Shown here in pieces: positions 1 through 64,000 of a stretch of 64,000 nucleotides of DNA. Under the pieces are notes generated by a model. That model ran no database searches, was not told where the DNA came from, and worked only from the letters and a program-made list of their open reading frames with translations. Location: the NCBI RefSeq assembly GCF_011067135.1, contig NZ_JAAMOW010000009.1, forward strand, positions 1-64,000, given 5' to 3'. Source of the DNA: Solimonas terrae (lineage in GTDB: Bacteria > Pseudomonadota > Gammaproteobacteria > Nevskiales > Nevskiaceae). The first letter of the stretch is position 1, and each line of letters begins with the position of its first letter. The translations under genes and the position numbers were made by a program.

Positions 1-439
1 CATCCTCGATCGCCGACGGCGCGACCGGGAAGCCGGCCTTCTCGACGAAGTTGCGCGCGCGCACCTTGTCGCCCATCAGGTCGATCTGCTGCGGTGTCGG
101 GCCGATGAAGCGGATGCCGGCGGCTTCCACCGCCTCGCAGAAGCCCTTGTTCTCGGACAGGAAGCCGTAGCCCGGATGGATCGCGCCGGCGCCGCAGGAC
201 GTGGCCGCGGCAATGATCTGCGCGCCGTCGAGATACGAGGCCACCGGCGTGCTGCCGCTGATCTCGATCGCGACGTCCGCCATCTTCACGGCCAGCGTGC
301 CGCGGTCCGCGGCGTGGTAGACCACCGCGCCTTTCAGACCGAGCTTCTGCACCGTGCGCAGCACGCGCACCGCGATCTCGCCGCGGTTGGCGACCAGTAC
401 GGTATGGAATGGCCAGGGGGTTTGCGTGGGCGCGGTCAT
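1..439 (-). CDS. Acyl-CoA carboxylase biotin carboxylase subunit, N-terminal part (3' end outside window)
   Basis: Only the first ~146 residues are present. They carry the N-terminal biotin-carboxylase fold signatures ANRGEIAVR (residues 17-25) and HPGYGFLSEN (88-97). The family carboxylates biotin with ATP and bicarbonate so that a partner carboxyltransferase can carboxylate an acyl-CoA such as methylcrotonyl-, geranyl- or propionyl-CoA. The ATG overlaps the TGA of the upstream TetR gene (ATGA), so the two are translated as an operon. Together with AtuA and a crotonase upstream, a methylcrotonyl/geranyl-CoA type substrate is likely. That is inference, because the carboxyltransferase and the biotin-carrier domain are not visible. 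Confidence 0.9.
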   Translation of the reverse strand, partial: MTAPTQTPWPFHTVLVANRGEIAVRVLRTVQKLGLKGAVVYHAADRGTLAVKMADVAIEISGSTPVASYLDGAQIIAAATSCGAGAIHPGYGFLSENKGFCEAVEAAGIRFIGPTPQQIDLMGDKVRARNFVEKAGFPVAPSAIED

Positions 440-1149
440 GCGCTGCTCCTGTTGCGGGTTGCCCGCTTCCTGAAAGGCGTTTCGAGTGGTGACGCAGGCG
501 CGTCGCGACGGCTGATGCCGTCACAGAGAATCGAGGTGATCTGTTCCGCAAGCACGTCGATGTCGAGCGTGACATGACCACTGGCGGCGCCGCGTTCGGC
601 GCGGACTGCGGCGGATTTTCTGAGGTAGGGCCAGCTGTGGTGTTCAGTGGCGCCGTACACCATGTCGCGCAGCAGCGCGGTCGGCAGGTCGGTGCGGAAC
701 TCGCCGCTGGCGCGGCCTTCTTCGATCACGTCGATGAGGAACTGCGTGTACTGGCGATTCATCGCATGCAGACCCGAGCCGTGATAGTCGGATTCGCCAT
801 GCACTTCGCGAAACATCAGGCGGCACAGCAGCGGGTAGTCGCGTACCGAGCGCAGATGGCGCCAGATCAGCAGGTGCAGCCGGGCGCGCGCACCCTTGAT
901 GGCAGCAAGGTCGCGCGCGTAGTCGCCGAACATTTCCTCGTACCAGTGTTCGAGAACTTTCAGCAGCAGTTCGCGTTTGCTCGCGAAGTACTTGTAGATC
1001 GTGCCTTCGACGACGCCGATGCGCGCGGCGATTTCGGAAACCGCCGTCGGCTCGTAGCCCTTCTCGCAGAACACGTCGCGCGCGGCCTGCAGGATGTCGG
1101 CGACCCGCTCGTCGCGCGTCATCCTCGCTGCCTGCGGTCTGGCGATCAT
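436..1149 (-). CDS. TetR/AcrR family transcriptional regulator
   Basis: A protein of about 237 residues with an N-terminal TetR helix-turn-helix (ILQAARDVFCEKGYEPTAV, then IAARIGVVEGTIYKYFASK) and a helical ligand-binding C-terminus rich in aromatic and histidine residues. It lies inside the acyl-CoA operon and its stop overlaps the start of the biotin carboxylase gene. It is therefore probably a local, self-controlled repressor sensing an acyl-CoA or terpenoid acid. The start is uncertain: ATG at 1149 is used, while ATG at 1122 (MTRDERVAD) would give a more typical short N-terminus. Ligand unknown. Confidence 0.88.
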   Translation of the reverse strand: MIARPQAARMTRDERVADILQAARDVFCEKGYEPTAVSEIAARIGVVEGTIYKYFASKRELLLKVLEHWYEEMFGDYARDLAAIKGARARLHLLIWRHLRSVRDYPLLCRLMFREVHGESDYHGSGLHAMNRQYTQFLIDVIEEGRASGEFRTDLPTALLRDMVYGATEHHSWPYLRKSAAVRAERGAASGHVTLDIDVLAEQITSILCDGISRRDAPASPLETPFRKRATRNRSSA

Positions 1150-1264
1150 GCCGCGCACGCCGATCCCGACTCCGCAGGACGGGCGCATGCCACCCTGCGC
1201 GCGCCGGATGCATGCGGGCGACGGGATACGCTGCGCTGCTCCCGACCTGCGCGGCTCCTGACGT

Positions 1265-3052
1265 TCACGACAGCAGGTCCGCCGGCACCTGCATCGGAAA
1301 GTCCATCAGGATCTGCGCCAGCATCTTGCCCTGCGGGTCATAGCGCAGGCTCGCCGTGCCGCCACCGCCGAGCGCGTTGTGCATCAGGAAGTTGAAACCG
1401 TGCAGACCGGGAATTTCGAAACGCTCGACCGGCCCTTTCGCGAAATGGGCGAAGTACTGTTTCACCGCATCGGCAGTCAGCTGCGCGCGCAGGATCGCGA
1501 CATATTCGGGCTTGCGCGCGAGCACGCCGATGTTGGCGGCATCGCCCTTGTCGCCGGAGCGGCCGTAGGCGAGCGCGATCAGCGGGACGGTCCTGGTTCC
1601 CTCTCCTCCGTGGGCAAGAGGATCGGGGTGAGGGGGCTGCCGCGCAGGACTTGATGCAGCATCGCCCGATCCGGCGCCCCTCTCCCCGCTCGGCACGGCG
1701 AGGGAGAAAGCCCGGCCGTCGATTTCGATGTTCACGCTGGACTTCGGCACCAGGCATGAGAACAGCGTGACGCGCGGCGTCGGTGTCGGCCGGCCGCCGG
1801 CGAAGCCGGTGATGCCCTGCACCATTGCCGTTGCCGGCGGAATGAATTCGCGGCCGAAGATGTCGAGCGCGGCCTTGTCGGCATGTTGCACGCCGATCTT
1901 CAGGATCACTTCACGCGCGTCGCGGCGGCGCGCATTCGTGCCCCAGTTCGCTTCGCTGCCCAGCACTTCGACATCGGTGCGCGTGTAGTCGGCGAGCCCG
2001 CGCGCCGCGAACAGCGTGCGCGTGCGCTTGAGGATCGCGGCACCGACGGCCTCGGCTTTGCGCACGGCATCGACGCCGCCGATCATCATCGTCGCGCTGC
2101 TGCGGAAACCATCCTGATACGTCGCCGAAACCTTGTACTGATCGCTCGGTGCGCGACCGCGCGCGCCGCTGACCTCGACCCGGTTCTCGCCGACCTGCCG
2201 GAGTTGCACGTCGCGCCAGTCGCAGCAGACGTCGGGCAGCAGATACGCGGCCGGATCGCCGATTTCGTAGACGATCTGTTCGGCGATCGTTTCCGGCGTG
2301 ACACGCCCGCCGGTGTTCGCCGGCTTGGTGGTGATGAAGCTGCCGTCCGCCTTGCAGATCGCGATCGGGAAGCCCATGCGGTCCCAGTCCTGCGCGACCA
2401 ACTGCCAATCGGTGCTCGCGCCGCCGGTGGCCTGCGCGCCGCACTCGATGATGTGGCCGGCCAGACTGCCGGCCGAGAGCTTGTCGTAGTCGTCGGCGGC
2501 CCAGCCGAATTCGTGAATCAGCGGCCCGAGCACGATCGCGCTATCGACGCAGCGGCCGGTCAGCACGATGTCGGCGCCGGCATCGAGCGCGGCGGCGATC
2601 GGGAACGCGCCGAGGTACGCATTCATGCTCCACAGCCTGGCCGGCATCGGCTGGCCGCTGAACATCTCCTTCACGTCGGCGAACTCGGCGGCTCGCGGCA
2701 GCAGATCGTCGCCGGTGACGATGGCGATCTTCAGCTCGATGCCGAGCGCCTTGAGCTTGTCCTCGATCGCCGCCTTGCAGGCCTGCGGATTGACGCCGCC
2801 GGCATTGGTGACGAGCTTGATGCCGCCGGTCTTGAGTCCAGTGGCGAGGCTGGCGACGACCGACGGCAGATCGGTGGCGTAACCGGCGTTCGGGTCCTTG
2901 GCGCGCGCCTTGGCGAGCAGCGACATGGTGATCTCGGCCAGATAATCGAGCACGAGGTAGTCGATCTCGCCGGACTCGACGAGCTGCTTCGGCCCTTCCG
3001 CCGAATCACCCCAGAAGCCGGCGCCGCAGCCGATGCGAATTTGGTCTTTCAT
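1265..3052 (-). CDS. atuA: AtuA-like acyclic terpene utilization protein (DUF1446 family) with an in-frame repeat insertion
   Basis: 595 residues. The protein begins MKDQIRIGCGAGFWGDS and shows the conserved blocks of the AtuA/DUF1446 family (TNAGGVNPQAC; LTGRCVDSA; GRSGDKGDAANIGVLA near the C-terminal domain). In Pseudomonas atuA belongs to the citronellol/geraniol catabolic locus, and its biochemical role is unsettled. The two conserved halves are separated by an odd segment of about 35 residues rich in G, P and S (containing PPHPDPLAHGGEG). Its DNA at 1597-1710 looks like an intergenic repeat inserted without breaking the frame. It sits between a crotonase and a TetR/biotin carboxylase pair. 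The start at 3052 is preferred over the upstream ATG at 3076. Confidence 0.88.
   Translation of the reverse strand: MKDQIRIGCGAGFWGDSAEGPKQLVESGEIDYLVLDYLAEITMSLLAKARAKDPNAGYATDLPSVVASLATGLKTGGIKLVTNAGGVNPQACKAAIEDKLKALGIELKIAIVTGDDLLPRAAEFADVKEMFSGQPMPARLWSMNAYLGAFPIAAALDAGADIVLTGRCVDSAIVLGPLIHEFGWAADDYDKLSAGSLAGHIIECGAQATGGASTDWQLVAQDWDRMGFPIAICKADGSFITTKPANTGGRVTPETIAEQIVYEIGDPAAYLLPDVCCDWRDVQLRQVGENRVEVSGARGRAPSDQYKVSATYQDGFRSSATMMIGGVDAVRKAEAVGAAILKRTRTLFAARGLADYTRTDVEVLGSEANWGTNARRRDAREVILKIGVQHADKAALDIFGREFIPPATAMVQGITGFAGGRPTPTPRVTLFSCLVPKSSVNIEIDGRAFSLAVPSGERGAGSGDAASSPARQPPHPDPLAHGGEGTRTVPLIALAYGRSGDKGDAANIGVLARKPEYVAILRAQLTADAVKQYFAHFAKGPVERFEIPGLHGFNFLMHNALGGGGTASLRYDPQGKMLAQILMDFPMQVPADLLS
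1597..1710. repeat. Repeat-like element inside atuA, kept in frame
   Basis: This segment has CCCTCTCC and GGGGTGAGGG blocks at one end and CCCCTCTCCCCG / GAGGGAGAAAG blocks at the other. This is the purine/pyrimidine pattern of intergenic REP-type repeats often seen between GC-rich proteobacterial genes. Its translation (PHPDPLAHGGEG) is the typical product of such a repeat. It has no counterpart in the flanking conserved domains. A perfect palindrome of the same composition lies at 39692-39719. Confidence 0.6.
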
Positions 3053-3077
3053 CTTTTCACTCCGACTCCCGCTCATC

Positions 3078-3150
3078 CCGAGTAGCCGCGTCGCGGCGTA
3101 TCGAGGGACGGCGCGTGCCTCGATACGCCCCGCGTCGCGGGCCTACTCGG
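3078..3150. repeat. Large imperfect inverted repeat between crotonase gene and atuA
   Basis: Core arms GCGTATCGAGG (3096-3106) and CCTCGATACGC (3118-3128) pair perfectly around an 11-nt loop. The pairing extends imperfectly outward to GAGTAG (about 3080) and CTACTC (about 3143-3148), giving arms near 30 nt. The element fills most of the gap between the crotonase stop and the atuA start. It resembles dispersed hairpin repeats of GC-rich proteobacteria and may stabilise or attenuate the polycistronic mRNA. Confidence 0.6.
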
Positions 3151-3181
3151 CATGAACGGTTGGTGGACGATTCAAGCGCAA

Positions 3182-3976
3182 TCAGTTGCCCGTGAACTGC
3201 GCCGCCCTCTTTTCCTGGAAGGCGGCCATGCCTTCCCTGGCGTCTTCGGTCGACGACATCACCGGCACCATCGCTTGCGCGTATTCGAGCGACTCGCGCA
3301 GGCCCATGTCGCGCATCGCGTTGTAGGCCTGCTTGCCGAGGCGGATCGCGGTCGGCGACTTGTCGATGATGCGGGCGAGCAGCCAGTCGAGCCTGGCATC
3401 GAGTTCGGCGCGCGGCACGACGTAATTGACGACGCCCCACTGCAACGCCTCGGCGGCCGTGAACTGTTCGCCGGTGATGCACATCTCCTGCAGCTTGCGC
3501 GGCGGCAGCACGCGCAGCATGTACGGCAGGATCATCATCGGCGTGACGCCGATCTTCGCTTCGGTCGTGCCGATGCGGATGTCATCGGCGGCGATCGCCA
3601 TGTCGCAGGCGCAGAGCAGACCGAAGCCGCCGGCCATGACATGACCGTTGACACGGGCGATGACCGGCAGCGTGCATTCCTGCAGACGCTTGAACAGATC
3701 GACGATGTAGTGCTTCGGCCGTGCGAAGTCGACGGCGAATGCGAAGCCCTGGGTGCCCTTCGCGAGATCGGCACCGGCGCAGAACGCCTTGTCGCCGATG
3801 CCGGTGATGACGATGGCGCGCGACTCGCCGTCCCGGGTCGCGGCGTCGATCGCCTGATCGATCGTCCGCACAACCCCCTCGTTGAGCGCATTGCGGCGCG
3901 CCTCGCGATTGATCGTGATCCAGCAGACGGCGCCGCGGCGCTCGACCAGCACGGGATTTTCGACGGCCTCGGACAT
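3182..3976 (-). CDS. Enoyl-CoA hydratase/isomerase (crotonase family)
   Basis: 264 residues, usual crotonase length. It has the oxyanion-hole segments KAFCAGADL and NGHVMAGGFGLLCACD and the conserved IGTTEAKIGVTP region. It likely hydrates an unsaturated acyl-CoA, for example a methylglutaconyl-CoA or terpenoid intermediate, in the cytoplasm. ATG at 3976 is chosen because AGGAGCGAGC lies just upstream as a ribosome binding site. It is first in a minus-strand operon with AtuA, TetR and biotin carboxylase. The exact substrate cannot be read from the sequence. Confidence 0.9.
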   Translation of the reverse strand: MSEAVENPVLVERRGAVCWITINREARRNALNEGVVRTIDQAIDAATRDGESRAIVITGIGDKAFCAGADLAKGTQGFAFAVDFARPKHYIVDLFKRLQECTLPVIARVNGHVMAGGFGLLCACDMAIAADDIRIGTTEAKIGVTPMMILPYMLRVLPPRKLQEMCITGEQFTAAEALQWGVVNYVVPRAELDARLDWLLARIIDKSPTAIRLGKQAYNAMRDMGLRESLEYAQAMVPVMSSTEDAREGMAAFQEKRAAQFTGN

Positions 3977-4134
3977 GCTCGCTCCTGCGTTGCGTTCACT
4001 GCGCAAATGGCGCGCGGAAATTGCGAATGGGGACAGGCGACGAGCGTGCCCGGTCGCTGGTGAGTCTGCCTCACCCATTTGTGCGAGCGCGGCCGCCGGC
4101 GGGCATTTCCGCTTGTTTGCGCCTAGAATGGGCG

Positions 4135-4325
4135 CGATCGCAGGTGCCTGAAGGCCGCTCGGCCGGACGGTGAAACGGGAAGTTCGTAAGGGGCCGCTGT
4201 GTCCCTGCAAGCGAACACTGCCCCCGCAACGGTAAGTGGGATACGCGGCACACCGCCACTGGACGAACCGTCCGGGAAGGCGCCGCCAATCCAAACCCAC
4301 GAGTCCGGAGACCGGCCTGCGTTCA
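4135..4325 (+). promoter_or_regulatory. Cobalamin (adenosylcobalamin-type) riboswitch
   Basis: The element has the ordered conserved blocks of a B12 riboswitch: GGTGCC near 4143, GTGAAACGGGAA near 4169, the CTGCCCCCGCAACGG block with GTAAGTGGG, the B12 box GCCACTGG...GGGAAGGCG around 4254-4282, and the 3' block AATCCAAACCCACGAGTCCG. Transport-type B12 riboswitches shut off uptake genes when cobalamin is plentiful. It directly precedes the BtuB-like receptor, which supports a vitamin B12 substrate. Confidence 0.95.
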
Positions 4326-4329
4326 TGTT

Positions 4330-4384
4330 CCGTGGTCGCGGCGGGCGACTCAGCGGGTGTGGCGGTTTGCCACGCCGACCACGG
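4330..4384 (+). promoter_or_regulatory. Candidate riboswitch expression platform hairpins
   Basis: CCGTGGTCG (4330-4338) pairs perfectly with CGACCACGG (4376-4384) and encloses a smaller hairpin GTGGC-GGTTT-GCCAC (4359-4373). It lies between the aptamer and the receptor start. There is no U-run, so control of translation initiation or Rho-dependent control is more likely than intrinsic termination. Confidence 0.5.
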
Positions 4385-4411
4385 CCTGTCTGTCGTTCAG
4401 CGGGACGGTTC

Positions 4412-6349
4412 GTGGCAGCGATTCGACATCTTCACGCACGCGGGATTCCCGTCGTTCTGGCGCTGTGCGCCGGCTGGCCGCTGGCAGCGCGCGCCGACGA
4501 CGCGCCGAACGAACTGCCGACGGTCACCGTGATCGGCGAGCGCAGCGAATTGCAGGACAGCGGCGTCGTCATCCGCGTGCCGGTCGCGCCGCTCGGCGCC
4601 AGCAGCCTCGCCGATCTGCTCGCCGCGCTGCCCGGCGTGCAGGTGCGCAGCAGCGGCGGACTCGGCAGCTACAGCGAGGCCAGCCTGCGTGGCAGCAGCG
4701 GTCGCCAGGTGCGCGTCCTGCTCGACGGCCTGCCGCTCGATACCGGCGGCGGCGACGCGACTTCGCTGTCGCTGGTCAGCCCGCTGCTGCTCGACCGCGT
4801 CGACGTCTATGAAGGGCGCGTGCCGGTCGCGCTCGGCAGCGGTCTGGCCGGCACCATCAATCTGCGCACGCGGCGCGCGCTGGCGGCGCCGGTGGTCTAC
4901 GCCGGCAGTGTCGGCAGCTTCGGCGCACGGCAGTACGACGTCGCGGCACAGCTCGGCGACGACGTGCAGCTCGCGCTCGGCGGGCAGGCCGCCGACAACG
5001 ACTTCCACTTCGTCAACAAGTTCAAGCCGTTCGATCCCGACGATCCGGACCGGACCGACAGCGAGCGCCGACAGAACGCGGCTACCAGCCAGTACTACGG
5101 CCTGCTGCGTTACCGCGGCCCGCTGGAGATCACCGCGCATGTGGTCGACGACATGCAGCAGCTGCCGGATCACGCCAACAGTCACAGCGCGGACGCCCAG
5201 CTCGACACGCATTCCTATGCCTTGTCGCTGAGCACGCCGGAAGAGGCGCTCTGGCAGGCGGCGCTCTCGCACCGCGTCACGCGCGAGGACTATCGCGATC
5301 CGCACAGCCAGATCGGGCTCGGCGCACAGGAAACGCAGTCCGACACACGACGCACGCTGCTCAGCGTCGGCCGCCGCTTCGAACAGCTGCAGGACAGCCT
5401 GAGCAGCGAGTACATCGACTACTCGGCGGACGATCACATCGCCAGCGTGCCGACCGCCAGCGCGCGTCGTTTCGGCATCCGCAACGGCGTCGCCGCGCAG
5501 ATCGGCGATCTTCGCCGCTACAACGCCAGCCTGATCACCGGCTGGTCGCGTGACGGCAGCGCCGGCCGCCAGGACGATCGCTGGCAGCTCGAACCGGCGA
5601 TCGGCGCCAGCCAGCAATTCGACAGCTGCCTGGCGGCGATCAATCTCGGCCGGCGTCAGCGCCTGCCGACCTTCTTCGAACGCTATGGCGACCGCGGCCT
5701 GTTCAAGGGCAATCCGGCGCTCGATCCGGAGACCGCGAACTACGGCGATCTCGGCGTGCGCTGCCGGCCGGGCGAACACCTGCAGCGGCTCGAACTGACA
5801 CTGTTCGGCCAGGACCTGCATGATGCGATCAGCCCGACCTATGACGCGCAGGGTGTGGGCCATTCGATCAACACTTCGCATGCGCTGATCTACGGTGCCG
5901 AACTCGACAGCGCCGGCAGCGTCGCCGGCTTCGGCTGGCAACTCGGCGGCACCTGGCAACACACCGAAGACCGCAGCGACGTGCGCGCGACGCGCGGCAG
6001 GCAACTGCCCGGCCGCTTCGAAACACAGATCAATGCGCGCATCGAACGCGCCTGGCGGGGCCTGATCTTTCACTATGCGTTCCGCTTCGAGGCCGGCGCG
6101 TACTACGACAGCCCCAACCTGCTGAAGACGCCGGCCATGCAGCGCCATGACCTCGGCGTACGCGGCGCACTCGGCGCACTCGGCTGGTCGCTGCAGGCGC
6201 TGAATCTCGGCGACCAGCACTCCGAACAGTTCAACGGCTACCCGACCCCGGGACGGCAATGGCTGCTGTCGCTGAGTTATCCGGGCAGCGCCGCCGGGGC
6301 TGCCGACTCCACCCCACCCGAACCACCGACCGAAGGGACCTACCGATGA
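4412..6349 (+). CDS. btuB: BtuB-like TonB-dependent vitamin B12 receptor
   Basis: About 645 residues. A signal peptide (PVVLALCAGWPLAARA) is followed by a TonB-box-like ELPTVTVIG, a plug domain (LADLLAALPGVQVRSSGG; GSSGRQVRVLLDGLPL; GSGLAGTINLRT) and a 22-strand-type barrel ending in LLSLSYPGS. It should import cobalamin across the outer membrane with TonB energy. The riboswitch upstream makes the substrate call strong. The start is uncertain: GTG at 4412 after GGGACGG gives a clean signal peptide, while ATG at 4325 lies in the riboswitch tail. Its stop overlaps the next gene's ATG (ATGA), coupling the two. Confidence 0.9.
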   Translation: MAAIRHLHARGIPVVLALCAGWPLAARADDAPNELPTVTVIGERSELQDSGVVIRVPVAPLGASSLADLLAALPGVQVRSSGGLGSYSEASLRGSSGRQVRVLLDGLPLDTGGGDATSLSLVSPLLLDRVDVYEGRVPVALGSGLAGTINLRTRRALAAPVVYAGSVGSFGARQYDVAAQLGDDVQLALGGQAADNDFHFVNKFKPFDPDDPDRTDSERRQNAATSQYYGLLRYRGPLEITAHVVDDMQQLPDHANSHSADAQLDTHSYALSLSTPEEALWQAALSHRVTREDYRDPHSQIGLGAQETQSDTRRTLLSVGRRFEQLQDSLSSEYIDYSADDHIASVPTASARRFGIRNGVAAQIGDLRRYNASLITGWSRDGSAGRQDDRWQLEPAIGASQQFDSCLAAINLGRRQRLPTFFERYGDRGLFKGNPALDPETANYGDLGVRCRPGEHLQRLELTLFGQDLHDAISPTYDAQGVGHSINTSHALIYGAELDSAGSVAGFGWQLGGTWQHTEDRSDVRATRGRQLPGRFETQINARIERAWRGLIFHYAFRFEAGAYYDSPNLLKTPAMQRHDLGVRGALGALGWSLQALNLGDQHSEQFNGYPTPGRQWLLSLSYPGSAAGAADSTPPEPPTEGTYR

Positions 6350-7530
6350 AGCTGAAAACCTGTCTGCTGCTGATCCCGGGCCTGCTGCTCGCCGCCTGCG
6401 GCGGCGGCCATGGCGACAACGCCGGCGACAGCCTGACGCATGTCGCCGTCGTCGCCACACGCGCGCCGGACTACGGCAGCGGTGCGATCTCGCTGATCGA
6501 CACCACCGCGCCGTTCACCGCCCGCAACGGACTCGACTCGACGATTTCCGACATCGCCGTGCGTGCCGACGGTGATCACTACTTTGTCTTCAAGCGCTAT
6601 GGCAGCAACCAGATCGCACGCTACGACGCGGCCGATCCGGCGACACCGGTGTGGACCTACTCCACCAACGACAGCGACGGCGAACAGAGCAATCCCTACG
6701 ATCTGATCGTCGCCAGTCCGACCAAGGCCTACCTGCTGCGCTACGGCTCGGGCACGCTGTGGATCGTCAATCCGTCAGCCGGCAGCGAAGCGAACTTCAA
6801 GACCGGCGAGATCGATCTGTCGGCCTACGACAGCGACGGCGTGCCGGAGATGGCCGCCGGCCTGATCAAGAACGGCAAGCTCTACGTGCTGATGCAGCGC
6901 CTGCAGAACTACGACGCGACCCAGGACGGCTACGTCGCCGTGATCGACACCGCGACCGACACCGAAGTCGACACCGGCAAGGGCAGCGACGGACTCAAGG
7001 GCATCGAACTGCCGGTATTCAATCCGTCGGCGATCGTCGCGGTACCGGGCACCGACACGCTGCTGATCAGCGCATCCGGTGCCTACGGCAGCTATCCCGA
7101 CTACGTTCCGCCGTACAACGGCGGACTCGTCCGCCTCGACACCGACAGCGACACGGCAACGCTCGCGCTCGACGACGGCGATGCCGACACGCACGCGTAC
7201 GGACAGTTCGACGCGCTGGCGGTCGTCGATGCGCATCGCGCGTACTTCGTCGGCAGCAACGGCTACGGCGACACCGACCAGACCCTGTATCGCATCGACC
7301 CGGGCGCGACGACGATCGCGCCGGTTGCCGTCAACGACTTTGCCAACCGCGATCTCGGTGCCCTGGCCGTCGATCCGGACGGCCAGCTGTGGGTCGCGCG
7401 CACCAGCGACGCCGCGCCCGGCCTGAGCGTGCTCGGCTTCGACGGCAGCCAGGAAACCGTCAACAAGGCGCTGATCGACACCGTGCTGACGCCGATCAAC
7501 ATCGACTTCGGCGAGGTTCCGACGGAATAG
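6346..7530 (+). CDS. Beta-propeller-like lipoprotein coupled to btuB
   Basis: 394 residues with a lipoprotein signal (CLLLIPGLLLAAC, then GGGHGD), so probably anchored to the outer membrane. The mature part has repeating 40-50 residue blocks of the YncE/NHL type (VAVIDTATDTEV, GGLVRLDTDSDTATL, LYRIDPGATTIAP, GALAVDPDGQLWVAR), rich in Asp and Gly, which suggests a beta-propeller. The ATG overlaps the btuB stop, so it is under the same cobalamin riboswitch. A B12-capture or receptor-lid role like Bacteroides BtuG is an attractive inference. No sequence identity to BtuG is claimed. Confidence 0.85.
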   Translation: MKLKTCLLLIPGLLLAACGGGHGDNAGDSLTHVAVVATRAPDYGSGAISLIDTTAPFTARNGLDSTISDIAVRADGDHYFVFKRYGSNQIARYDAADPATPVWTYSTNDSDGEQSNPYDLIVASPTKAYLLRYGSGTLWIVNPSAGSEANFKTGEIDLSAYDSDGVPEMAAGLIKNGKLYVLMQRLQNYDATQDGYVAVIDTATDTEVDTGKGSDGLKGIELPVFNPSAIVAVPGTDTLLISASGAYGSYPDYVPPYNGGLVRLDTDSDTATLALDDGDADTHAYGQFDALAVVDAHRAYFVGSNGYGDTDQTLYRIDPGATTIAPVAVNDFANRDLGALAVDPDGQLWVARTSDAAPGLSVLGFDGSQETVNKALIDTVLTPINIDFGEVPTE

Positions 7531-7544
7531 GCCGGTTGCAGTGC

Positions 7545-7579
7545 GCGGGCGCAGACCCGAACACCGGGCCTGCGCCCGC
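7545..7579 (+). terminator. GC-rich hairpin after the btuB-lipoprotein operon
   Basis: GCGGGCGCAG (7545-7554) pairs perfectly with CTGCGCCCGC (7570-7579) across a 15-nt loop, 15 bases after the lipoprotein stop. There is no clear U-tract, so it may be a transcript-end stabiliser rather than a strong intrinsic terminator. Confidence 0.5.
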
Positions 7580-7589
7580 ACGCACATCA

Positions 7590-7963
7590 GCCAGGGCCTG
7601 TTGACGCTATGGACGATCCGCGCCGGAACGGTGGCTGCAAAGCTGTCGTCTTCGCGCGCATTGGTCGCGACCATGATCACGACGCTGGTTCCCGTCTGCG
7701 GATACCCGATGCCGGTGCAGCGCTCACCGACACAGCTCGCGGCGTCCGGGTTCTCCGGGGACGGCTCCGACGCAATGGTACTGACCTGCAGCGCGTACAG
7801 GCGACCGTCCGCGTCGGGGCCGAACTGTCCGGAGAACGCGCAGCCGTCCACCGTCGCGCCGCTGAAGGCGGTGTCAATCTGCCATGTGACGGTCGCGTGG
7901 CGGGCGAACCCCGCGTAGCTGACGAAAGCATCCGGAGTCGTTCCGCCTTCCAGACGCTGCATG
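7590..7963 (-). pseudogene. Possible remnant of a secreted or hypothetical protein gene
   Basis: Between the B12 operon and queH, 7531-8128 holds no intact gene. The minus frame from ATG 7963 reads like real protein ([21 protein letters not shown]-like and CTGIGYPQTGTSVVIMVATN segments, several cysteines). It has no stop until it runs deep into the antisense of the lipoprotein gene. A TAG exists in an alternate frame near 7610, so a frameshifted or decayed gene is possible. No family was recognised, and chance coding potential in GC-rich DNA cannot be excluded. Confidence 0.3.
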
Positions 7964-8128
7964 TCGTATGCCGCTGCACGAGGCGCTGACACAGCGACGG
8001 TTTTCGACGGACGGCCGCGCGAACGACCGTTGCCGTCAACGCGCTCCGCGCGGTGCCGACGAGGGGCGCGCTTCGCGTGCCTGCGCAAGCGGCGCACCGC
8101 AAGGCAGGCCGCCGGTACAATAAGGGCC

Positions 8129-8842
8129 ATGAGCGAATACATCCGTCCGCAACTCGACCTGCCGGAAGGCTACGACCGCAGCCGCGACAAGCTGCTGCTG
8201 CATTCCTGCTGCGCGCCGTGTTCGGGCGAGGTAATGGAAGCGATCCACGCGTCGGGCATCGACTACGCGATCTTCTTCTACAACCCGAATATCCATCCGC
8301 TCAAGGAATACGAGCTGCGCAAGCAGGAGAACATCCGCTTCGCCGAGAAGCACGATGTGCCGTTCATCGACGCCGACTACGACACCGACAACTGGTTCGC
8401 GCGCGCCAGGGGCATGGAGAACGAACCGGAACGCGGCGTGCGCTGCACGATGTGTTTCGACATGCGTTTCGAGCGCACCGCGCTGTACGCGCACGAGCAC
8501 GGCTATTCGCTGATCAGCAGCTCGCTCGGCATCTCGCGCTGGAAGAACATGGAGCAGATCAACGGCTGCGGTGATCGCGCCGCCGCGCGTTATCCGGAGA
8601 TGCGTTACTGGGATTACAACTGGCGCAAGAAAGGCGGTTCGGCGCGCATGATCGAGATCGCCAAGCGCGAGAACTTCTACCAGCAGGAATACTGCGGCTG
8701 CGTCTACTCGCTGCGCGACACCAATCGTCATCGCCGCGCGCAGGGCCGCGACCGCATTCACCTCGGCGTGCAGTACTACGGCGTGCCGGCCGCGGATGCC
8801 GCCGCCGCGCAAAGCGACGACGTGCCGGCGCGCGACGCGTGA
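8129..8842 (+). CDS. queH: Epoxyqueuosine reductase QueH
   Basis: 237 residues with the QueH (former DUF208) cysteine pattern: [14 protein letters not shown] (Cys27, Cys28, Cys31), RCTMCFDMR and EYCGCVYS, which supply iron-sulfur ligands and a redox pair. It performs the last step of tRNA queuosine synthesis, reducing epoxyqueuosine in tRNA, and is the B12-independent alternative to QueG. The ATG at 8129 gives the family's usual start. Its TGA overlaps the GTG of the next gene, so the two are coupled. Confident from motif set and length. Confidence 0.93.
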
Positions 8843-9192
8843 TCACGCTCTACGGCATCAAGAACTGCGACACGGTACAACGTGCGCGCAAGCGGCTCGA
8901 CGCGGAAGGCATCGCGTATCGCTTCCACGACTTCAAGCGCGATCGCCTGAGCCATGAACTCGCACAGCGCTGGATCGATGCGCTCGGTGTCGATGCCGTC
9001 GTCAACCGCAAGGGGACAACCTGGCACAAACTCGACGACGCGAAACGCGCCGGCCTGACGACAACCGACGCCGCCGCGCTGCTCGCGCGCGAGCCGTCGC
9101 TGGTCAGGCGGCCGGTGATCGATCGCGACGGCGCGCTGTCGGTCGGCTTCGCGAAGGTCGACGAGGATGCGATCGTCGCGCGCCTGCGCTGA
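8839..9192 (+). CDS. ArsC/Spx-family reductase, YffB type
   Basis: 117 residues, starting GTG (GTGA overlap with queH). The N-terminal [17 protein letters not shown] is the single-cysteine thioredoxin-fold signature of the YffB/ArsC family, and [15 protein letters not shown] matches the family's RPV...G block. Such proteins are glutathione-linked thiol reductases of poorly defined substrate. They are usually not true arsenate reductases. Linkage to queH may only reflect co-expression. Confidence 0.9.
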
Positions 9193-9197
9193 TCGCG

Positions 9198-10226
9198 ATG
9201 CAGGATTCGCTGTTCGGCGATGATGGCGGCGACGCGGCACGCGATGCGGCACGGCGCAAACCGGCTCGTCGGCGCGGCGTCGATGCCGCGGCGCACGCAC
9301 CGGCGCTGCAGGCGCTGCGCGACGCGCTGCCGGCATCGCTGCGGCTCGGCACTTCGTCGTGGAATTATCCGGGCTGGATCGGCAGCGTCTGGGCCGGGGA
9401 GTATTCGCCGCAGAAGCTGTCGAAACAGGGCCTGCGTGCGTATGCACAGCACCCGCTTCTGCGCAGCGTCAGCCTCGACCGCGCGTTCTACCGGCCGCTC
9501 GACGCCGCCCAGTACGCCGCTTACGCCGCGCAGGTGCCGGACGACTTCCGCTTCGTCGTCAAGGCACCGGGTCTGATCGCCGACGCGCTGCGCCGCGACG
9601 AGCAAGGCCGTGGCATCGCACTCAATCCGGACTTTCTCGATCCGCTGCTCGCCTCGCGGATTTTCGCCGAACCGGCGCGCGACGGGCTGCGCGACAGACT
9701 CGGTGCGCTGGTGTTCCAGATCAGCCCGGTGCCGGACGTGTTGCTGCGCGATCGGAATGCGCTGCTGTGTCGGCTCGGCACGATGCTGCGCGCACTGCCG
9801 GCGCTGCGTGACCTTGCACCGGACGCGATCGTCGCCGTCGAGGTCCGCGATCCGGCGTGGCTCGGCCCCGACTTCGCGGCAACGCTGCGCGCGGGCGGCG
9901 CGACGTACTGCCTCGGTCTGCACGCGAAGATGCCGACGATCGAAGACCAGTTGCCGATTCTGCGCGCGCTGTGGCCCGGGCCGCTGGTCTGTCGCTGGAA
10001 CCTGCATCGTCGCCACGGCGCCTACGGCTATGAAGCCGCGAAGCAACTCTACGGCGACTTCAACACGCTCGTCGATCCGGATCCGGAAACGCGCACGACG
10101 CTGGCGCGCGTGATCGCCGGCACCGTCGCCGCCGGCCACGCCGCCTACGTCACGCTCGGCAACAAGGCCGAGGGCTCGGCGCCGCGGTCGGTCGTCGCGC
10201 TCGCGGAAATGCTCGTCGCTCGGTGA
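9198..10226 (+). CDS. DUF72 family protein (YecE-like)
   Basis: 342 residues. After a basic N-terminal stretch comes the DUF72 core: [18 protein letters not shown], a TIM-barrel-like body with [11 protein letters not shown] and [10 protein letters not shown], and the C-terminal [13 protein letters not shown]. Molecular function of the family is not established. It starts five bases after the YffB-type gene, so it belongs to the queH operon. It is convergent with metE. Confidence 0.9.
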
Positions 10227-10244
10227 TCATCCGCGCCCGCGACT

Positions 10245-12524
10245 TCAGGCGGGCGTCGCGTCCGCCAGCGTCGCGCGCGCCGCACGTGCGGTCGCGACCA
10301 TTCGCGTCAGCGCCGCCTCGGTTTCCGGCCAGCCCCGAGTCTTCAATCCGCAGTCTGGGTTGATCCACAGTCGATCGGCCGGCAGCACGGCGAGCGCCTT
10401 GTCCAGCAAGGCCGTCATCTCCTCGCGCGTCGGCACACGCGGCGAGTGGATGTCGTAGAGGCCGGGGCCGATGTCGTTCGGATAGCGGAAATCAGCGAAG
10501 GCATCCAGCAGTTTCATGCGCGCTCGCGAGGTCTCGATGGTAATGACGTCGGCGTCCATTGCGGCGATCGCCGGCAGGATGTCGTTGAACTCCGAGTAGC
10601 ACATGTGCGTGTGGATCTGCGTCTCGTCGCGCACGCCCGAGGCCGTGATGCGGAACGCCTGCACGGCCCATTCCAGATAGGCCGGCCGGTCGGCCTGCTT
10701 CAGCGGCAACCCCTCGCGGATCGTCGGTTCGTCGATCTGGATGATGCGAATGCCCGCCGCTTCCAGATCGACCACTTCGTCGCGCAACGCCAGCGCCAGC
10801 TGCAGTGCGACCTCGCGTTTCGGCAGATCGTCGCGCACGAAACTCCAGAACAGCATGGTCAGCGGGCCGGACAGCATGCCCTTCATCGGTCGGTCGGTGA
10901 GTGACTGTGCGTAGGTCGACCACTCGACGGTCATCGCGCACGGCCGCGAGACGTCGCCGTGGATCACCGGCGGCTTCACGCAGCGCGAGCCGTAGCTCTG
11001 CACCCAGCCGTTCTGCGTGAACGTGTAGCCGTCGAGTTGCTCGCCGAAGTATTCGACCATGTCATTGCGTTCCGGCTCGCCGTGCACCAGCACGTCGATG
11101 CCGAGCGCTTCCTGTCGTTCGACCACGCTGCGGATTTCCGCCTGCATCGCCGTGCGATAGTCCGCTGCGTCCAGCGTGCCGGCCTTGCAAGCTGCGCGGG
11201 CAGCACGGATTTCGTCGGTCTGCGGGAACGATCCGATCGTCGTCGTCGGCAGCTTCGGCAGTCGCAGCTGTGCCTGCTGCGCGACATGACGTGTCGCAAA
11301 CGGCGTGGCACGGCGCGCGTGTTCGGGCTTCAGAGCGGCGACGCGCGCACGCACGGCGGCTACCTGCGTGCTCGGCGCCCGGCGACGATCGGCGATCGCG
11401 CTGGCCGCGACGTGCAGCTCGCGCCAGACCGAGCCCTCGCCGTCGCGCAAGGCGCGCTTGAGCAACGCCAGCTCGTCGAGCTTCTGCACCGCGAACGCCA
11501 TCCAGTTGCGGATGCGCGGTTCGAGTCGCCGCTCCAGCCGCAGGTCGGTCGGCACGTGCTGCAGCGAGCAAGAGGTCGCGATCCACAGCCGCTCGCCAAG
11601 CGCGGCCTGCGCGGCATGCAGCGTCGTCAATGCCGCAGCGAGATCCGTGCGCCAGAGATTGCGGCCGTCGACGATGCCGAGCGACAGCACCCGATCCTGC
11701 GGCCATTCATCGACGAACTGCGCGAGCTGCTGCGGCGCACGGACCAGATCGAGATGCAGGCCTGCGAGCGGCAGCGCGCGCAGCATTGCCGCATGCTCGC
11801 TGACATCGCCGAAGTAGGTCGCCAGCAGCAGCTGCGGTCCGGCGCCGGCGAGCTCGCCATAGCTCGTCACGAAGGCCTGCCGCCAGTCCGCCGGCAGATC
11901 GAGGGACAGTATCGGCTCGTCGAGCTGCGCCCATTCGACGCCAAGCGTCTTCAGTTCCGCAAGCAGGACCCAGTAGACATTGAGCAGCAGCGACAGCAGC
12001 GCGAGCTTGTCGAGGCCGGCCTCGGCTTCGCCCAGCCACAGCCAGGTCAACGGCCCCGGCAGGACGACCTTGATTCGATGGCCGAGCGCCTGTGCCTCGC
12101 GCACTTCCGGCAGCAGCCAGTCGCGATTCAGCGCAAAGCGCGTGTCCGCCGCGAGTTCCGGCACCAGATAGTGATAGTTGGTGTCGAACCATTTCTTCAT
12201 CGCCAGCGCCGGCTGTTCGGGCGTGCCGCGCGCCATCGCGAAATAGTCGGCAAGGCCAGGCGACGGACCGACACCGAAGCGTGCCGGCGACGCGCCGACC
12301 AGCGCGGTCAGGTTGTGCAGATGGTCGTAGAACGCGAAGTCGCCGACCGTGACGAAGTCGAGTCCGGCATCGCGCTGCTGCTGCCAGTGCCGCCGGCGCA
12401 GGGCGCGCGCCGCTTCGTGCAGACCCGCTTCGTCGAGCGCGCCGCGCCAATGCGCCTCGACGGCGGTCTTCAGTTCTCGCTGTGCGCCGATGCGCGGAAA
12501 GCCGAGGATGTGGGCAACGGGCAT
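10245..12524 (-). CDS. metE: Cobalamin-independent methionine synthase MetE
   Basis: 759 residues, the normal MetE length. It begins [19 protein letters not shown] and holds the C-terminal zinc site ([12 protein letters not shown] and [11 protein letters not shown]). It methylates homocysteine from methyltetrahydropteroyl-triglutamate in the cytoplasm. ATG at 12524 has GAAGG upstream and fits the family start. Extensions to 12584 are not credible. It is transcribed divergently from metR, the classic arrangement for MetR activation with homocysteine as co-effector. This enzyme lets the cell make methionine without B12. Confidence 0.97.
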
Positions 12525-12577
12525 GGCAGAACCTTCACGAAAAGAACCGGCCGTCATGGTCAGCGCGCCGCTTCCAT

Positions 12578-12620
12578 GATTCAATCTCAGCGTTTTCCCG
12601 TTTTTGATGAATTCAATTAA
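12578..12620. promoter_or_regulatory. Putative MetR operator region between metE and metR
   Basis: TTGA-TGAAT-TCAA at 12604-12616 (containing the palindrome TGAATTCA) and a half-site TGATTCAA at 12578-12584 resemble the TGAA...TTCA dyads bound by MetR. They lie in the 107-bp divergent gap, about 16 bases upstream of the metR ATG. This suggests metR autoregulation and metE activation. Site assignment is inferred from pattern only. Confidence 0.5.
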
Positions 12621-12631
12621 TAGGCATCCAC

Positions 12632-13531
12632 ATGGCCCAGTCGCCGCTCGAAATCCGTCATCTGCAGACCCTGGTCGCGCTCGCCGACAGCGGCTCGCTC
12701 GCCAAGGCGGCCGATCGCGTGTTCGTCACGCAATCCGCCCTGTCGCATCAGCTCAAGGCGCTGGAAACCCACTACGGCACCGCGCTGTTCGAGCGCAATA
12801 CCAAGCCGCTGCGCTTCACGCAGGTCGGTGCGCGGCTCGTCGCGCTCGGTCGTGACGTGCTGGCGCAGCTGGGCGAGGCCGAGCGCGAGATCGTGCAGCG
12901 CGTCTCCGGCAGCAGCGGCGAACTTCGCATCGTCATCGAATGCCACACCTGCTTCGACTGGCTGATGCCGGCCATGGACGCCTTTCGCGAGCACTGGCCG
13001 CAGGTCGAACTCGATCTGGTCGGCGGCTTCCAGACCGCACCGATGTCGCTGGTCGAGCAGGGGCTTTGCGATTTCGCCGTGATTCACGACCGGCCGGCGC
13101 GACGGCCCGGCATCGTCACCGAGCATTTGTTCAGCTACGAGACACTGGCGATCCTCGCGCCCGAGCATCCGCTCGCCGAGCGCGACCATCTGACACCTCG
13201 GGATTTTCTGTCGGATACGCTGATCAGCTATCCGGTCGACGACGCGATGATCGATGTCGTGCGCCATTTCCTCGCCCCGAAAGGCATCAAACCGAAGCGG
13301 CGCAACGCGGAATTGACGGTGGCGATCCTGCAGCTGGTCGCCAGCCGGCGCGGCATCGCCGCGCTGCCGGACTGGAGCGTGATGCCGTATCTGGAACGTG
13401 GCTACGTGATCGGCAAACCGCTGGGCAGCAAGGGCCTGAAGTGCGAGCTGCATGCGGCAATGCCGGAGAGCCTCGCGGACAAACCCTACATGCGCGACTT
13501 CATCGCCAAGGTCCGCGACGGCATGCGCTGA
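12632..13531 (+). CDS. metR: LysR-family regulator MetR
   Basis: 299 residues. The N-terminal winged helix ([35 protein letters not shown], residues about 10-45) is followed by a LysR substrate domain with the MetR-typical [18 protein letters not shown]. MetR activates metE and other methionine genes with homocysteine as co-inducer. Divergent position next to metE supports the assignment strongly. Confidence 0.95.
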
Positions 13532-13578
13532 GCCGACGCGAGCGGCGGCGATGTCGCCGGCGTCGTTAGAATGCAGGG

Positions 13579-14859
13579 ATGATGCTGAGTCAAAGTCTGC
13601 TTTCGACCGACCACGTGCAGCTGCTGGACACGCTCGCGACGAGCGACAAGCTGCTGATCATCCAGGACCTCGACGGCGTCTGCATGGCTCTGGTGCGCGA
13701 TCCGCTGACGCGCGTCATCGACCGCGCCTATATCGAGGCCGCGCACGCGCTCGGCACGCGCTTCCAGGTGCTGACCAATGGTGAACACATCGGCAGCCGT
13801 GGCGTGAACGCGATTGTCGCCGCCACGTTCGAAACCCCGGATCAGGCGGCCGGCCGCTATCTGCCGGGCCTCGCCGGCGGCGGCGTGCAATTGCAGGATC
13901 GACACGGCACGGTCACGCATCCGGGCGTCGGCGATCACGAGCTGGTCTTCCTGCGCGCGGTACCGGAACGGGCGGCGCGGTTTCTTGCCACGCGTCTGTG
14001 CTCAGCGCCTTACGATCTCGATGGCGCCGAAGTCGCGACGCTGCTGCAGGCCACCGTGCTCGACAATCTGGTGTCGCCGACGATCAATCTCAACCATCTG
14101 CATCTGCGCCTGTCCGATCGGCCGTCGCGCTATCGGCAGCTGCAAGGCGAGGTCGAAGCCTTCATGCAGCAGTTGCTTGCCGATGCCGCGCGCGACGGCC
14201 TGGGCGATGCGTTCTTTGTCCACTACGCGCCCAACCTCGGCCGCGACGAACGCGGCGGCGAGCGCATGAAGCCCGGCGACGCGGACAGCGCCGGCACCCA
14301 CGATTTCCAGTTCATGCTCAAGGGCGCGGTCAAGGAAGTCGGCGTGCTGGTGATCCTCAATCGCTACTACCACGCGCAGACCGGCCGCTATCCGCTCGGT
14401 GAGCATTTTCACGCGCGCGCAGCGCCGCGCGATCACGACGCGCTGTTGCAACTGGCGATCGATCATTTCGACCCGGCACTGATGCCGCGCCTCGTCGGCG
14501 TCGGCGACACGGTCAGCGCACAGGCACACGTGATCGATGGCCGGACGCAGATGCTGCGCGGCGGCAGCGACCGCGGTTTCCTGACGCTGGTGCAGGATCT
14601 CGGCAAGGCCTTCGCGACGGACAATGCGGTGCTGTATGTCGACAGCAGTCGCGGCGAAGTGCAACGACCCGGTGTCGATGCCGCGCAGCTCGCGCGCCGT
14701 GCGGACGATCCCTGGGCTGCCGTGCAGGACATCAGCGACGAACACGACCCGCTGCGCCTGAATTTCGTGTTTGCCGACGGGCATGCGCAGTACGTCGAAT
14801 TCTTTCTGGCGCTGGCCGCACGCATCGCGGGCAATGACCGGTCTCCCGATCCGGTTTGA
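13579..14859 (+). CDS. Glucosylglycerol-3-phosphate phosphatase (StpA family)
   Basis: 426 residues. The HAD-like signature IIQDLDGVCMALVRDPLTR near residue 30 and the VLTNGEHIGSRGVNAIV block are typical of the salt-tolerance phosphatase family that makes glucosylglycerol, a compatible solute, from its phosphate. The partner synthase GgpS is not adjacent: metR lies upstream and a metal cluster downstream. A distant ggpS or a different phosphorylated solute is possible. A REP-like repeat follows the stop. Confidence 0.85.
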   Translation: MMLSQSLLSTDHVQLLDTLATSDKLLIIQDLDGVCMALVRDPLTRVIDRAYIEAAHALGTRFQVLTNGEHIGSRGVNAIVAATFETPDQAAGRYLPGLAGGGVQLQDRHGTVTHPGVGDHELVFLRAVPERAARFLATRLCSAPYDLDGAEVATLLQATVLDNLVSPTINLNHLHLRLSDRPSRYRQLQGEVEAFMQQLLADAARDGLGDAFFVHYAPNLGRDERGGERMKPGDADSAGTHDFQFMLKGAVKEVGVLVILNRYYHAQTGRYPLGEHFHARAAPRDHDALLQLAIDHFDPALMPRLVGVGDTVSAQAHVIDGRTQMLRGGSDRGFLTLVQDLGKAFATDNAVLYVDSSRGEVQRPGVDAAQLARRADDPWAAVQDISDEHDPLRLNFVFADGHAQYVEFFLALAARIAGNDRSPDPV

Positions 14860-14867
14860 AGTTGGAA

Positions 14868-14925
14868 TACCCGTCATTGCGAGCCGCATCGCGGCGACGC
14901 AATCCGGCTGCGCAGCCGGATCGAG
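14868..14925. repeat. REP-like repeat with 16-bp palindrome after the phosphatase gene
   Basis: The pattern CGTCATTGCGAG...GCGACGCAATCCGG is a common proteobacterial intergenic repeat. It ends in the perfect palindrome CCGGCTGCGCAGCCGG (14904-14919). Related copies occur at 50688-50770 and 58195-58265. It could also serve as a transcript end for the phosphatase gene. Confidence 0.6.
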
Positions 14926-14928
14926 CAC

Positions 14929-14937
14929 TGTGATACT
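14929..14937 (+). promoter_or_regulatory. Possible extended -10 promoter for the metal cluster
   Basis: TGTGATACT matches an extended -10 (TGn plus a 4/6 match to TATAAT) about 50 bases before the first small gene of the cluster. No convincing -35 or Zur-type dyad was found, so this is tentative. Confidence 0.3.
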
Positions 14938-14986
14938 TTAGACAGCGGTTGCCCGGTCCGGGCACCGGTTTCCGGGACGACAACAC

Positions 14987-15271
14987 GTGCAGCGGCGGTA
15001 TTTCTTTCATGTCTTTTGTGCGGTGATGATCTTCGCGACGCAGCTCGTCGCGGTGATTCACAGCACGCAGCATGAACTGACCGCTCCCGAGGCGGCGCAC
15101 TGCGAGTTGTGCGCGGTCGCCCACGCGGCGCCGATGCCGCCGGTCGCGGTGGTCGTGCCGAGCCTGCCGCACTTCGAAGTCATCGCCGCCGTGGCGGCGC
15201 CCGCCGGTCTGCCGGACCGCCGTCCGCACGCGCGGCCGAACAGTCGCGCCCCACCCTCGCTGCTCTCCTAG
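14987..15271 (+). CDS. Small exported protein with HCELC motif (DUF2946-like, tentative)
   Basis: 94 residues from GTG. A hydrophobic N-terminal segment (FFHVFCAVMIFATQLVAVI) suggests export or membrane anchoring. It is followed by AAHCELCAVAHA, a compact Cys/His motif able to bind a metal, then a Pro/Val/Ala-rich tail. A second protein with the same layout lies 200 bp downstream, and a ZnuD-like receptor follows. This resembles the small Cys/His proteins encoded beside metal receptors. Family membership and metal are inference. Confidence 0.6.
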   Translation: MQRRYFFHVFCAVMIFATQLVAVIHSTQHELTAPEAAHCELCAVAHAAPMPPVAVVVPSLPHFEVIAAVAAPAGLPDRRPHARPNSRAPPSLLS

Positions 15272-15469
15272 CGTGACCTGATCGGGTCGTGACGCCGCGA
15301 ACGCGGTGTCGCTTTCCCGTTTGTCCACGGCCGGTCATGACCGCTCGCGCGTTTGCGACGGCCATGCATTGCGCGGAGCGGCTGCAGTGCGTTTGCATCA
15401 TTCCACTGAACTCGACGAGTCAGGTCCGGCGTCCGGCCGGGTCGACTGCCCGCGCGCGTCCTGACGAAC

Positions 15470-15766
15470 ATGTCTCGTCGGGCGACGCACCGGGTGATCC
15501 GCTACGGCCTGCTGGCCGTGATGCTGCTGCTCGGCCGCAGCGCACTGGTGGCGCACGACGAGATTCACTGGCAACCCAAGCTCAGCGGCCATGTCTGCGA
15601 GCTGTGTCTGCATCACGTCGGCCAGAACGAAATTGCCGGCGACAGCTCGAGTTTTGTTCCCGAACACCCTGCCCCGCCGCGATTGCAGGTCGCAGGCGTC
15701 GCCATCGTCTGCCATGCGCCGCGCCGGCGCTGCCGGATTCGCGGACCACCCACGCCCTTCGACTGA
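15470..15766 (+). CDS. Second small exported protein with CELC motif
   Basis: 98 residues with an N-terminal hydrophobic stretch (YGLLAVMLLLGRSALVAH) then HDEIHWQPKLSGHVCELCLHH, a histidine-rich region with CELC. The C-terminus (CHAPRRRCRIRG) is Arg/Cys-rich. It shares the motif and layout with the protein at 14987 but little else, so the two may be diverged paralogues. It precedes a TonB-dependent receptor by 67 bases. Likely a periplasmic or membrane metal-binding accessory. Confidence 0.6.
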   Translation: MSRRATHRVIRYGLLAVMLLLGRSALVAHDEIHWQPKLSGHVCELCLHHVGQNEIAGDSSSFVPEHPAPPRLQVAGVAIVCHAPRRRCRIRGPPTPFD

Positions 15767-15783
15767 ACGCACCGTCAATCAAA

Positions 15784-15810
15784 AACGGCGCGCGCCAACG
15801 CGCGCGCCGC
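15784..15810 (-). terminator. GC hairpin with minus-strand U-run upstream of the receptor gene
   Basis: GGCGCGCG-CCAA-CGCGCGCGCC forms a strong hairpin preceded on the plus strand by CAAAAAC, so it has intrinsic-terminator shape only for minus-strand transcription. On the plus strand it could be an intercistronic stabilising or attenuating structure between the small gene and the receptor gene. Confidence 0.45.
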
Positions 15811-15833
15811 ACCGTGTTCATTTGGAGATTTTC

Positions 15834-17867
15834 ATGTCCCAGATTTTCCGACCGCGCCTGCTCGGCGTGGTGTCTTGCATTGCCTCGACCTTCCTCGCGA
15901 CGCCCGGCTACGCGGCCGACAAAACGATCACCCCGGACAGCACCGATGTGGCGTCGGCCGACATCGCCACCGTCACCGTCACCGGCTCGCCTTTGACGCA
16001 GGATGCCGACGCGCTCGCCACCGTTGTCGACAGCGTCGACAAGGAACAGATCCTGCGCGCCGGCGGCGCCAATCTGGCCGACGCGCTCGCCAATGTGCCG
16101 GGGGTCACCGGCACCGGCTTCGCGTCCGGTGCCAGCCGGCCGGTGATCCGCGGCTTCGACGCGACGCGCGTGCGCGTGCTCGAAGACGGCATCGACAGCT
16201 TCGACGTCTCCGACATCGGCCCCGATCACGGCGTGCCGATCGATCCGATGTCGGCGCAGAGCATCGAGGTCGTGCGCGGCGCCGGCACCCTGCGCTACGG
16301 CAGCCAGGCGATCGGCGGCGGCGTCAACGCGATCAACAATCGCGTGCCACTGGACCTGCCGGAAGCACCGATCTCCGGCGACGTCACCGGCAGCTACGAC
16401 AGCAATGGCCACACCGGCCAGGGCGCGGGCGAGGTCGACGGCCGCGTCGGTTCGTTCGCGCTGCACGCCGACGGCTTCGACCGGCGCGCAGACGACTACG
16501 ACACGCCACACGGCACGCAGGACAATTCGTTCTTCCACGGCGACGGTTACTCGGTCGGCAGCTCGTACTTCTTCGGTGACGACAACGCGAGCCGCATCGG
16601 CGGCGCGGTCATCCACTACGACGCCAGGTACGGCATTCCCGCCGACACCGTTTACATCGACATGAAGCAGACCAAGGAGCTGCTGCGTTCGTCGTTCGCG
16701 ATCAACAGCGGCGCGCTGCAGACGCTGACCGTCGATGGCGGCTACGCGAGTTATCAGCACACCGAGAACAACCCGGACGGCAGCGTCAATTCGACGTTCC
16801 GCAACAAGGCCTGGGACAGCCGCGCGGAGGCGCTGTTCGGCGCGATCGGCCCGTTCTCGCGTTCGGCGCTCGGCATGCAGCTGCAGCATCGCGATTTCTC
16901 GGCGCTCGGCGAGGACTCGGATTATCTGTTCCCGACCACGACACGAAGCTACGCGGCGTTCGCGTTTACCGAGGCTCCGCTCGCCGACTGGCTGCGGCTG
17001 CAAAGCGGCGCGCGGGTCGAACGTGTCGGCGTCGACGGCACGCCGTCGACCGATGTCGCGACCACACGCGACTTCACGCCGCTGAGCGCATCGCTCGGAC
17101 TGGTCGCCGACGCTTCGCAGGCCGTCCGCTTCGGCCTGACCCTGTCGAGCACCGCACGCGCACCGGCGCAGACGGAGCTGTTCGCACGCGGTCCGCATGA
17201 CGGGCCGGGCACCTTCGAAACCGGCGATCCGACGCTCGGCATCGAACGCTCCAATTCGCTGGAAGCGACGATGCGCGTGCGGATGGACAAGGTCCGACTC
17301 GATGGCTCGGTGTGGGCTGCGAAGTTCAACAACTACATCTATGGTGCGCTCACCGGCCGCACCTGCGATGACGACGACAACTGCGTGGTCGGCGACTCGG
17401 AAGAGCTCAAGGAGCTGAATTACACGCAGCTGGACGCGACCTTCCGCGGTGCCGAAGCCAAGGCCACGATCGGTCTGTACCAAGGCGGCGCCGGCAAGCT
17501 CGATGCCAGGCTGCTCGCCGATTACGTGCGCGCCACACTCGACAGCGGCGGCAATGTGCCGCGCATTCCGCCGTATCACGTCGGCGGCGGACTCGACTGG
17601 GAACGCGGCAGCGTCGATGCCGGTTTCCTGCTCAAGTACGCCGGCGCGCAACACGATACCGCCGAAGCGGAAACCGACACCAAGGGCTTCGTCTCGCTCG
17701 ACGCGCAGGTCGGCTGGCGGCTGCTGCCGGCCAGGCCGGGGCTGGAAGTCGCGCTGGTCGGACACAACCTGACCAACACCACGCAGCGCAATGCGGTCGC
17801 CCTCAACAAGGAGGACGTGCTGATGCCGGGGCGCAACGTCAGTCTGATCGTGCGCGCGGACTTCTGA
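15834..17867 (+). CDS. TonB-dependent receptor, ZnuD-like (probable zinc/metal uptake)
   Basis: 677 residues. Signal peptide ending in TPGYAAD, TonB box-like IATVTVTGS, plug domain (LADALANVPGVTGTGF; RPVIRGFDATRVRVLEDGI; IEVVRGAGTLRYGSQAIGG) and a long barrel ending in a terminal aromatic (IVRADF). The ELFARGPHDGPGTFETGDP segment is characteristic of the ZnuD-type receptor group, which imports zinc. ATG at 15834 has GGAG upstream. Two small Cys/His proteins lie upstream and a DUF411 homologue downstream, reinforcing a metal role. Copper or another metal cannot be excluded. Confidence 0.85.
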   Translation: MSQIFRPRLLGVVSCIASTFLATPGYAADKTITPDSTDVASADIATVTVTGSPLTQDADALATVVDSVDKEQILRAGGANLADALANVPGVTGTGFASGASRPVIRGFDATRVRVLEDGIDSFDVSDIGPDHGVPIDPMSAQSIEVVRGAGTLRYGSQAIGGGVNAINNRVPLDLPEAPISGDVTGSYDSNGHTGQGAGEVDGRVGSFALHADGFDRRADDYDTPHGTQDNSFFHGDGYSVGSSYFFGDDNASRIGGAVIHYDARYGIPADTVYIDMKQTKELLRSSFAINSGALQTLTVDGGYASYQHTENNPDGSVNSTFRNKAWDSRAEALFGAIGPFSRSALGMQLQHRDFSALGEDSDYLFPTTTRSYAAFAFTEAPLADWLRLQSGARVERVGVDGTPSTDVATTRDFTPLSASLGLVADASQAVRFGLTLSSTARAPAQTELFARGPHDGPGTFETGDPTLGIERSNSLEATMRVRMDKVRLDGSVWAAKFNNYIYGALTGRTCDDDDNCVVGDSEELKELNYTQLDATFRGAEAKATIGLYQGGAGKLDARLLADYVRATLDSGGNVPRIPPYHVGGGLDWERGSVDAGFLLKYAGAQHDTAEAETDTKGFVSLDAQVGWRLLPARPGLEVALVGHNLTNTTQRNAVALNKEDVLMPGRNVSLIVRADF

Positions 17868-17883
17868 AGCGGCGACCGCGACG

Positions 17884-17907
17884 GGAGGCGGCAACACGCC
17901 GCCTTCC
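17884..17907 (+). terminator. Intercistronic hairpin after the receptor gene
   Basis: GGAGGCGGC-AACAC-GCCGCCTTCC forms a 9-bp stem (one G-U) 17 bases after the receptor stop. There is no U-run, so partial termination or mRNA stabilisation within the cluster is more likely than full termination. Confidence 0.4.
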
Positions 17908-17943
17908 GTTCCGGTCCGCACGATCGTCGCCCAGGGATTCGCG

Positions 17944-18528
17944 ATGAACAAGATTCACGGCCGCAGGCTGCTGCGTCGGCGACTGCTGATCATTGCCGCC
18001 ATCGCACTGATCGCGGCGACCGCCGCCGGCCTGCTGACCGCGACACAGGCGCCCGCCGAACCGGGCCCGGACCTGCTCGTGTTCGCGCAGGCCGACGTCA
18101 TCAGTACCACGCGCTGGATTCGCTATCTGTCGGCGCACGGCTTCCGCGTGCGCGTGCGTTACGACCCCTACGTGCGGCTCGTGCATGAGTACCTGCGCGT
18201 GCCGAAGGCGCTGCAGTCGGTGCATACCGCGCTGGTCGACGGCTACATCATCGAAGGCAATGTGCCGGCCGAAGACATCCGCCGTCTGCTTGCCGAACGG
18301 CCGCATGCGCGCGGCCTCGCGGTGCCCGGCATGCCGGACCTCGCACCCGGCATGCAAGGGCTCGGCGGCCAACCCGGACCCTACCCGGTACTGCTGTTCG
18401 GCGACGACGGCCCGCTCGGCGTCTTTGCAGTCCACGGATCGGCCACCGGCTCGGCAGAAAACTCCCGTCATGCCGCGAATCGCGACACGCCACACACCCC
18501 ATCTTCTTCCCGATGCCAACCATGCTGA
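17944..18528 (+). CDS. DUF411-family protein lacking the usual cysteines
   Basis: 194 residues with an N-terminal membrane segment (LLIIAAIALIAATAAGLL). The body follows the DUF411 pattern closely (WIRYLSAHGFRVRV; HTALVDGYIIEGNVPAEDI; LLAERPHARGLAVPGMPD). The canonical CGCC motif is replaced by DVIST, the SCHT cysteine is Val (SVHTA) and the GHVP histidine is Asn. The only cysteines are a CxxC at the extreme C-terminus (RCQPC). DUF411 proteins are periplasmic metal-binding proteins linked to copper. This one has apparently lost that site and may have another role in the cluster. Its end overlaps the next gene. Confidence 0.8.
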   Translation: MNKIHGRRLLRRRLLIIAAIALIAATAAGLLTATQAPAEPGPDLLVFAQADVISTTRWIRYLSAHGFRVRVRYDPYVRLVHEYLRVPKALQSVHTALVDGYIIEGNVPAEDIRRLLAERPHARGLAVPGMPDLAPGMQGLGGQPGPYPVLLFGDDGPLGVFAVHGSATGSAENSRHAANRDTPHTPSSSRCQPC

Positions 18529-20063
18529 CAACCTCTTCCTGCGACAGCCGCGCGCCGCGCGCCGACATCCGGATCGGGGGCGACTGCCGCGCCAATCCCG
18601 CCCGAGCAGCAACCGGCACACCATTCCTGGCCTGCATAGCCGGCCTGCTCGCCATCGGCGTCGCTTTGGCCTTGCGCGTCCCGCAGGCTCCGCCTGCCAA
18701 CTCGCAGCCGGTCGTCAGACCGGCAATACCCGCTACCGTCACACAAGTGCCCGACGGCCCGCGGCAAGACGCCTGGATTCACCTCGACGTCCAGCCGGGC
18801 GACTCGCTGTCGACGCTGTTCGACAGGGCCGGTCTTCCAGCATCGCAGTGGCTGGACGTGCAGGCGCTCGGCGAGGACGCCGAGCCGCTGCTGCAAGCGC
18901 GGGCCGGCGACGTGATCGATATTCTGGCCCACGCTGACGGTCAGCTGCAGCAGGTGCGCAAGTCACTCGATACCATCTCGACACTCGTCATTGCACGACG
19001 CAACGGACAGCTGCAGGCGCGGATCGAGCGCCGCCGGACCGAGCTGCGGCAGCGCGCGCTCGAGGGGCGCATCGCGCACAGTCTGTCGCAGGCAGTCCGC
19101 ACGGCTGGCGGAACGCCGGTACTGAGCCTGCAACTCGCGCGCATCTTCGGCGACCGGCTCGATCTGCGGCACCGCGTTCGCAACGGCGATCACTTCACGG
19201 CGATTTACGAATCGCAGCTGCTCGACGGCGAGCCGGTCGAAACCGGCGCCGTGCTCGCCGCACGCCTGCTGCTCGGCGGCAAGTCCTACGAAGCGTTCCG
19301 CTACACCGACGCCAGCGGCAGAACCGCCTACTACGACGCCGACGGCCTGCCATACGAACGCTCGATACTGCGCGCACCGCTGCGCTATACCCGTATCAGC
19401 TCCGGCTTTTCGCTGCGCCGCTTCGATCCGGTCCTCCATGTCTGGCGCGCGCATGATGGCGTCGACTACGCAGCGCCGACCGGCACGCCGATCGAGGCCG
19501 CCGCCGACGGCCGGGTGGCATTTGCCGGTCGCGCGCACGGCTACGGCCGGCTGATCGAAGTTCGGCATTTCGATGGCTACTCGACGCGCTACGCGCATCT
19601 GTCCGCGTTCGCCAGCGGCCTGCATCAGGGAGCTGCCGTCGTGCAGGGGCAGATCATCGGTTACGTCGGCGCCAGCGGCGAGGCGACCGGCCCGCACCTG
19701 CATTTCGAAATCCGCGTTCGCGGCGCACCGCGCAATCCGCGCACCGTCGCCTTGCCCGGCGGACACGCGATCCCGCGTCCAGAGCTGGCTCGTTACCGCT
19801 CGTCGATACAGCCTCTGCTGGCACGACTGGACCTGCCGGCAAAAACCGCGGACACGATGCTCGCCAGCGATGACGCGGTGCCGGCCGGCAGCGAAGGCGC
19901 CGATCCGGGCCCGACACCATGGCGCAGCACGCCGACGCACGGCACGCGCGGCCGGCGATCCCCGACCGCGAAAGCAGCGCGCGCGATGGCGGCGCATGCG
20001 CAGATGTCGACGATCGGCCCGCGGCGGCCAGATGCGCGCACGGCAGCGCAGTTGCACGGATAA
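18513..20063 (+). CDS. M23/LytM-family murein endopeptidase (MepM-like)
   Basis: 516 residues. An N-terminal anchor (FLACIAGLLAIGVALAL), a LysM/OapA-like segment (VQPGDSLSTLFDRAGLP), a middle domain with NGDHFTAIYE, then the LytM domain with zinc ligands HDGVD (His314, Asp318) and HLHFE near residue 395. It should cut peptidoglycan cross-links in the periplasm. It overlaps the DUF411 gene by 16 bases and closes the metal cluster. The C-terminal ~90 residues are low-complexity. E. coli mepM also neighbours zinc-uptake genes, so zinc-responsive expression is plausible. Confidence 0.9.
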   Translation: MPTMLTTSSCDSRAPRADIRIGGDCRANPARAATGTPFLACIAGLLAIGVALALRVPQAPPANSQPVVRPAIPATVTQVPDGPRQDAWIHLDVQPGDSLSTLFDRAGLPASQWLDVQALGEDAEPLLQARAGDVIDILAHADGQLQQVRKSLDTISTLVIARRNGQLQARIERRRTELRQRALEGRIAHSLSQAVRTAGGTPVLSLQLARIFGDRLDLRHRVRNGDHFTAIYESQLLDGEPVETGAVLAARLLLGGKSYEAFRYTDASGRTAYYDADGLPYERSILRAPLRYTRISSGFSLRRFDPVLHVWRAHDGVDYAAPTGTPIEAAADGRVAFAGRAHGYGRLIEVRHFDGYSTRYAHLSAFASGLHQGAAVVQGQIIGYVGASGEATGPHLHFEIRVRGAPRNPRTVALPGGHAIPRPELARYRSSIQPLLARLDLPAKTADTMLASDDAVPAGSEGADPGPTPWRSTPTHGTRGRRSPTAKAARAMAAHAQMSTIGPRRPDARTAAQLHG

Positions 20064-20155
20064 GGGCCTGGTATCGATGGGCGACGGAATGCCGGCGATA
20101 CCGCCATTCGCGTCCCTTCGCGATATGCTGCTTCGCCCTGCCCCCGCTCGCGATC

Positions 20156-20383
20156 ATGCCGACCATCACCTTCACGCTCGAAGCCGAGTACGTCGAACTC
20201 AACCAGCTGCTGAAACTGGTCGGCATCTGCGACAGCGGCGGCGCCGGCAAGCTGCTGGTCGCTGAAGGCCGGGTGACGGTCGATGGGCAGCCGGAGCGCC
20301 GCAAGACCGCAAAGATTCGCGCCGGGCAGACCGTGATCTGCGACGACCTGCGAATCACCGTCGTCGCCGGCACGGCGGGCTGA
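20156..20383 (+). CDS. S4-domain RNA-binding protein (YbcJ-like)
   Basis: 75 residues, the full length of the YbcJ family. It begins MPTITFTLEAEYVELNQLLK and has the S4 core GGAGKLLVAEGRVTVDGQPE followed by KIRAGQTV. A small RNA-binding protein of undefined cellular target. ATG at 20156 is preferred because longer forms add GC-rich non-conserved sequence. It sits four bases ahead of the YgjP-like gene. Confidence 0.9.
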   Translation: MPTITFTLEAEYVELNQLLKLVGICDSGGAGKLLVAEGRVTVDGQPERRKTAKIRAGQTVICDDLRITVVAGTAG

Positions 20384-20387
20384 GGCC

Positions 20388-20987
20388 TTGTCGGACGCAG
20401 CACCGACCGCGATCGATACCACGATCGCCCGCTTCCTTGGCGGCTATCCGCGTTCGATGCATGAAGACGTGGCGGAACTGATTGCGGCAAACAGGCTCGC
20501 ACCGTATCTGGCGCGCAAGTATCCGGCACAGCACGCGATCCAGAGTGACGCGTCGCTGTACGACTACACCCTGGACCTGAAGCAGCGCTATCTGCGCAGC
20601 TCGTCGCCGCTGCACAAGGTGGTTTGGCAGAACAAGATGGACGTGATGCAGAAGGTGCTCGGCCTGCACACGGCGGTGTCGCGTGTACAGGGCGGCCGTC
20701 TGAAAGCGAAGGCGGAGATCCGCATTGCCAGTCTGTTCAAGGGCGTCGCGCCGGCGTTTCTGGAAATGGTGGTCGTGCACGAACTGGCGCACTTGCGCGA
20801 GTTCGAACACAACAAGGCCTTCTACCAGCTGTGCCGGCACATGCTGCCGGACTACGACCAGATCGAATTCGATCTGCGTCTGCTGTTGCTGCAGCGTGCG
20901 ATCGAATCGGCAGGCGTCGAAGAAATCGCCGCGAACGCCGCGGATGACGGACAAGTCCGTCGCGCCGCATCGAAACTCCGCGCTTGA
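20388..20987 (+). CDS. YgjP-like metallopeptidase-domain protein (DUF45 family)
   Basis: 199 residues, read from TTG at 20388 (an internal ATG at MHEDVAEL is an alternative). The gluzincin-type motif VVVHELAHLREFEHNKAFY holds two zinc-ligand histidines, the catalytic Glu and a third ligand His. DUF45/YgjP proteins have a predicted protease fold with no well-established substrate. It is probably co-transcribed with the S4 protein. Confidence 0.85.
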   Translation: MSDAAPTAIDTTIARFLGGYPRSMHEDVAELIAANRLAPYLARKYPAQHAIQSDASLYDYTLDLKQRYLRSSSPLHKVVWQNKMDVMQKVLGLHTAVSRVQGGRLKAKAEIRIASLFKGVAPAFLEMVVVHELAHLREFEHNKAFYQLCRHMLPDYDQIEFDLRLLLLQRAIESAGVEEIAANAADDGQVRRAASKLRA

Positions 20988-21032
20988 AACCCGGCGGCTT
21001 CGCCCCGGTCGTGCACCCGCCGGTGATGTCGT

Positions 21033-22412
21033 CTATGGCCCGTCGATGATCGCGGCGCTGACGGTCGAGGTGCTGTTGTCGAAATGCCCCCAACTCAGGA
21101 CGCAGTCGCCGTCGCCGCGCATCGCGATGCCGGGCCTGGACTGGATGCCGTCGGAGGCAAACGTCGCCGTGCCGATTGCCGAGCCGTCCGATGCATAGAC
21201 CTGCGCCGATATCGACGGCGACGGCGACTGCTGCGCCGATTCAGGCCCGAAGTTTCGCCAGGCGACGACGAAGCCGCCGCCGGAATGCACGGCCACGGCC
21301 GGCGAGCCGTCATACGTGGTTTGACAGCAGAACGGGCTGGGCCCGCGCTGCACTTCGGTCGCGTTGCGCGGCACCGTGCCGGCGGCGTCGACATGCTTGA
21401 AGTAGATGCCGCGCGACAGCGCCGCCGAGCGCAGCGCGTCGTTGCGGTCGTAGGCAACGACAAAGCCCCCATCCGGCGCCCAGGCGACAGACGGCGGATC
21501 GTAGATTTCGTGCGCATTGGTCAGGGCGCTGTCGATCGTGATGCGCTTGCCCTGAGTCAGGCCGGACGCGTCGAAGCGCTGTGCATAGACGGTCTGCAGC
21601 CCGCCGCCGAGCAGCGGCGCGGTCGACACCAGACTGTAGATTCGCTGCTCCTCGACGAAACCGGCAGTCCAGGCGACGACGGTTTCGCCTGCGCTGCCGA
21701 TGCTGACCGACGGCCCCTTGGACGCGTACTGCAGTCGCCCGAAGATGTCGAGCGCCGGATACAGGGACGGCGAAATGTTGAGATAGCCGGATTCACGGCT
21801 TGCCACCGTCTGCACCGCGCTGGCGAGCCCGGCGCTGCTGTAGCGGCGCATCATGATCGGCCCTTGCGTCACCCTCAGCAAGCTGTTGCCCGAGGACTGA
21901 TACTGCAGGGTGCTCCAGCTCACGACGAACTGGCCGGCCGCATTCATCGACACGTCCGGGTCAATCTGATCGAAGTTCGCGGCGGCGCTGTCATCGACGG
22001 CGACCACCGGTGACAGAGCGGTGCCGTCGGCCGCGAAGCGGCGCAGGAAAATGCGGTACAGATAATAGGGATAGCTACCGCTCTGCTCGGCCCAGGCAAC
22101 GACGAAACGACCGGCCGCATCGACGGCGACGCTGGGCGTGAGGACCTGAACCTGAGGATGACCGGCGATCGAGAAGCTCGCTGCGGCAACGCCGGCCGGC
22201 TGATCGATGCGGACGTGGACCAGGTCCCGTTCGGGGCCGACCCAGACGTAGACGGCCGTGCCGTTCGCTGCCACGGCCACGTCCGGCGTACCGGCTTGCG
22301 TGGCGATCGGATACGGCGCCGTCACGACATCGCCGGGTGCGGCCGCGGCCCCGCGGCCGATCAAGCCGGCTGCCGCGAATGCAGCAGCCGCGATTCTCCC
22401 CATCGTTTTCAT
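21033..22412 (-). CDS. Secreted beta-propeller-like repeat protein
   Basis: 459 residues. A signal peptide (IAAAAFAAAGLIGRGAAAA) is followed by about seven repeats of a pattern such as PSVAVDAAGRFVVAWAEQ, PDVSMNAAGQFVVSWST, PSVSIGSAGETVVAWTAG and PAVAVHSGGGFVVAWRN. These repeats indicate a beta-propeller fold exported to the periplasm or outside. No catalytic signature was seen. ATG at 22412 (MKTMGRI) is chosen because the upstream extension is not signal-like. Function unknown. Confidence 0.75.
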   Translation of the reverse strand: MKTMGRIAAAAFAAAGLIGRGAAAAPGDVVTAPYPIATQAGTPDVAVAANGTAVYVWVGPERDLVHVRIDQPAGVAAASFSIAGHPQVQVLTPSVAVDAAGRFVVAWAEQSGSYPYYLYRIFLRRFAADGTALSPVVAVDDSAAANFDQIDPDVSMNAAGQFVVSWSTLQYQSSGNSLLRVTQGPIMMRRYSSAGLASAVQTVASRESGYLNISPSLYPALDIFGRLQYASKGPSVSIGSAGETVVAWTAGFVEEQRIYSLVSTAPLLGGGLQTVYAQRFDASGLTQGKRITIDSALTNAHEIYDPPSVAWAPDGGFVVAYDRNDALRSAALSRGIYFKHVDAAGTVPRNATEVQRGPSPFCCQTTYDGSPAVAVHSGGGFVVAWRNFGPESAQQSPSPSISAQVYASDGSAIGTATFASDGIQSRPGIAMRGDGDCVLSWGHFDNSTSTVSAAIIDGP

Positions 22413-22624
22413 CGCGCTTCTCCCGAGCGTCTGCGCCGGACCATACGCGGGCACGCGGACGCCTGTCCAGAGGCGCGCGGCAATGCAGCACTCGTTCGCG
22501 GCGCGAATTCGAAGCACAGCGCCTCAGGCGGCCGCTGTTGCGGCCAGCATGCGACGGACCTCCACAGCGACCGCCCTGGCGCCGCGTGCGGAAATCACGA
22601 TCGTGCAGCGGTTGACGTCGCGCA

Positions 22625-23020
22625 CGTCATATCGGCATCACCGATCGCGCCAAGGACCTGATCAAGTCCGGCGGTGAATGGATCAGCTCGCAGGATCTTG
22701 AAAACGAGTTGATGGCACATCCCGCCGTTGCCGAAGCGGTGGTCATCGCCGTGCCGCACGCCCGCTGGACCGAACGGCCGCTGGCGGTCGTCGTCCGCAA
22801 GCCGGGAACGGACGTTTCGCCGACACAGCTGCATGCGCATCTCGACGGCAAGTTCGCGAAATGGTGGCTGCCGGACGGCTACGAATTCGTCGAGCAGATT
22901 CCGCGCACGTCGACCGGCAAGTTCCAGAAGCTCAAGGTTCGCGAGATGTTTGCCGACCGGCAGCCCGATGCCGCCCTGCAGGAGCGGCGCCAGCCGGGAC
23001 CCGGCGCCCGCTTCAGGTGA
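22625..23020 (+). pseudogene. Truncated acyl-CoA synthetase (AMP-ligase C-terminal domain remnant)
   Basis: The frame reads GITDRAKDLIKSGGEWISSQ, then VAEAVVIAVPHARWTERPL and PRTSTGKFQKLKVREMF, which is the C-terminal lid domain of fatty-acid/acyl-CoA ligases, including the catalytic Lys (STGKFQK). The N-terminal ~400 residues are missing: homology begins abruptly near 22628, without a start codon. The first in-frame ATG is at 22709, already inside the domain. It is a 5'-deleted remnant, probably left by a rearrangement. Confidence 0.85.
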
Positions 23021-23088
23021 CGGTGTGACCGTCGCGGTTCGCACCGTTCCTGCAGAACATCGTGCGCGCGACCGTTCGTGCAGGCTTC

Positions 23089-23955
23089 TCAGCGGCGCAT
23101 GCCTGAACCTGCAGAACCACTGTTCCTGATCGCCAGCACGCCATCGCCGCTGAGTTCCGTGCTGAAGCCGGCTTTCTGCAGCCGCGTCGAGACTTCGTTC
23201 GGCACGTCGCGACGACTGGTCAGCTTGTTCGGCGATCCGGTGTAGTGAAACATGCGACCGCGCGGTTTCAAGACGCGTGCGAGCTGGTTGTAGAACGCCT
23301 GCGAATACAGTTCGCCGGCGATGCCGAAACGTGGCGGATCGTGCAGGATCGCGTCGACCGATGTATCGGCCAGCGTCCTGATCTGCTCGGCGACATCGCC
23401 GTTGCTCAGTGTCAGCGCGCTGTCTTTTGCGGTGTGATCGGGCGACCAGGGGTTGAGCGTGCGCAGCCAGATCACGTCCGGGCTCTTCTCGAACGAAATC
23501 ACGCGCTGCGCGTCGCCCCGCAAGCACCAATCGGCAAAGTAGCCGAGGCCGCCGCAGGTATCGAGCACGATCTTGCCGCGCGGCTGGATCAGACCGACCT
23601 TGCGTTGCGCATCTTCGTACGGCGAGACCTGCGCGGTCGGCAGCATCTTGATGCCGTCGATCTCGAAGGTCGGCGCGCCCCATTCGGTCGGCACCAGCTT
23701 GACAAGCGAATGGGTGAAGCGCGCGACCGGCGCGAAGCCCTCGCCGTCCCAGTAATAGATCGTGCGGTCCTTGCAGTTTTTCGCGTACGCAAATGCGCGC
23801 CCGTTGCAGCGCCAGACTTCGGCGTCGATATCGACCCGGCTCAGCGTGCGACCCAGATCGAGCGTGCAGTCGATGGTTTGCACGCCCGCATCGCGCGCGG
23901 CCAGCAAGGCCGCGTGAATCGGCAGGCTCAGCAGAGGACCGCGATGCTTGTTCAT
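23089..23955 (-). CDS. Class I SAM-dependent methyltransferase
   Basis: 288 residues. A non-catalytic N-terminal half (YAKNCKDRTIYYWDGEGF) precedes a Rossmann methyltransferase domain with motif I VLDTCGGLGYFADWCLR, an acidic strand ISFEKSPDV and a catalytic-loop-like DAILHDPPRFG. The DPPRF motif resembles amino/RNA methyltransferases, but the substrate is not recognisable. The gene is read from ATG 23955 (MNKHRGPLL) and is divergent from the sulfotransferase. A resemblance to predicted RNA methyltransferases is tentative. Confidence 0.8.
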   Translation of the reverse strand: MNKHRGPLLSLPIHAALLAARDAGVQTIDCTLDLGRTLSRVDIDAEVWRCNGRAFAYAKNCKDRTIYYWDGEGFAPVARFTHSLVKLVPTEWGAPTFEIDGIKMLPTAQVSPYEDAQRKVGLIQPRGKIVLDTCGGLGYFADWCLRGDAQRVISFEKSPDVIWLRTLNPWSPDHTAKDSALTLSNGDVAEQIRTLADTSVDAILHDPPRFGIAGELYSQAFYNQLARVLKPRGRMFHYTGSPNKLTSRRDVPNEVSTRLQKAGFSTELSGDGVLAIRNSGSAGSGMRR

Positions 23956-24120
23956 GCGCTGGGTATGGTGACCGTTCCGGTGCTGGGAAAATCCGAGTGC
24001 GTGCTCGGTCCGGCCGCGCACTCTCGCACATCGCTGCCGACGATGATGTCGTTTCGTACCGCCGCTTGTGGACGATATGCCGACTCGATAGCATCGAAAA
24101 TCGGGGTTGGGGAACAGACA

Positions 24121-24861
24121 GTGGACCTGAAAATCATCGGCGCGGGCTTCGGACGGACCGGCACGCTGTCGGTCTGCACGGCGCTCAATCAGCTCGGCTT
24201 TCCGTGCTATCACATGTTCGAGGTCATCGAGAACAAGCAGAACAGGTCGCATCTCGATTTCTGGCGCGAGGTGGCCAACCAGGCGCCCGGCACGCAGTTC
24301 GACTGGCAGCAGGTGTTCGCCCGCTACTCGGCCACCATCGACAACCCGGCCTGCTGCGTCTGGCGCGAATTGCTGGCGGCCTACCCGGATGCCAGGGTCC
24401 TGCTCACCGTTCACCCGCGCGGTGCGGAGGCCTGGTACGAGAGCACGATGGACACGATCTACTTCACCGAGATCATGTGGCAGTTCAAGTTCCTCGCGCT
24501 GATCACGCCGTTCGGCCGCAAGATGGGCGACATGTCGCACAAGCTGATCTGGCAGCGCTCGCACCAGGGCACGATGCAGGATCGCAGCGCGGCGATCGCG
24601 CATTACCATCGACATGTCGCCGAGGTGAAAGCGGCGGTTCCGGCCGACAGACTGCTGATCTATTCCGTCGACCAGGGCTGGGGTCCGTTGTGCGACTTCC
24701 TCGGTGTGCCGGTGCCGGACGGCGAATTTCCGAACGTCAACGATCGCGCCGCCATCAAGCAGGTGATCAAGGGCATGACGCGCGGCGCATATGTACTGCT
24801 CGGCATCGGCGCGTTGCTGATGGCCGGCCTTGTCTACGGCATCGTTCGCGCATTGTCGTGA
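24121..24861 (+). CDS. Membrane-anchored sulfotransferase-family protein
   Basis: 246 residues from GTG. The N-terminal IIGAGFGRTGTLSVCTALNQ is the PAPS-binding loop of the sulfotransferase (Sulfotransfer_4) family, and LLTVHPRGAEAWYEST and LLIYSVDQGW are conserved blocks. A C-terminal hydrophobic helix (YVLLGIGALLMAGLVYGIV) suggests membrane attachment. It would transfer sulfate from PAPS to an unknown acceptor. Its stop overlaps the start of a small 82-residue gene (GTGA). Confidence 0.8.
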   Translation: MDLKIIGAGFGRTGTLSVCTALNQLGFPCYHMFEVIENKQNRSHLDFWREVANQAPGTQFDWQQVFARYSATIDNPACCVWRELLAAYPDARVLLTVHPRGAEAWYESTMDTIYFTEIMWQFKFLALITPFGRKMGDMSHKLIWQRSHQGTMQDRSAAIAHYHRHVAEVKAAVPADRLLIYSVDQGWGPLCDFLGVPVPDGEFPNVNDRAAIKQVIKGMTRGAYVLLGIGALLMAGLVYGIVRALS

Positions 24862-25106
24862 ACGCGCAGCAGATCGATCACATCAAGCAGGAGCATGGAT
24901 TGGCAAAGAAGCTCAGCAAATCGCAGACCGTGGTCATGAACTGGCTCGGCAAGGGCTGGCAGGCGTACTGCGTCAGCGGCACGCGCGTCGAAGTCAACGG
25001 CAACCCTGTCGGCACGACCGCGACCATGGCGTCGCTGGAAAAGCTCGGTCTGATCGAGAAGATCGGCGTTGCCGCCTGGCAGGCGACCGAGGCGGGCAAG
25101 CAGTAG
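24858..25106 (+). CDS. Small hypothetical protein coupled to the sulfotransferase gene
   Basis: 82 residues read from GTG overlapping the preceding TGA. The sequence (AKKLSKSQTVVMNWLGKGW, then TTATMASLEKLGLIEKIGV and AAWQATEAGK) looks like a small winged-helix fold, with a short beta element VEVNGNPVG in the middle. No signal peptide or cysteine pair is seen. No family was recognised. Translational coupling to the sulfotransferase is the main context clue. Confidence 0.65.
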   Translation: MNAQQIDHIKQEHGLAKKLSKSQTVVMNWLGKGWQAYCVSGTRVEVNGNPVGTTATMASLEKLGLIEKIGVAAWQATEAGKQ

Positions 25107-25117
25107 GTGCGCGGCCT

Positions 25118-25495
25118 TCAGGCCGATTGTTCGACGCGATCGACCCGGTCCGGATAGAACGCCATGCAGTCCTTGATCGCGGCGACGGCATCGTACGGGG
25201 CTTCGTAGCTCCAGATCGCGTTGACCGAACGCGCGCCGCCGACCGGAATGCTGTAGTAGCTGCAATCGCCCTTGTATGGGCAGTACGTCCGGTGGTCCGT
25301 GCGTTCGAGCAGTGCGAGCTTCACGTCACTGCGCGGGAGGTACAGCACGCCCGGATAGCTCGCTTCCTTGAGCATCAGGGCCTCGCGCGTGTCGGCGATC
25401 ACCTGCGCGGCGACGATGACGACGACGCGGCGCGACACGGGCTCGATCGCGATCGGATGATCGGGTCCGGGAATCCGGATCGGCTTGCTGCTCAT
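25118..25495 (-). CDS. DUF427 domain protein
   Basis: 125 residues with the DUF427 fold signatures: VVVIVAAQVIADTREALML, PGVLYLPRSDV, the CPYKGDCSYYSI cysteine-containing turn and IWSYEAPYDAVAAIKDCMAFYPDRVD. A small single-domain protein of unknown biochemical role. It ends the egtB-egtD operon and is separated from egtD by only 15 bases, so a link to sulfur/thiol metabolism is possible but unproven. Confidence 0.9.
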   Translation of the reverse strand: MSSKPIRIPGPDHPIAIEPVSRRVVVIVAAQVIADTREALMLKEASYPGVLYLPRSDVKLALLERTDHRTYCPYKGDCSYYSIPVGGARSVNAIWSYEAPYDAVAAIKDCMAFYPDRVDRVEQSA

Positions 25496-25510
25496 GCGAC
25501 GTTTCTCGGG

Positions 25511-26470
25511 CTACGCCGCTTCAGGCTTGAGGCCGAGCACGGCGAAGCGCTGCTCGGGATCGGTCCAGCTGCGCTGCAGGTCCCAGCCGGCGCTTTCGGC
25601 GAGCAGTGCGAAGCCGGCGACGTCGTACTTGCGCGAGCTTTCGGTGTGTATGGTTTCGCCGGCCGCGAAGTCGATGCGGCAGCCGCTGACCGACACACGC
25701 TGCGCGCGTTCGCTGACCAGATGCATTTCGACGGCGGATTCGGCGGCGTTCCAGCGCGCCTCGTGATGGAAACCGTCGAGCGCGAAGTCGCCATCGAGTT
25801 CGCGATTGATGCGCGCCAGCAGATTGAGATTGAACGCCGCGGTCACGCCTTCGGCATCGTCATAGGCGGCGAGCAGGGTCGGCAGGTCCTTGCGCAGATC
25901 GACGCCGATGATCGCGGCACCCTGCGCGCCGACGTGGCGACGGATCTGGCCGAGGAAGGCCGAGGTCTCCCCGACATCGAGATTGCCGATCGTCGAACCC
26001 GGAAAGAAGGCCAGACGATGTGCCCGCGGGATGCCGCGCGGCAGGTCGAAGTCGGCGGTGAAGTCGGCGACCACCGGCCGCATCTCGATGTCCGGAAAAC
26101 GGGGCCGCATGCGCGCGGCGGTCTGTTCGAGAAAGTCGCCGGCAATGTCGATCGGCACGTAGACGCGCGGTGACTGCAGCGCATCGAGCAGGATTTCGGT
26201 CTTGATGCCGGCACCGGCGCCGTATTCGAGCACCGCGGCGTCGGCACCACAGAACGCCGCCATGTCGTCGGCGTGCTCGCGCAGGATCGCGGTCTCGGTG
26301 CGCGTCGGGTAGTACTCGGCAAGCGCGGTGATGCGCTCGAACAGCAGCGAGCCTTCGTCATCGTAGAGCCAACGGCTCGGCAGGGTCTTGTGCCTGCGAC
26401 TGAGGCCGGCGATCGCGTCTTCGCGAAATGCTTCGAGTTGCCGCGTGCGTTCGTCGACGATGTCGAGCAT
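25511..26470 (-). CDS. egtD: Histidine N-alpha-trimethyltransferase EgtD
   Basis: 319 residues. It begins MLDIVDERTRQLEAFREDAI and carries the EgtD pattern: TLPSRWLYDDEGSLLFERIT, EYYPTRTETAIL, SAM-binding EYGAGAGIKTEILLDAL and FFPGSTIGNLD. It methylates histidine three times to hercynine, the first step of ergothioneine synthesis. It starts two bases after the egtB stop, so the pair is co-translated. Confidence 0.95.
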   Translation of the reverse strand: MLDIVDERTRQLEAFREDAIAGLSRRHKTLPSRWLYDDEGSLLFERITALAEYYPTRTETAILREHADDMAAFCGADAAVLEYGAGAGIKTEILLDALQSPRVYVPIDIAGDFLEQTAARMRPRFPDIEMRPVVADFTADFDLPRGIPRAHRLAFFPGSTIGNLDVGETSAFLGQIRRHVGAQGAAIIGVDLRKDLPTLLAAYDDAEGVTAAFNLNLLARINRELDGDFALDGFHHEARWNAAESAVEMHLVSERAQRVSVSGCRIDFAAGETIHTESSRKYDVAGFALLAESAGWDLQRSWTDPEQRFAVLGLKPEAA

Positions 26471-26472
26471 GT

Positions 26473-27747
26473 CTAGAGATCCTCCGCCAGTCGTAGCCCG
26501 GAGAACTGCCAGCGCGCCTCGGGCGGGAAAAAATTGCGATAACTGGCGCGGATGTGGCCGGCCGGCGTCACGCAGGAGCCACCGCGCAGCACCAGCTGCC
26601 CGGACATGAACTTGCCGTTGTATTCGCCGACCGCACCGGCTGCCGGCTTGAAGCGCGGATACGGCGCGAACGGACTGCGCGTCCATTCCCAGACGTCGCC
26701 GAACATCTGTTGCAGGCCGCTGCCCGGCCCGACCGGCTTCGGGCGCAGGCGACCGGAGTCGGCGAAATTGCCGCTGATCGCGATGCCGTCTGCGGCATGT
26801 TCCCACTCGGCCTCGCCCGGCAAACGCTTGCCGGCCCAGCGCGCGTAGGCATCGGCTTCGTAGGCGCTGATGTGCGTGACCGGCGCGGCCGGATCGACCG
26901 CCTGCGCGCCACGCAGGCTCATGCTGCGGTAACCGTCTTCGCCGTGCTGCCAGTACAGCGGCATCGTCCAGGCCTGCGCCTGCACCCTTGCCCAGCCGTC
27001 GGACAGCCACAGCAGCGGATTGCGATACGCACCGTCGTCGATGAAGTCCATCCATTCACGATTCGTGACGAGCCGGTCGGCCAGTGCGAACGGCTCCAGC
27101 AGCACGCGATGCCGCGGGCCTTCGCTGTCGAAGGCAAAGCCGCGCCGGTCGTGGCCGATCTCGACGATGCCGCCGTCGAAGCGCAGGAACTGCGGCGCCG
27201 CGCCCGACGCGGCCTGCGTCGGCAGCGGCTCCGGCGCCTTGTATGCAGGCTGCAGCGGATTCTGCGCGAACAGATGCAGGATGTCGGTGAGCAGCAGTTC
27301 CTGGTGCTGCTGTTCGTGATGACAGCCGAGTTCGATCAACTCCAGCGCGCGCGCCGCACTGCCGGCACGCAGCAGCGCAGCGATGCCGTCGTCGACATGC
27401 GCACGATACGCGCGCACGACGTCAAGCGTCGGCCGCGTCAGCACGCCGCGCTGCGGACGCGGCTGGCGCGCGCCGACGCTGTCGTAATAGGAATTGAAGA
27501 GGTAGTTGTAGCGGACATCGAACACGCGGTAACCGTGCAGATACGGCTGCAACACCATGGTCTCGAAGAACCAGCTGGTGTGGGCCAGATGCCACTTCGC
27601 CGGGCTCGCGTCCGGCATCGACTGCACGGTCGCGTCGGCATCGGACAAGGGCTCGACCAGTTCGAGGCTCTTGCGCCGCACGGCGCGGTATTGCGAATCC
27701 AGCCGGCTCGGTTCGGGCGTGAAACGGGCCTCGGAGGCAGCATCCAT
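26473..27747 (-). CDS. egtB: Ergothioneine sulfoxide synthase EgtB
   Basis: 424 residues. An N-terminal DinB-like domain with iron-binding HLAHTSWFFET and HHEQQHQELLLTDILH, then a formylglycine-generating-enzyme-like domain ending in FMSGQLVLRGGSCVTPAGH and the RASYRNFFPPEARWQFSG block. EgtB joins hercynine to a thiol donor (cysteine or gamma-glutamylcysteine) with oxygen. ATG at 27747 has a strong upstream AGGGGAG. No EgtA, EgtC or EgtE gene is nearby, so a two-gene pathway using a general lyase is likely. Confidence 0.95.
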   Translation of the reverse strand: MDAASEARFTPEPSRLDSQYRAVRRKSLELVEPLSDADATVQSMPDASPAKWHLAHTSWFFETMVLQPYLHGYRVFDVRYNYLFNSYYDSVGARQPRPQRGVLTRPTLDVVRAYRAHVDDGIAALLRAGSAARALELIELGCHHEQQHQELLLTDILHLFAQNPLQPAYKAPEPLPTQAASGAAPQFLRFDGGIVEIGHDRRGFAFDSEGPRHRVLLEPFALADRLVTNREWMDFIDDGAYRNPLLWLSDGWARVQAQAWTMPLYWQHGEDGYRSMSLRGAQAVDPAAPVTHISAYEADAYARWAGKRLPGEAEWEHAADGIAISGNFADSGRLRPKPVGPGSGLQQMFGDVWEWTRSPFAPYPRFKPAAGAVGEYNGKFMSGQLVLRGGSCVTPAGHIRASYRNFFPPEARWQFSGLRLAEDL

Positions 27748-27811
27748 GCAACTCCCCTCTGGTTCCCGTCGCGCGCCGCAGGAGGCGCGACAACGGCGGT
27801 CCATTATTCCG

Positions 27812-27898
27812 TTCCGCCGATGGCGGAATCATGAAGGCGAAGTCTGGTACGGACCACGGCAGGGCAAAATGCCCGCACGTCCGGACTTCATGCCGTGG
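27812..27898. other. Cluster of overlapping inverted repeats upstream of egtB
   Basis: TTCCGCC-GAT-GGCGGAA (27812-27828) is a perfect dyad. Then GAAGTCTGG (27839-27847) can pair with CCGGACTTC (27881-27889), while CCACGGCA (27854-27861) can pair with TGCCGTGG (27891-27898). These two pairings are interleaved and so mutually exclusive or pseudoknotted. GGGCA-AAA-TGCCC (27862-27874) sits inside. This could be an egtB operator region or a structured plus-strand RNA. No gene was recognised in 27748-28560. Confidence 0.5.
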
Positions 27899-28056
27899 CG
27901 CAGCTTGCCAGCATCGCGCAGGCACTGCCCGCTTTCATCGCGGCAGCTCCCGCGTTTTCAAGAGCACGCGCCGCATTCCATGCCAGACGGGCGCCAAGCA
28001 CACCATGATCTGCCCGAGTCGGCGCTGAACGCGTGCGCGCGCCGAATCCTGTCACG

Positions 28057-28086
28057 GGCACAGGTCTTGCCTGTGCCGACGTTTTT
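28057..28086 (+). terminator. Intrinsic terminator on plus strand in a gene-free region
   Basis: GGCACAGG-TCTTG-CCTGTGCC (8-bp perfect stem, 5-nt loop) is followed by GACG and TTTTT at 28082-28086. No plus-strand gene precedes it, so it may end a short RNA arising in the structured region 27812-27898. Confidence 0.6.
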
Positions 28087-28560
28087 CCGGCAGATCGGAC
28101 ATCGAATGTCGGGATGCCGACACCGGACGACGGGCGCGCGTCGCCGCGCCGTACTTGCTGCCGCAGCGTGCCGCGCCATTCGTCTGCCGGCCGATGCCGC
28201 TGGTAGCGTCGCGCACTTTTCCGACATCGCCCTGCCAGGCGTCGATGCGGACGCACATCGTCCGTCGCGCAATTCGCCTCGCACGGTCCCGACGATCGCG
28301 CCATCACACTGACGCCGCGACAGAATTTCCGTGCGGCGGGCGGCGATGGCGACCGCCATCAACGGCAATTCGCGTGGCTTTGCGCGCACCGCGCGAGCGC
28401 TTCGATGCACAGCGCGTAGTACGAATCCCCTACACGCATCGCCCGACACAGGCATGGCCGTGTCGCACGGGACTTGGATCGGTCGGGCAGGCCCCCGGAC
28501 CCCGCCATCCCCACCATGGACGCCAGCACACCGTCGCCGCTACCTCATCCGCTGTCATCG

Positions 28561-29481
28561 ATGCTCCTGCGGATCTGCCGTGCCGCCGTGATCGCCGCAA
28601 TCGGCCTGGCCACGGCGCCGGCGGTGCTGGCATCAAGCACCGCGGACGAGGATGCGAACCTGATACCGGCGAACGCCACGCGCGGCGGCGCCTTCACCAG
28701 CAGCTACCGCACCGCCGACGAGGCCGACGGCCTGTATCGCGTGAGCACGCGCTTCCGCACGTTCTCGGGCGAAACCCTGTCGATCGGCTTCGAGCTGCCG
28801 GACACCGCCGGTCGCGCGTCGCTGCGCGAGTTCGGCGTCTCCGATCAGGAACTCAAGACCCTGCTCGATGCCTGCATGGCGAGACAGCACTGCGAGCAGG
28901 ACGAGTTCGACCAGGAGACGGCGCGCTATTACCGGGAACACGCGCTGCGCATGCGCATCGTGCCCGGACAGAAGACGCATCTGTACGTCGACATCGCGCA
29001 GGTCGTGCAGCGCAATCGCGCGCGCGTGCAACCCGTCGCCGCAGCGCTGCGGCGCGTCGCCGCCGAACACGGCCACGACACGCGATGGACCATCAATGCG
29101 GCGATCGCGCTGGTGCAGACCGGCCTGCTCTACCGCAAGCCTTCGCAGAGCGAGGACGGCCGCCAGATCCTCGGTTTCTACCCGCCGCCGCGCGCGCTGG
29201 AACGCGGCTACGGCGACTGCGACACCAAGGCGGCGCTGCTCGCGGCGATCCTGCAGAACCTGACCGATACGCCGATCATCGGCGTCCACGTGCCGCAGCA
29301 CTATCTGCTCGGCATCGCGATACCGCCGGCTGCCGATCAGGCAACGCTGCGCTACGACGGCAAGCCCTTCGTGCTGGTCGAAGCCTCGGGCCCGGGCGAG
29401 CGGCCACCCGGCGACATCGGCAGCACGACGCAGCTCGCGCTCGACAGCATGAACGGCGTGCGCATCGATCCGATGTTCTGA
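28561..29481 (+). CDS. Exported transglutaminase-like protein
   Basis: 306 residues from ATG 28561 (28516 is an alternative). A signal peptide (AAVIAAIGLATAPAVLAS) leads into a protein with the transglutaminase-like active-site motif GYGDCDTKAALLAAIL and a following VPQHYLLGIAI segment that supplies the catalytic His. Such bacterial proteins are usually periplasmic cysteine proteases or peptide-modifying enzymes of unknown substrate. No neighbour suggests a partner. Confidence 0.75.
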   Translation: MLLRICRAAVIAAIGLATAPAVLASSTADEDANLIPANATRGGAFTSSYRTADEADGLYRVSTRFRTFSGETLSIGFELPDTAGRASLREFGVSDQELKTLLDACMARQHCEQDEFDQETARYYREHALRMRIVPGQKTHLYVDIAQVVQRNRARVQPVAAALRRVAAEHGHDTRWTINAAIALVQTGLLYRKPSQSEDGRQILGFYPPPRALERGYGDCDTKAALLAAILQNLTDTPIIGVHVPQHYLLGIAIPPAADQATLRYDGKPFVLVEASGPGERPPGDIGSTTQLALDSMNGVRIDPMF

Positions 29482-29559
29482 ACGCGGCAAACTTGACGCC
29501 GGTCAATGCGCGCCGGCCGGCGATGCGGTCTGCTGGGCAGGCTTACGAGGTACACCGCC

Positions 29560-31302
29560 ATGCTCAGCTCATCCGTACGACCGGCCACTCCGGGCACTCC
29601 GTTCGCTGCGGCGGCGCACCCGACCGAAGACTATTTCCGCAGTCTGGTCGAGTGTTCGCCGGACGTCGTCATCGTGCTCGACGAAGACGGCGTGGTCCGC
29701 TACGTCAGCCCGTCGGTCGATCTGATGGGCTTCACCGAGCAGCAACTCCGCGGCCATCACGTCGGCGATTTCCTGCACGATGACGAGCGCGCGGAGGCGC
29801 TCTCGCGCCTGCGTTTCCTCGCCGAGCATCCCGGCTCGTCGACGCGCTCGGAACGCCGCGTGCGTCGCGGCGACGGCGCCTGGCGCGTCGTCGACGCAGT
29901 CTCGACCAGCCTCGTCGACCATCCGCAGGTACGCGGCATCGTCATGCAGCTGCGCGACATCAGCGCCCGCACGGCGGCGCAAACCGCGCTGCGCGCGAGT
30001 CGCGAGCGCCTGAAGGAAATCACCGAGATCATCGCCGAGGTATTCTGGGTCAGCGACCCCGACAGCACGCGCATGCTCTATATCAGTCCCGGCTACGAGC
30101 GGATCTGGGGGCGCAGCTGCGAAAGCCTGTACGCCGATCCGCGGTCGTTCGCCGACGCCATCCACCCGGACGATCGCGCGCGTGTAGCGGACGCACTGGC
30201 GGCCAAGGCGCGCGGCGAAGCGATGGCGGTCGAGTACCGCATCGCGCAGCCGGACGGCGCGCTGCGCTGGATCTGGGATCGCGGCTATCCGGTCCGCGAC
30301 CCGGCCAACGGCGCGGTGAGTCACGTCGTCGGTGTGGCAATGGACATCACCGAACGCCGGCAGACGCAGGACGAGCTGAAGCTGTTCCGCGAGCTGATCG
30401 ACCGCTCCAGCGACGCGATCGAGGTCCTCGACATCGACAATCTGCGCTTTCTCGATCTCAACCAGACCGCCTGCGATGTGCTCGGCTACAGCCGCGCGGA
30501 GCTGCTGACGATGACCGCATTCGACATCGATCCGCTGCTGCAGGACGGCGTTCCGAAGGAGCGCATGGAACAGCTGCGCGGCGTCGGACAGGCCTGCTTC
30601 GAAACACGCCACCGGCGCAAGGACGGCACGACGTTTCCGGTCGAAGTGAACATCAAGCGCGTCGACCTCGGTCGCTCGTATCTGGTGTCTTCGGCGCGCG
30701 ACATCAGCGACCGGCGCCAGCTGGAAAGCGCGATGGAAGCGACCATCCGCGCCTTGTCGAACGCGCTCGAAGCCCGCGACCCCTACACCGCCGGCCATCA
30801 GCAGCGCGTCGCCCAGCTGGCGCGAGCAATCGCGGTCGAACTCGGCTGCAGCGACGACAGCATGCGAGGGCTTAGCCTGGCGGCGACCGTGCACGACATC
30901 GGCAAGATCGCCGTACCGGCCGAAATCCTCGCGCGGCCCGGCCGCCTCACCAAGCCCGAGTTCGATCTCATCAAATGCCACGCACAGACCGGCTACGAGA
31001 TCCTCAAGGATGTCGCCTTTCCGTGGCCGATCGCCGAGATCGTCCATCAGCATCACGAGCGCTACGACGGCAGCGGCTATCCCGGCGGACTGAAGGGCGA
31101 ACAGATCCTGCGCGAAGCGCGCATCCTGGTGGTCGCCGACGTGATCGAGGCGATGTCCGCGCACCGCCCCTATCGTGCGGCGCTCGGGCTCGAAGCGGCG
31201 CTGCAGGAGATCGAACGCGGTCGCGGCAGCGCCTTCGATCCCGAGGTCGTCGACGCCGCCGTGCGGCTGTTCCGCGACCGCGCCTACATGCTGCCGCGCT
31301 GA
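29560..31302 (+). CDS. PAS-PAS-PAS-HD-GYP cyclic di-GMP phosphodiesterase
   Basis: 580 residues. Three PAS sensor domains (starting near YFRSLVECSPDVVIVLDEDG, then LKEITEIIAEVFWVSD and LFRELIDRSSDAIEVLDID) precede an HD-GYP domain with VHDIGKIAVPAEIL and HQHHERYDGSGYPGGLKGE, so the metal and GYP motifs are intact. It should hydrolyse c-di-GMP in response to a cytoplasmic signal. No membrane segment is evident. The start at 29560 is chosen over the upstream M at 29506. Confidence 0.93.
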   Translation: MLSSSVRPATPGTPFAAAAHPTEDYFRSLVECSPDVVIVLDEDGVVRYVSPSVDLMGFTEQQLRGHHVGDFLHDDERAEALSRLRFLAEHPGSSTRSERRVRRGDGAWRVVDAVSTSLVDHPQVRGIVMQLRDISARTAAQTALRASRERLKEITEIIAEVFWVSDPDSTRMLYISPGYERIWGRSCESLYADPRSFADAIHPDDRARVADALAAKARGEAMAVEYRIAQPDGALRWIWDRGYPVRDPANGAVSHVVGVAMDITERRQTQDELKLFRELIDRSSDAIEVLDIDNLRFLDLNQTACDVLGYSRAELLTMTAFDIDPLLQDGVPKERMEQLRGVGQACFETRHRRKDGTTFPVEVNIKRVDLGRSYLVSSARDISDRRQLESAMEATIRALSNALEARDPYTAGHQQRVAQLARAIAVELGCSDDSMRGLSLAATVHDIGKIAVPAEILARPGRLTKPEFDLIKCHAQTGYEILKDVAFPWPIAEIVHQHHERYDGSGYPGGLKGEQILREARILVVADVIEAMSAHRPYRAALGLEAALQEIERGRGSAFDPEVVDAAVRLFRDRAYMLPR

Positions 31303-31475
31303 TTCGTCCGGCTCGGCCGGCAATGTCCGGCAGGCCAGGCGCGCGACCGGCGATGGCGGCGGCGCTGTTGTCGCCGATCGTGGCAACGACGGGGCGGCGC
31401 CGACACGATCGTCGGCATGAGCCGTCGGGCAGCCGCCTTCGTTGCCGCGCCGCGCCGGCATCTTGCACCACTCGT

Positions 31476-32942
31476 CTACAGGCGCGCCGGCGCGATCTCG
31501 CGCGGCAGCCGCAAACACGCCTCGAAGCCCTGTGCCGCGTCGCGGCGATTGCGGAAGTCGACGCTGCCGTCACAGGCCGCGATGCAGCGGCGCACGATCG
31601 CCAGACCGAGCCCGAAGCCGCCGCTGTCGCGGCTGCGCGAACCCTCCGGCCGAAAGAACGGCTCGCCGAGCCGCGCCAGCGCCGCCTCCGGCACGCCGGG
31701 TCCGCGATCGAGCACGGCGATCTCGATCTGTTCGCCATCGAGCATGGCGCGCAGTTCGATCGGCCCCGCATCGCCGCCGTAACGCAGCGCGTTGCGCACG
31801 AGATTCGACAGCGCACGCTGCAGGAAGGCGCGATGACTGCAGAGCTCGATGTCGGCGTCGAGCACGATGCGCACACGGCCGCCACCGTCGTCACGCTGCG
31901 CGACCGCATCGAGCAGCGGTCGCAACAGGAAGCGCGTCGGCAGCGCGCGCTGCGCAAATTCGGCGTCGGCACGCGAGAACAGCAGCAGCTCGCGCAGGAG
32001 CTCGGACATTTCCGCGGCATCGTCATGCAGATCCTGCAACTGCGCACGCTCGGCCTCGCCGGCTCCGGCGCCGGCATCGAGAATGCCGAGACCGATCTGC
32101 AGTCGCGACAGCGGCGCCGTGACTTCGTGCGCGATGTCCGCCATGAAGCGACGTTGTGCGTCCGCCTGCTGCTGAAGCCGCGCGGCCATGCGATTGACCG
32201 CTTCGGAAAGCTGGCCGAGTTCATCACGCGAGGTGACCGCGACGCGCGCGTCGAAACGGCCCTCGGCGATGCGCGCGGTCGCCGCCGTGATGCGTGCGAC
32301 CGTCCGCGTCAGCGCCGCGAGCAGCGGCAACCACCAGAGCACCGACAGCAAGGCGCCGAGCAGCGGCAGCAGCAGCCAGTGCTGCAGGCCGAGAAAGACA
32401 ATCAGCGCCTGCAGGCTGGCCGCCGTGATGATCAGATCGGCCGGCGCGCGCGCGTTGCCGGCGCCGAGCAGCGTCGGCACGCGCAGCTGGTAGTCCGATC
32501 CGGTATGGCGCAGTTCGATGCGATGCGCGGGATTCTGATCGTCGGGCGGCGGCGGCCCGTCGAAGCGCGCGTCATCCGGCCGACCCTGCGGCGCCGGCCC
32601 GCCGTCCGGCGGCGGCGGTCGATCGCCGGCGCCGGGGGGCGGGCCGGGCGGCGGCCCGTGTTCGGGCCCGCCACGCGCCCGGCAGCATTCGAAGCGCACG
32701 CCATAGCGTTGCCCGTAAGCGTCGAGCAGCGCCGGCCACTGTGCCTGCGGCTGCGTCGACAGTTCGCGGCCGAGGCCCTGGCCGATCGTGAACAGGCGCT
32801 CGCGCACCGGCACCGACAGCAGGCTCTGCCAGCCGAAACCGGACTGCCCGGAGGTGAACGCGAACAAAACGAACAGCAGCACGAGATTGAGCAGCAGCCA
32901 CAGCAGCAGCTTGATCGACAGCGGCAGGCCGGGTCGCGTCAT
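31476..32942 (-). CDS. CpxA-like sensor histidine kinase with proline-rich periplasmic domain
   Basis: 488 residues. TM1 (LLLWLLLNLVLLFVLFAF), a periplasmic region with vicinal cysteines (FECCRARGG) and a run of PPP/PPPP segments (PPPGPPPGAGDRPPPPDGG), TM2 (ALIVFLGLQHWLLLPLLGAL), HAMP, then a histidine box DIAHEVTAPLSRLQ and ATPase motifs NLVRNAL, DRGPGVP and GGFGLGLAI. Envelope stress or metal sensing is plausible by analogy to CpxA. The ATG overlaps the response-regulator stop (ATGA). Confidence 0.92.
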   Translation of the reverse strand: MTRPGLPLSIKLLLWLLLNLVLLFVLFAFTSGQSGFGWQSLLSVPVRERLFTIGQGLGRELSTQPQAQWPALLDAYGQRYGVRFECCRARGGPEHGPPPGPPPGAGDRPPPPDGGPAPQGRPDDARFDGPPPPDDQNPAHRIELRHTGSDYQLRVPTLLGAGNARAPADLIITAASLQALIVFLGLQHWLLLPLLGALLSVLWWLPLLAALTRTVARITAATARIAEGRFDARVAVTSRDELGQLSEAVNRMAARLQQQADAQRRFMADIAHEVTAPLSRLQIGLGILDAGAGAGEAERAQLQDLHDDAAEMSELLRELLLFSRADAEFAQRALPTRFLLRPLLDAVAQRDDGGGRVRIVLDADIELCSHRAFLQRALSNLVRNALRYGGDAGPIELRAMLDGEQIEIAVLDRGPGVPEAALARLGEPFFRPEGSRSRDSGGFGLGLAIVRRCIAACDGSVDFRNRRDAAQGFEACLRLPREIAPARL

Positions 32943-33637
32943 GTTGCGGCCGGCTCGCCGAGCAGATAGCCGGCCGCCCGCACGGTGCGGATCAGCTGCG
33001 CATCGCGCGCGGTGTCGCCGAGCTTGCGGCGCAACGCCGCAATATGGACATCGATGGAGCGGTCATGGCCGGTGAATTCACGGTCACGGACCTCTTCGAG
33101 CAACTGATCGCGGCTGCGCACCTGACCGGCGTGCCGCGCCAGCGCGGCCAGCAGATCGAATTCGACCGGCGTCAGCGCGACAAGCTCGCGATCGAGCCGC
33201 ACCTCGCGCGCGGCAACATCGATCTGCAGCGGCCCGACGCTGATGTTCGGCACGCCTTTGGGCGCGTGCGCACTGCGGCGCAGGATCGCGCGCACGCGTG
33301 ACAGCAACTCGCGCGCCGACACGGTCTTCGGCAGGTAGTCGTCGGCACCCAGATCAAGGCCGACGATGCGATCTTCCTCGGCGCCGCGACCGGTCAGCAT
33401 CAGCACCGGCACCTCGGACTGCACGCGCAGGTGCTTGAGCACCGAATAGCCGTCGACGGTCGGCAACATCAGGTCGAGCACGATCAGATCCCAGGCTTCG
33501 GCGCCCGCGCGACGGATGCCTTCAGCGCCGTCGTGCACGGCCTGCACCTCGAAACCCTGCGGTCGCAGATAGTCCGCGAGCAGACGGGTCAGCTTGCGGT
33601 CGTCGTCGATCAGCAGCAGGCGGGGCGTAGCGCTCAT
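32939..33637 (-). CDS. OmpR-family response regulator (CpxR-like)
   Basis: 232 residues. The receiver domain has acidic DDD at 11-13, phosphoacceptor Asp55 (VLDLMLP), Thr82 and Lys104 (YLPK). The C-terminal winged helix holds SIDVHIAALRRKLGD and the RTVRAAGYLL wing. It acts with the kinase encoded next to it. Promoter targets unknown. The kinase lies downstream and starts within the regulator's stop codon. Confidence 0.95.
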   Translation of the reverse strand: MSATPRLLLIDDDRKLTRLLADYLRPQGFEVQAVHDGAEGIRRAGAEAWDLIVLDLMLPTVDGYSVLKHLRVQSEVPVLMLTGRGAEEDRIVGLDLGADDYLPKTVSARELLSRVRAILRRSAHAPKGVPNISVGPLQIDVAAREVRLDRELVALTPVEFDLLAALARHAGQVRSRDQLLEEVRDREFTGHDRSIDVHIAALRRKLGDTARDAQLIRTVRAAGYLLGEPAAT

Positions 33638-33736
33638 GTCAATCCAGGCGGCGGTCCGGCTACGGTAGCGCAGATCGCGACGGCGGCAGCGCAGGCTTTA
33701 CCGGGTCTTTACATGGCGCGCCGGCCTCATCGTCGC

Positions 33737-35104
33737 TCAGGCCGGAGCCAGCCGCGGCGTGCGCATCGTCACGAACTCCTCGGCGGTGCTGGGATGAATG
33801 CCGAGGGTGTCGTCGAAAACCTGCTTGGTCGCACCGGCCCTCAGGGCGATCGCGATGCCCTGGATGATCTCGCCGGCGTCCGGACCGACCATGTGCGCGC
33901 CGAGCACGCGGCCGCTGTCGGCGTCGACGACCAGCTTCATGTAGGTCCGCTCCTGCGAATCGGTCAGCGTCAGTTTCAGCGACTTGAAGCGGCTCTCGAA
34001 GATTTGCAGCGCATGGCCGCGCTCGCGCGCCTGCGCTTCGCTCAGGCCGACCGTGCCGATATTCGGCAGGCTGAACACGGCGGTCGGGATCAGCTCGTAG
34101 TCGAGCCTGCGGTATGCGTCCGGGCGAAACAGCTGACGCGCGACGGCCGTGCCTTCGGCAAGTGCGACTGGCGTCAGCTGCACGCGGCCGACGACGTCGC
34201 CGACCGCGAGGATCGACGGCTCGGCGGTGCGAAAATCGTCGTCGACCTCGATGAAGCCGCGATCCTTGCGACGCGCACGCGTGCTGGCAAGGCCGAGGCC
34301 GTCACCGGCCGGCGGCCGGCGGCCGGTCGCGAACATCACGCAATCGGTCTCCAGCGCGCGTCCGTCGCACAGATGCGCGACCAGCACGCCGTCGGCGCGC
34401 CGCTCGATGCGTGCGATGTCGGCCTGGAACTGCAGGTCGATGCCGCGCAGGCACAGCTGCGCACGCAGATGCTCGCGGATGCCGTCGTCGAAACCGCGCA
34501 GGAACCGTTCACCGCGATACAGCTGCGTGACCTGCACACCGAGGCCATGAAAGATCGACGCGAACTCGACGGCGATGTAGCCGCCGCCGGAAACGATGAC
34601 GCGGCGCGGCAGTCGCGGCAGGTGGAAGGCGTCATCGGACGTGATCGCATGTTCGGCGCCGGGAATGTCGGGCACGTCCGGCGCGCAGCCGGTCGCGATC
34701 AGGATGTGCGCGGCGCGGATGCGTTCGCCGCCGATCTCCGCGGTATGCCCGTCGAGCAGGCGCGCGTGGCCGCGGATCAGGCGCGCGCCGGCGTCGGCGA
34801 GCAACCGACCGTAAACGGCGTTGATGCGCGCGATCTCGCGGTTCTTGTTGTCGCGCAGCGTCGGCCAGTCGAAGGCCGGTGCCGCGCCGTGCCAGCCGTA
34901 GCTCGACGCGTGCGCGAAGTCGTCGGCGTACGAGGCGCCGTAGACGAACAGCTTTTTCGGCACGCAACCGAGATTGACGCAGGTGCCGCCCAGTTCGCGA
35001 CTTTCGGCAATCGCCACGCGCGCGCCGAAGCCGGCCGCGACACGCGCCGCACGCACGCCGCCGGAGCCGGCGCCGATGACCAGCAGATCGACATCGATGG
35101 ACAT
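33737..35104 (-). CDS. gor: Glutathione-disulfide reductase
   Basis: 455 residues. FAD site [13 protein letters not shown], redox pair [13 protein letters not shown] (Cys42, Cys47), NAD(P) motif [16 protein letters not shown]-binding [15 protein letters not shown] and the C-terminal [11 protein letters not shown] with the catalytic His-Glu. It keeps glutathione reduced with NADPH in the cytoplasm. The assignment over mycothione/trypanothione reductase is supported by SGGVRAAR and the HPSTAEE ending. The nearby ergothioneine genes suggest thiol-based redox defence in this strain. Confidence 0.93.
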
Positions 35105-35217
35105 GGCGTGCTCCCGCTTCGGCGACAGGGCGAACAGCATGCACGCAAATGGTCGGGCTTCGCGATGCCGCGGCGTCCGCCGCTCATGCTCGCGTCCGGC
35201 AGACGGGAGCGGCGCGC

Positions 35218-36249
35218 CTAGGCGGGATCGCTGGCGCCGCTGCGGCGGCGGTAGTCGCCGGGACTGACGCCGGTCCACTGCCGGAACGCGCGATGGAAGG
35301 CGCTCGCCTCGGCAAAGCCGAGCAGCTGCGCGATCTCGAGCACGGTCTGCCGCGAGCGCGTCAGATGACGGATCGCCAGATCGCGGCGCAGCGCGTCCTT
35401 GATCGCGCGGATCGACTGGCCTTCGTCGTCGAGACGACGACGCAGCGTCGACGCGCTGATGCGGAAGTCGACCGCCAGTTCATCGAAGCCGGGCCAGGCG
35501 TCGGGTGGCGTGCCGCGCAGACGCCGGCGGATGCGCGCGGCGAGGCTTTTAGGGTTCTGGTACTTGACGATGAAGTTGCGCGGCGCGCGCTGCAGGAATT
35601 CGCGGGCGCTGCGTTCGCTCTGCACGACCGGCGCTTCCAGATCGAGCGCGTTGAACGTGAACACGGTCTGCGCGGCATCGAAGCCGACGTCGCCGGCATA
35701 GACGGCGATGTACTCGCGCCACCACGGTGGCTGTGGATACGCAAACCGCGCGGTGCGGATGGCGATGCGCCGGCCGATCAGCCAGCACAGCAGCCCGTGC
35801 AGCATGACGAACAGCGTCTCGTGCGCGAAGCGTCGGCGCTGCTCGTCGGTCACCCGCAGCACCATGAAGCGCAGGCTGGCGACATCGTCGCCCGCGTCGA
35901 ACTCGACGCGCGTGTCGTCGAGCAGCAGATTGAGGAAGCGGGTCCCGCGCAGCAGCGCTTCGCGCAGGCTGCGCGTGTGCAGGGTCAGATGACAGAGCGT
36001 CGCGAAACTGCCGACCTTGAGACGGCGTGTATCGAGACCGAAGAACTCGTCATCGAGGGCCGCGGCGATGTCGAGCCACAAGGTGCCGAAAGCATCGGCG
36101 GAGACGCGCGCCTCGTCGCGGGCCAGCAGCGACGGGTCGATGCCGGCGCGGCGCAGGAAGTCGTCGGGCGCCAGGCCGCGCTCGACGACGCCGCTCAAGG
36201 CCTCGCGCACGAAGGCGATCGCGACACTGCCCTTTTCGATGCTGATCAT
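35218..36249 (-). CDS. AraC-family transcriptional regulator
   Basis: 343 residues. An N-terminal Arabinose_bd-like ligand domain ([14 protein letters not shown] through LLGRRIAIR-like helices) and a C-terminal AraC HTH pair ([18 protein letters not shown] and [20 protein letters not shown]) ending in [11 protein letters not shown]. It is divergent from icmF with a 154-bp gap, so it is a good candidate regulator of isobutyryl-CoA mutase. Ligand unknown. Confidence 0.92.
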
Positions 36250-36403
36250 GGCCGCTGACGGCGCGATCCGGTTCCGGTCGGGCGGTCAGTATGGCAAATT
36301 CGGTCATCGTTCACGGCGTTTTTCGACATGCCTTACGCAGGGCGGCGGTCGTAAAATCGGCGGTCTTCCCGCGGAGCCGGCTCCGCGCCAACCGGTACCT
36401 GTC

Positions 36404-39400
36404 ATGACCGACCTTTCCGTTCCCGCGCCACTCAAGCCGTACAAGGCCAAGCACAAGGTGCGCTTCGTCACCGCCACCTCGCTGTTCGACGGCCACGACG
36501 CGACCGTCAACATCATGCGCCGCATCCTGCAGGGCACCGGCGCCGAGGTGATCCATCTCGGCCACAACCGCTCGGTCGGCGAGATCGTCAACGCCGCGCT
36601 GCAGGAAGACGTGCAGGGCCTGTGCATCACCTCGTACCAGGGCGGCCATACCGAATTCTTCAAGTACATGGTCGACCTGCTGCGCGCCAACGGCGGCGAG
36701 AACATCAAGATCTACGGCGGCGGCGGCGGCGTGATCGTGCCGGCCGAGATCAAGGAGCTGATGGGCTACGGCGTCGCGCGCCTGTACTCGCCGGAAGACG
36801 GCGCCAGCATGGGCCTGCAGGGCATGATCAACGACGTCATCCAGGGCTGCGACTACGACCTGACGCCGCTGGCGCCGAAGCCCGGCGAGGCTTTGAAAGC
36901 GCTGAAATCCGGCAGCCGCCGCGATCTGGCACGCGCGATCACCGCGATCGAGAACGGCAGCTATCCGGATGCGCTCAAGGCCGACATCCGCAAGGCGGCC
37001 GCCGACATCAAGACGCCGACGCTCGGCATCACCGGCACCGGCGGCGCCGGCAAGTCGTCGCTGACCGACGAGCTGGTGCTGCGCCTGCGTCTCGACCAGA
37101 ACGACGCGCTGAAGATCGCCATCATCTCGATCGACCCGTCGCGCAAGCGCACCGGCGGCGCGCTGCTCGGCGACCGTATCCGCATGAACGCGATCGAGCC
37201 TTGGACCGAAGGCCAAGACAATGTCTACATGCGCTCGCTGGCAACGCGTGACACCGGCAGCGAACTGTCGGCAGCCCTGCCGGACGTGATCGCCGCCTGC
37301 AAGCTGTCGGGCTTCGACCTGATCATCGTCGAGACCTCGGGCATCGGCCAGGGCGATGCGGCGATCGTGCCGTTCGTCGACACCTCGCTGTACGTAATGA
37401 CGCCGGAATTCGGCGCCGCGTCGCAGCTCGAGAAGATCGACATGCTCGACTTCGCCGACTTCATCGCCATCAACAAGTTCGATCGCAAGGGCGCGGCCGA
37501 TGCGCTGCGCGACGTGCGCAAGCAGTACCAGCGCAACCGCGAACTGTTCATGCGCAAGCCCGACGACATGCCGGTCTACGGCACGATGGCGTCGCGCTTC
37601 AACGACGATGGCGTGACGGCGCTGTATCAGGCGCTCGCCGAAAAGCTCGGCGCGCTCGGTCTCAAGCTTGCGGCCGGCAAGCTGCCGAAGGTCACGGTCA
37701 AGGCCTCGTCGGAAGGTCGCGCGATCGTGCCGCCGGAACGCGTGCGCTATCTCGCCGACATCGCCGATACCGTGCGCGGCTATCACAAGGAAGTGGCGCG
37801 ACAGGCCCGCGTTGCACGCGAGCGCCAGTCGCTGCAGATCGCCAAGGCCTTGTTCGAGGCGGCCGGCAAGCCGGCAAGCGGCTTCGACGAACTGGTATCG
37901 GCCAAGGACGGCGAGCTGACGACGGAAGCCCGGAAGCTGCTCGCGCGGTGGCCGGAGCTCGTCGCACGCTACGCGCAGGACGAGGACGTCGTGAAGATCC
38001 GCGACAAGGAGATCCGCACCAAGCAGACCAGCGAATCGCTGTCCGGCACCAAGGTCCGCAAGGTCTCGCTGCCGCGCTTCGAGGACGACGGCGAAACCCT
38101 GCGCTTCCTGATGAAGGAAAACCTGCCGGGCTACTTCCCGTTTGCCGCCGGCGTGTTCCCGTTCAAGCGCGAAGGCGAGGACCCGACCCGCATGTTCGCC
38201 GGCGAAGGTGATGCGTTCCGCACCAACCGCCGCTTCAAGCGCGTGTCCGAGGGCATGCCGGCGCATCGCCTGTCGACCGCGTTCGACTCGGTGACGCTGT
38301 ACGGCTGGGACCCGGACCTGCGCCCGGACATCTACGGCAAGGTCGGCAACTCCGGCGTGTCGATCGCCACGCTTGACGACATGAAGGTGCTGTACTCGGG
38401 CTTCGATCTGTGCGCGCCGACAACCTCCGTGTCGATGACGATCAACGGCCCGGCGCCGATGATCCTGGCGATGTTCATGAACACCGCGATCGATCAGCAG
38501 GTCGAACAGTTCACCGCGGCCCAGAAGCGCGCGCCGAATGCCGAGGAGCACGCGGCGCTCAAGGCCAAGGCGCTGTCGACGGTGCGCGGCACCGTGCAGG
38601 CCGACATCCTCAAGGAAGACCAGGGCCAGAACACCTGCATCTTCAGCACCGAGTTCGCGCTGAAGATGATGGGTGACATCCAGCAGTACTTCGTCGAGCA
38701 CAAGGTCCAGAACTTCTACTCGGTCTCGATCTCCGGCTATCACATCGCCGAAGCCGGCGCGAACCCGATCAGCCAGCTCGCCTTCACGCTCAGCAACGGC
38801 TTCACGTACGTGGAGTCGTATCTGGCGCGTGGCATGCACATCGACAGCTTCGCGCCGAACCTCTCGTTCTTCTTCTCGAACGGCATGGACCCGGAGTACA
38901 CGGTGATCGGCCGCGTCGCACGTCGTATCTGGGCGGTGGCGATGAAGAACCGCTACGGCAGCAACGAGCGCTCGCAGAAGCTCAAGTACCACGTGCAGAC
39001 CTCGGGCCGCTCGCTGCACGCGCAGGAGATGAACTTCAACGACATTCGCACGACCCTGCAGGCGCTGCTGGCGATCAACGACAACTGCAACTCGCTGCAC
39101 ACCAACGCCTACGACGAGGCGATCACGACGCCGACTGAAGAATCCGTGCGGCGCGCGATGGCGATCCAGCTGATCATCAACCGCGAGTTCGGCCTTGCGA
39201 AGAACGAGAACTCGCTGCAGGGCAGCTTCATCGTCGACGAGCTGACCGATCTGGTCGAGGAAGCCGTGCTCAAGGAATTCGAGGCGATCGCCTCGCGCGG
39301 CGGCGTGCTCGGCGCGATGGAAACCGGCTACCAGCGCGGCAAGATCCAGGAAGAGTCGCTGTACTACGAACACAAGAAGCACGACGGCTCGCTGCCGATC

Positions 39401-39685
39401 ATCGGCGTCAACACCTTCCGCAATCCGAAGGGCGACGACGAGCAGCATGAAATCGAATTGGCACGTTCGACCGACGACGAGAAGCAGTCGCAGCTGACCC
39501 GTCTCAAGGACTTCCATAAGCGCAACGCCAAGGATGCACCGGCCATGCTCGGGCGCCTGCGCGATGCGGTGATCGCCAACGACAACGTCTTCGAAGTGCT
39601 GATGGATGCCGTGCGCATCTGCTCGCTCGGCCAGATCACGCAGACGCTGTTCGAAGTCGGCGGCCGTTATCGCAGGAATATGTGA
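36404..39685 (+). CDS. icmF: Fused isobutyryl-CoA mutase IcmF
   Basis: 1093 residues, the IcmF length. An N-terminal B12-binding domain with base-off motif LFDGHD (residues 28-32), a MeaI-type G-protein chaperone domain with P-loop GTGGAGKSS (211-219) and a C-terminal mutase barrel. Substrate-pocket residues Phe585 (GVFPF) and Gln742 (GQNTCIF) match the isobutyryl-CoA type rather than the Tyr/Arg pair of methylmalonyl-CoA mutase. His780 (SGYHI) is the family's active-site His. It interconverts isobutyryl- and n-butyryl-CoA using adenosylcobalamin. Confidence 0.96.
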
Positions 39686-39691
39686 TGTGCC

Positions 39692-39719
39692 TCCCTCTCC
39701 CCGCGCGCGGGGAGAGGGA
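39692..39719. repeat. Perfect 28-bp palindrome after icmF
   Basis: A fully self-complementary 28-base sequence: TCCCTCTCCCC, then the centre GCGCGC, then GGGGAGAGGGA. It lies seven bases after the icmF stop. No U-run follows. It matches the composition of the repeat embedded in atuA at 1597-1710. Confidence 0.75.
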
Positions 39720-39794
39720 ATTCCCGGCATCACCCGTTCAGGGGAACGCGCCGCGCGTTGCGAGTGCTAGGTTCGTGCCTCGCAACGGAGAACG

Positions 39795-40343
39795 ATGATG
39801 CGCGAAGACCTCGAACGCCAACTCGAAATCCTGCTCGACAAGCAGGCGATCACCGAACTGGTGTACGCCTATTGCAATGCCGCCGACCGGCACGATTTCG
39901 ACAAGATGCGCGCGCTGTATCACGACGACGCGATCGACGAGCACGGCAAGTTCGCGAAGGGTCCAGCCAAGGAGTTCCTCGACAAGCTGCCGGAAATCCA
40001 GGCGCCGATGGCGGTGCTGCACCACAACGTCACGACCATCAATCTCAAACTCGACGGCATTCGCGCGGAGGGCGAGATCTACCTGATCGCGATGCATCAG
40101 GTGAAGACCAACGACGGCCTGTACGATGTGCTGATCGGTGGCCGCTACTTCGACAAATACGAAAAACGCCAGGGCGTCTGGAAGTTCAGCCACCGCAGCA
40201 TCGTTGCCGACTGGGCCTATCCGGCGAATCCGAGCCGGATCGAACTCGATCATCCGTTTCTGGCCGGCGCGCACATCGGCGCGCCCGGCCCTGACGATCC
40301 GTCGTACGGATTCTTCAAGCTGCTGCGACGCGGCGAACGCTGA
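39795..40343 (+). CDS. SnoaL/NTF2-like small protein
   Basis: 182 residues (ATGATG, either start possible). It reads as a SnoaL-type nuclear-transport-factor-2 fold: LEILLDKQAITELVYAYCNA, ADRHDFDKMRALYHDDAIDE, then ISMHQVK-like beta strands and WKFSHRSIVADWAYP. These folds bind small hydrophobic substrates and often act as isomerases, hydratases or dehydratases. The catalytic function here cannot be assigned. Confidence 0.85.
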   Translation: MMREDLERQLEILLDKQAITELVYAYCNAADRHDFDKMRALYHDDAIDEHGKFAKGPAKEFLDKLPEIQAPMAVLHHNVTTINLKLDGIRAEGEIYLIAMHQVKTNDGLYDVLIGGRYFDKYEKRQGVWKFSHRSIVADWAYPANPSRIELDHPFLAGAHIGAPGPDDPSYGFFKLLRRGER

Positions 40344-40435
40344 GCCGGCGCGGCGACCGGCCAGCTGCGCGCACGCGCTGCCCGATTCGGGCTTTGGCGC
40401 TTGCCGTCGCGGCGACGGCGCTCTAGCGTGACGCC

Positions 40436-41425
40436 ATGTCATCCACTCCGGTCCCGTTGTCCGTCGACCAGCTGCGACAGCTCGCATCGCTGGGCGAACG
40501 GCGCGCGCATTCGCCGCTCGGCGAACCGCTGCTGCTGCTGGCGCTCGGCGCCGGCGACCGCGCCGATCGCGCGTTGAACGACTGGCTGCGCGCGCTGCCG
40601 GCGCCGGTCGTCGGCATCGGCGCCGGCGACGCGCCGTTCGCCGTCGCCTGCGATGCGGTCGTCGACGACATCGATGCTGCCGCATCCCTGATTGCCAATG
40701 TCCGTCGCCATCCGCTGGCGGCAATGGTGTTCGTGCAGCTCTTGCGCTTGATCGAGAAGCTGCCGATTACCGAGGCACTGAGCGCGGAGTCACTGGCCTA
40801 CGCGGCGCTGCAGAACGGTCCGGAATTCCACGGCTGGCGCAACGCCCATCCCGGCGACCGGGCGGCGCCGGACGAGGACGGTCCGGCCGTCGTCATCACG
40901 CGCGAGGAGGATCGCCTCCAGCTTGCGCTCAACCGGCCCGGCAACCGCAATGCAATGACGGTGGAGATGCGCGACGCACTGTGCGAAGCCCTGCAGCTGG
41001 CGGTCAGCGATGCGTCGATCGCCACGATCGAGATTCGCGCTCGCGGCAAATGCTTCTCGACCGGCGGCGATCTGCGCGAATTCGGGACGGCACCCGATCC
41101 GGCGACCGCGCATCTGGTCCGCAGTCTCGCCTTGCCGGGCCGCCTGCTGGCGCAGCTGGCTTCGCGCAGCACGGCGTTCGTGCATGGCGCCTGCATCGGC
41201 TCCGGCATCGAATTCCCGGCTTTCGCCGGCCGCATCGTCGCGCGTGATGACGCCTGGTTCCAGCTGCCCGAACTCAAGTACGGCCTGATTCCGGGTGCCG
41301 GCGGCTGCATCAGCATCACGCGCCGCATCGGCCGCCAGCGCGTCGCCTGGCTGGGCCTGAGCGGACTGCGCATCGACGCGGCACGGGCCCTGGACTGGGG
41401 TCTGGTCGACGCGATCGCGCCGTGA
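40436..41425 (+). CDS. Enoyl-CoA hydratase/isomerase with N-terminal extension
   Basis: 329 residues, about 65 longer than a plain crotonase. The crotonase core starts near residue 160 with LALNRPGNRNAMTVEMRDAL, then FSTGGDLREFG and HGACIGSGIEFPAF, supplying the oxyanion-hole glycines. The N-terminal ~150 residues are a degenerate, Ala/Leu-rich crotonase-like region. The GTG of acpH overlaps its stop. Substrate unknown. Confidence 0.8.
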   Translation: MSSTPVPLSVDQLRQLASLGERRAHSPLGEPLLLLALGAGDRADRALNDWLRALPAPVVGIGAGDAPFAVACDAVVDDIDAAASLIANVRRHPLAAMVFVQLLRLIEKLPITEALSAESLAYAALQNGPEFHGWRNAHPGDRAAPDEDGPAVVITREEDRLQLALNRPGNRNAMTVEMRDALCEALQLAVSDASIATIEIRARGKCFSTGGDLREFGTAPDPATAHLVRSLALPGRLLAQLASRSTAFVHGACIGSGIEFPAFAGRIVARDDAWFQLPELKYGLIPGAGGCISITRRIGRQRVAWLGLSGLRIDAARALDWGLVDAIAP

Positions 41426-42003
41426 ACTTCCTCGCGCATCTCTGGCTCGCCGAGCGCAGCGGTACCTCGCTGGCCGGCAGCATTCTCGGCGATGTTGTGC
41501 ACGGCGCCGATCTGTCGGCGTATCCCGACGACATCGCACTCGGCATCCGCCTGCATCGCCGGGTCGACGCGCAGACCGACCGGCACCCGGCGGTGCGCGT
41601 TCTGCGCGAGGGCTTCGCACCGGGCACCCGCCGATATGCCGGCATTGTTCTCGATCTGGGCTTCGATCACGCGCTGGCAGTCGACTGGCGGCGCTACAGC
41701 GACGAGCCGCTGTCCGTGTTCTGCGATCGCGCCGGTGTGGCGATCGCCGATGCCGCACCATGGTTCGAGCTGGCCGGCGGCCGCCGCACTTCGGCGGCGG
41801 CCTTCGGTTCCTTGCTGCGCTCCTACGCCGAGCCATCCGGCATCGCGCAGGCGCTGACGCGCACGGCGGCGCGATTGCGAAGGCCGCAGGCCCTGCTCGA
41901 TGCGGCGCACGCCTGGGCGGATCATCTGCCGCAGCTGCACGCACAGCTGCCCGGTCTGCTGCAGGTCCTGCAGCAGACGATGGCGGAAGCACCGGGCGTT
42001 TAG
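41422..42003 (+). CDS. acpH: ACP phosphodiesterase (AcpH family)
   Basis: 193 residues from GTG, overlapping the preceding stop (GTGA). The AcpH (former DUF479) pattern is clear: MNFLAHLWLAERSGTSLAGS, GDVVHGADLSAYPDDIALGI, RLHRRVDAQTDRHPAVR and YAGIVLDLGFDHALAVDW. It removes the 4'-phosphopantetheine arm from acyl carrier protein. The HD-like metal residues H and D are intact. Confidence 0.92.
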   Translation: MNFLAHLWLAERSGTSLAGSILGDVVHGADLSAYPDDIALGIRLHRRVDAQTDRHPAVRVLREGFAPGTRRYAGIVLDLGFDHALAVDWRRYSDEPLSVFCDRAGVAIADAAPWFELAGGRRTSAAAFGSLLRSYAEPSGIAQALTRTAARLRRPQALLDAAHAWADHLPQLHAQLPGLLQVLQQTMAEAPGV

Positions 42004-45000
42004 GACGCGTTGCGCTCGCGCGCCTGGCTCAGACTGATGATCTTGGACGGCAGCTCGTCGGCCGGCGTCGGCTTGCAGAAATGGTAGCCCTGCAGCGCGA
42101 AGGCATCGATCGCGGCGCCGCGACCGATGTGATACCCCTGCGCCGCATCGCAGGCTCGATCGCGCAGGAACACCAGCTGATCCTGCGTTTCGACACCTTC
42201 GGCGATGACCTTGATGCCGAGACCGTGCGCCATCGCGATGATCGCACGCGCCACCGCCGCATCGGCCGGATCGTTGATGATGTCGTGCACGAAGCTGCGA
42301 TCGATCTTGAGCAGATCGATCGGGAAACGCGTGATGTACGAAAGGCTGGAGTAGCCGGTGCCGAAATCGTCGACGGCGATCTCGATGCCCATGCCGCGCA
42401 GCGCGTGCAGTGTCGCCATCGTCTCCTCGGAATTCGCCATCAGCGCACCTTCGGTGATTTCAAGCACGAGCAGCTCGGCGGGCAGGCCGGAATGGGCCAG
42501 CGCCGACTGCACGTTCTGCATCAACTCGGGATGCGCGAACTGCTTCGGCGACAGATTGACCGCGACGGTCAGCCGCTGCCCCAGCCGCGCCTGCAGCGTG
42601 ACCGCCTCGCGGCAGGCCGTGTGCAGGGTCCAGTAGCCGATCGGCACGATCAGCCCGGTTTCCTCGGCGACCGGCAGGAACTCGGCCGGCGACACGAGAC
42701 CACGCTCCGGATGCCGCCAGCGGATCAGGGCCTCGACGCCGAACACTTCGCCGCTCTGCAGTGCGACCTGTGGCTCGTAGTGCATCTCGAATTCGCCGCG
42801 CGCCAGCGCCCGACGCAGTTCGGTTTCGACGACGATGCGCTGCTCGGCTTCGAGCAGCATGTCCTGCGTGAAGATCCGGTAGCCATCGCGACCACCGACC
42901 TTGGCCTTGTACATCGCCGTGTCCGCGTTCTTCAGCAGGGTCGCCGGATCGTCGCCGGCATTGGGGTAGGCGCTGATACCGACACTGGCGGTGACGCGCA
43001 GTTCGTGCGCGCCGACGACGACCGGTTGATCGATCGCCGCGATCACCGACTGGGCGATGCGCACGATGCTGGCAGTGTCGCGCACGTCGGGCAGCAGAAT
43101 CGCGAATTCGTCGCCGCCCATGCGCGCGATCGAATCGCATTCACGCACGCAGTCCTTGAGCCGCGCGGCCACGGTGATCAGCATCTGGTCACCGACGTGA
43201 TGACCGAGCGAGTCGTTGATGCGCTTGAAATTGTCGAGATCGATCATCATCACGCCGACCTGGCTGTGGTCGCGGCGCGCACGCGCGATCGCGACGCTGG
43301 CGCGGTCGCTGAACAGGGTGCGGTTCGGCAACTGCGTGAGCGCATCGTGATGGGCGATGTGGCGCACGTATTCTTCGCGCCGGCGCCGCTCGGTGATGTC
43401 GTAGGCCATCGCCAGATAGCCGATGATCCGTCCGTCGGCATCGCGGCGTGCGGTGATGGCAATCTCCAGCGGCACCGATGAGCCGTCCTTGCGGCGCCCG
43501 CTCCATTCGTTCTCGTCGGCCAGCCCGCGGCCGGCGCGCAGCTTGAGGACCTCGAAGCCGACCGGCGGGACGATGCCGAACTCCTTGGCGAGCGTGTTCG
43601 CGCGCAGTTCCAGATCGGACTCGTCGATCAGATCGGTCAGGCGCAGGTGGCCGACCATCTCGCTGCGTCGATGCCACCAGAGCCGCTCGGCCGCAGGGTT
43701 GGCCGCGCTGATGCGGCCGTCCACGTCGGTTGCGACGATGCCGAACGCGGCGCCGTCGAGGATCGACTGGCGGAAACGATTGGCTTCGGCGATCGCCTCT
43801 TCGGCGTGGCGGCGTTCGCTGAGATCGCGCACGACTTTGACGAAGCCGATCAGCTTGCCCGTCGAGTCGCGCAGGGCGGTAATGACGACGCTGGCCCAGA
43901 AGCGCGTGCCACCCTTGCGCAGGCGCCAGCTCTCGTCCGTGAAATGTCCCTTTTCGGCCGCGATCTGCAGCGCGCGCTGCGGCTTGCCTGCGGCGAGATC
44001 GTCGGGCGTGTAGAAGCAGGCGAAGTGGCGGCCGACGATCTCGTCTCCGGCGTAGCCCTTGATGCGCTGCGCGCCCTCGTTCCAGGTGCTGACATGACCA
44101 GCCGGATCGAGCCCGACGATCGCGTAGTCGCTGACGCTGCTGATCATCAGGCGGAAGCGTTCCTCGGAGTCGCGCAGTGCCTGCTCCGCCGCTCGGCGCT
44201 CGCTGATGTCGGACACGACGCCGACGAAACGGCGCCGCCCTTCGGCGTCGATCAGATTGATCGACAGCGACATCGGAAACTCCTTGCCGTCCGCATGCTG
44301 GCCGGTCACTTCGCGGCGCAGGCCGACGATGCGGCTGTCGCGATCCGGATTGAACTGCATGACGTGACGGGCGTGGTCGCCGCGGTAGCGCGCCGGCATC
44401 AGCATGGTCACGTTGCGGCCGATCACCTCGGGCGCGGAGTAGCCGAACATCTGTTCCGCGGCACGATTGAAGGTCTGCACGAAGCCGCGTTCGTCGATCG
44501 TCAGGATGCCTTCGGCGCCGCTGTCGACGATCGCGCGCTGATACGCCTCGTTCTCGCGCAGGGTCGCGGTCATCCGCCGCGCCAGCAGCTGGGCGCGCTG
44601 GCGACCATTGCCGAGCAGAAAAGTGACCATTGCCAGCAGCAGGCTGCAGAGCACACCGGCGATCGCGGTCGCCGGCGCCATCGACGCGCCACCGCCGGCA
44701 AAACCGGGCATCGCGGCAAACTGCAGCTGCCAGTGCCGACCGTAGAGCTCGATGCGACGGCTGGCGGTCAGCGCCGGCATCTCGCCGGCGGGGCGATCGT
44801 CGAACAGCGCGCCGCCGTCGGCGTCTGCCAGCTGCAGGTGCACGCCATCGGCGCTGCCGGACAGCACCGGGCGGATGAAGTCGCCCATGCGGAATGGCGC
44901 GTAGACATAGCCGAGCAGGTCGTGACGACGGCCGGTGACATCATGCGGCGGCAGCCGCGACGCGTAGACCGGCAGATACAGCAAGGTGCCGGCCTGCGGA

Positions 45001-45596
45001 TCATCGCCATTTTCCTGCAACAGCTGCACCGGCCCGGTCAGCGCCGCCCGGCCGCTGTCGCGCGCCCTGATCATCGCCGCGCGGCGCGTGGCCTCGGAAA
45101 ACATGTCGTAGCCGAATGCCCGCTGATTGCGACCCGTGAAGGGTTCTATGTATTCGATCGACGTGTATTCGCCGCGCGGGCCCGCGGGAAACACGCTGAA
45201 ATCGCCATAGCCCTCGCCGCGGACCCGCCGCTGGTAGGCGTCAAGCTGATCGGCCTGCAAATGGCGGGCAAACGCGATTGCCTGCACCCCTGGAAAGTTT
45301 TCGCTGACGTTGATGCTGTCGACATAGCGCCGCCATTCGTCGCGACTGACCGCGTCCGAGGCATCGAACAGGCCGACGCCGCCACGCAGGATCTGTTCAT
45401 AGGCCTGCAAACGCGAGACCAGCGCCGTCGTGATGCGTGAGGTTTCCTGCTCGAAGTGCGCGTCGCGAACGGCCGTGGCCGTCTGATCGACGTAGCGATA
45501 GGCGCGCTCGGTGATGAACAGTCCGAGCACCAGCACGGCGAGCGCCGGCAGGATCGCCATCCAGACCGCTTTGTGCGCGGCACGCCGGGTCGTCAT
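42000..45596 (-). CDS. CHASE-type sensor / PAS-PAS-PAS-GGDEF-EAL protein
   Basis: 1198 residues. TM1 (ILPALAVLVLGLFIT), a periplasmic CHASE-like domain (NFPGVQAIAFARHLQ; RAFGYDMFSEATRRAAM), TM2 (ATAIAGVLCSLLLAMVTFLL), three PAS domains, GGDEF with intact GGDEF (RMGGDEFAI) and EAL with intact EAL (GVEALIRWRHPE). It probably senses a periplasmic ligand and makes or degrades c-di-GMP. The EAL end has a 16-residue insertion flanked by QGYHI and QGYHF. The start is ATG at 45596. Confidence 0.93.
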   Translation of the reverse strand: MTTRRAAHKAVWMAILPALAVLVLGLFITERAYRYVDQTATAVRDAHFEQETSRITTALVSRLQAYEQILRGGVGLFDASDAVSRDEWRRYVDSINVSENFPGVQAIAFARHLQADQLDAYQRRVRGEGYGDFSVFPAGPRGEYTSIEYIEPFTGRNQRAFGYDMFSEATRRAAMIRARDSGRAALTGPVQLLQENGDDPQAGTLLYLPVYASRLPPHDVTGRRHDLLGYVYAPFRMGDFIRPVLSGSADGVHLQLADADGGALFDDRPAGEMPALTASRRIELYGRHWQLQFAAMPGFAGGGASMAPATAIAGVLCSLLLAMVTFLLGNGRQRAQLLARRMTATLRENEAYQRAIVDSGAEGILTIDERGFVQTFNRAAEQMFGYSAPEVIGRNVTMLMPARYRGDHARHVMQFNPDRDSRIVGLRREVTGQHADGKEFPMSLSINLIDAEGRRRFVGVVSDISERRAAEQALRDSEERFRLMISSVSDYAIVGLDPAGHVSTWNEGAQRIKGYAGDEIVGRHFACFYTPDDLAAGKPQRALQIAAEKGHFTDESWRLRKGGTRFWASVVITALRDSTGKLIGFVKVVRDLSERRHAEEAIAEANRFRQSILDGAAFGIVATDVDGRISAANPAAERLWWHRRSEMVGHLRLTDLIDESDLELRANTLAKEFGIVPPVGFEVLKLRAGRGLADENEWSGRRKDGSSVPLEIAITARRDADGRIIGYLAMAYDITERRRREEYVRHIAHHDALTQLPNRTLFSDRASVAIARARRDHSQVGVMMIDLDNFKRINDSLGHHVGDQMLITVAARLKDCVRECDSIARMGGDEFAILLPDVRDTASIVRIAQSVIAAIDQPVVVGAHELRVTASVGISAYPNAGDDPATLLKNADTAMYKAKVGGRDGYRIFTQDMLLEAEQRIVVETELRRALARGEFEMHYEPQVALQSGEVFGVEALIRWRHPERGLVSPAEFLPVAEETGLIVPIGYWTLHTACREAVTLQARLGQRLTVAVNLSPKQFAHPELMQNVQSALAHSGLPAELLVLEITEGALMANSEETMATLHALRGMGIEIAVDDFGTGYSSLSYITRFPIDLLKIDRSFVHDIINDPADAAVARAIIAMAHGLGIKVIAEGVETQDQLVFLRDRACDAAQGYHIGRGAAIDAFALQGYHFCKPTPADELPSKIISLSQARERNAS

Positions 45597-45803
45597 CGGG
45601 TGCTCCAGATCGGGTTCGAGCGCATTCTCGAACGGCGCTGCCGGCAGTAGCGGCCTGCTGGTAGGTTTTTGCCACCCGGCACGGCGCGGCAACGGCCGGA
45701 CGGCAGGCCGAAGCCGACCGACGGACCCTCACCAGATCGGACGAAGTTGTTGCCGGCCTCACTCACTAGCATGCTGGTAAGTCAGACTCACCAAAGCGAT
45801 CCC

Positions 45804-47012
45804 ATGGCAGACTTCAGCGGCAACGAACGCCCGAGCGTGATGCAGGCGTTTTCCGGACTTTCCAACGACGAACTCGAAATCCTCGGCAACGCCGACCGCT
45901 TCGCGCAGGCCGAGCTGTACCCGCTCGCGCAGAAGATGGACGACGAGGAATGGTGGCCGACCGAAATCTTTCCCAAGATCGGCGAGACCGGCTATTTCGG
46001 CATCACCGCGCCCGAGGGGTACGGCGGCTCGAATCTCGGCGTGTTTACCTCGGGCCTGATCCTGCAGGCGTTCTCGCGCTGGAATCATTCGCTCGGCCTG
46101 GCCTGGGTGGCGCACGAGAACCTGTGCATGAACAACATCCTGCGCAACGCCAACGAAGCGCAGAAACAGAAGTATCTGCCGGGCCTGAACAGCGGCAAGC
46201 TGATCGGCGCGCTCGGACTCACCGAGCCCGGTGCCGGCTCCGACGCGCTCGGCTCGATGCGCACGACGGCGCGCCGCGAAGGCGGCCACTACATCCTCAA
46301 CGGCAGCAAGATCTACATCACCAACGGACCCGTGGCCGATGTGCTGCTGATCTACGCCAAGACCGACAAGGACAAGGGCGCGCAGGGCATCTCGGCGTTC
46401 GTCGTCGAAAAGGGCACGCCGGGTTTCCGCATCGCGCAGAAGCTCGTGAAGATGGGCTTCCGCGGCTCGCAGACCGCGGAGCTGGTGTTCGAGGACTGCA
46501 AGGTCCCGGCCGAAAATCTGGTCGGTGACGAGAACCGCGGCGTCAGGATCGTCATGTCCGGCCTCGATCTCGAGCGTGCGATGATCTCGCCGATCTGCCT
46601 CGGCATCGCCGAGCGCGCACTGGCGCTGTCGCTGGATTACGCCCGCCAGCGCAAGCAGTTCGGCAAGCCGATTTCGGAATTCCAGATGGTGCAGTCCATG
46701 CTCGCCGAGATGTACGTCTGGGTCGAATCGATGCGCCTGTACACCTATCAGGTGCTGCGCGCCGCCGATGTTGTCGACGAGAACGAGGGCGGCCGCGGCG
46801 AGATCCACAAGCTGACCGCGGCCGGCGTCATGTATGTCGCCGAAACCATGAACAAGGTGCTCAATCACGCCATCCAGGTGCACGGCGGCAGCGGTTACAT
46901 CTGGGAATCCGAGATCAACCGTCTGTATCGCTCGATCAAGCTGCTGGAGATCGGCGCCGGCACGACGGAAGTGCGCAAGATGATCATCGCCGGCGAGCTG
47001 CTGCGCAGCTGA
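45804..47012 (+). CDS. Acyl-CoA dehydrogenase, isovaleryl-CoA type
   Basis: 402 residues. It has FAD/acyl-CoA signatures (LGLTEPGAGSDALGSM; NGSKIYITNGP; VHGGSGYIWESE). The catalytic base appears as Glu257 in SGLDLERAMIS, and the usual C-terminal Glu is Gly (EIGAGTTEVRK), the arrangement of isovaleryl-CoA dehydrogenase. It likely oxidises isovaleryl-CoA or a related branched or terpenoid acyl-CoA. ATG at 45804. The SDR gene follows 7 bases later. Confidence 0.9.
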   Translation: MADFSGNERPSVMQAFSGLSNDELEILGNADRFAQAELYPLAQKMDDEEWWPTEIFPKIGETGYFGITAPEGYGGSNLGVFTSGLILQAFSRWNHSLGLAWVAHENLCMNNILRNANEAQKQKYLPGLNSGKLIGALGLTEPGAGSDALGSMRTTARREGGHYILNGSKIYITNGPVADVLLIYAKTDKDKGAQGISAFVVEKGTPGFRIAQKLVKMGFRGSQTAELVFEDCKVPAENLVGDENRGVRIVMSGLDLERAMISPICLGIAERALALSLDYARQRKQFGKPISEFQMVQSMLAEMYVWVESMRLYTYQVLRAADVVDENEGGRGEIHKLTAAGVMYVAETMNKVLNHAIQVHGGSGYIWESEINRLYRSIKLLEIGAGTTEVRKMIIAGELLRS

Positions 47013-47019
47013 GCCCCGC

Positions 47020-47904
47020 ATGAGCCACGCTTATCAGGCGCAGCTGGACGCCAACACGCCGGAATCGGTCTGGTCCGCCGACACGGTTTACCGATCCGAT
47101 CTGTTTGCCGGCAAGGTCGCGCTGGTGTCCGGCGGCGGCAGCGGCATCGGCCGCGCGACGGCGCTGTTGTTCGCCCGCCTCGGCGCCACCGTCGTGATCT
47201 GCGGGCGCACGGCGGAGAAGCTGGCCGCGGTCGTCGACTTCGCGCGCGGCAAGGGCGCGACGATGCTGGCGGTGCCGACCAATGTTCGCGAGGCCGAACA
47301 GGTCGACGCGCTGTTCCAGCGCATACACGCCGAGTACGGCCGCCTCGATTTCACCGTCAACAACGCCGGTGGCCAGTATCCGCAACCTGCGATCGACTAC
47401 GCGCCCAAGGGCTGGGCCGCGGTCATCAACAACAACCTCAACGGCAGCTGGTACATGATGCAGCGCGCCGCGCGGTACTGGCGAGAACATCCGGTTGCCG
47501 GTGGTGGCGGCTCGGGTTCGATCGTCAATGTCGTGGTCGTCACCGAGCGCGGCATGCCCGGTGTCGCGCACACGGTCGCGGCCCGCGCCGGCATCATCGG
47601 CGCCTCGCGCACCGTCGCTGTCGAATGGGCACCGCTCGGCATTCGCGTCAACTGCGTCGCACCAGGCCTGACCGCAACCGAAGGCCTCGAGGTCTACCCG
47701 CCGGAAGCCGTCAGGGAATTCCCGCTCGCCAACCCGATGAAGCGGCCCGGCACGGCGATGGAAATTGCCGAAGCCTGCATTTATCTCTCGGCCAGCAGCG
47801 GCAGCTTCATCACCGGTGAAGTGCTGACCGTCGACGGCGGCGGCAAGCTCTGGGGCGAGCTGTGGACGGCCGGGCGGCCGGATTACTACAAGCAGTCGAC
47901 GTAG
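47020..47904 (+). CDS. Short-chain dehydrogenase/reductase, PECR-like
   Basis: 294 residues. Rossmann SGGGSGIGRA and NNAGG are intact, but the usual YxxxK is replaced in HTVAARAGIIG (Thr and Arg). This pattern matches the trans-2-enoyl-CoA reductase (PECR) group, which acts on enoyl-CoA rather than hydroxyacyl-CoA. C-terminal ASSGSFITGEVLTVDGGGKLW is typical. It follows the acyl-CoA dehydrogenase at 7 bases, suggesting joint action on an acyl-CoA. Confidence 0.85.
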   Translation: MSHAYQAQLDANTPESVWSADTVYRSDLFAGKVALVSGGGSGIGRATALLFARLGATVVICGRTAEKLAAVVDFARGKGATMLAVPTNVREAEQVDALFQRIHAEYGRLDFTVNNAGGQYPQPAIDYAPKGWAAVINNNLNGSWYMMQRAARYWREHPVAGGGGSGSIVNVVVVTERGMPGVAHTVAARAGIIGASRTVAVEWAPLGIRVNCVAPGLTATEGLEVYPPEAVREFPLANPMKRPGTAMEIAEACIYLSASSGSFITGEVLTVDGGGKLWGELWTAGRPDYYKQST

Positions 47905-48218
47905 AACATCCTGCGCACTCTTGTCGCGCGAGCTTCAGCGCCTGACTGACCAAGCCCTCGAGCCGACCCTCTGCCCTCCTGGAAGCGAGAAGGGATTGGC
48001 CTTGTGAAGCCCGCGGGTCGCGCTCCTGCAGGTGTCACGCGCGGATTCGGCGTTGCGAGCAGGGCCAAGCTCGCGCTTTCCGCGCACAGCCTCTGATCGG
48101 CAGCGAAGAAATCGTCGCGAGCGGCCCGAGGCTGTGCCGAGAAGCGCAGCCGTACAGACGGTACGGCGAGCATCACAGGTGCTGGATCGGGTCGCGCAGC
48201 GGATTTATTCGCCGCCGA
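47905..48218. repeat. Intergenic repeat-like region with hairpin
   Basis: No gene is supported. GCCGTAC-AGACG-GTACGGC (48149-48167) is a perfect 7-bp hairpin. Its surroundings translate on the minus strand to RLRFSAQPRAARDDF, a typical translation of a dispersed intergenic repeat in proteobacteria, so the long reading frame here is treated as non-coding. Confidence 0.5.
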
Positions 48219-49217
48219 TCACTCGAACCACGCGCGCACGGCGTTTCTCCCTTCGCGCTTGGCCTTGAACAGCGCGGCATCGGCATGCCGCATCAGCTCG
48301 CCGAAATCGCGCGTCAGCGGCCGCATGGCCGCGACACCGCCACTGACCTGGACCGACGCATGGTGCGGGCCGTCGGTGCTGATCCGGTTTTCGCTGACCT
48401 GCAGCCGCAGGCGCTGCGCGATTTCCAGCGCTGGACCCTTGTCGCAGCGCGGCAGCAGCACCGCGAAGTCGTCGCCGCCGAGCCGGCCGATGACATCGAT
48501 GCGGCGCAGGCCCGCCGTCAGGGTCTGCGCGACACCGACCAGCGCGCGATCGCCGGTGTCGGTACCTTCGCTGTCGTTGAACTTGCGGTAGTGATCGACA
48601 TCGAACAGCGCGACCGACAAGGGCTCGGCAAAGCGCCGGGCGCGCTCGAATTCCTGGGCACCGATGTCGAGGAAATGGCTGCGGTTGAACAGCCGGGTCA
48701 GGCTGTCGCGCGTCGCGCGTTCGTAAAGCTCGCTCTGCCGGGCCTTCTGTTCGGTGATGTCCTGGAAGACTTCGACGATGCCGAAGATCTCGCCGCCGGC
48801 GCCGCGCACGACATCAAGCGTGCATTCCGCGAGAAAATGGCTGCCGTCGGGGCGGCGCCGGCGGTGCTCGCTGCGGCAATGTCCATGCGTGCGGGCGAAA
48901 TCGAGCGACTGCTGCGGCGCGTTGTCTCGTGCGCCGTCGTTGACGAACATCTGCGCATAAGGCCGGCCGACGATTTCTCGCTCGCGCCATCCCGAGAGTC
49001 GTGTCGCACCGCGGTTCCAGCTGGCGATGCGGCCGTCGCGGTCGATCACGCAGACGCCGAACGCGCTGATCGCCTGCACGACATCGGCATAGCGCTGCGG
49101 ATCGCGACGCAGCAACTGGTCGTATTCGTCGCTGCGCAGTTGCGCCGGATCATGGGCCAGCGGCTCGACGAAGTCGGGGGGTGGATAGGTCTGCGGCGGC
49201 GACAAGGGATCAAGCAT
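48219..49217 (-). CDS. PAS-GGDEF diguanylate cyclase with GGDDF motif
   Basis: 332 residues. One PAS domain (VVQAISAFGVCVIDRDGRIA through GIVEVFQDITEQ) is followed by a GGDEF domain (RDSLTRLFNRSHFLDIGAQE) whose signature is GRLGGDDFAVLLPR. The fourth residue is Asp rather than Glu, which may reduce or modify cyclase activity. No membrane segment is apparent. Confidence 0.88.
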   Translation of the reverse strand: MLDPLSPPQTYPPPDFVEPLAHDPAQLRSDEYDQLLRRDPQRYADVVQAISAFGVCVIDRDGRIASWNRGATRLSGWREREIVGRPYAQMFVNDGARDNAPQQSLDFARTHGHCRSEHRRRRPDGSHFLAECTLDVVRGAGGEIFGIVEVFQDITEQKARQSELYERATRDSLTRLFNRSHFLDIGAQEFERARRFAEPLSVALFDVDHYRKFNDSEGTDTGDRALVGVAQTLTAGLRRIDVIGRLGGDDFAVLLPRCDKGPALEIAQRLRLQVSENRISTDGPHHASVQVSGGVAAMRPLTRDFGELMRHADAALFKAKREGRNAVRAWFE

Positions 49218-49369
49218 GCGCGGATTCTAGAAAGTCCGGATTGCCGGCGCGGTAGGAAATCAGCCCTCGTCGTGCCAGCCAGATGCCCGCCGCGGGATTA
49301 AGAACGGATTCAGTACCGTGCCGCGACGCTGCTCGTGCCGATTAAGATGAAAGCCCCTGTGGAGGAATC

Positions 49370-49855
49370 ATGAAAACGCTGAAACGTCCGCTGTTCGTCA
49401 CCGCGCTGCTGCTGACCACGAGCCTCGCTCCGGTCGCCTGGGCCGCCCCGGATACGCCGGTCGGCACCTGGAAGACCATCGACGACGCGACCGGCAAGGC
49501 CAAATCGCTGATCACGATCACCGAACAGGACGGCAAGTTGCAGGGTACGGTCGTCAAGCTGATCAATCCGTCGAAGCCGAACCCGGTTTGCGAGAAGTGC
49601 GAGGGCCAGCGCAAGAACCAGCCGATACTGGGCATGCAGGTGCTTTGGGACGTGCGCAAGGACGGCGACCAGTGGGACGGCGGCCAGGTGCTCGATCCGG
49701 AGAAGGGCAAGATCTACGGCGTCAAGCTGACCATGGCCGACAATGGCCGGAAGCTCGACGTGCGCGGCTTCATCGGCTTTTCCCTGCTGGGCCGCACCCA
49801 GACCTGGCTGCGCGAACCGGACGCCGACGCCGCAACACCGCCGACTGCGCCGTAA
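49370..49855 (+). CDS. DUF2147 exported protein
   Basis: 161 residues. A signal peptide (LFVTALLLTTSLAPVAWA) precedes the DUF2147 domain, with TPVGTWKTIDDATGKAKSLI, EKCEGQRKNQPILGMQVLW and YGVKLTMADNGRKLDVRGFI ending in GRTQTWLR. Periplasmic protein of unknown function. It stands alone in its neighbourhood. Confidence 0.9.
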   Translation: MKTLKRPLFVTALLLTTSLAPVAWAAPDTPVGTWKTIDDATGKAKSLITITEQDGKLQGTVVKLINPSKPNPVCEKCEGQRKNQPILGMQVLWDVRKDGDQWDGGQVLDPEKGKIYGVKLTMADNGRKLDVRGFIGFSLLGRTQTWLREPDADAATPPTAP

Positions 49856-50035
49856 GCCGGCGAACCGGCCCGCCAAGGGCCGCCAGTCCGCGGCGCCGAC
49901 CTTGCGCCGCGCCGGGCCGCCCATAGAGATCGGCCTGTGGCGCCGGCGTGCAGTCGACGCGAACGTCTCCTAGAATCCGCCCTCCATGCGCTGTACCGGC
50001 CGCGACCCGCTCGCGGTCGGCAACCGGAAAGAAAA

Positions 50036-50647
50036 ATGCTCGATCACGATTCCAAGCAGGCCGAGAAAGACGAAGACGAGGCCAAGGCCGCAGCGCGCAA
50101 GGTGCCGGCGCTCGAGGAGCGCCTGTTCAAGGCGCGCACGATCCTGATCTACGGCGCGATCAACCAGAAGCTCGCCGAAAGCTTCAGCGCCCGCCTGCTG
50201 GCGCTGGCCGCCGATTCCGACGAGCCGATCACGATCTACATCAACAGCCAGGGCGGGCACGTCGAGTCCGGCGACACCATTCACGACATGATCAAGTTCG
50301 TGAAGCCGGTCGTGAAAGTCATCGGCACCGGCTGGGTCGCCAGTGCCGGCGCGCTGATCTACTCGGCCGCCAGGCCGGAGAACCGCCTGAGCCTGCCGAA
50401 CACCCGCTACATGCTGCACCAGCCGTCCGGCGGCGCCGGCGGCACCGCGTCCGACATCGCGATCATGGCCAAGGAGATCGTGCTGATGCGCCAGCGTCTG
50501 AACGAGATCTTCGCACGCGAAACCGGCCAGCCGCTGGAGCGTGTGCAGCGCGATACCGAACGCGATTACTGGATGAGCGCGCAGCAGGCCAAGGAATACG
50601 GTCTGGTCGGCCGCATCATCGACAACGCCGGCCAGATCGACGGCTGA
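50036..50647 (+). CDS. ClpP-like ATP-dependent Clp protease proteolytic subunit
   Basis: 203 residues. A charged N-terminal extension (Lys/Asp/Glu-rich) precedes the ClpP fold with catalytic Ser ([13 protein letters not shown]), His (YMLHQPSGG) and Asp ([18 protein letters not shown]). It likely forms a second ClpP-type peptidase paralogue, with an unknown or shared unfoldase partner. No clpX or clpA is adjacent. Confidence 0.9.
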
Positions 50648-50687
50648 AGCCCCGGGGAAGGTCCGGACAACGACTCGCTTCCTCATG

Positions 50688-50770
50688 GCGAGGAGCCGCA
50701 ATCCGGCGGCTCCCTGCGCGAGTGCCGCACCTGGATCGCCACGGCCGCTTCGCGACGTCGCGATGACGGG
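50688..50770. repeat. REP-like intergenic repeat
   Basis: Between the ClpP-like gene and the exonuclease gene, GGCGAGGAGCCGCAATCC and ATCGCCACGGCCGCTTCGCG match the CGAGG...CGCAATCC pattern seen at 14868-14925 and 58195-58265. There is nothing coding in 50648-50882. Confidence 0.5.
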
Positions 50771-50882
50771 CTCGTGCAGCGCCGCCTGGCAGACCCTGCG
50801 GATTTCGCGAGCCGAGCGGAGGGCAATGAAGGTCTGGCCGGACCTTTGCTCCGTTCCGTCCCGGTTCCGCCGTTGCGGAGCT

Positions 50883-51863
50883 TCAGATCAGGGCATCGGC
50901 CTGCAGGCCGCGCGCACGCAGGGTCTCGATCAGCAAGGCGGTATCGCCGTGCATCGCCAGCACGCGGCGCGCACCGGTTTCGTCGATCGTGCGCAGCAGC
51001 GCCGGCCAGTCGGCATGGTCCGAGAGCGTGAAGCCGCGATCGTATTTCGCCGCACGGCCGCTACCTTGCTCACCGGGTGCGCCCATCCAGCCTGAGGCGA
51101 AGCCGGTCCGGTAAGGCGCCAGCCTTTTCAGCCAGGACGTGCCGAAAGCGTGCGGCGGCACCAGGATCAGGCTGCCGCGGAAGTCATGACTGCGCACGCA
51201 CTCGTTGACGCTGCGCGTCGGCAGCATGGCGATGTTCTCGCGCCGGTAATGGCCGACCAGCTTGGTCATCGCCTCGTGCAGATAGACCGTCGCGTCGGTG
51301 TGTCGCGTCAGTTCGGCGAGAATGCGCTGCGATTTGCCGAGCGCATAGCAGAACAGCACGCTGGCAACACCGTCCTCGCGATTGCGCGTCCACCACGCGA
51401 AGATTTCCGCGCTCGCGGTGCCGTCCGGCGGCCACACGTATTGCGGAGCAGCGAAGGTTGCTTCGGTGACAAACACGTCGCAAGGCACGACCTCGAAAGG
51501 AGCACAACTCGGATCGGCGTCACGCTTGTAGTCGCCGGAAACGACCCAGACCTCGCCACCGACTTCGATGCGCACCTGGGCCGAGCCGAGGATATGTCCG
51601 GCCGAATGCAGCGAAACACGCGCGTCGCCGAGTTCGAAAATCTGCCCGTAGTCCTGCGGCTTGACCTGCGCACCGGCGCCGAGCCGCGTCTTCAGCAGCC
51701 GATAGCCCGGCGTCGCCGTCCAGTAGCGGGCACAGCCGCTTTTCGCGTGATCGCCGTGCGCGTGCGTGACAACGGCACGGGTGACGCGCTTGTGCGGGTC
51801 GATGTAGAAGTCGCCGGGCGGACAGTAGAGTCCTTCCGGCCTCATCACGACAAGATCGCTCAT
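50883..51863 (-). CDS. Ligase-associated DNA exonuclease (MBL-fold)
   Basis: 326 residues. Metallo-beta-lactamase motif THAHGDHAKSG supplies zinc ligands, then HSAGHILGSAQV, SGDYKRD and LSDHADWPALL. It resembles the exonuclease of the Lhr helicase / ATP-dependent DNA ligase / phosphoesterase repair set, but those genes are not in the window. ATG at 51863 is used. The start and first codons are tandemly copied upstream by a 128-bp repeat. Confidence 0.88.
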   Translation of the reverse strand: MSDLVVMRPEGLYCPPGDFYIDPHKRVTRAVVTHAHGDHAKSGCARYWTATPGYRLLKTRLGAGAQVKPQDYGQIFELGDARVSLHSAGHILGSAQVRIEVGGEVWVVSGDYKRDADPSCAPFEVVPCDVFVTEATFAAPQYVWPPDGTASAEIFAWWTRNREDGVASVLFCYALGKSQRILAELTRHTDATVYLHEAMTKLVGHYRRENIAMLPTRSVNECVRSHDFRGSLILVPPHAFGTSWLKRLAPYRTGFASGWMGAPGEQGSGRAAKYDRGFTLSDHADWPALLRTIDETGARRVLAMHGDTALLIETLRARGLQADALI

Positions 51864-52123
51864 CGCGATTTGCCATCCATGGCGCGGTGCCCCGGCCCGC
51901 ACATCCCTGTGCGGGCGTGCTCAGGCGCGAAGCCGTGCTTCGCGACAGCCCCCTCGCACCCTTCCGGCCTCATCACGACAAGATCGCTCATCGCGATTTG
52001 CCATCCATGGCGCGGTGCCCCGGCCCGCACATCCCTGTGCGGGCGTGCTCGGGCGCGAAGCCGTGCTTCGCGACAGCCCCCTCGCACCCTTCCGGCCTCA
52101 TCACGACAAGATCGCTCATCGCG
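51832..52123. repeat. 128-bp tandem repeat that copies the exonuclease gene start
   Basis: Units begin at 51832, 51960 and 52088 (the last is 36 bp). On the minus strand each unit holds an ATG (51863, 51991, 52119) and codons for MSDLVVMRPEG. Starts at 52119 and 51991 lead to a 43-residue ORF ending GKSR-stop, and each stop overlaps the next copy's ATG (ATGA). The full units also contain GCCCGCACA-TCCC-TGTGCGGGC and GCGAAGC-CGT-GCTTCGC hairpins. The two full units differ by one base in the stretch compared by eye (CAGGCGC versus CGGGCGC), so the duplication is recent. Confidence 0.92.
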
Positions 52124-52144
52124 GCCATGGTAGCGCCAAGGCCA

Positions 52145-52588
52145 TCACTCCTCGTGCTCGGTATCGAACTTGTCGCGCAGGCTTGCCAGCCAGCGCGCAA
52201 CGATGTCGATCTCGGCATCGCTGAAACCGTCGGCGAGCCGGGCATTGAGCGGCGCGAGTTCGCGATTGGCGGTCTTCAAGGCATCGCGTCCGGCAGCGCT
52301 CAGATGCAGGCGCACCGCGCGCCCGTCCTGCGTATCGCGGCGGCGCTCGAGCAGGCCGGCGCGCACCATGCGATCGACGAGACCGGTCATCGCCGAGGCA
52401 GCGAGATCGAGCGTCTGTGCCAGCTCGCCAATCGACGCCCCGTCGTGCCGCGCCAGATAGAACAGCGCACCCGCCTGCGCCGCCGAGATCATGCCCTTCT
52501 CGCCGAGACGCGCTTCGAGCCAGCGATTGAGCCGGCGCTGGCCGACATTGAGCAGATAGATGAGCCTGCGATCGGTGCCGTTCGTCAT
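52145..52588 (-). CDS. MarR-family transcriptional regulator
   Basis: 147 residues. The MarR winged helix is clear: MISAAQAGALFYLARHDGAS, IGELAQTLDLAASAMTGLVDRMVRAGLLERRRD, then RLHLSAAGRDAL. It lies downstream of and near the hydrolase in the same direction, so the two are probably one operon controlled by the palindromic operator at 53515-53532. Ligand unknown. Confidence 0.93.
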   Translation of the reverse strand: MTNGTDRRLIYLLNVGQRRLNRWLEARLGEKGMISAAQAGALFYLARHDGASIGELAQTLDLAASAMTGLVDRMVRAGLLERRRDTQDGRAVRLHLSAAGRDALKTANRELAPLNARLADGFSDAEIDIVARWLASLRDKFDTEHEE

Positions 52589-52595
52589 TGCCGCA

Positions 52596-53480
52596 TTATG
52601 TCGCGGCGGACAGCTCCGTCGGCAGTTGTCGGTCCAGCCAGGCCTGCAGCTGCGGCCACAGGCTGTCGCTGAAGCGTTGGCGGAAAAAGCCCATGTGTCC
52701 GATCGCCCTGGCACCGACATCCGCCGGCGCGATCTGCCGGCGCTCCAGCGGGCACTGTGCGAAGTGCCGGACCAGTGCGTCGATCGCGCGCGGATTCGCC
52801 CACGGATCGTCGGTGAAGCCGAGCACCAGCAGCGGCAGCTTCTTGTCGCCGAAACGGCTGCGCGCCTGCAACGCGGGATCGTCGAAGAAATAGCCCGGTT
52901 GCCGGCACCAGCCGATCCACTCGCGCGCGACGCCGGCCGGCAGGTCTTCGCCCAGGCCGAGTCGGCGCCAGGGCAGGTACCCGAAGCAGCGAAGCAGCAG
53001 CGGCCCGAGATCGAGCAGCACGGCACGCACGCGCAGTCGCTCGGTCCAGCCGCGAATGCTGCCGACATAGCCGGCGTGGCTGGCGATCATCGCCGCCGCG
53101 CGCAACTCGTGCGTGGCGTCGCTGATGCCCAGGGCATGGCCTCCGACGCTGTGACCGATCGCGAGGATCGGCAATCCCGGGTACAGCGCCGCGGACGCGC
53201 GCGTCGCGGCGGCGACATCCTGTTCCATCCAGTCGCGCATGCGCGCCGAAAAGCCGCGCAGCGAACCTGGTGCCGAGCGGCCGATGCCGCGATAGTCATA
53301 GGTCAGCACCGCGTAGCCCTGCGCGGCAAGAAAGCGCGCGAACGGCAGGTAGAGGCGTTCCGGGACGCCGGTCGCCGGATGGATGACGATCACCGCGCGC
53401 GCGCGCAACGGCCGTTGCAGGCTGCCATGCAGCCGATAGCCATCGGCGGCGGCGAATTCAATGGATTCTTCAGTCGACAT
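52596..53480 (-). CDS. Alpha/beta hydrolase family protein
   Basis: 294 residues. Alpha/beta fold with nucleophile elbow GHSVGGHAL, an AVIVIHPATGVPERLY oxyanion region and a C-terminal GHMGFFR His. Aromatic/lipid esterase-type activity is likely but the substrate is unknown. It starts at 53480 and is followed by marR 7 bases downstream. A palindromic operator lies just upstream. Confidence 0.85.
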   Translation of the reverse strand: MSTEESIEFAAADGYRLHGSLQRPLRARAVIVIHPATGVPERLYLPFARFLAAQGYAVLTYDYRGIGRSAPGSLRGFSARMRDWMEQDVAAATRASAALYPGLPILAIGHSVGGHALGISDATHELRAAAMIASHAGYVGSIRGWTERLRVRAVLLDLGPLLLRCFGYLPWRRLGLGEDLPAGVAREWIGWCRQPGYFFDDPALQARSRFGDKKLPLLVLGFTDDPWANPRAIDALVRHFAQCPLERRQIAPADVGARAIGHMGFFRQRFSDSLWPQLQAWLDRQLPTELSAAT

Positions 53481-53510
53481 CGTGGCGACGCCCGGCAGGA
53501 TGATGTCGTC

Positions 53511-53539
53511 AATTTATTTCGCATGCGAAATATATGCAA
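53511..53539 (-). promoter_or_regulatory. Sigma-70-like promoter with MarR-type operator in the spacer
   Basis: On the minus strand, TTGCAT (53534-53539) as -35 and TAAATT (53511-53516) as -10 are separated by exactly 17 bases. The spacer overlaps the perfect 18-bp palindrome TATTTCGCATGCGAAATA (53515-53532). It lies 31 bases upstream of the hydrolase start, so MarR binding would block promoter access. Inferred from sequence only. Confidence 0.7.
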
Positions 53540-53601
53540 GCCGTGCAGCCGGAAGAACGACATCCTTCACCGCATGGGCGGGCCGTGGTGGCACGCCGGG
53601 A

Positions 53602-54861
53602 TCAGGTTTCGCCGATCGCCGCCAGCAGCTTGTGCAGCGCGCCGCGATTGGCTTCGACCACGCCACGCCCCGCGGCGCCGATCGCATGACGCCGATTCGC
53701 GTCGCCGAGCAGTACGCGCAGCGTGTCCGGCAACGATGCGGCGCTGATTTCGATGCCGCCATGGGCGTGGAGCAGCAGATCGCGGGCGGCGACGAAGTTG
53801 TGCATGAATGGACCGAACAGCACCGGGAGGCCGAGCGCCGCCGGCTCCAGTACGTTGTGACCACCGACCGCCTGCAACGACCCGCCGACGAAGGCGACAT
53901 CGCTGGCGGCGAAGTACGCGAACATTTCACCCATGCTGTCGCCGAGCAGGACCTGCGCGTCGATCAGTGTCGTCCCGCCGTCGAACGCCGCCAGCGCGCT
54001 GCGGCGGATCAGCGTGAACGATTCGCGCGCCACCAGCCGCGCGACCGCATCGAAGCGCTGCGGATGACGGGGCACCAGCAACAACAGGGCGTCCGCCTGC
54101 GTCGCCAGCAGCGCGCGGTGAGCGGCGAGCAGGATCTCGTCCTCGCCCTCATGCGTGCTCGCAGCGATCCACACCGGTCGCGCCCCGAGCCTGGCGCGCA
54201 GCTGTCGGCCGAGCGCGAGCTGTGCTTCAGGCAGCTGCTGATCGAACTTGATGTTGCCCATCACGCTGACCTGCGCGGCGCCAAGCTGCCGGAAGCGTTC
54301 CGCATCGGCCGCGCTCTGCGCCGCGATCTGCCTGCAGTCGGCCAGCGTGCGCCGCGCAAGGCCGGCAACTTTCGAATAGCCCTTGAACGAGCGCGGCGAC
54401 AGCCGCGCGTTGACGATGCTGAGCGCGATGTCGCGCACTGCCGCGGCGCGCAGCAGGTTCGGCCACAGCTCGGTTTCCATCACGACGATCTTGCCCGGCC
54501 GCACGCGGGCGAGAAATCGGGCGACGACATCGGGCAGGTCGTACGGCGCGTAGCTGTGCACGACATCGGCACCGAACAGCGCGGTGACGCGCTCGGAACC
54601 GGTCGGCGTGGTCGTCGTCACCCAGACCCGGCCCGCGCCATGTCTTGCGATCAGGGCGCGGATCAACGGCACCGCGGCCAGGGTCTCGCCGACCGACACC
54701 GCGTGTACCCAGACCGCGATCGGCTGTGCGGGCCTGGCGACGAATCCGAAGCGTTCGTTCCAGCGATGGCGATACGCGGCCAGCTCGCGACTGCGCCACA
54801 ACAGCCGCAGCAGCACGAACGGCGTCGCCAGATAGAGGAGAGCGGTGTAGAGGGCACGCAT
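53602..54861 (-). CDS. waaA: 3-deoxy-D-manno-octulosonic acid transferase
   Basis: 419 residues. N-terminal membrane anchor (ALLYLATPFVLLRLLW), TTTTPTGSERV, METELWPNLLRAA, and the C-terminal glycosyltransferase motif VGGSLQAVGGHNVLEPAALG. WaaA (KdtA) adds Kdo to lipid A precursor at the inner membrane. ATG at 54861. It is divergent from lpxL, whose product acts on the next step (acylation of Kdo2-lipid A precursor). Confidence 0.95.
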   Translation of the reverse strand: MRALYTALLYLATPFVLLRLLWRSRELAAYRHRWNERFGFVARPAQPIAVWVHAVSVGETLAAVPLIRALIARHGAGRVWVTTTTPTGSERVTALFGADVVHSYAPYDLPDVVARFLARVRPGKIVVMETELWPNLLRAAAVRDIALSIVNARLSPRSFKGYSKVAGLARRTLADCRQIAAQSAADAERFRQLGAAQVSVMGNIKFDQQLPEAQLALGRQLRARLGARPVWIAASTHEGEDEILLAAHRALLATQADALLLLVPRHPQRFDAVARLVARESFTLIRRSALAAFDGGTTLIDAQVLLGDSMGEMFAYFAASDVAFVGGSLQAVGGHNVLEPAALGLPVLFGPFMHNFVAARDLLLHAHGGIEISAASLPDTLRVLLGDANRRHAIGAAGRGVVEANRGALHKLLAAIGET

Positions 54862-54924
54862 GGACGCGCAGCCTACGTGACGCCCATGGTCGCTACAATG
54901 CGCGACACTTTTCGACCGATCGCC

Positions 54925-55851
54925 ATGGCTGCGCCTGCGCTCGAAGCCCGCCATTTCCACCCGCGCTGGTGGCCGACCTGGATCGGCATCGGTCTGCTGT
55001 GGCTGGTGAGCTGGTTGCCGATTCCCCTGCTGCTGGCGATCGGCGAAGGTCTGGGCTGGCTCGCGGGTCGCGTTCTCGGCGGCCGCCGCCGCATCGTTCG
55101 CGTCAATCTCGAATTGTGCTTTCCGGACCTCGATGCCACCACGCGCGCACGATGGATCGATGCGCACTTTCGCGCGCTCGGCGCCGGCCTGTTCGAAGCG
55201 GCGATCGCCTGGTTCGCGCCGGACTGGCGGCTGCGGCGACGCGGCGAGATCGTCGGGCTGGAACATCTCGACGCGGCGCAGGCGGACGGTTCCGGCGTGC
55301 TGCTGCTGACCGGCCACTTCACGACGCTGGAAATCGGCGCTCGCTACGTCTGCCTCGCGCAACGGCCGTTCCACGCCATGTACCGGCCCTACAACAACGC
55401 CGTGCTCGATTACTTCATGCACCGGTGGCGCGAAGGCCGCTCCGGCGAACCGGCCCTGCCGCGCGACGATCTGCGCGCGCTGGTGCGGGCGCTGCGCCAG
55501 GGCCATGCAATCTGGTACGCACCGGATCAAACCCTGGACCCGCGCATCAGCGTGTTCGCGCCGTTCTTCGGTGTGCCGGTCGGCACGATCACCGCAACCG
55601 CGCGCCTCGCGCAGATGGGCCGCGCGAAGGTCGTGCCGTACTTTCCGCAACGCATCGGCGGCCGTTACCGGGTGACCTTCCTGCCGGCGCTCGAGCATTT
55701 TCCGTCCGGCGACGAGCTCGCCGACGCGGCGCGCGTCAATCTCGCGATCGAACAGGGCATACGGCTCGCGCCGGCGCAGTACTTCTGGGTGCACCGGCGC
55801 TTCAAGCGGCTACCGCCCGGCACCCCGAATCCCTACCGTCGTCAGAAGTAG
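54925..55851 (+). CDS. Lauroyl-type lipid A acyltransferase (LpxL/HtrB family)
   Basis: 308 residues. N-terminal membrane helix (WIGIGLLWLVSWLPIPLLLA), catalytic H-x4-E in LLLTGHFTTLEIG, then WYAPDQTLDPRISVFAPFFG and FWVHRRFKRLP. It transfers an acyl chain from acyl-ACP to Kdo2-lipid IVA. TACAAT at 54893-54898 may be its -10. Upstream ATG at 54898 is an alternative start. The LpxL versus LpxM role is not resolved. Confidence 0.9.
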   Translation: MAAPALEARHFHPRWWPTWIGIGLLWLVSWLPIPLLLAIGEGLGWLAGRVLGGRRRIVRVNLELCFPDLDATTRARWIDAHFRALGAGLFEAAIAWFAPDWRLRRRGEIVGLEHLDAAQADGSGVLLLTGHFTTLEIGARYVCLAQRPFHAMYRPYNNAVLDYFMHRWREGRSGEPALPRDDLRALVRALRQGHAIWYAPDQTLDPRISVFAPFFGVPVGTITATARLAQMGRAKVVPYFPQRIGGRYRVTFLPALEHFPSGDELADAARVNLAIEQGIRLAPAQYFWVHRRFKRLPPGTPNPYRRQK

Positions 55852-55939
55852 GACTTCATGCAGGCTTTTGGCCGCGAATCGCGGCGGACCGGCTGTTATA
55901 GTTGCCGGGCTCAACGAAAAACATCAGGGGCAGGATCCG

Positions 55940-56935
55940 ATGGAAAGATTTCGCTATGCCGCGCTGGCGGCCGTCATTGCGGCCGGGGTCGCACTTTCAC
56001 CGGCCGTCCATGCCGACGCCAGCGTCGCGCAACAGGCGCAGGCCCTGATCGACAGTGGCCATGCCAGCGATGCGCTGAGCAAGCTCGATGATCACCTGGC
56101 CAAGAATCCGCAGGATGCCGAAGCCCGCTTCACCAAGGGTGTGGCGCTGGTCAAGCTCAACCGCAGCAAGGACGCGATCCGCGTGTTCGCCGACCTGACG
56201 CGCGACTACCCGCAGCTGCCGGAGCCTTACAACAATCTCGCGGTGCTGTATGCCGCTCAGGGCGACTACGACAAGGCACGCGACGCGCTGCAGGCAGCGA
56301 TCGCCAAGCATCCGAGCTACGCCACCGCGCACGAGAATCTCGGCGACATCTACGCCGCACTGGCCGCTGCCGCCTACGGCAAGGCCGCGTCGCTCGATCC
56401 GGATGATCAGGCGGCGCGCCGCAAGCTGGCCGTGATCAACCAGCTCGACACCGATCTCGGCCTGCCGGCTGCCGCGCCGCCGCCGGCGGCCAGCGTGGCA
56501 GCGACGCCGGCAGCGCCGGTCGTCACCGCCGCGGCACCGGTCGCGGCAGCAAAGCCGGCACCGGCCGAAGCGCCGAAGAGCAGCGAAGGCGCGGCCCGCG
56601 ATGCAGCTGCGATCGCGCAGGTACAGGCCTGGGCGCAGGCCTGGGCCAGCCAGGATGTCGATGCCTATCTGGCGATGTACGCGCCCGAGTTCAAACCGGA
56701 AGGTGGCGTTTCGCGCGACACTTGGGCTGCGCAGCGTCGCGATCGCATCAGCACGCCGAAAAAGATCAGCGTGCGCGTGATCGACCCGAAGGCCAGCGAC
56801 ATCGAGGACGGCGCCGTGCGCGTCAGCTTCAACCAGGCCTATACCTCGGACGCCTACTCGGACAACGTCAACAAGGTGCTGGAACTGGTCCCGGTCGACG
56901 GCAGCTGGAAAATCGTCCGCGAGTACACGCGCTGA
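55940..56935 (+). CDS. TPR lipoprotein-like exported protein with NTF2-like C-terminal domain
   Basis: 331 residues. A signal peptide (YAALAAVIAAGVALSPAVHA) then TPR-like repeats (ALIDSGHASDALSKLDDHL; AEARFTKGVALVKLNRSKDA; AVLYAAQGDYDKARDALQAA), a Pro/Ala linker, and an NTF2-like domain (WAQAWASQDVDAYLAMYAPE through WKIVREYTR). The C-terminal domain is homologous to that of the adjacent L,D-transpeptidase. Periplasmic scaffold role likely. Confidence 0.85.
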   Translation: MERFRYAALAAVIAAGVALSPAVHADASVAQQAQALIDSGHASDALSKLDDHLAKNPQDAEARFTKGVALVKLNRSKDAIRVFADLTRDYPQLPEPYNNLAVLYAAQGDYDKARDALQAAIAKHPSYATAHENLGDIYAALAAAAYGKAASLDPDDQAARRKLAVINQLDTDLGLPAAAPPPAASVAATPAAPVVTAAAPVAAAKPAPAEAPKSSEGAARDAAAIAQVQAWAQAWASQDVDAYLAMYAPEFKPEGGVSRDTWAAQRRDRISTPKKISVRVIDPKASDIEDGAVRVSFNQAYTSDAYSDNVNKVLELVPVDGSWKIVREYTR

Positions 56936-57004
56936 ACACCTTCCGTTCGGCCATGACCTGAACGGAACGCCAGACTGGTTTTTGTGGGGGACGCGGTTCG
57001 TTCG

Positions 57005-58156
57005 ATGTCGACGATTTCATCCACGCGGCTGGCGCAGCTGGCCGCCGCGCTGCTGGTCATCAGCACATCTGCCTTTGCGAGCTCGCCGGAACAACAGTTC
57101 GGCGCGGTTGCCGATCTGTTGTCGGCGGGCAAGGCCGATGACGCCCTGCACTCGCTCGCGGCGCTCAATGCGCAGGCACCGGACTTCCGTCTCGGTCAGC
57201 AGTTCTACGGCGAGCTGAAGACGCGGCTTGCGGTCGACGCCCCGCAGCCGCAGCTGCAGGCATTGGCCGAGGAGGCCCGCCTGCGCCTGGCGAGCGAACG
57301 TGCGGTGCCGAAGGCCGGCACGATGCCCGATTCGGTGCTGCGCCTCGCCACCAGCTTCAAGCATCTGATCGTCGTCGATCTGCCGCGCGCGCGGCTGTAC
57401 GTGCTTGGCAACGACGGCGGACAGCTGAAGCTGATCAGCCACCACTACGCGGCGATGGGCAAGAACGGCTGGGGCAAGCAGAGCGCCGGCGACAACCGCA
57501 CCCCGGTCGGTATCTATCACGTCACCGGCTGGATCGACGGCAGCAAGCTGCCCGCGTTCTATGGTGCCGGTGCGTTCCCGCTCAACTACCCGAATCTCTG
57601 GGACCAGTTCAAACGTCGCACCGGCTACGGCATCTGGCTGCACGGCGTGCCGATCGGCACCGACACGCGCCCGCCGCTGTCGAGCGAAGGCTGCGTGACG
57701 ATGGCCAATGCCGATCTGCTCGCACTCAAGCCCTACATCGAACTGGGCCAGACACCGGTACTGCTGAGCGACGCGCTGAGCTGGCAGGAACCGGAGCAGA
57801 TGCGCAAGGATCGCGATGCCTTCATGGCGCGCGTCGAACGTTGGCGCACGGCCTGGTCGTCGAAGAACACGGCGGCCTACCTGGATTTCTACGGTCCGGA
57901 GTTCACGACCGAGGGCATGAATCGCAAGGCCTTCGTCGATCACAAGGAGCGCGTCAACGCGCAGAAGAAGTTCATCGACGTGCAGCTCAGCGATATCAGC
58001 CTGTATCGCTATCCGGGCAGCGACGATCAGCTGATGCTGGCCGAATTCACGCAGCACTACCGCTCCGACAACTACAAGCTCGACTCGCGCAAGCAGCAGT
58101 TCTGGAAGCGCGACGACAAGGGCGAGTGGAAGATCTTCCGCGAAGAAAGCCGCTGA
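57005..58156 (+). CDS. L,D-transpeptidase (YkuD) with NTF2-like C-terminal domain
   Basis: 383 residues from ATG 57005 (a GTG at 56984 is possible). Signal peptide, then the YkuD domain with catalytic His213 (HGVPIGTD) and Cys230 (SSEGCVTM), so an active L,D-transpeptidase or related carboxypeptidase. The C-terminal part (VERWRTAWSSKNTAAYLDFYGPE...WKIFREESR) mirrors the end of the preceding TPR protein. Both probably act together on peptidoglycan in the periplasm. Confidence 0.9.
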   Translation: MSTISSTRLAQLAAALLVISTSAFASSPEQQFGAVADLLSAGKADDALHSLAALNAQAPDFRLGQQFYGELKTRLAVDAPQPQLQALAEEARLRLASERAVPKAGTMPDSVLRLATSFKHLIVVDLPRARLYVLGNDGGQLKLISHHYAAMGKNGWGKQSAGDNRTPVGIYHVTGWIDGSKLPAFYGAGAFPLNYPNLWDQFKRRTGYGIWLHGVPIGTDTRPPLSSEGCVTMANADLLALKPYIELGQTPVLLSDALSWQEPEQMRKDRDAFMARVERWRTAWSSKNTAAYLDFYGPEFTTEGMNRKAFVDHKERVNAQKKFIDVQLSDISLYRYPGSDDQLMLAEFTQHYRSDNYKLDSRKQQFWKRDDKGEWKIFREESR

Positions 58157-58194
58157 GGCGCAACGCCGGGGGCTCTGCAGAGCTTGTCGTCGCG

Positions 58195-58265
58195 GGAAGT
58201 TCGGCAACGAAGCAGTCCAGCGACACCGCTCGAGCCGGCGTCTCCTCTGGATTGCTTCGCTACGC
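58195..58265. repeat. REP-like inverted repeat after the L,D-transpeptidase gene
   Basis: CGAAGCAGTCCAG (58208-58220) and CTGGATTGCTTCG (58247-58259) are inverted arms with one mismatch. The sequence around TGGATTGCTTCGCTACGCTCG matches the widespread intergenic repeat also seen at 14868-14925. Nothing coding in 58157-58335. Confidence 0.65.
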
Positions 58266-58335
58266 TCGCAGTGCCGATCAACAGTGCAGGGTTTCTGCGC
58301 TTCCCGAACGGCTCTGCACAGCGTAGCGAGCGGGC

Positions 58336-59247
58336 CTAGTCGCTTTCCCAGGACTTCTCGGTCAGGCGCAGATAGATCGGCGGTTCCTTCGGCAGATTCG
58401 CCTGCAGCCAGGACAGCATGTCACCCCAAACGCGCTGCGATTGCGCCGGCGTCGGCATGATGCCGGCGTGCGGCAGTTCCAGCGTGATCACCGGCAGGCC
58501 GAGATTGACCCCGGCATAGTTGCCGAGCGAGCCCGGATAGGTGCCGAGCTGATGCAGGTGCAGATAGCCGAATCGCGTCGGCGGTTCGTCCGGGCCGTCG
58601 TAATCGAGCACGCCGTAAGGCGCGTGCACCGAGACGATCGCATCCGGGTGGAAGTCGTTGATCTGCTGCAGCAGCCAGCGCGTTTCCGGCTCCGACAGTG
58701 CCGCCGGCCCCGGATAGCGGCGCGGATCGCGGTGCGTGCGCTGCTCCCAGTACTGCATCGCGTCGGCCTTCCAGTCCGGCGTCGGAAAATTGCGGTTCAG
58801 GTCGACGCCGTGCGCGTTCATGCGCGTCGCCGGATCGCCGAGCAGGCCGTCGGGGTTGGCACAGGGAATCACCCGCCAGTGGAACGGCTGGAAACGCTCG
58901 CCCTGCAGACGCTTCATCCACTGGAAGACCACGCTGACGGCGGAAAACTCGTCGCCGTGAATGCCGCCGAGCAGCAGCACGCGGCGCGGCGCCACCCGCC
59001 GCGAACGCGGCAGATAGTCGCGGTACAGCAAGGGCTGGCCGTTGACGCTGGCCGCCTGCGTGATCTGCAGATCCGACTGCAGGCAGGTCTGCACATCGAC
59101 GCTGCCGAGTCGCTCGCCGAGCGCCTGGCACGCAGCGCTGACACTCGCCAGCGGCATTGCGTGTGCGCCACCGGCGGCTGCAAGAAAAAGCCCGGCGAGT
59201 AGCCGGGCTGGCAGCTGCGCGAGCAGCCGCTTATTTTTTGATGCCAC
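58336..59247 (-). CDS. Exported M14-family zinc carboxypeptidase (MpaA-like)
   Basis: 303 residues if read from GTG at 59247. Signal-peptide-like AQLPARLLAGLFLAAAGGAHA, then zinc site GGIHGDEFS (His, Glu), substrate segment DLNRNFPTPDWK, a third His in VSVHAPYG, and catalytic Glu in ITLELPHAG. It may trim peptidoglycan peptides. The dsbA terminator (59182-59209) lies within the codons of its signal peptide; ATG at 59157 is an alternative start, giving no signal. Confidence 0.8.
   Translation of the reverse strand: MASKNKRLLAQLPARLLAGLFLAAAGGAHAMPLASVSAACQALGERLGSVDVQTCLQSDLQITQAASVNGQPLLYRDYLPRSRRVAPRRVLLLGGIHGDEFSAVSVVFQWMKRLQGERFQPFHWRVIPCANPDGLLGDPATRMNAHGVDLNRNFPTPDWKADAMQYWEQRTHRDPRRYPGPAALSEPETRWLLQQINDFHPDAIVSVHAPYGVLDYDGPDEPPTRFGYLHLHQLGTYPGSLGNYAGVNLGLPVITLELPHAGIMPTPAQSQRVWGDMLSWLQANLPKEPPIYLRLTEKSWESD
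59182..59209 (-). terminator. Intrinsic terminator of dsbA
   Basis: On the minus strand AGCCCGGC-TACTC-GCCGGGCT is followed by TTTTCTTG. It lies 22 bases after the dsbA stop. Stem 8 bp, loop 5. It also falls within the first codons of the downstream M14 gene. Confidence 0.8.
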
Positions 59248-59890
59248 GTTCCTTGCGAACCTTGTCGACGAGGAAATTGATGGTGGCAATGGTCTGATCG
59301 AGACCGCCGGTCATCGCCGGACCCGTCATGTATTTGCCGCCGACGATGATGGTCGGCACGCTGAACACACCGTAGCTGCGCGCCAGGTTTTCGGCCTGCC
59401 GGACTTCGGCGTCGACGACGAACCCGTTGAACGTGCCGCTGAACTTGTCCGGATCGATCCCCGCCTTGCTCTGGAACAGCGCGGCGATCTGCGCTTCCGA
59501 GATCAGCGGATTGCCGTCCTTGTGGATCGCGTCGAACAGCGCCGTGTGCATGGTGTCGAACACGCCCAGCGCCTGCTCGGTATAGAACGCCCGCGAATGC
59601 AGCAGACCCTGCGGGTGACCGAGCGAGTTCGGATAGCGGACGAAGTCGACGTCGGCCGGCTTGGTCTTCTCCCAGGCCCGCAGCGACGGATCGAAGGCGT
59701 AGCAATGCGGGCAGCCGTACCAGAAGAACTCCGCGACCTGCACGCGCTTCTTGTCGGCCGGCGCCTGCACTTCGTTGACCTGCTTGTACTGCTTGCCTTC
59801 CTCGAACGAGGCCGGTTTGTCGGCCGCCGAACAGGCAATGGCAGACAAGCTCAGGACAGCGGCAATCAGGCCGCGAAGCGCACGACGCAT
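59231..59890 (-). CDS. dsbA: Thiol:disulfide interchange protein DsbA
   Basis: 219 residues. Signal peptide ending near SAIACSAAD, then the thioredoxin-fold active site WYGCPHCYAF (Cys60, Cys63) and cis-Pro loop YGVFSVPTIIVGGKYM. It oxidises cysteines of exported proteins in the periplasm. It follows the cytochrome c4 gene in the same direction. Its own terminator overlaps the next gene. Confidence 0.96.
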   Translation of the reverse strand: MRRALRGLIAAVLSLSAIACSAADKPASFEEGKQYKQVNEVQAPADKKRVQVAEFFWYGCPHCYAFDPSLRAWEKTKPADVDFVRYPNSLGHPQGLLHSRAFYTEQALGVFDTMHTALFDAIHKDGNPLISEAQIAALFQSKAGIDPDKFSGTFNGFVVDAEVRQAENLARSYGVFSVPTIIVGGKYMTGPAMTGGLDQTIATINFLVDKVRKERGIKK

Positions 59891-59913
59891 GGGTATGTCC
59901 CCGCTGGAGGGTC

Positions 59914-60555
59914 TTACTGCAGACCGTTGACGTATGAGGCGAGCGCAGCGATTTCTTCATCGCTGAGCTTGCCTGCGACCGTCGCCATGATCTTGTAGTT
60001 CCCGTCCTTCAGTTCGCCCTTGCTGGCCTCGCGATAGGCCTTGAGATGATTCGCGACATAAACCGAATGCTGTCCGCCGATACGCGGAAATGCGGCCGGC
60101 GAAACACCGGCGCCGGTCGGGCCGTGGCAAGCGGCGCAGGCCGGCAGGCCGCGCGCGGCGTCACCGGAGCGGAACAGCTTCTGCGCGACCGGAATCGCAT
60201 CGGCGCTGCCGACGCCGGGAGCCGGTGGCTGGGCCGCGAAGTAGGCCGCCAGATTGGCGATGTCCTCGTCCGACAGCGCAGCCGCCTGCGGCTGCATCAG
60301 CGGGTTCTGGCGCTCGCCGGCCTTGAAGCGATGCAGCTGCTCGCTGATGTAGCGCGCGCTCTGCCCGGCCAGCTTCGGCCATTCGGGATTGGCGCTGTTG
60401 CCGCCAGGACCGTGGCAGGCGGTGCAGGCCGCCGACTTGGCGGAACCCGCCTCGACGCTGCCCTGCGTGAACGGATCTTGGTTGGTCCCTTCCGCGGCCA
60501 TTGCCAGCATGGGGGCGGACACGCACAGAACGGCAGCCAGCAAAACGCGCTTCAT
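59914..60555 (-). CDS. Diheme cytochrome c4
   Basis: 213 residues. Signal peptide (VLLAAVLCVSAPMLAMA) and two c-type heme sites, CTACH (residues 44-48) and CAACH (140-144), one in each half, as in cytochrome c4. The two Met axial ligands are likely in MQPQ and KIMATVAG. It carries electrons to terminal oxidases in the periplasm. DsbA is encoded just downstream. EngB is divergent. Confidence 0.95.
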   Translation of the reverse strand: MKRVLLAAVLCVSAPMLAMAAEGTNQDPFTQGSVEAGSAKSAACTACHGPGGNSANPEWPKLAGQSARYISEQLHRFKAGERQNPLMQPQAAALSDEDIANLAAYFAAQPPAPGVGSADAIPVAQKLFRSGDAARGLPACAACHGPTGAGVSPAAFPRIGGQHSVYVANHLKAYREASKGELKDGNYKIMATVAGKLSDEEIAALASYVNGLQ

Positions 60556-60735
60556 GCGACAAACTCCCGAAAGCGATTCGCGTGCGTAGCCGGCGTGGCG
60601 CCGCTAGCCGCGATGAGTGGACAAAACAAAAGTCGGCCGATTCTACAGGTTCCGCGAGATGGATTTCACGCTGCCGCACCGATGCGCTCGGCCCATGCAC
60701 GTTATGCTCGCGCCATTCCGATGCCTTGGCCTTCG

Positions 60736-61392
60736 ATGTCCGTCTCGCAAAAAAACGGCAGCTCCACGCAGGGTGATCGCGGCGCACCGAACCCGTTCGT
60801 CGGCGCCGCGTTTCTGATGTCCTGCGCCAGGATCACGCAATTGCCGGCCGACGGTCTGCCGGAGATCGCGTTCGCCGGACGCTCCAATGCCGGCAAGTCG
60901 AGCGCGATGAATGCGCTGTGCGGCCAGAAACAGCTGGCGCGCGTCAGCAAGACGCCGGGCCGCACGCAGCTGATCAACATGTTCAATGTGCCGAACGGTC
61001 GCTTCGTCGATCTGCCCGGTTACGGCTTCGCCAAGGTGCCGAAGGATGTCAGCCAGGCCTGGGGCAGTCTGATCGGCGACTATCTGCAGGGGCGCGCCAA
61101 CCTGCGTGCGATCGTGCAGATCATGGACATCCGCCACCCGCTCACCGACTTCGACGTGCAGATGCTGGAGTGGGCCGCGCATCGCGGCCTGCGCTGCCTG
61201 GTGCTGCTGACCAAGGCCGACAAGCTCCGTTTCGGCGCCGCCAAGACCGCCCTGCTGCAGGTCCGGAAAGCGCTCGCCGGCTTGCCGAACGTGGAGGCGC
61301 AACTGTTCTCGTCGACCTCCAAGCAAGGCCTCGACGACGCGCGCAACACGCTCGCGTCGTGCTTGAGTGCGACGATCGCCGGAACGCCCTGA
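60736..61392 (+). CDS. engB: Ribosome biogenesis GTP-binding protein EngB (YihA/YsxC)
   Basis: 218 residues. G1 AGRSNAGKSS (residues 47-56), G2/G3 TPGRTQLINMF and DLPGYGFAKVP, G4 TKADKL. It assists large-subunit assembly. Start ATG at 60736 (MSVSQKNGSS) is preferred; ATG at 60721 would add MPWPS. It is divergent from the cytochrome c4 gene, the frequent gammaproteobacterial neighbour. Confidence 0.95.
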   Translation: MSVSQKNGSSTQGDRGAPNPFVGAAFLMSCARITQLPADGLPEIAFAGRSNAGKSSAMNALCGQKQLARVSKTPGRTQLINMFNVPNGRFVDLPGYGFAKVPKDVSQAWGSLIGDYLQGRANLRAIVQIMDIRHPLTDFDVQMLEWAAHRGLRCLVLLTKADKLRFGAAKTALLQVRKALAGLPNVEAQLFSSTSKQGLDDARNTLASCLSATIAGTP

Positions 61393-61691
61393 CGCCGGTC
61401 CGGCGTCGTCGCTGGGGAATCATCCGCATTGCCAGCCGCCGGCGCCGCGGGCAGGCTGGCGCGCGGATCGTCCATCGCCCTGACACGTTTCCTCAAGTGA
61501 TGTGCAAATCCGCAAAACGGTGGCGGGATTCGCCACGCCGGTCTGTCGGGATGCCCGGACAGAACAGGCAAGTCCATGATTTACAAAAATTATTCTGGAG
61601 ACCCGAAAACGGCATCGCTTGTGCTCGTCATCGAGGCATCCAATTCTGCGGTTGCCGCATCTAATCACTCACGCTCCGAAAACTCGTGCTC
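61393..61691. other. Intergenic region with AT-rich tract before the efflux operon
   Basis: 299 bases with no gene seen. An AT-rich tract (TTTACAAAAATTATTC, about 61579-61594) may hold the promoter of the efflux operon, but no clear -35/-10 pair with correct spacing was identified. Confidence 0.35.
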
Positions 61692-63227
61692 ATGACCTCC
61701 CGCATCCGTACCGGGCCGCGCCTGCTGGCTACCGCCGCGCTGTCGCTGTGCGCCGCCTGCGCCGTCGGCCCCGACTACCGCGCGCCGGCGGCCGACGCAG
61801 CGGCGGTGCCGCTCAACTGGCACGCGCGCCTGCCGCACGACGGTTCGCTGGCCTCGCTGGCGCAGTGGTGGCGCCAGTTCGACGACCCGCTGCTCAGCGA
61901 ACTCGTCGATTCGGCCGAGGCCCACCATCCGAGCATCGACGCGGCGATCGCCTCCGTGCGCGCAGCCCGCGCCGGGGTCATCGCGGCACGCGGCGGCCTG
62001 CTGCCCAGCGTGAACGCCGATGCGTCTCTGACGCGCAGCTCGGGCGCCGGTGACACGTCCGGCACCAAATCGCCACCGTTCACGCTGGTCAACGGCGCAC
62101 TCGATGCAAGCTGGGAGCTCGATCTGTTCGGCGGGGCGCGTCGCGATCTCGAGGCCAGCCACGCGCGGCTGCAGGCTGCACAGGCGGACTGGAACGAGGC
62201 GCGCGTCTCGCTTGCCGCCGAAGTCGCCGATGCCTATGTCGAACGCCGCTATTGCGAGCGCCTGCTGCTGCTGTATCGCGACACCCTGCAGTCACGCCGC
62301 GAAACCGAGCGCCTGACGACGCTCAAACTCAAGGCCGGATTCGTTTCACCGGCGGACGAGGCCCAGGCGCGCGCCGGCAGCTACGACAGCGAGAACCAGC
62401 TGATCGCGCAGGAAGGCATCTGTCAGCAGGATCTCAACCGCCTCGCACAGCTCAGCAGCATTCCGGCCGCGCAGCTCGAAGCCCGGCTGACGGCCAGCGC
62501 GCCGGTCCCGGCACCGGCCGCCGATGAGGCCAAGGTCGCGGTGCACTCCGGCATTCCGATGCCGCAGGACCCGGCGGTGCCGTCGGTACCGGCGGTGATC
62601 CTGTCGCAACGCCCGGATCTGCAGTCGGCGGAACGCAGCCTGGCCGCGGCCAGCGCCGGCATCGGCGTCGCGGTCGCCAGCCGCCTGCCGGCCTTCAGCC
62701 TCAGCGGCTCGATCGGCATCAATCATCTCGTGCATGCCGACGGCAACGTGCGCAGCTGGTCCTGGGGTCCGTCGTTCAGCCTGCCGGTGTTCGACGGCGG
62801 CGCCGGCCATGCGCGCGTCGAGACCGCGTACGCACAATACGATCAGGCGCTGGCGCAGTATCACGGCAAGGTGCTGGTCGCCGTGCAGGAAGTCGAAGAC
62901 GCGCTGACCCGCGTCGACGCCTCGGTGCGGCGCGCCAATGCCGCGCGCGAAGCCGAGCGCAACTACACGATCCTGCTCGACTCGCAGGAGAACCGTTACA
63001 AGCTCGGCGAAACCTCGCTGCTCGAACTCGAGGACAGCCGTCGCCTCGCGCTCGCCAGCCGCGAATCGCTGGCCGCCGTGCAGCTCGAAATCAGCGAATC
63101 GTGGATCGCCTTGTACAAGGCCGCCGGCGGCGGCTGGAACGACGCGACGGCGACGCCCCCCTCATCACCTTCCGCGCCCGGCGATCACGCCGCGGCACCG
63201 ACATCGCAAGCAGGAGCCGGCGCATGA
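61692..63227 (+). CDS. RND efflux outer-membrane factor, NodT family lipoprotein
   Basis: 511 residues. Lipoprotein signal LLATAALSLCAAC followed by AVGPDYRAP, the classic NodT/OprM start. Typical repeats include QWWRQFDDPLLSELVD, ELDLFGGARRDLEAS, LSQRPDLQSAERSLAAA and GPSFSLPVFDGG. It forms the outer-membrane channel of a tripartite pump. Its TGA overlaps the adaptor's ATG. GTG at 61686 is an alternative start. Confidence 0.95.
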   Translation: MTSRIRTGPRLLATAALSLCAACAVGPDYRAPAADAAAVPLNWHARLPHDGSLASLAQWWRQFDDPLLSELVDSAEAHHPSIDAAIASVRAARAGVIAARGGLLPSVNADASLTRSSGAGDTSGTKSPPFTLVNGALDASWELDLFGGARRDLEASHARLQAAQADWNEARVSLAAEVADAYVERRYCERLLLLYRDTLQSRRETERLTTLKLKAGFVSPADEAQARAGSYDSENQLIAQEGICQQDLNRLAQLSSIPAAQLEARLTASAPVPAPAADEAKVAVHSGIPMPQDPAVPSVPAVILSQRPDLQSAERSLAAASAGIGVAVASRLPAFSLSGSIGINHLVHADGNVRSWSWGPSFSLPVFDGGAGHARVETAYAQYDQALAQYHGKVLVAVQEVEDALTRVDASVRRANAAREAERNYTILLDSQENRYKLGETSLLELEDSRRLALASRESLAAVQLEISESWIALYKAAGGGWNDATATPPSSPSAPGDHAAAPTSQAGAGA

Positions 63228-64000
63228 GCCTGGTCTTTTCCCGTCCCCGTCGCCAGACCGTTCCGTTCGCCGTGCTGTCGCTGGCCCTGCTCGCCGCACT
63301 CGGCGGCTGCAGGAAGAAGGAAGCGGCAGCTGCCGAAGCCAAGCCGGTGATGTCGGTCGAGGTCGTCTCGCCGCAGCCCGGCGAGTGGCCGCAACGCCTG
63401 CCGGCCAGCGGCAATGTGCAGGCCTGGCAGGAAGCGGTGGTCGGCGCCGAAGTCGGCGGTGCGCGCCTGCTCGAGGTCAAGGTCAACGTCGGCGATGTCG
63501 TCAAGAAGGGTGACGAGCTCGCACGCCTCGATCCGGCGACGCTGAGCGCGCAGGTCGCGCAGCAGCAGGCCGCGGTCGCGCAGGCCGAAGCCAATCTTGC
63601 CAAGGCGGATGCCGACGCGCGGCGCGCGGCACTGCTCGACCAGACCGGTTCGATCAGCCAGCAGGACATCCTGCAGTACCGCACGGCTGCCGCAACGGCG
63701 GCCGCGCAGCTCAAGCTGGCGCGTGCACAAAGCGACGTCGCAAGCCTGCAGTTGCGCTACGCGCACGTCGTGGCGCCGGATGACGGCGTGATCTCGTCGC
63801 GTACCGCGACGGTCGGCACCGTGGTCGCCGCCGGCACCGAACTGTTCCGCCTGATTCGCGGCCAGCGTCTCGAATGGCGCGCCGAGGTGCCGGGCGACCA
63901 ACTCGGCCTGCTGAAGCCGGGCATGCGCGCCGACCTGCGCCGGCCGGGCGACGGGGCGCCCATCGCGGGCACGATCCGCCAGCTCGCGCCGACGGTCGAT
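63224..64000 (+). CDS. RND efflux periplasmic adaptor (membrane fusion protein), 3' truncated by window
   Basis: The first 259 residues are present. Lipoprotein signal LSLALLAALGGC, then a biotinyl-lipoyl-like domain (GNVQAWQEAVVGAEVGG), an alpha-helical hairpin (QVAQQQAAVAQAEANLAKAD through QLKLARAQSD) and the second lipoyl half (RYAHVVAPDDGVISSRT). The rest, and probably the RND pump gene, lie beyond the window. ATGA-coupled to the outer-membrane factor. Confidence 0.93.
   Translation, partial: MSLVFSRPRRQTVPFAVLSLALLAALGGCRKKEAAAAEAKPVMSVEVVSPQPGEWPQRLPASGNVQAWQEAVVGAEVGGARLLEVKVNVGDVVKKGDELARLDPATLSAQVAQQQAAVAQAEANLAKADADARRAALLDQTGSISQQDILQYRTAAATAAAQLKLARAQSDVASLQLRYAHVVAPDDGVISSRTATVGTVVAAGTELFRLIRGQRLEWRAEVPGDQLGLLKPGMRADLRRPGDGAPIAGTIRQLAPTVD

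Follow-up and report, generated by a model that had tools for sequence, protein, structure and literature searches.

BtuG is the B12-capture lipoprotein of gut Bacteroides, and two papers either restrict it to the Bacteroidetes or found none outside that group. It acts as an outside lid, its B12 pocket includes Trp194, Tyr239, Trp272, Tyr316 and Tyr335, and BtuG2 has a net charge of -18 (PMC10404256). Pairs of a propeller and a TonB receptor also import siderophores, as in XusAB (PMC13142918), and a further point of comparison for the transporter is the canonical BtuB of E. coli (TIGR01779). Here we describe a locus that is likely to encode a divergent BtuBG-type pair for capturing and importing B12 (corrinoid) outside the Bacteroidota, for which there are no binding data. 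The window, that is, the whole stretch of 64,000 nucleotides analyzed, contains three features of interest:

4125-4334, plus strand: cobalamin riboswitch aptamer (RF00174; cmscan 99.3 bits, E 1.3e-23, model positions 1-189, full length)
4412-6349, plus strand: BtuB-fold TonB-dependent transporter of a propeller-paired subfamily (Plug E 2e-15, TIGR01779 91.7 bits, AlphaFold2 model; GTG start inferred)
6346-7530, plus strand: BtuG-like lipoprotein, predicted seven-bladed propeller (ATGA overlap, lipobox LAAC, AlphaFold2 and Foldseek)

The riboswitch exceeds the RF00174 gathering score of 31.5 bits over the whole model, is the sole Rfam match at that threshold in the window, and is the one cobalamin riboswitch found in the genome. 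The stop codon of the transporter overlaps the ATG of the lipoprotein at 6346 in the sequence ATGA. The arrangement claimed in the preliminary description (riboswitch, btuB and an overlapping lipoprotein start) held, as did that observation as a whole, including the propeller, with only the name btuB in part. Translational coupling of the two genes is suggested by this overlap alone, in the absence of any test of coupling. A scan for promoters and terminators returned a single promoter-like site, within the transporter gene, and no terminator. No genes for BtuF, BtuC, BtuD, BtuH or BtuJ were recognized by eye among the neighboring frames.

The arrangement is beyond chance, because the order riboswitch-transporter-lipoprotein recurs in 15 out of 15 relatives that have the gene. 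Counting the window's own genome, the riboswitch accompanies the propeller in all 16 gene-bearing genomes among the 61 searched, as well as in 3/3 GTDB contig loci, 16/20 loci of a class-wide sample and 11/16 loci of the phylum of genome G426. Altogether, 55 loci with a match to the propeller were fetched, and a cobalamin riboswitch is present in 46 of them. Of the nine that lack it, five are truncated by the end of a contig; the four uncut loci without a riboswitch at the gathering score are L079, L098, L110 and L112, of which L079 matches only weakly (E 2e-11), has a transporter that is only plug-level and was counted as a miss. Riboswitch, transporter and propeller lie on one strand in 43/46 (the exceptions being L104, L105 and L108). 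One weaker match (G232, E 6e-4) and a second contig piece of G353 were left out of the loci, and L076 is a partial gene. The pair is thus kept behind cobalamin riboswitches, and a lack of such conservation, which would have refuted the earlier proposal, was not observed.

The lipoprotein (394 amino acids) is very likely a seven-bladed propeller, as predicted by an all-beta AlphaFold2 model (pLDDT 87.4, pTM 0.86) in which the blades were assigned by us from strand order. In a Foldseek search of the PDB, ranks 1-13 were all BtuG chains (E 7e-13 to 8e-10), followed by XusB as the next family (ranks 14-16 and 19), and with VIA the top 11 entries were again all BtuG (Z 33.4-30.3), the next being 1l0q (29.6). 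AztD, YncE, WD40-type and nitrous oxide reductase propellers were also present in the structure lists and ranked under BtuG. Among domain models, the only Pfam matches at E<=1 were DUF5074 (PF16819; 17 bits against a gathering cut-off of 27.2) and Reg_prop (13 against 20.4), no NCBIfam model matched at E<=1, and no YncE or NHL model of Pfam reached its cut-off. The YncE/NHL-like blocks of the preliminary description are therefore not supported by those models, yet the predicted propeller fold supports the repeats, and the non-propeller fold that would have refuted the proposal is not what was predicted, the nearest solved structures being BtuG.

Direct sequence homology to BtuG is weak, and it becomes clear only through intermediate relatives. 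A phmmer search of the PDB with the lipoprotein gave no match, and a first profile (A1) placed BtuG-type chains at E 0.18-0.22, after 4a2l (0.0016) and 9m58 (0.012). With a pooled profile (A2), 4a2l (1.9e-9), 3v9f and 9m58 still came above BtuG (0.003-0.012); the matches to histidine-kinase propellers and 9m58 may be driven by the repeats, which is how we take them, but this is unproven, and the claim of homology therefore rests on a third profile, the fold and the chain of relatives, and not on A2. The third profile (A3), built from eight sequences of the phylum of G426, found nine BtuG-type sequences in the PDB at E 4.8e-11 to 1.6e-9 and all else no better than 0.036. The chain is completed by hhalign, which aligned the window family (42 sequences) with an 11-sequence set including those eight (100%, E 1.6e-70), and A3 with BtuG and a Persicobacter DUF5074 protein (97.5%, E 6e-12). 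By sequence, the nearest Bacteroidota proteins found are two propellers linked to TonB receptors (L115 and L116, one of which adjoins a phosphopantetheinyl transferase), with a family-profile E of about 1e-23 as compared with 1e-5 for BtuG in a 57-sequence set; these values and the 1.6e-70 come from very small sets. Since every PDB sequence that A3 detects below E 0.036 is of the BtuG type, the earlier term "analogue" may be upgraded, by way of intermediates, to that of a distant homologue.

Whether the binding pocket is shared is a different matter. Identity to BtuG is about 15%, and when the BtuG pocket residues were located in P0003, hhalign did not put them on conserved aromatics, the identity being too low for reliable placing. 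Ten loop positions were examined, and six of them (43, 133, 161, 189, 257 and 307) hold an aromatic residue in 92% or more of 36 rows. In exploratory tests, with the propeller face assigned by strand order and without model coordinates, the 28 positions identical in at least 90% of the 36 rows leaned toward the loop-rich face (mean height 0.71 vs 0.54, reached by 1/358 circular shifts); the bias was not significant without Gly, Pro and Ala (2302/20000 draws), and mean loop conservation did not differ between the faces (permutation p 0.59).

The open frame of the transporter spans 4199-6349, and a start at the GTG at 4412 within it would give a signal-peptide-like N-terminus followed by a TonB-box-like PTVTVIG, both start and box being inferred from the sequence alone. 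TIGR01779 is the top of 13 NCBIfam models on this protein, though its 91.7 bits are far under the equivalog cut-off of 599.7, while E. coli BtuB scores 903.2 and four canonical BtuBs of relatives score 372.6, 591.7, 611.4 and 621.0, two of these also falling under the cut-off. The canonical BtuB profile scores its own building rows, and E. coli BtuB serves as the independent check. The Bacteroides BtuB beside BtuG (L113) is low like the window transporter, with only 50.3 bits. Structure searches with the AlphaFold2 model (pLDDT 82.7) gave E. coli BtuB 2gsk as the Foldseek top match (2.6e-30), and VIA ranked B. theta BtuB1 (Z 37.4) before E. coli BtuB (36.0) and PqqU (35.5), with many TonB receptors scoring closely after BtuB. 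Siderophore- or heme-receptor models beat TIGR01779 in two of the three other paired transporters compared (L018 and L035) and in L034. The transporter sequence does not single out BtuB, and the protein belongs to a BtuB-fold subfamily of its own that accompanies the propeller, neither canonical BtuB nor the Bacteroides-type partner of BtuG. The name btuB is thus valid at the level of fold and regulon and not as canonical BtuB. Divergence of transporter and propeller is correlated (Pearson 0.87, 325 pairs from 26 loci), without correction for shared ancestry.

The window's genome has the B12-dependent MetH and a methylmalonyl-CoA mutase-family protein; neither a CobA-type adenosyltransferase nor a close canonical BtuB was found in it. 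A canonical-like BtuB lies behind a cobalamin riboswitch in 13/13 sampled propeller-free genomes (of 45; 20 riboswitch sites without the propeller examined, from 74 listed).

Assignment as a lipoprotein rests on the LAAC lipobox, lipidation being inferred, and the lipobox pattern is present in 35 of the 43 rows of A2. The residues after its Cys (GGGHGDNAGD) are unlike the MKWD of BtuG2 (PMC6143338) and hold no Bacteroidota-type lipoprotein export signal (LES); since this trait is phylum-specific, the protein is filed as BtuG-like and not as BtuG. Asp at +2 is an inner-membrane retention signal in enterics, and it occurs in 3/35 lipobox homologues. The mature protein has a net charge of -33 (-14 to -44 in 17 homologues counted). 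Five homologues without a lipobox bear C-terminal CFI-box motifs, with L033, L098 and L102 over the NCBIfam cut-off, L034 just under it and L097 called by eye; the CFI-box is a putative sorting motif, and it is possible that different anchors display the same propeller. SLAM (PF04575) was found in 0/61 genomes, but also in 0/14 controls, hence this search is uninformative. No surface route was identified for the lipoprotein, and its surface exposure is inferred by analogy.

We envisage that, when cobalamin is scarce, the riboswitch would permit expression of the transporter, and that by way of the overlapping start codon the acidic propeller lipoprotein would be made together with it. The propeller would stand on the outer membrane above the transporter, bind a corrinoid through its loop-rich face and pass it on for TonB-driven import. 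The corrinoid ligand, the sign of the riboswitch, the surface orientation and the lid-like complex are all inferred and not shown.

It is conceivable, albeit unlikely, that the pair handles another cobalt- or corrinoid-related ligand (a cobalt chelate, cobinamide or other precursor) under the cobalamin riboswitch, with the propeller capturing that ligand and not B12 itself. The siderophore import by XusAB, the place of XusB right after BtuG in Foldseek, the receptor models that beat TIGR01779 in L018, L034 and L035, and the BtuG pocket residues that cannot be placed reliably all speak for it. Against it, BtuG tops all propellers in both structure searches and provides the only A3 matches in the PDB better than 0.036, a cobalamin riboswitch precedes a canonical-like BtuB in every sampled genome that lacks the propeller, and the window's genome needs B12 and lacks a close canonical BtuB. 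Also unlikely is a lipoprotein facing the periplasm from the inner leaflet of the outer membrane, where it would take B12 from the transporter or aid its assembly. This would fit the missing Bacteroidota-type signal, the few homologues with Asp at +2 and the lack of SLAM, though the controls lack it likewise; the nearest fold is nevertheless an outside lid, the CFI-box motifs suggest varied display anchors, and the strong negative charge is as in BtuG.

That the propeller is a mere passenger, co-transcribed and with an unrelated role such as that of a YncE-like envelope protein, is very improbable. YncE-type propellers are common, and no functional domain model is above cut-off on the lipoprotein, but the riboswitch is kept across the window's class and the phylum of G426, and transporter and propeller diverge together. 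The preliminary reading of a proteobacterial BtuG-like capture module is supported by fold and conserved linkage, while cobalamin binding remains inferred. A bolder version of this capture reading, which we would neither favor nor dismiss, is that surface-lid B12 capture is an old exchangeable module and not an invention of the Bacteroidota. As part of it, a canonical BtuB alone would be swapped with a BtuB-fold transporter plus BtuG-like propeller behind cobalamin riboswitches in at least two further phyla, and the same propeller would be anchored either by an N-terminal lipid without LES or by a C-terminal CFI-box, implying an undescribed route of lipoprotein display.

If the capture reading is true, BtuG-like capture is more widespread than published, and with a relative under riboswitch control in other phyla, high-affinity capture of B12 at the surface would become a general strategy. 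It would also explain the B12 supply of bacteria that need B12 without a canonical BtuB and provide new corrinoid binders, and it raises the testable question of how such a bacterium brings a lipoprotein to its surface.

Among known systems, the general fold of the window lipoprotein is common to DUF5074/YncE-type propellers, and the BtuG of L113 is itself a DUF5074 protein (E 1.9e-20), whereas the window lipoprotein stays below that cut-off. XusB and XusA, a DUF4374 xenosiderophore propeller lipoprotein and its TonB receptor, are alike in pairing a propeller lipoprotein with a TonB-dependent transporter, but differ in their siderophore ligand and lower structural rank, and DUF4374 gave no match in the window lipoprotein (Pfam scan, E<=1). 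Canonical BtuB shares the BtuB-like fold and the upstream cobalamin riboswitch, and is set apart by its far higher TIGR01779 scores. From the BtuG1-3 of Bacteroides thetaiotaomicron and their BtuB, the locus differs in the low identity of its propeller, the absence of LES, its apparent position outside the Bacteroidota, the transporter gene coming first (BtuG precedes BtuB in L113), and the lack of recognized BtuF/C/D/H/J neighbors, and it has not been shown to have the pocket residues in common with them. Even so, these systems have in common a riboswitch-linked transporter and lipoprotein, a transporter low on the BtuB model, an acidic seven-bladed propeller (predicted for the window) for which BtuG is the nearest solved fold, and a distant sequence homology through intermediates.

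The three parts of the module lie in close succession on the same strand, and the preliminary description, which had claimed a riboswitch, a transporter gene and a lipoprotein gene whose start overlaps the transporter stop, held in this respect, the arrangement being solid as an observation:

4125-4334, + strand, cobalamin riboswitch (full-length match, 99.3 bits)
4412-6349, + strand, TonB-dependent transporter gene (GTG at 4412 is the best start of the frame)
6346-7530, + strand, lipoprotein gene (start ATG and transporter stop overlap in ATGA)

The lipoprotein has the lipobox LAAC and a Gly-rich linker, and its mature form is very acidic (net charge -33). The cobalamin riboswitch at 4125-4334 is the only one detected in the genome (4.42 Mb in 20 contigs). 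The lipoprotein is probably a divergent capture protein related to BtuG and served by a BtuB-fold transporter of its own, its ligand and orientation being inferred. AtuA and enoyl-CoA hydratase genes (1265-3076 and 3182-3970, - strand), of the acyclic terpene utilisation type, are transcribed away from the module.

Conservation of the pair behind B12 riboswitches, a check proposed together with the claim, was examined and the pair is kept. A propeller was present in 16 of 61 genomes (the window's own and 60 relatives), all 16 with the order riboswitch, transporter, propeller (the window and 15/15 fetched loci), and this order was repeated in all three GTDB contig loci (L033, L034 and L035). 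A class-wide sample gave a propeller match in 23/369 genomes, from which 20 loci remained after excluding two already counted and the weak match of genome G232; a riboswitch was found in 16 of them and a transporter match of some kind in 19 (L079 has a weak plug match only), the riboswitch misses being three loci cut by contig ends (L060, L076, L077) and L079, itself a weak propeller match. For the phylum of G426, the genome of L033 (record title Desulfocicer vacuolatum MAG), 17/198 genomes had a propeller match, and the 16 further loci obtained there showed a riboswitch in 11 and a transporter match in 14; L097 and L100 are truncated at contig ends, and L098, L110 and L112 lack a riboswitch at gathering score. 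The overall count is 46/55 loci with a riboswitch, or 46/50 when loci cut by contig ends are excluded, and 43 of the 46 keep the three-part order. The exceptions are L104, where the detected riboswitch follows the main propeller gene and precedes a second, weaker one; L105, where no transporter was matched and two riboswitches lie about 500 bases upstream of two propeller genes; and L108, where the riboswitch is 3.8 kb upstream and the transporter comes after the main propeller. BtuG-like genes occur twice within one stretch in L105 (998-2116, 7250-8368), L104 (2307-3572, 5354-6469) and also L108, some of them directly following a cobalamin riboswitch of their own.

A propeller fold, another check that had been proposed, was predicted for the lipoprotein alone, with BtuG as the nearest structure. 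We arrange the strands of the AlphaFold2 model (alignment of 18 sequences; pLDDT 87.4, pTM 0.86) as seven blades, the C-terminal strand closing the last one together with the three N-terminal strands. In the Foldseek search of the PDB, ranks 1-13 were exclusively BtuG chains (from 8okv, 8bmy, 8bmz, 8bai, 8bn0, 3dsm, 8bmx and 8p97), followed by XusB, LRP2, AztD and YncE, among others; entries 1-11 of VIA-align were likewise BtuG without exception (Z 33.4 to 30.3, rmsd 2.8-3.9, 309-323 residues), ahead of 1l0q (Z 29.6) and 1ri6 (Z 28.2). As BtuG leads unrelated propellers by only about 1-4 Z units, a modest margin, the fold alone is not decisive.

At the sequence level, phmmer found no PDB match for the window lipoprotein and its DUF5074 match was sub-threshold; the BtuG of the Bacteroides locus L113 (a B. 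finegoldii plasmid) is a clear DUF5074 protein whose residue numbering agrees with BtuG2. The connection is made by an intermediate profile, A3 (8 sequences from 7 genomes of the phylum of G426), whose PDB search returned nine sequences with E-values between 4.8e-11 and 1.6e-9 (8okv, 8puj, 8p97, 8bmy, 8baz, 8bai, 3dsm, 8bmx, 8bn0), the next match being only at 0.036. Seven of the nine are identified as BtuG (PMC10404256, PMC6143338 or PDB titles), and 8puj and 8baz are labelled "YncE family protein" and "Surface layer protein", respectively. Furthermore, the window family (42 sequences) matched an 11-sequence set including A3 at E 1.6e-70, and A3 aligned from end to end with BtuG and a Persicobacter DUF5074 protein taken together (97.5% probability). 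Against homology, however, profile A1 reaches BtuG-type chains at just 0.18-0.22, below 4a2l and 9m58, and the pooled A2 profile places them at 0.003-0.012, below 4a2l (1.9e-9), 3v9f and 9m58. On balance, we regard the BtuG-like fold predicted for the lipoprotein and its homology to BtuG as well supported. The nearest Bacteroidota sequences found were propeller lipoproteins adjoining TonB receptors in L115 (Phocaeicola, 4659-5846) and L116 (Prevotella, 5644-6837). A phosphopantetheinyl transferase gene adjoins the pair in L115, which may therefore be of siderophore type, and a wider propeller/TonB-receptor superfamily is conceivable.

The earlier name btuB held only in part: the transporter has a BtuB-like fold and is not a canonical BtuB by TIGR01779 or by local profiles. 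That identity was rejected at 91.7 bits on TIGR01779; other paired transporters score 72.9 (L018), 48.0 (L030), 80.7 (L035) and 145.3 (L034), and in L018, L034 and L035 another TonB-receptor model outscores TIGR01779. By comparison, canonical BtuBs from relatives, four in number, reach 372.6-621.0 bits on this model, and E. coli BtuB reaches 903.2. Such low scores are no argument against B12, since the Bacteroides BtuB next to BtuG in L113 reaches just 50.3 bits. The local profiles split the two kinds, as shown below, and the AF2 model of the transporter (pLDDT 82.7) is closest in fold to BtuB, with E. coli BtuB at the top in Foldseek and B. theta BtuB1 (37.4), E. coli BtuB (36.0) and PqqU (35.5) leading in VIA.

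Table. Scores of transporters on the local profiles
Transporters; paired profile; canonical profile
26 paired; 525-818; 70-183
12 canonical; 125-162; 777-946
E. coli BtuB; 124; 414
Bacteroides BtuB; 121; 94

A cobalamin riboswitch is present in 57/61 genomes. Among 20 sampled riboswitch sites without propeller, 16 had a transporter match (12 of these made up the canonical profile) and L135 had none; by eye, these transporters often precede genes resembling cobalamin biosynthesis or salvage. All 13 propeller-free genomes sampled, of 45, carry a canonical-profile-type transporter behind a riboswitch, and both kinds coexist in G024, G034 and G035. At three loci of relatives (L122, L130, L134) the riboswitch leads into a catabolic operon, with an aldehyde dehydrogenase gene (in L122 at 4321-6147, Pfam Aldedh E 1e-138, checked for this locus alone) followed, as judged by eye, by genes resembling those of acyl-CoA dehydrogenase, enoyl-CoA hydratase and hydroxyisobutyrate dehydrogenase; B12 control of valine/propionate catabolism is a possibility there. 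The window's genome encodes MetH (above cut-off), and the window contains:

10245-12584, - strand, MetE (by eye), 2.7 kb downstream of the module
12632-13531, + strand, LysR-type regulator divergent from MetE (by eye)
38111-39661, methylmalonyl-CoA mutase-family protein

The window scan found no riboswitch belonging to the MetE and LysR-type genes. CobA was not found in the genome, in a search limited to this adenosyltransferase family (TIGR00708), nor did a congener's canonical BtuB find a close relative (best 53 bits, 29% over residues 10-206); two Peripla_BP_2 proteins are encoded, neither assigned as BtuF. As the genome needs B12 and lacks a close canonical BtuB, we infer that the pair is likely the main outer-membrane route for B12.

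A lipobox pattern was found in 35/43 rows; among the eight rows without it, L063 and L064 show a relaxed NGC box on visual inspection. C-terminal CFI-box motifs occur, without a lipobox, in L033, L034, L097 and L098, and L102 also has a CFI-box; judging from the motifs, these homologues could be the same propeller on a different anchor. The SLAM search for a surface route was uninformative, with no match in 61 genomes or 14 controls.

BtuG2 caps BtuB2; the propeller face that binds the corrinoid carries negative charge, and loops grip the ligand like pliers (PMC10404256). In our family, the near-identical positions (n=28; the same residue in at least 90% of 36 rows) lean towards the B-C/D-A loop face (mean height 0.71 vs 0.54), a bias rarely matched by chance (1/358 circular shifts, 230/20000 random draws) but not significant without Gly, Pro and Ala (2302/20000); loop conservation averages did not differ between faces. 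Six of ten loop positions checked (43, 133, 161, 189, 257, 307) carry an aromatic residue in at least 92% of rows and are tentative candidates for corrinoid contacts, in the absence of binding data; the pocket residues of BtuG itself could not be mapped to these positions. In the open-access literature searched, which covered no preprints, we recognised no description of a propeller/BtuB-type pair outside Bacteroidota. The spread of B12-binding proteins past that phylum is not itself unheard of, since BtuJ-type (DUF4465) binders are already known in other clades (PMC13398666).
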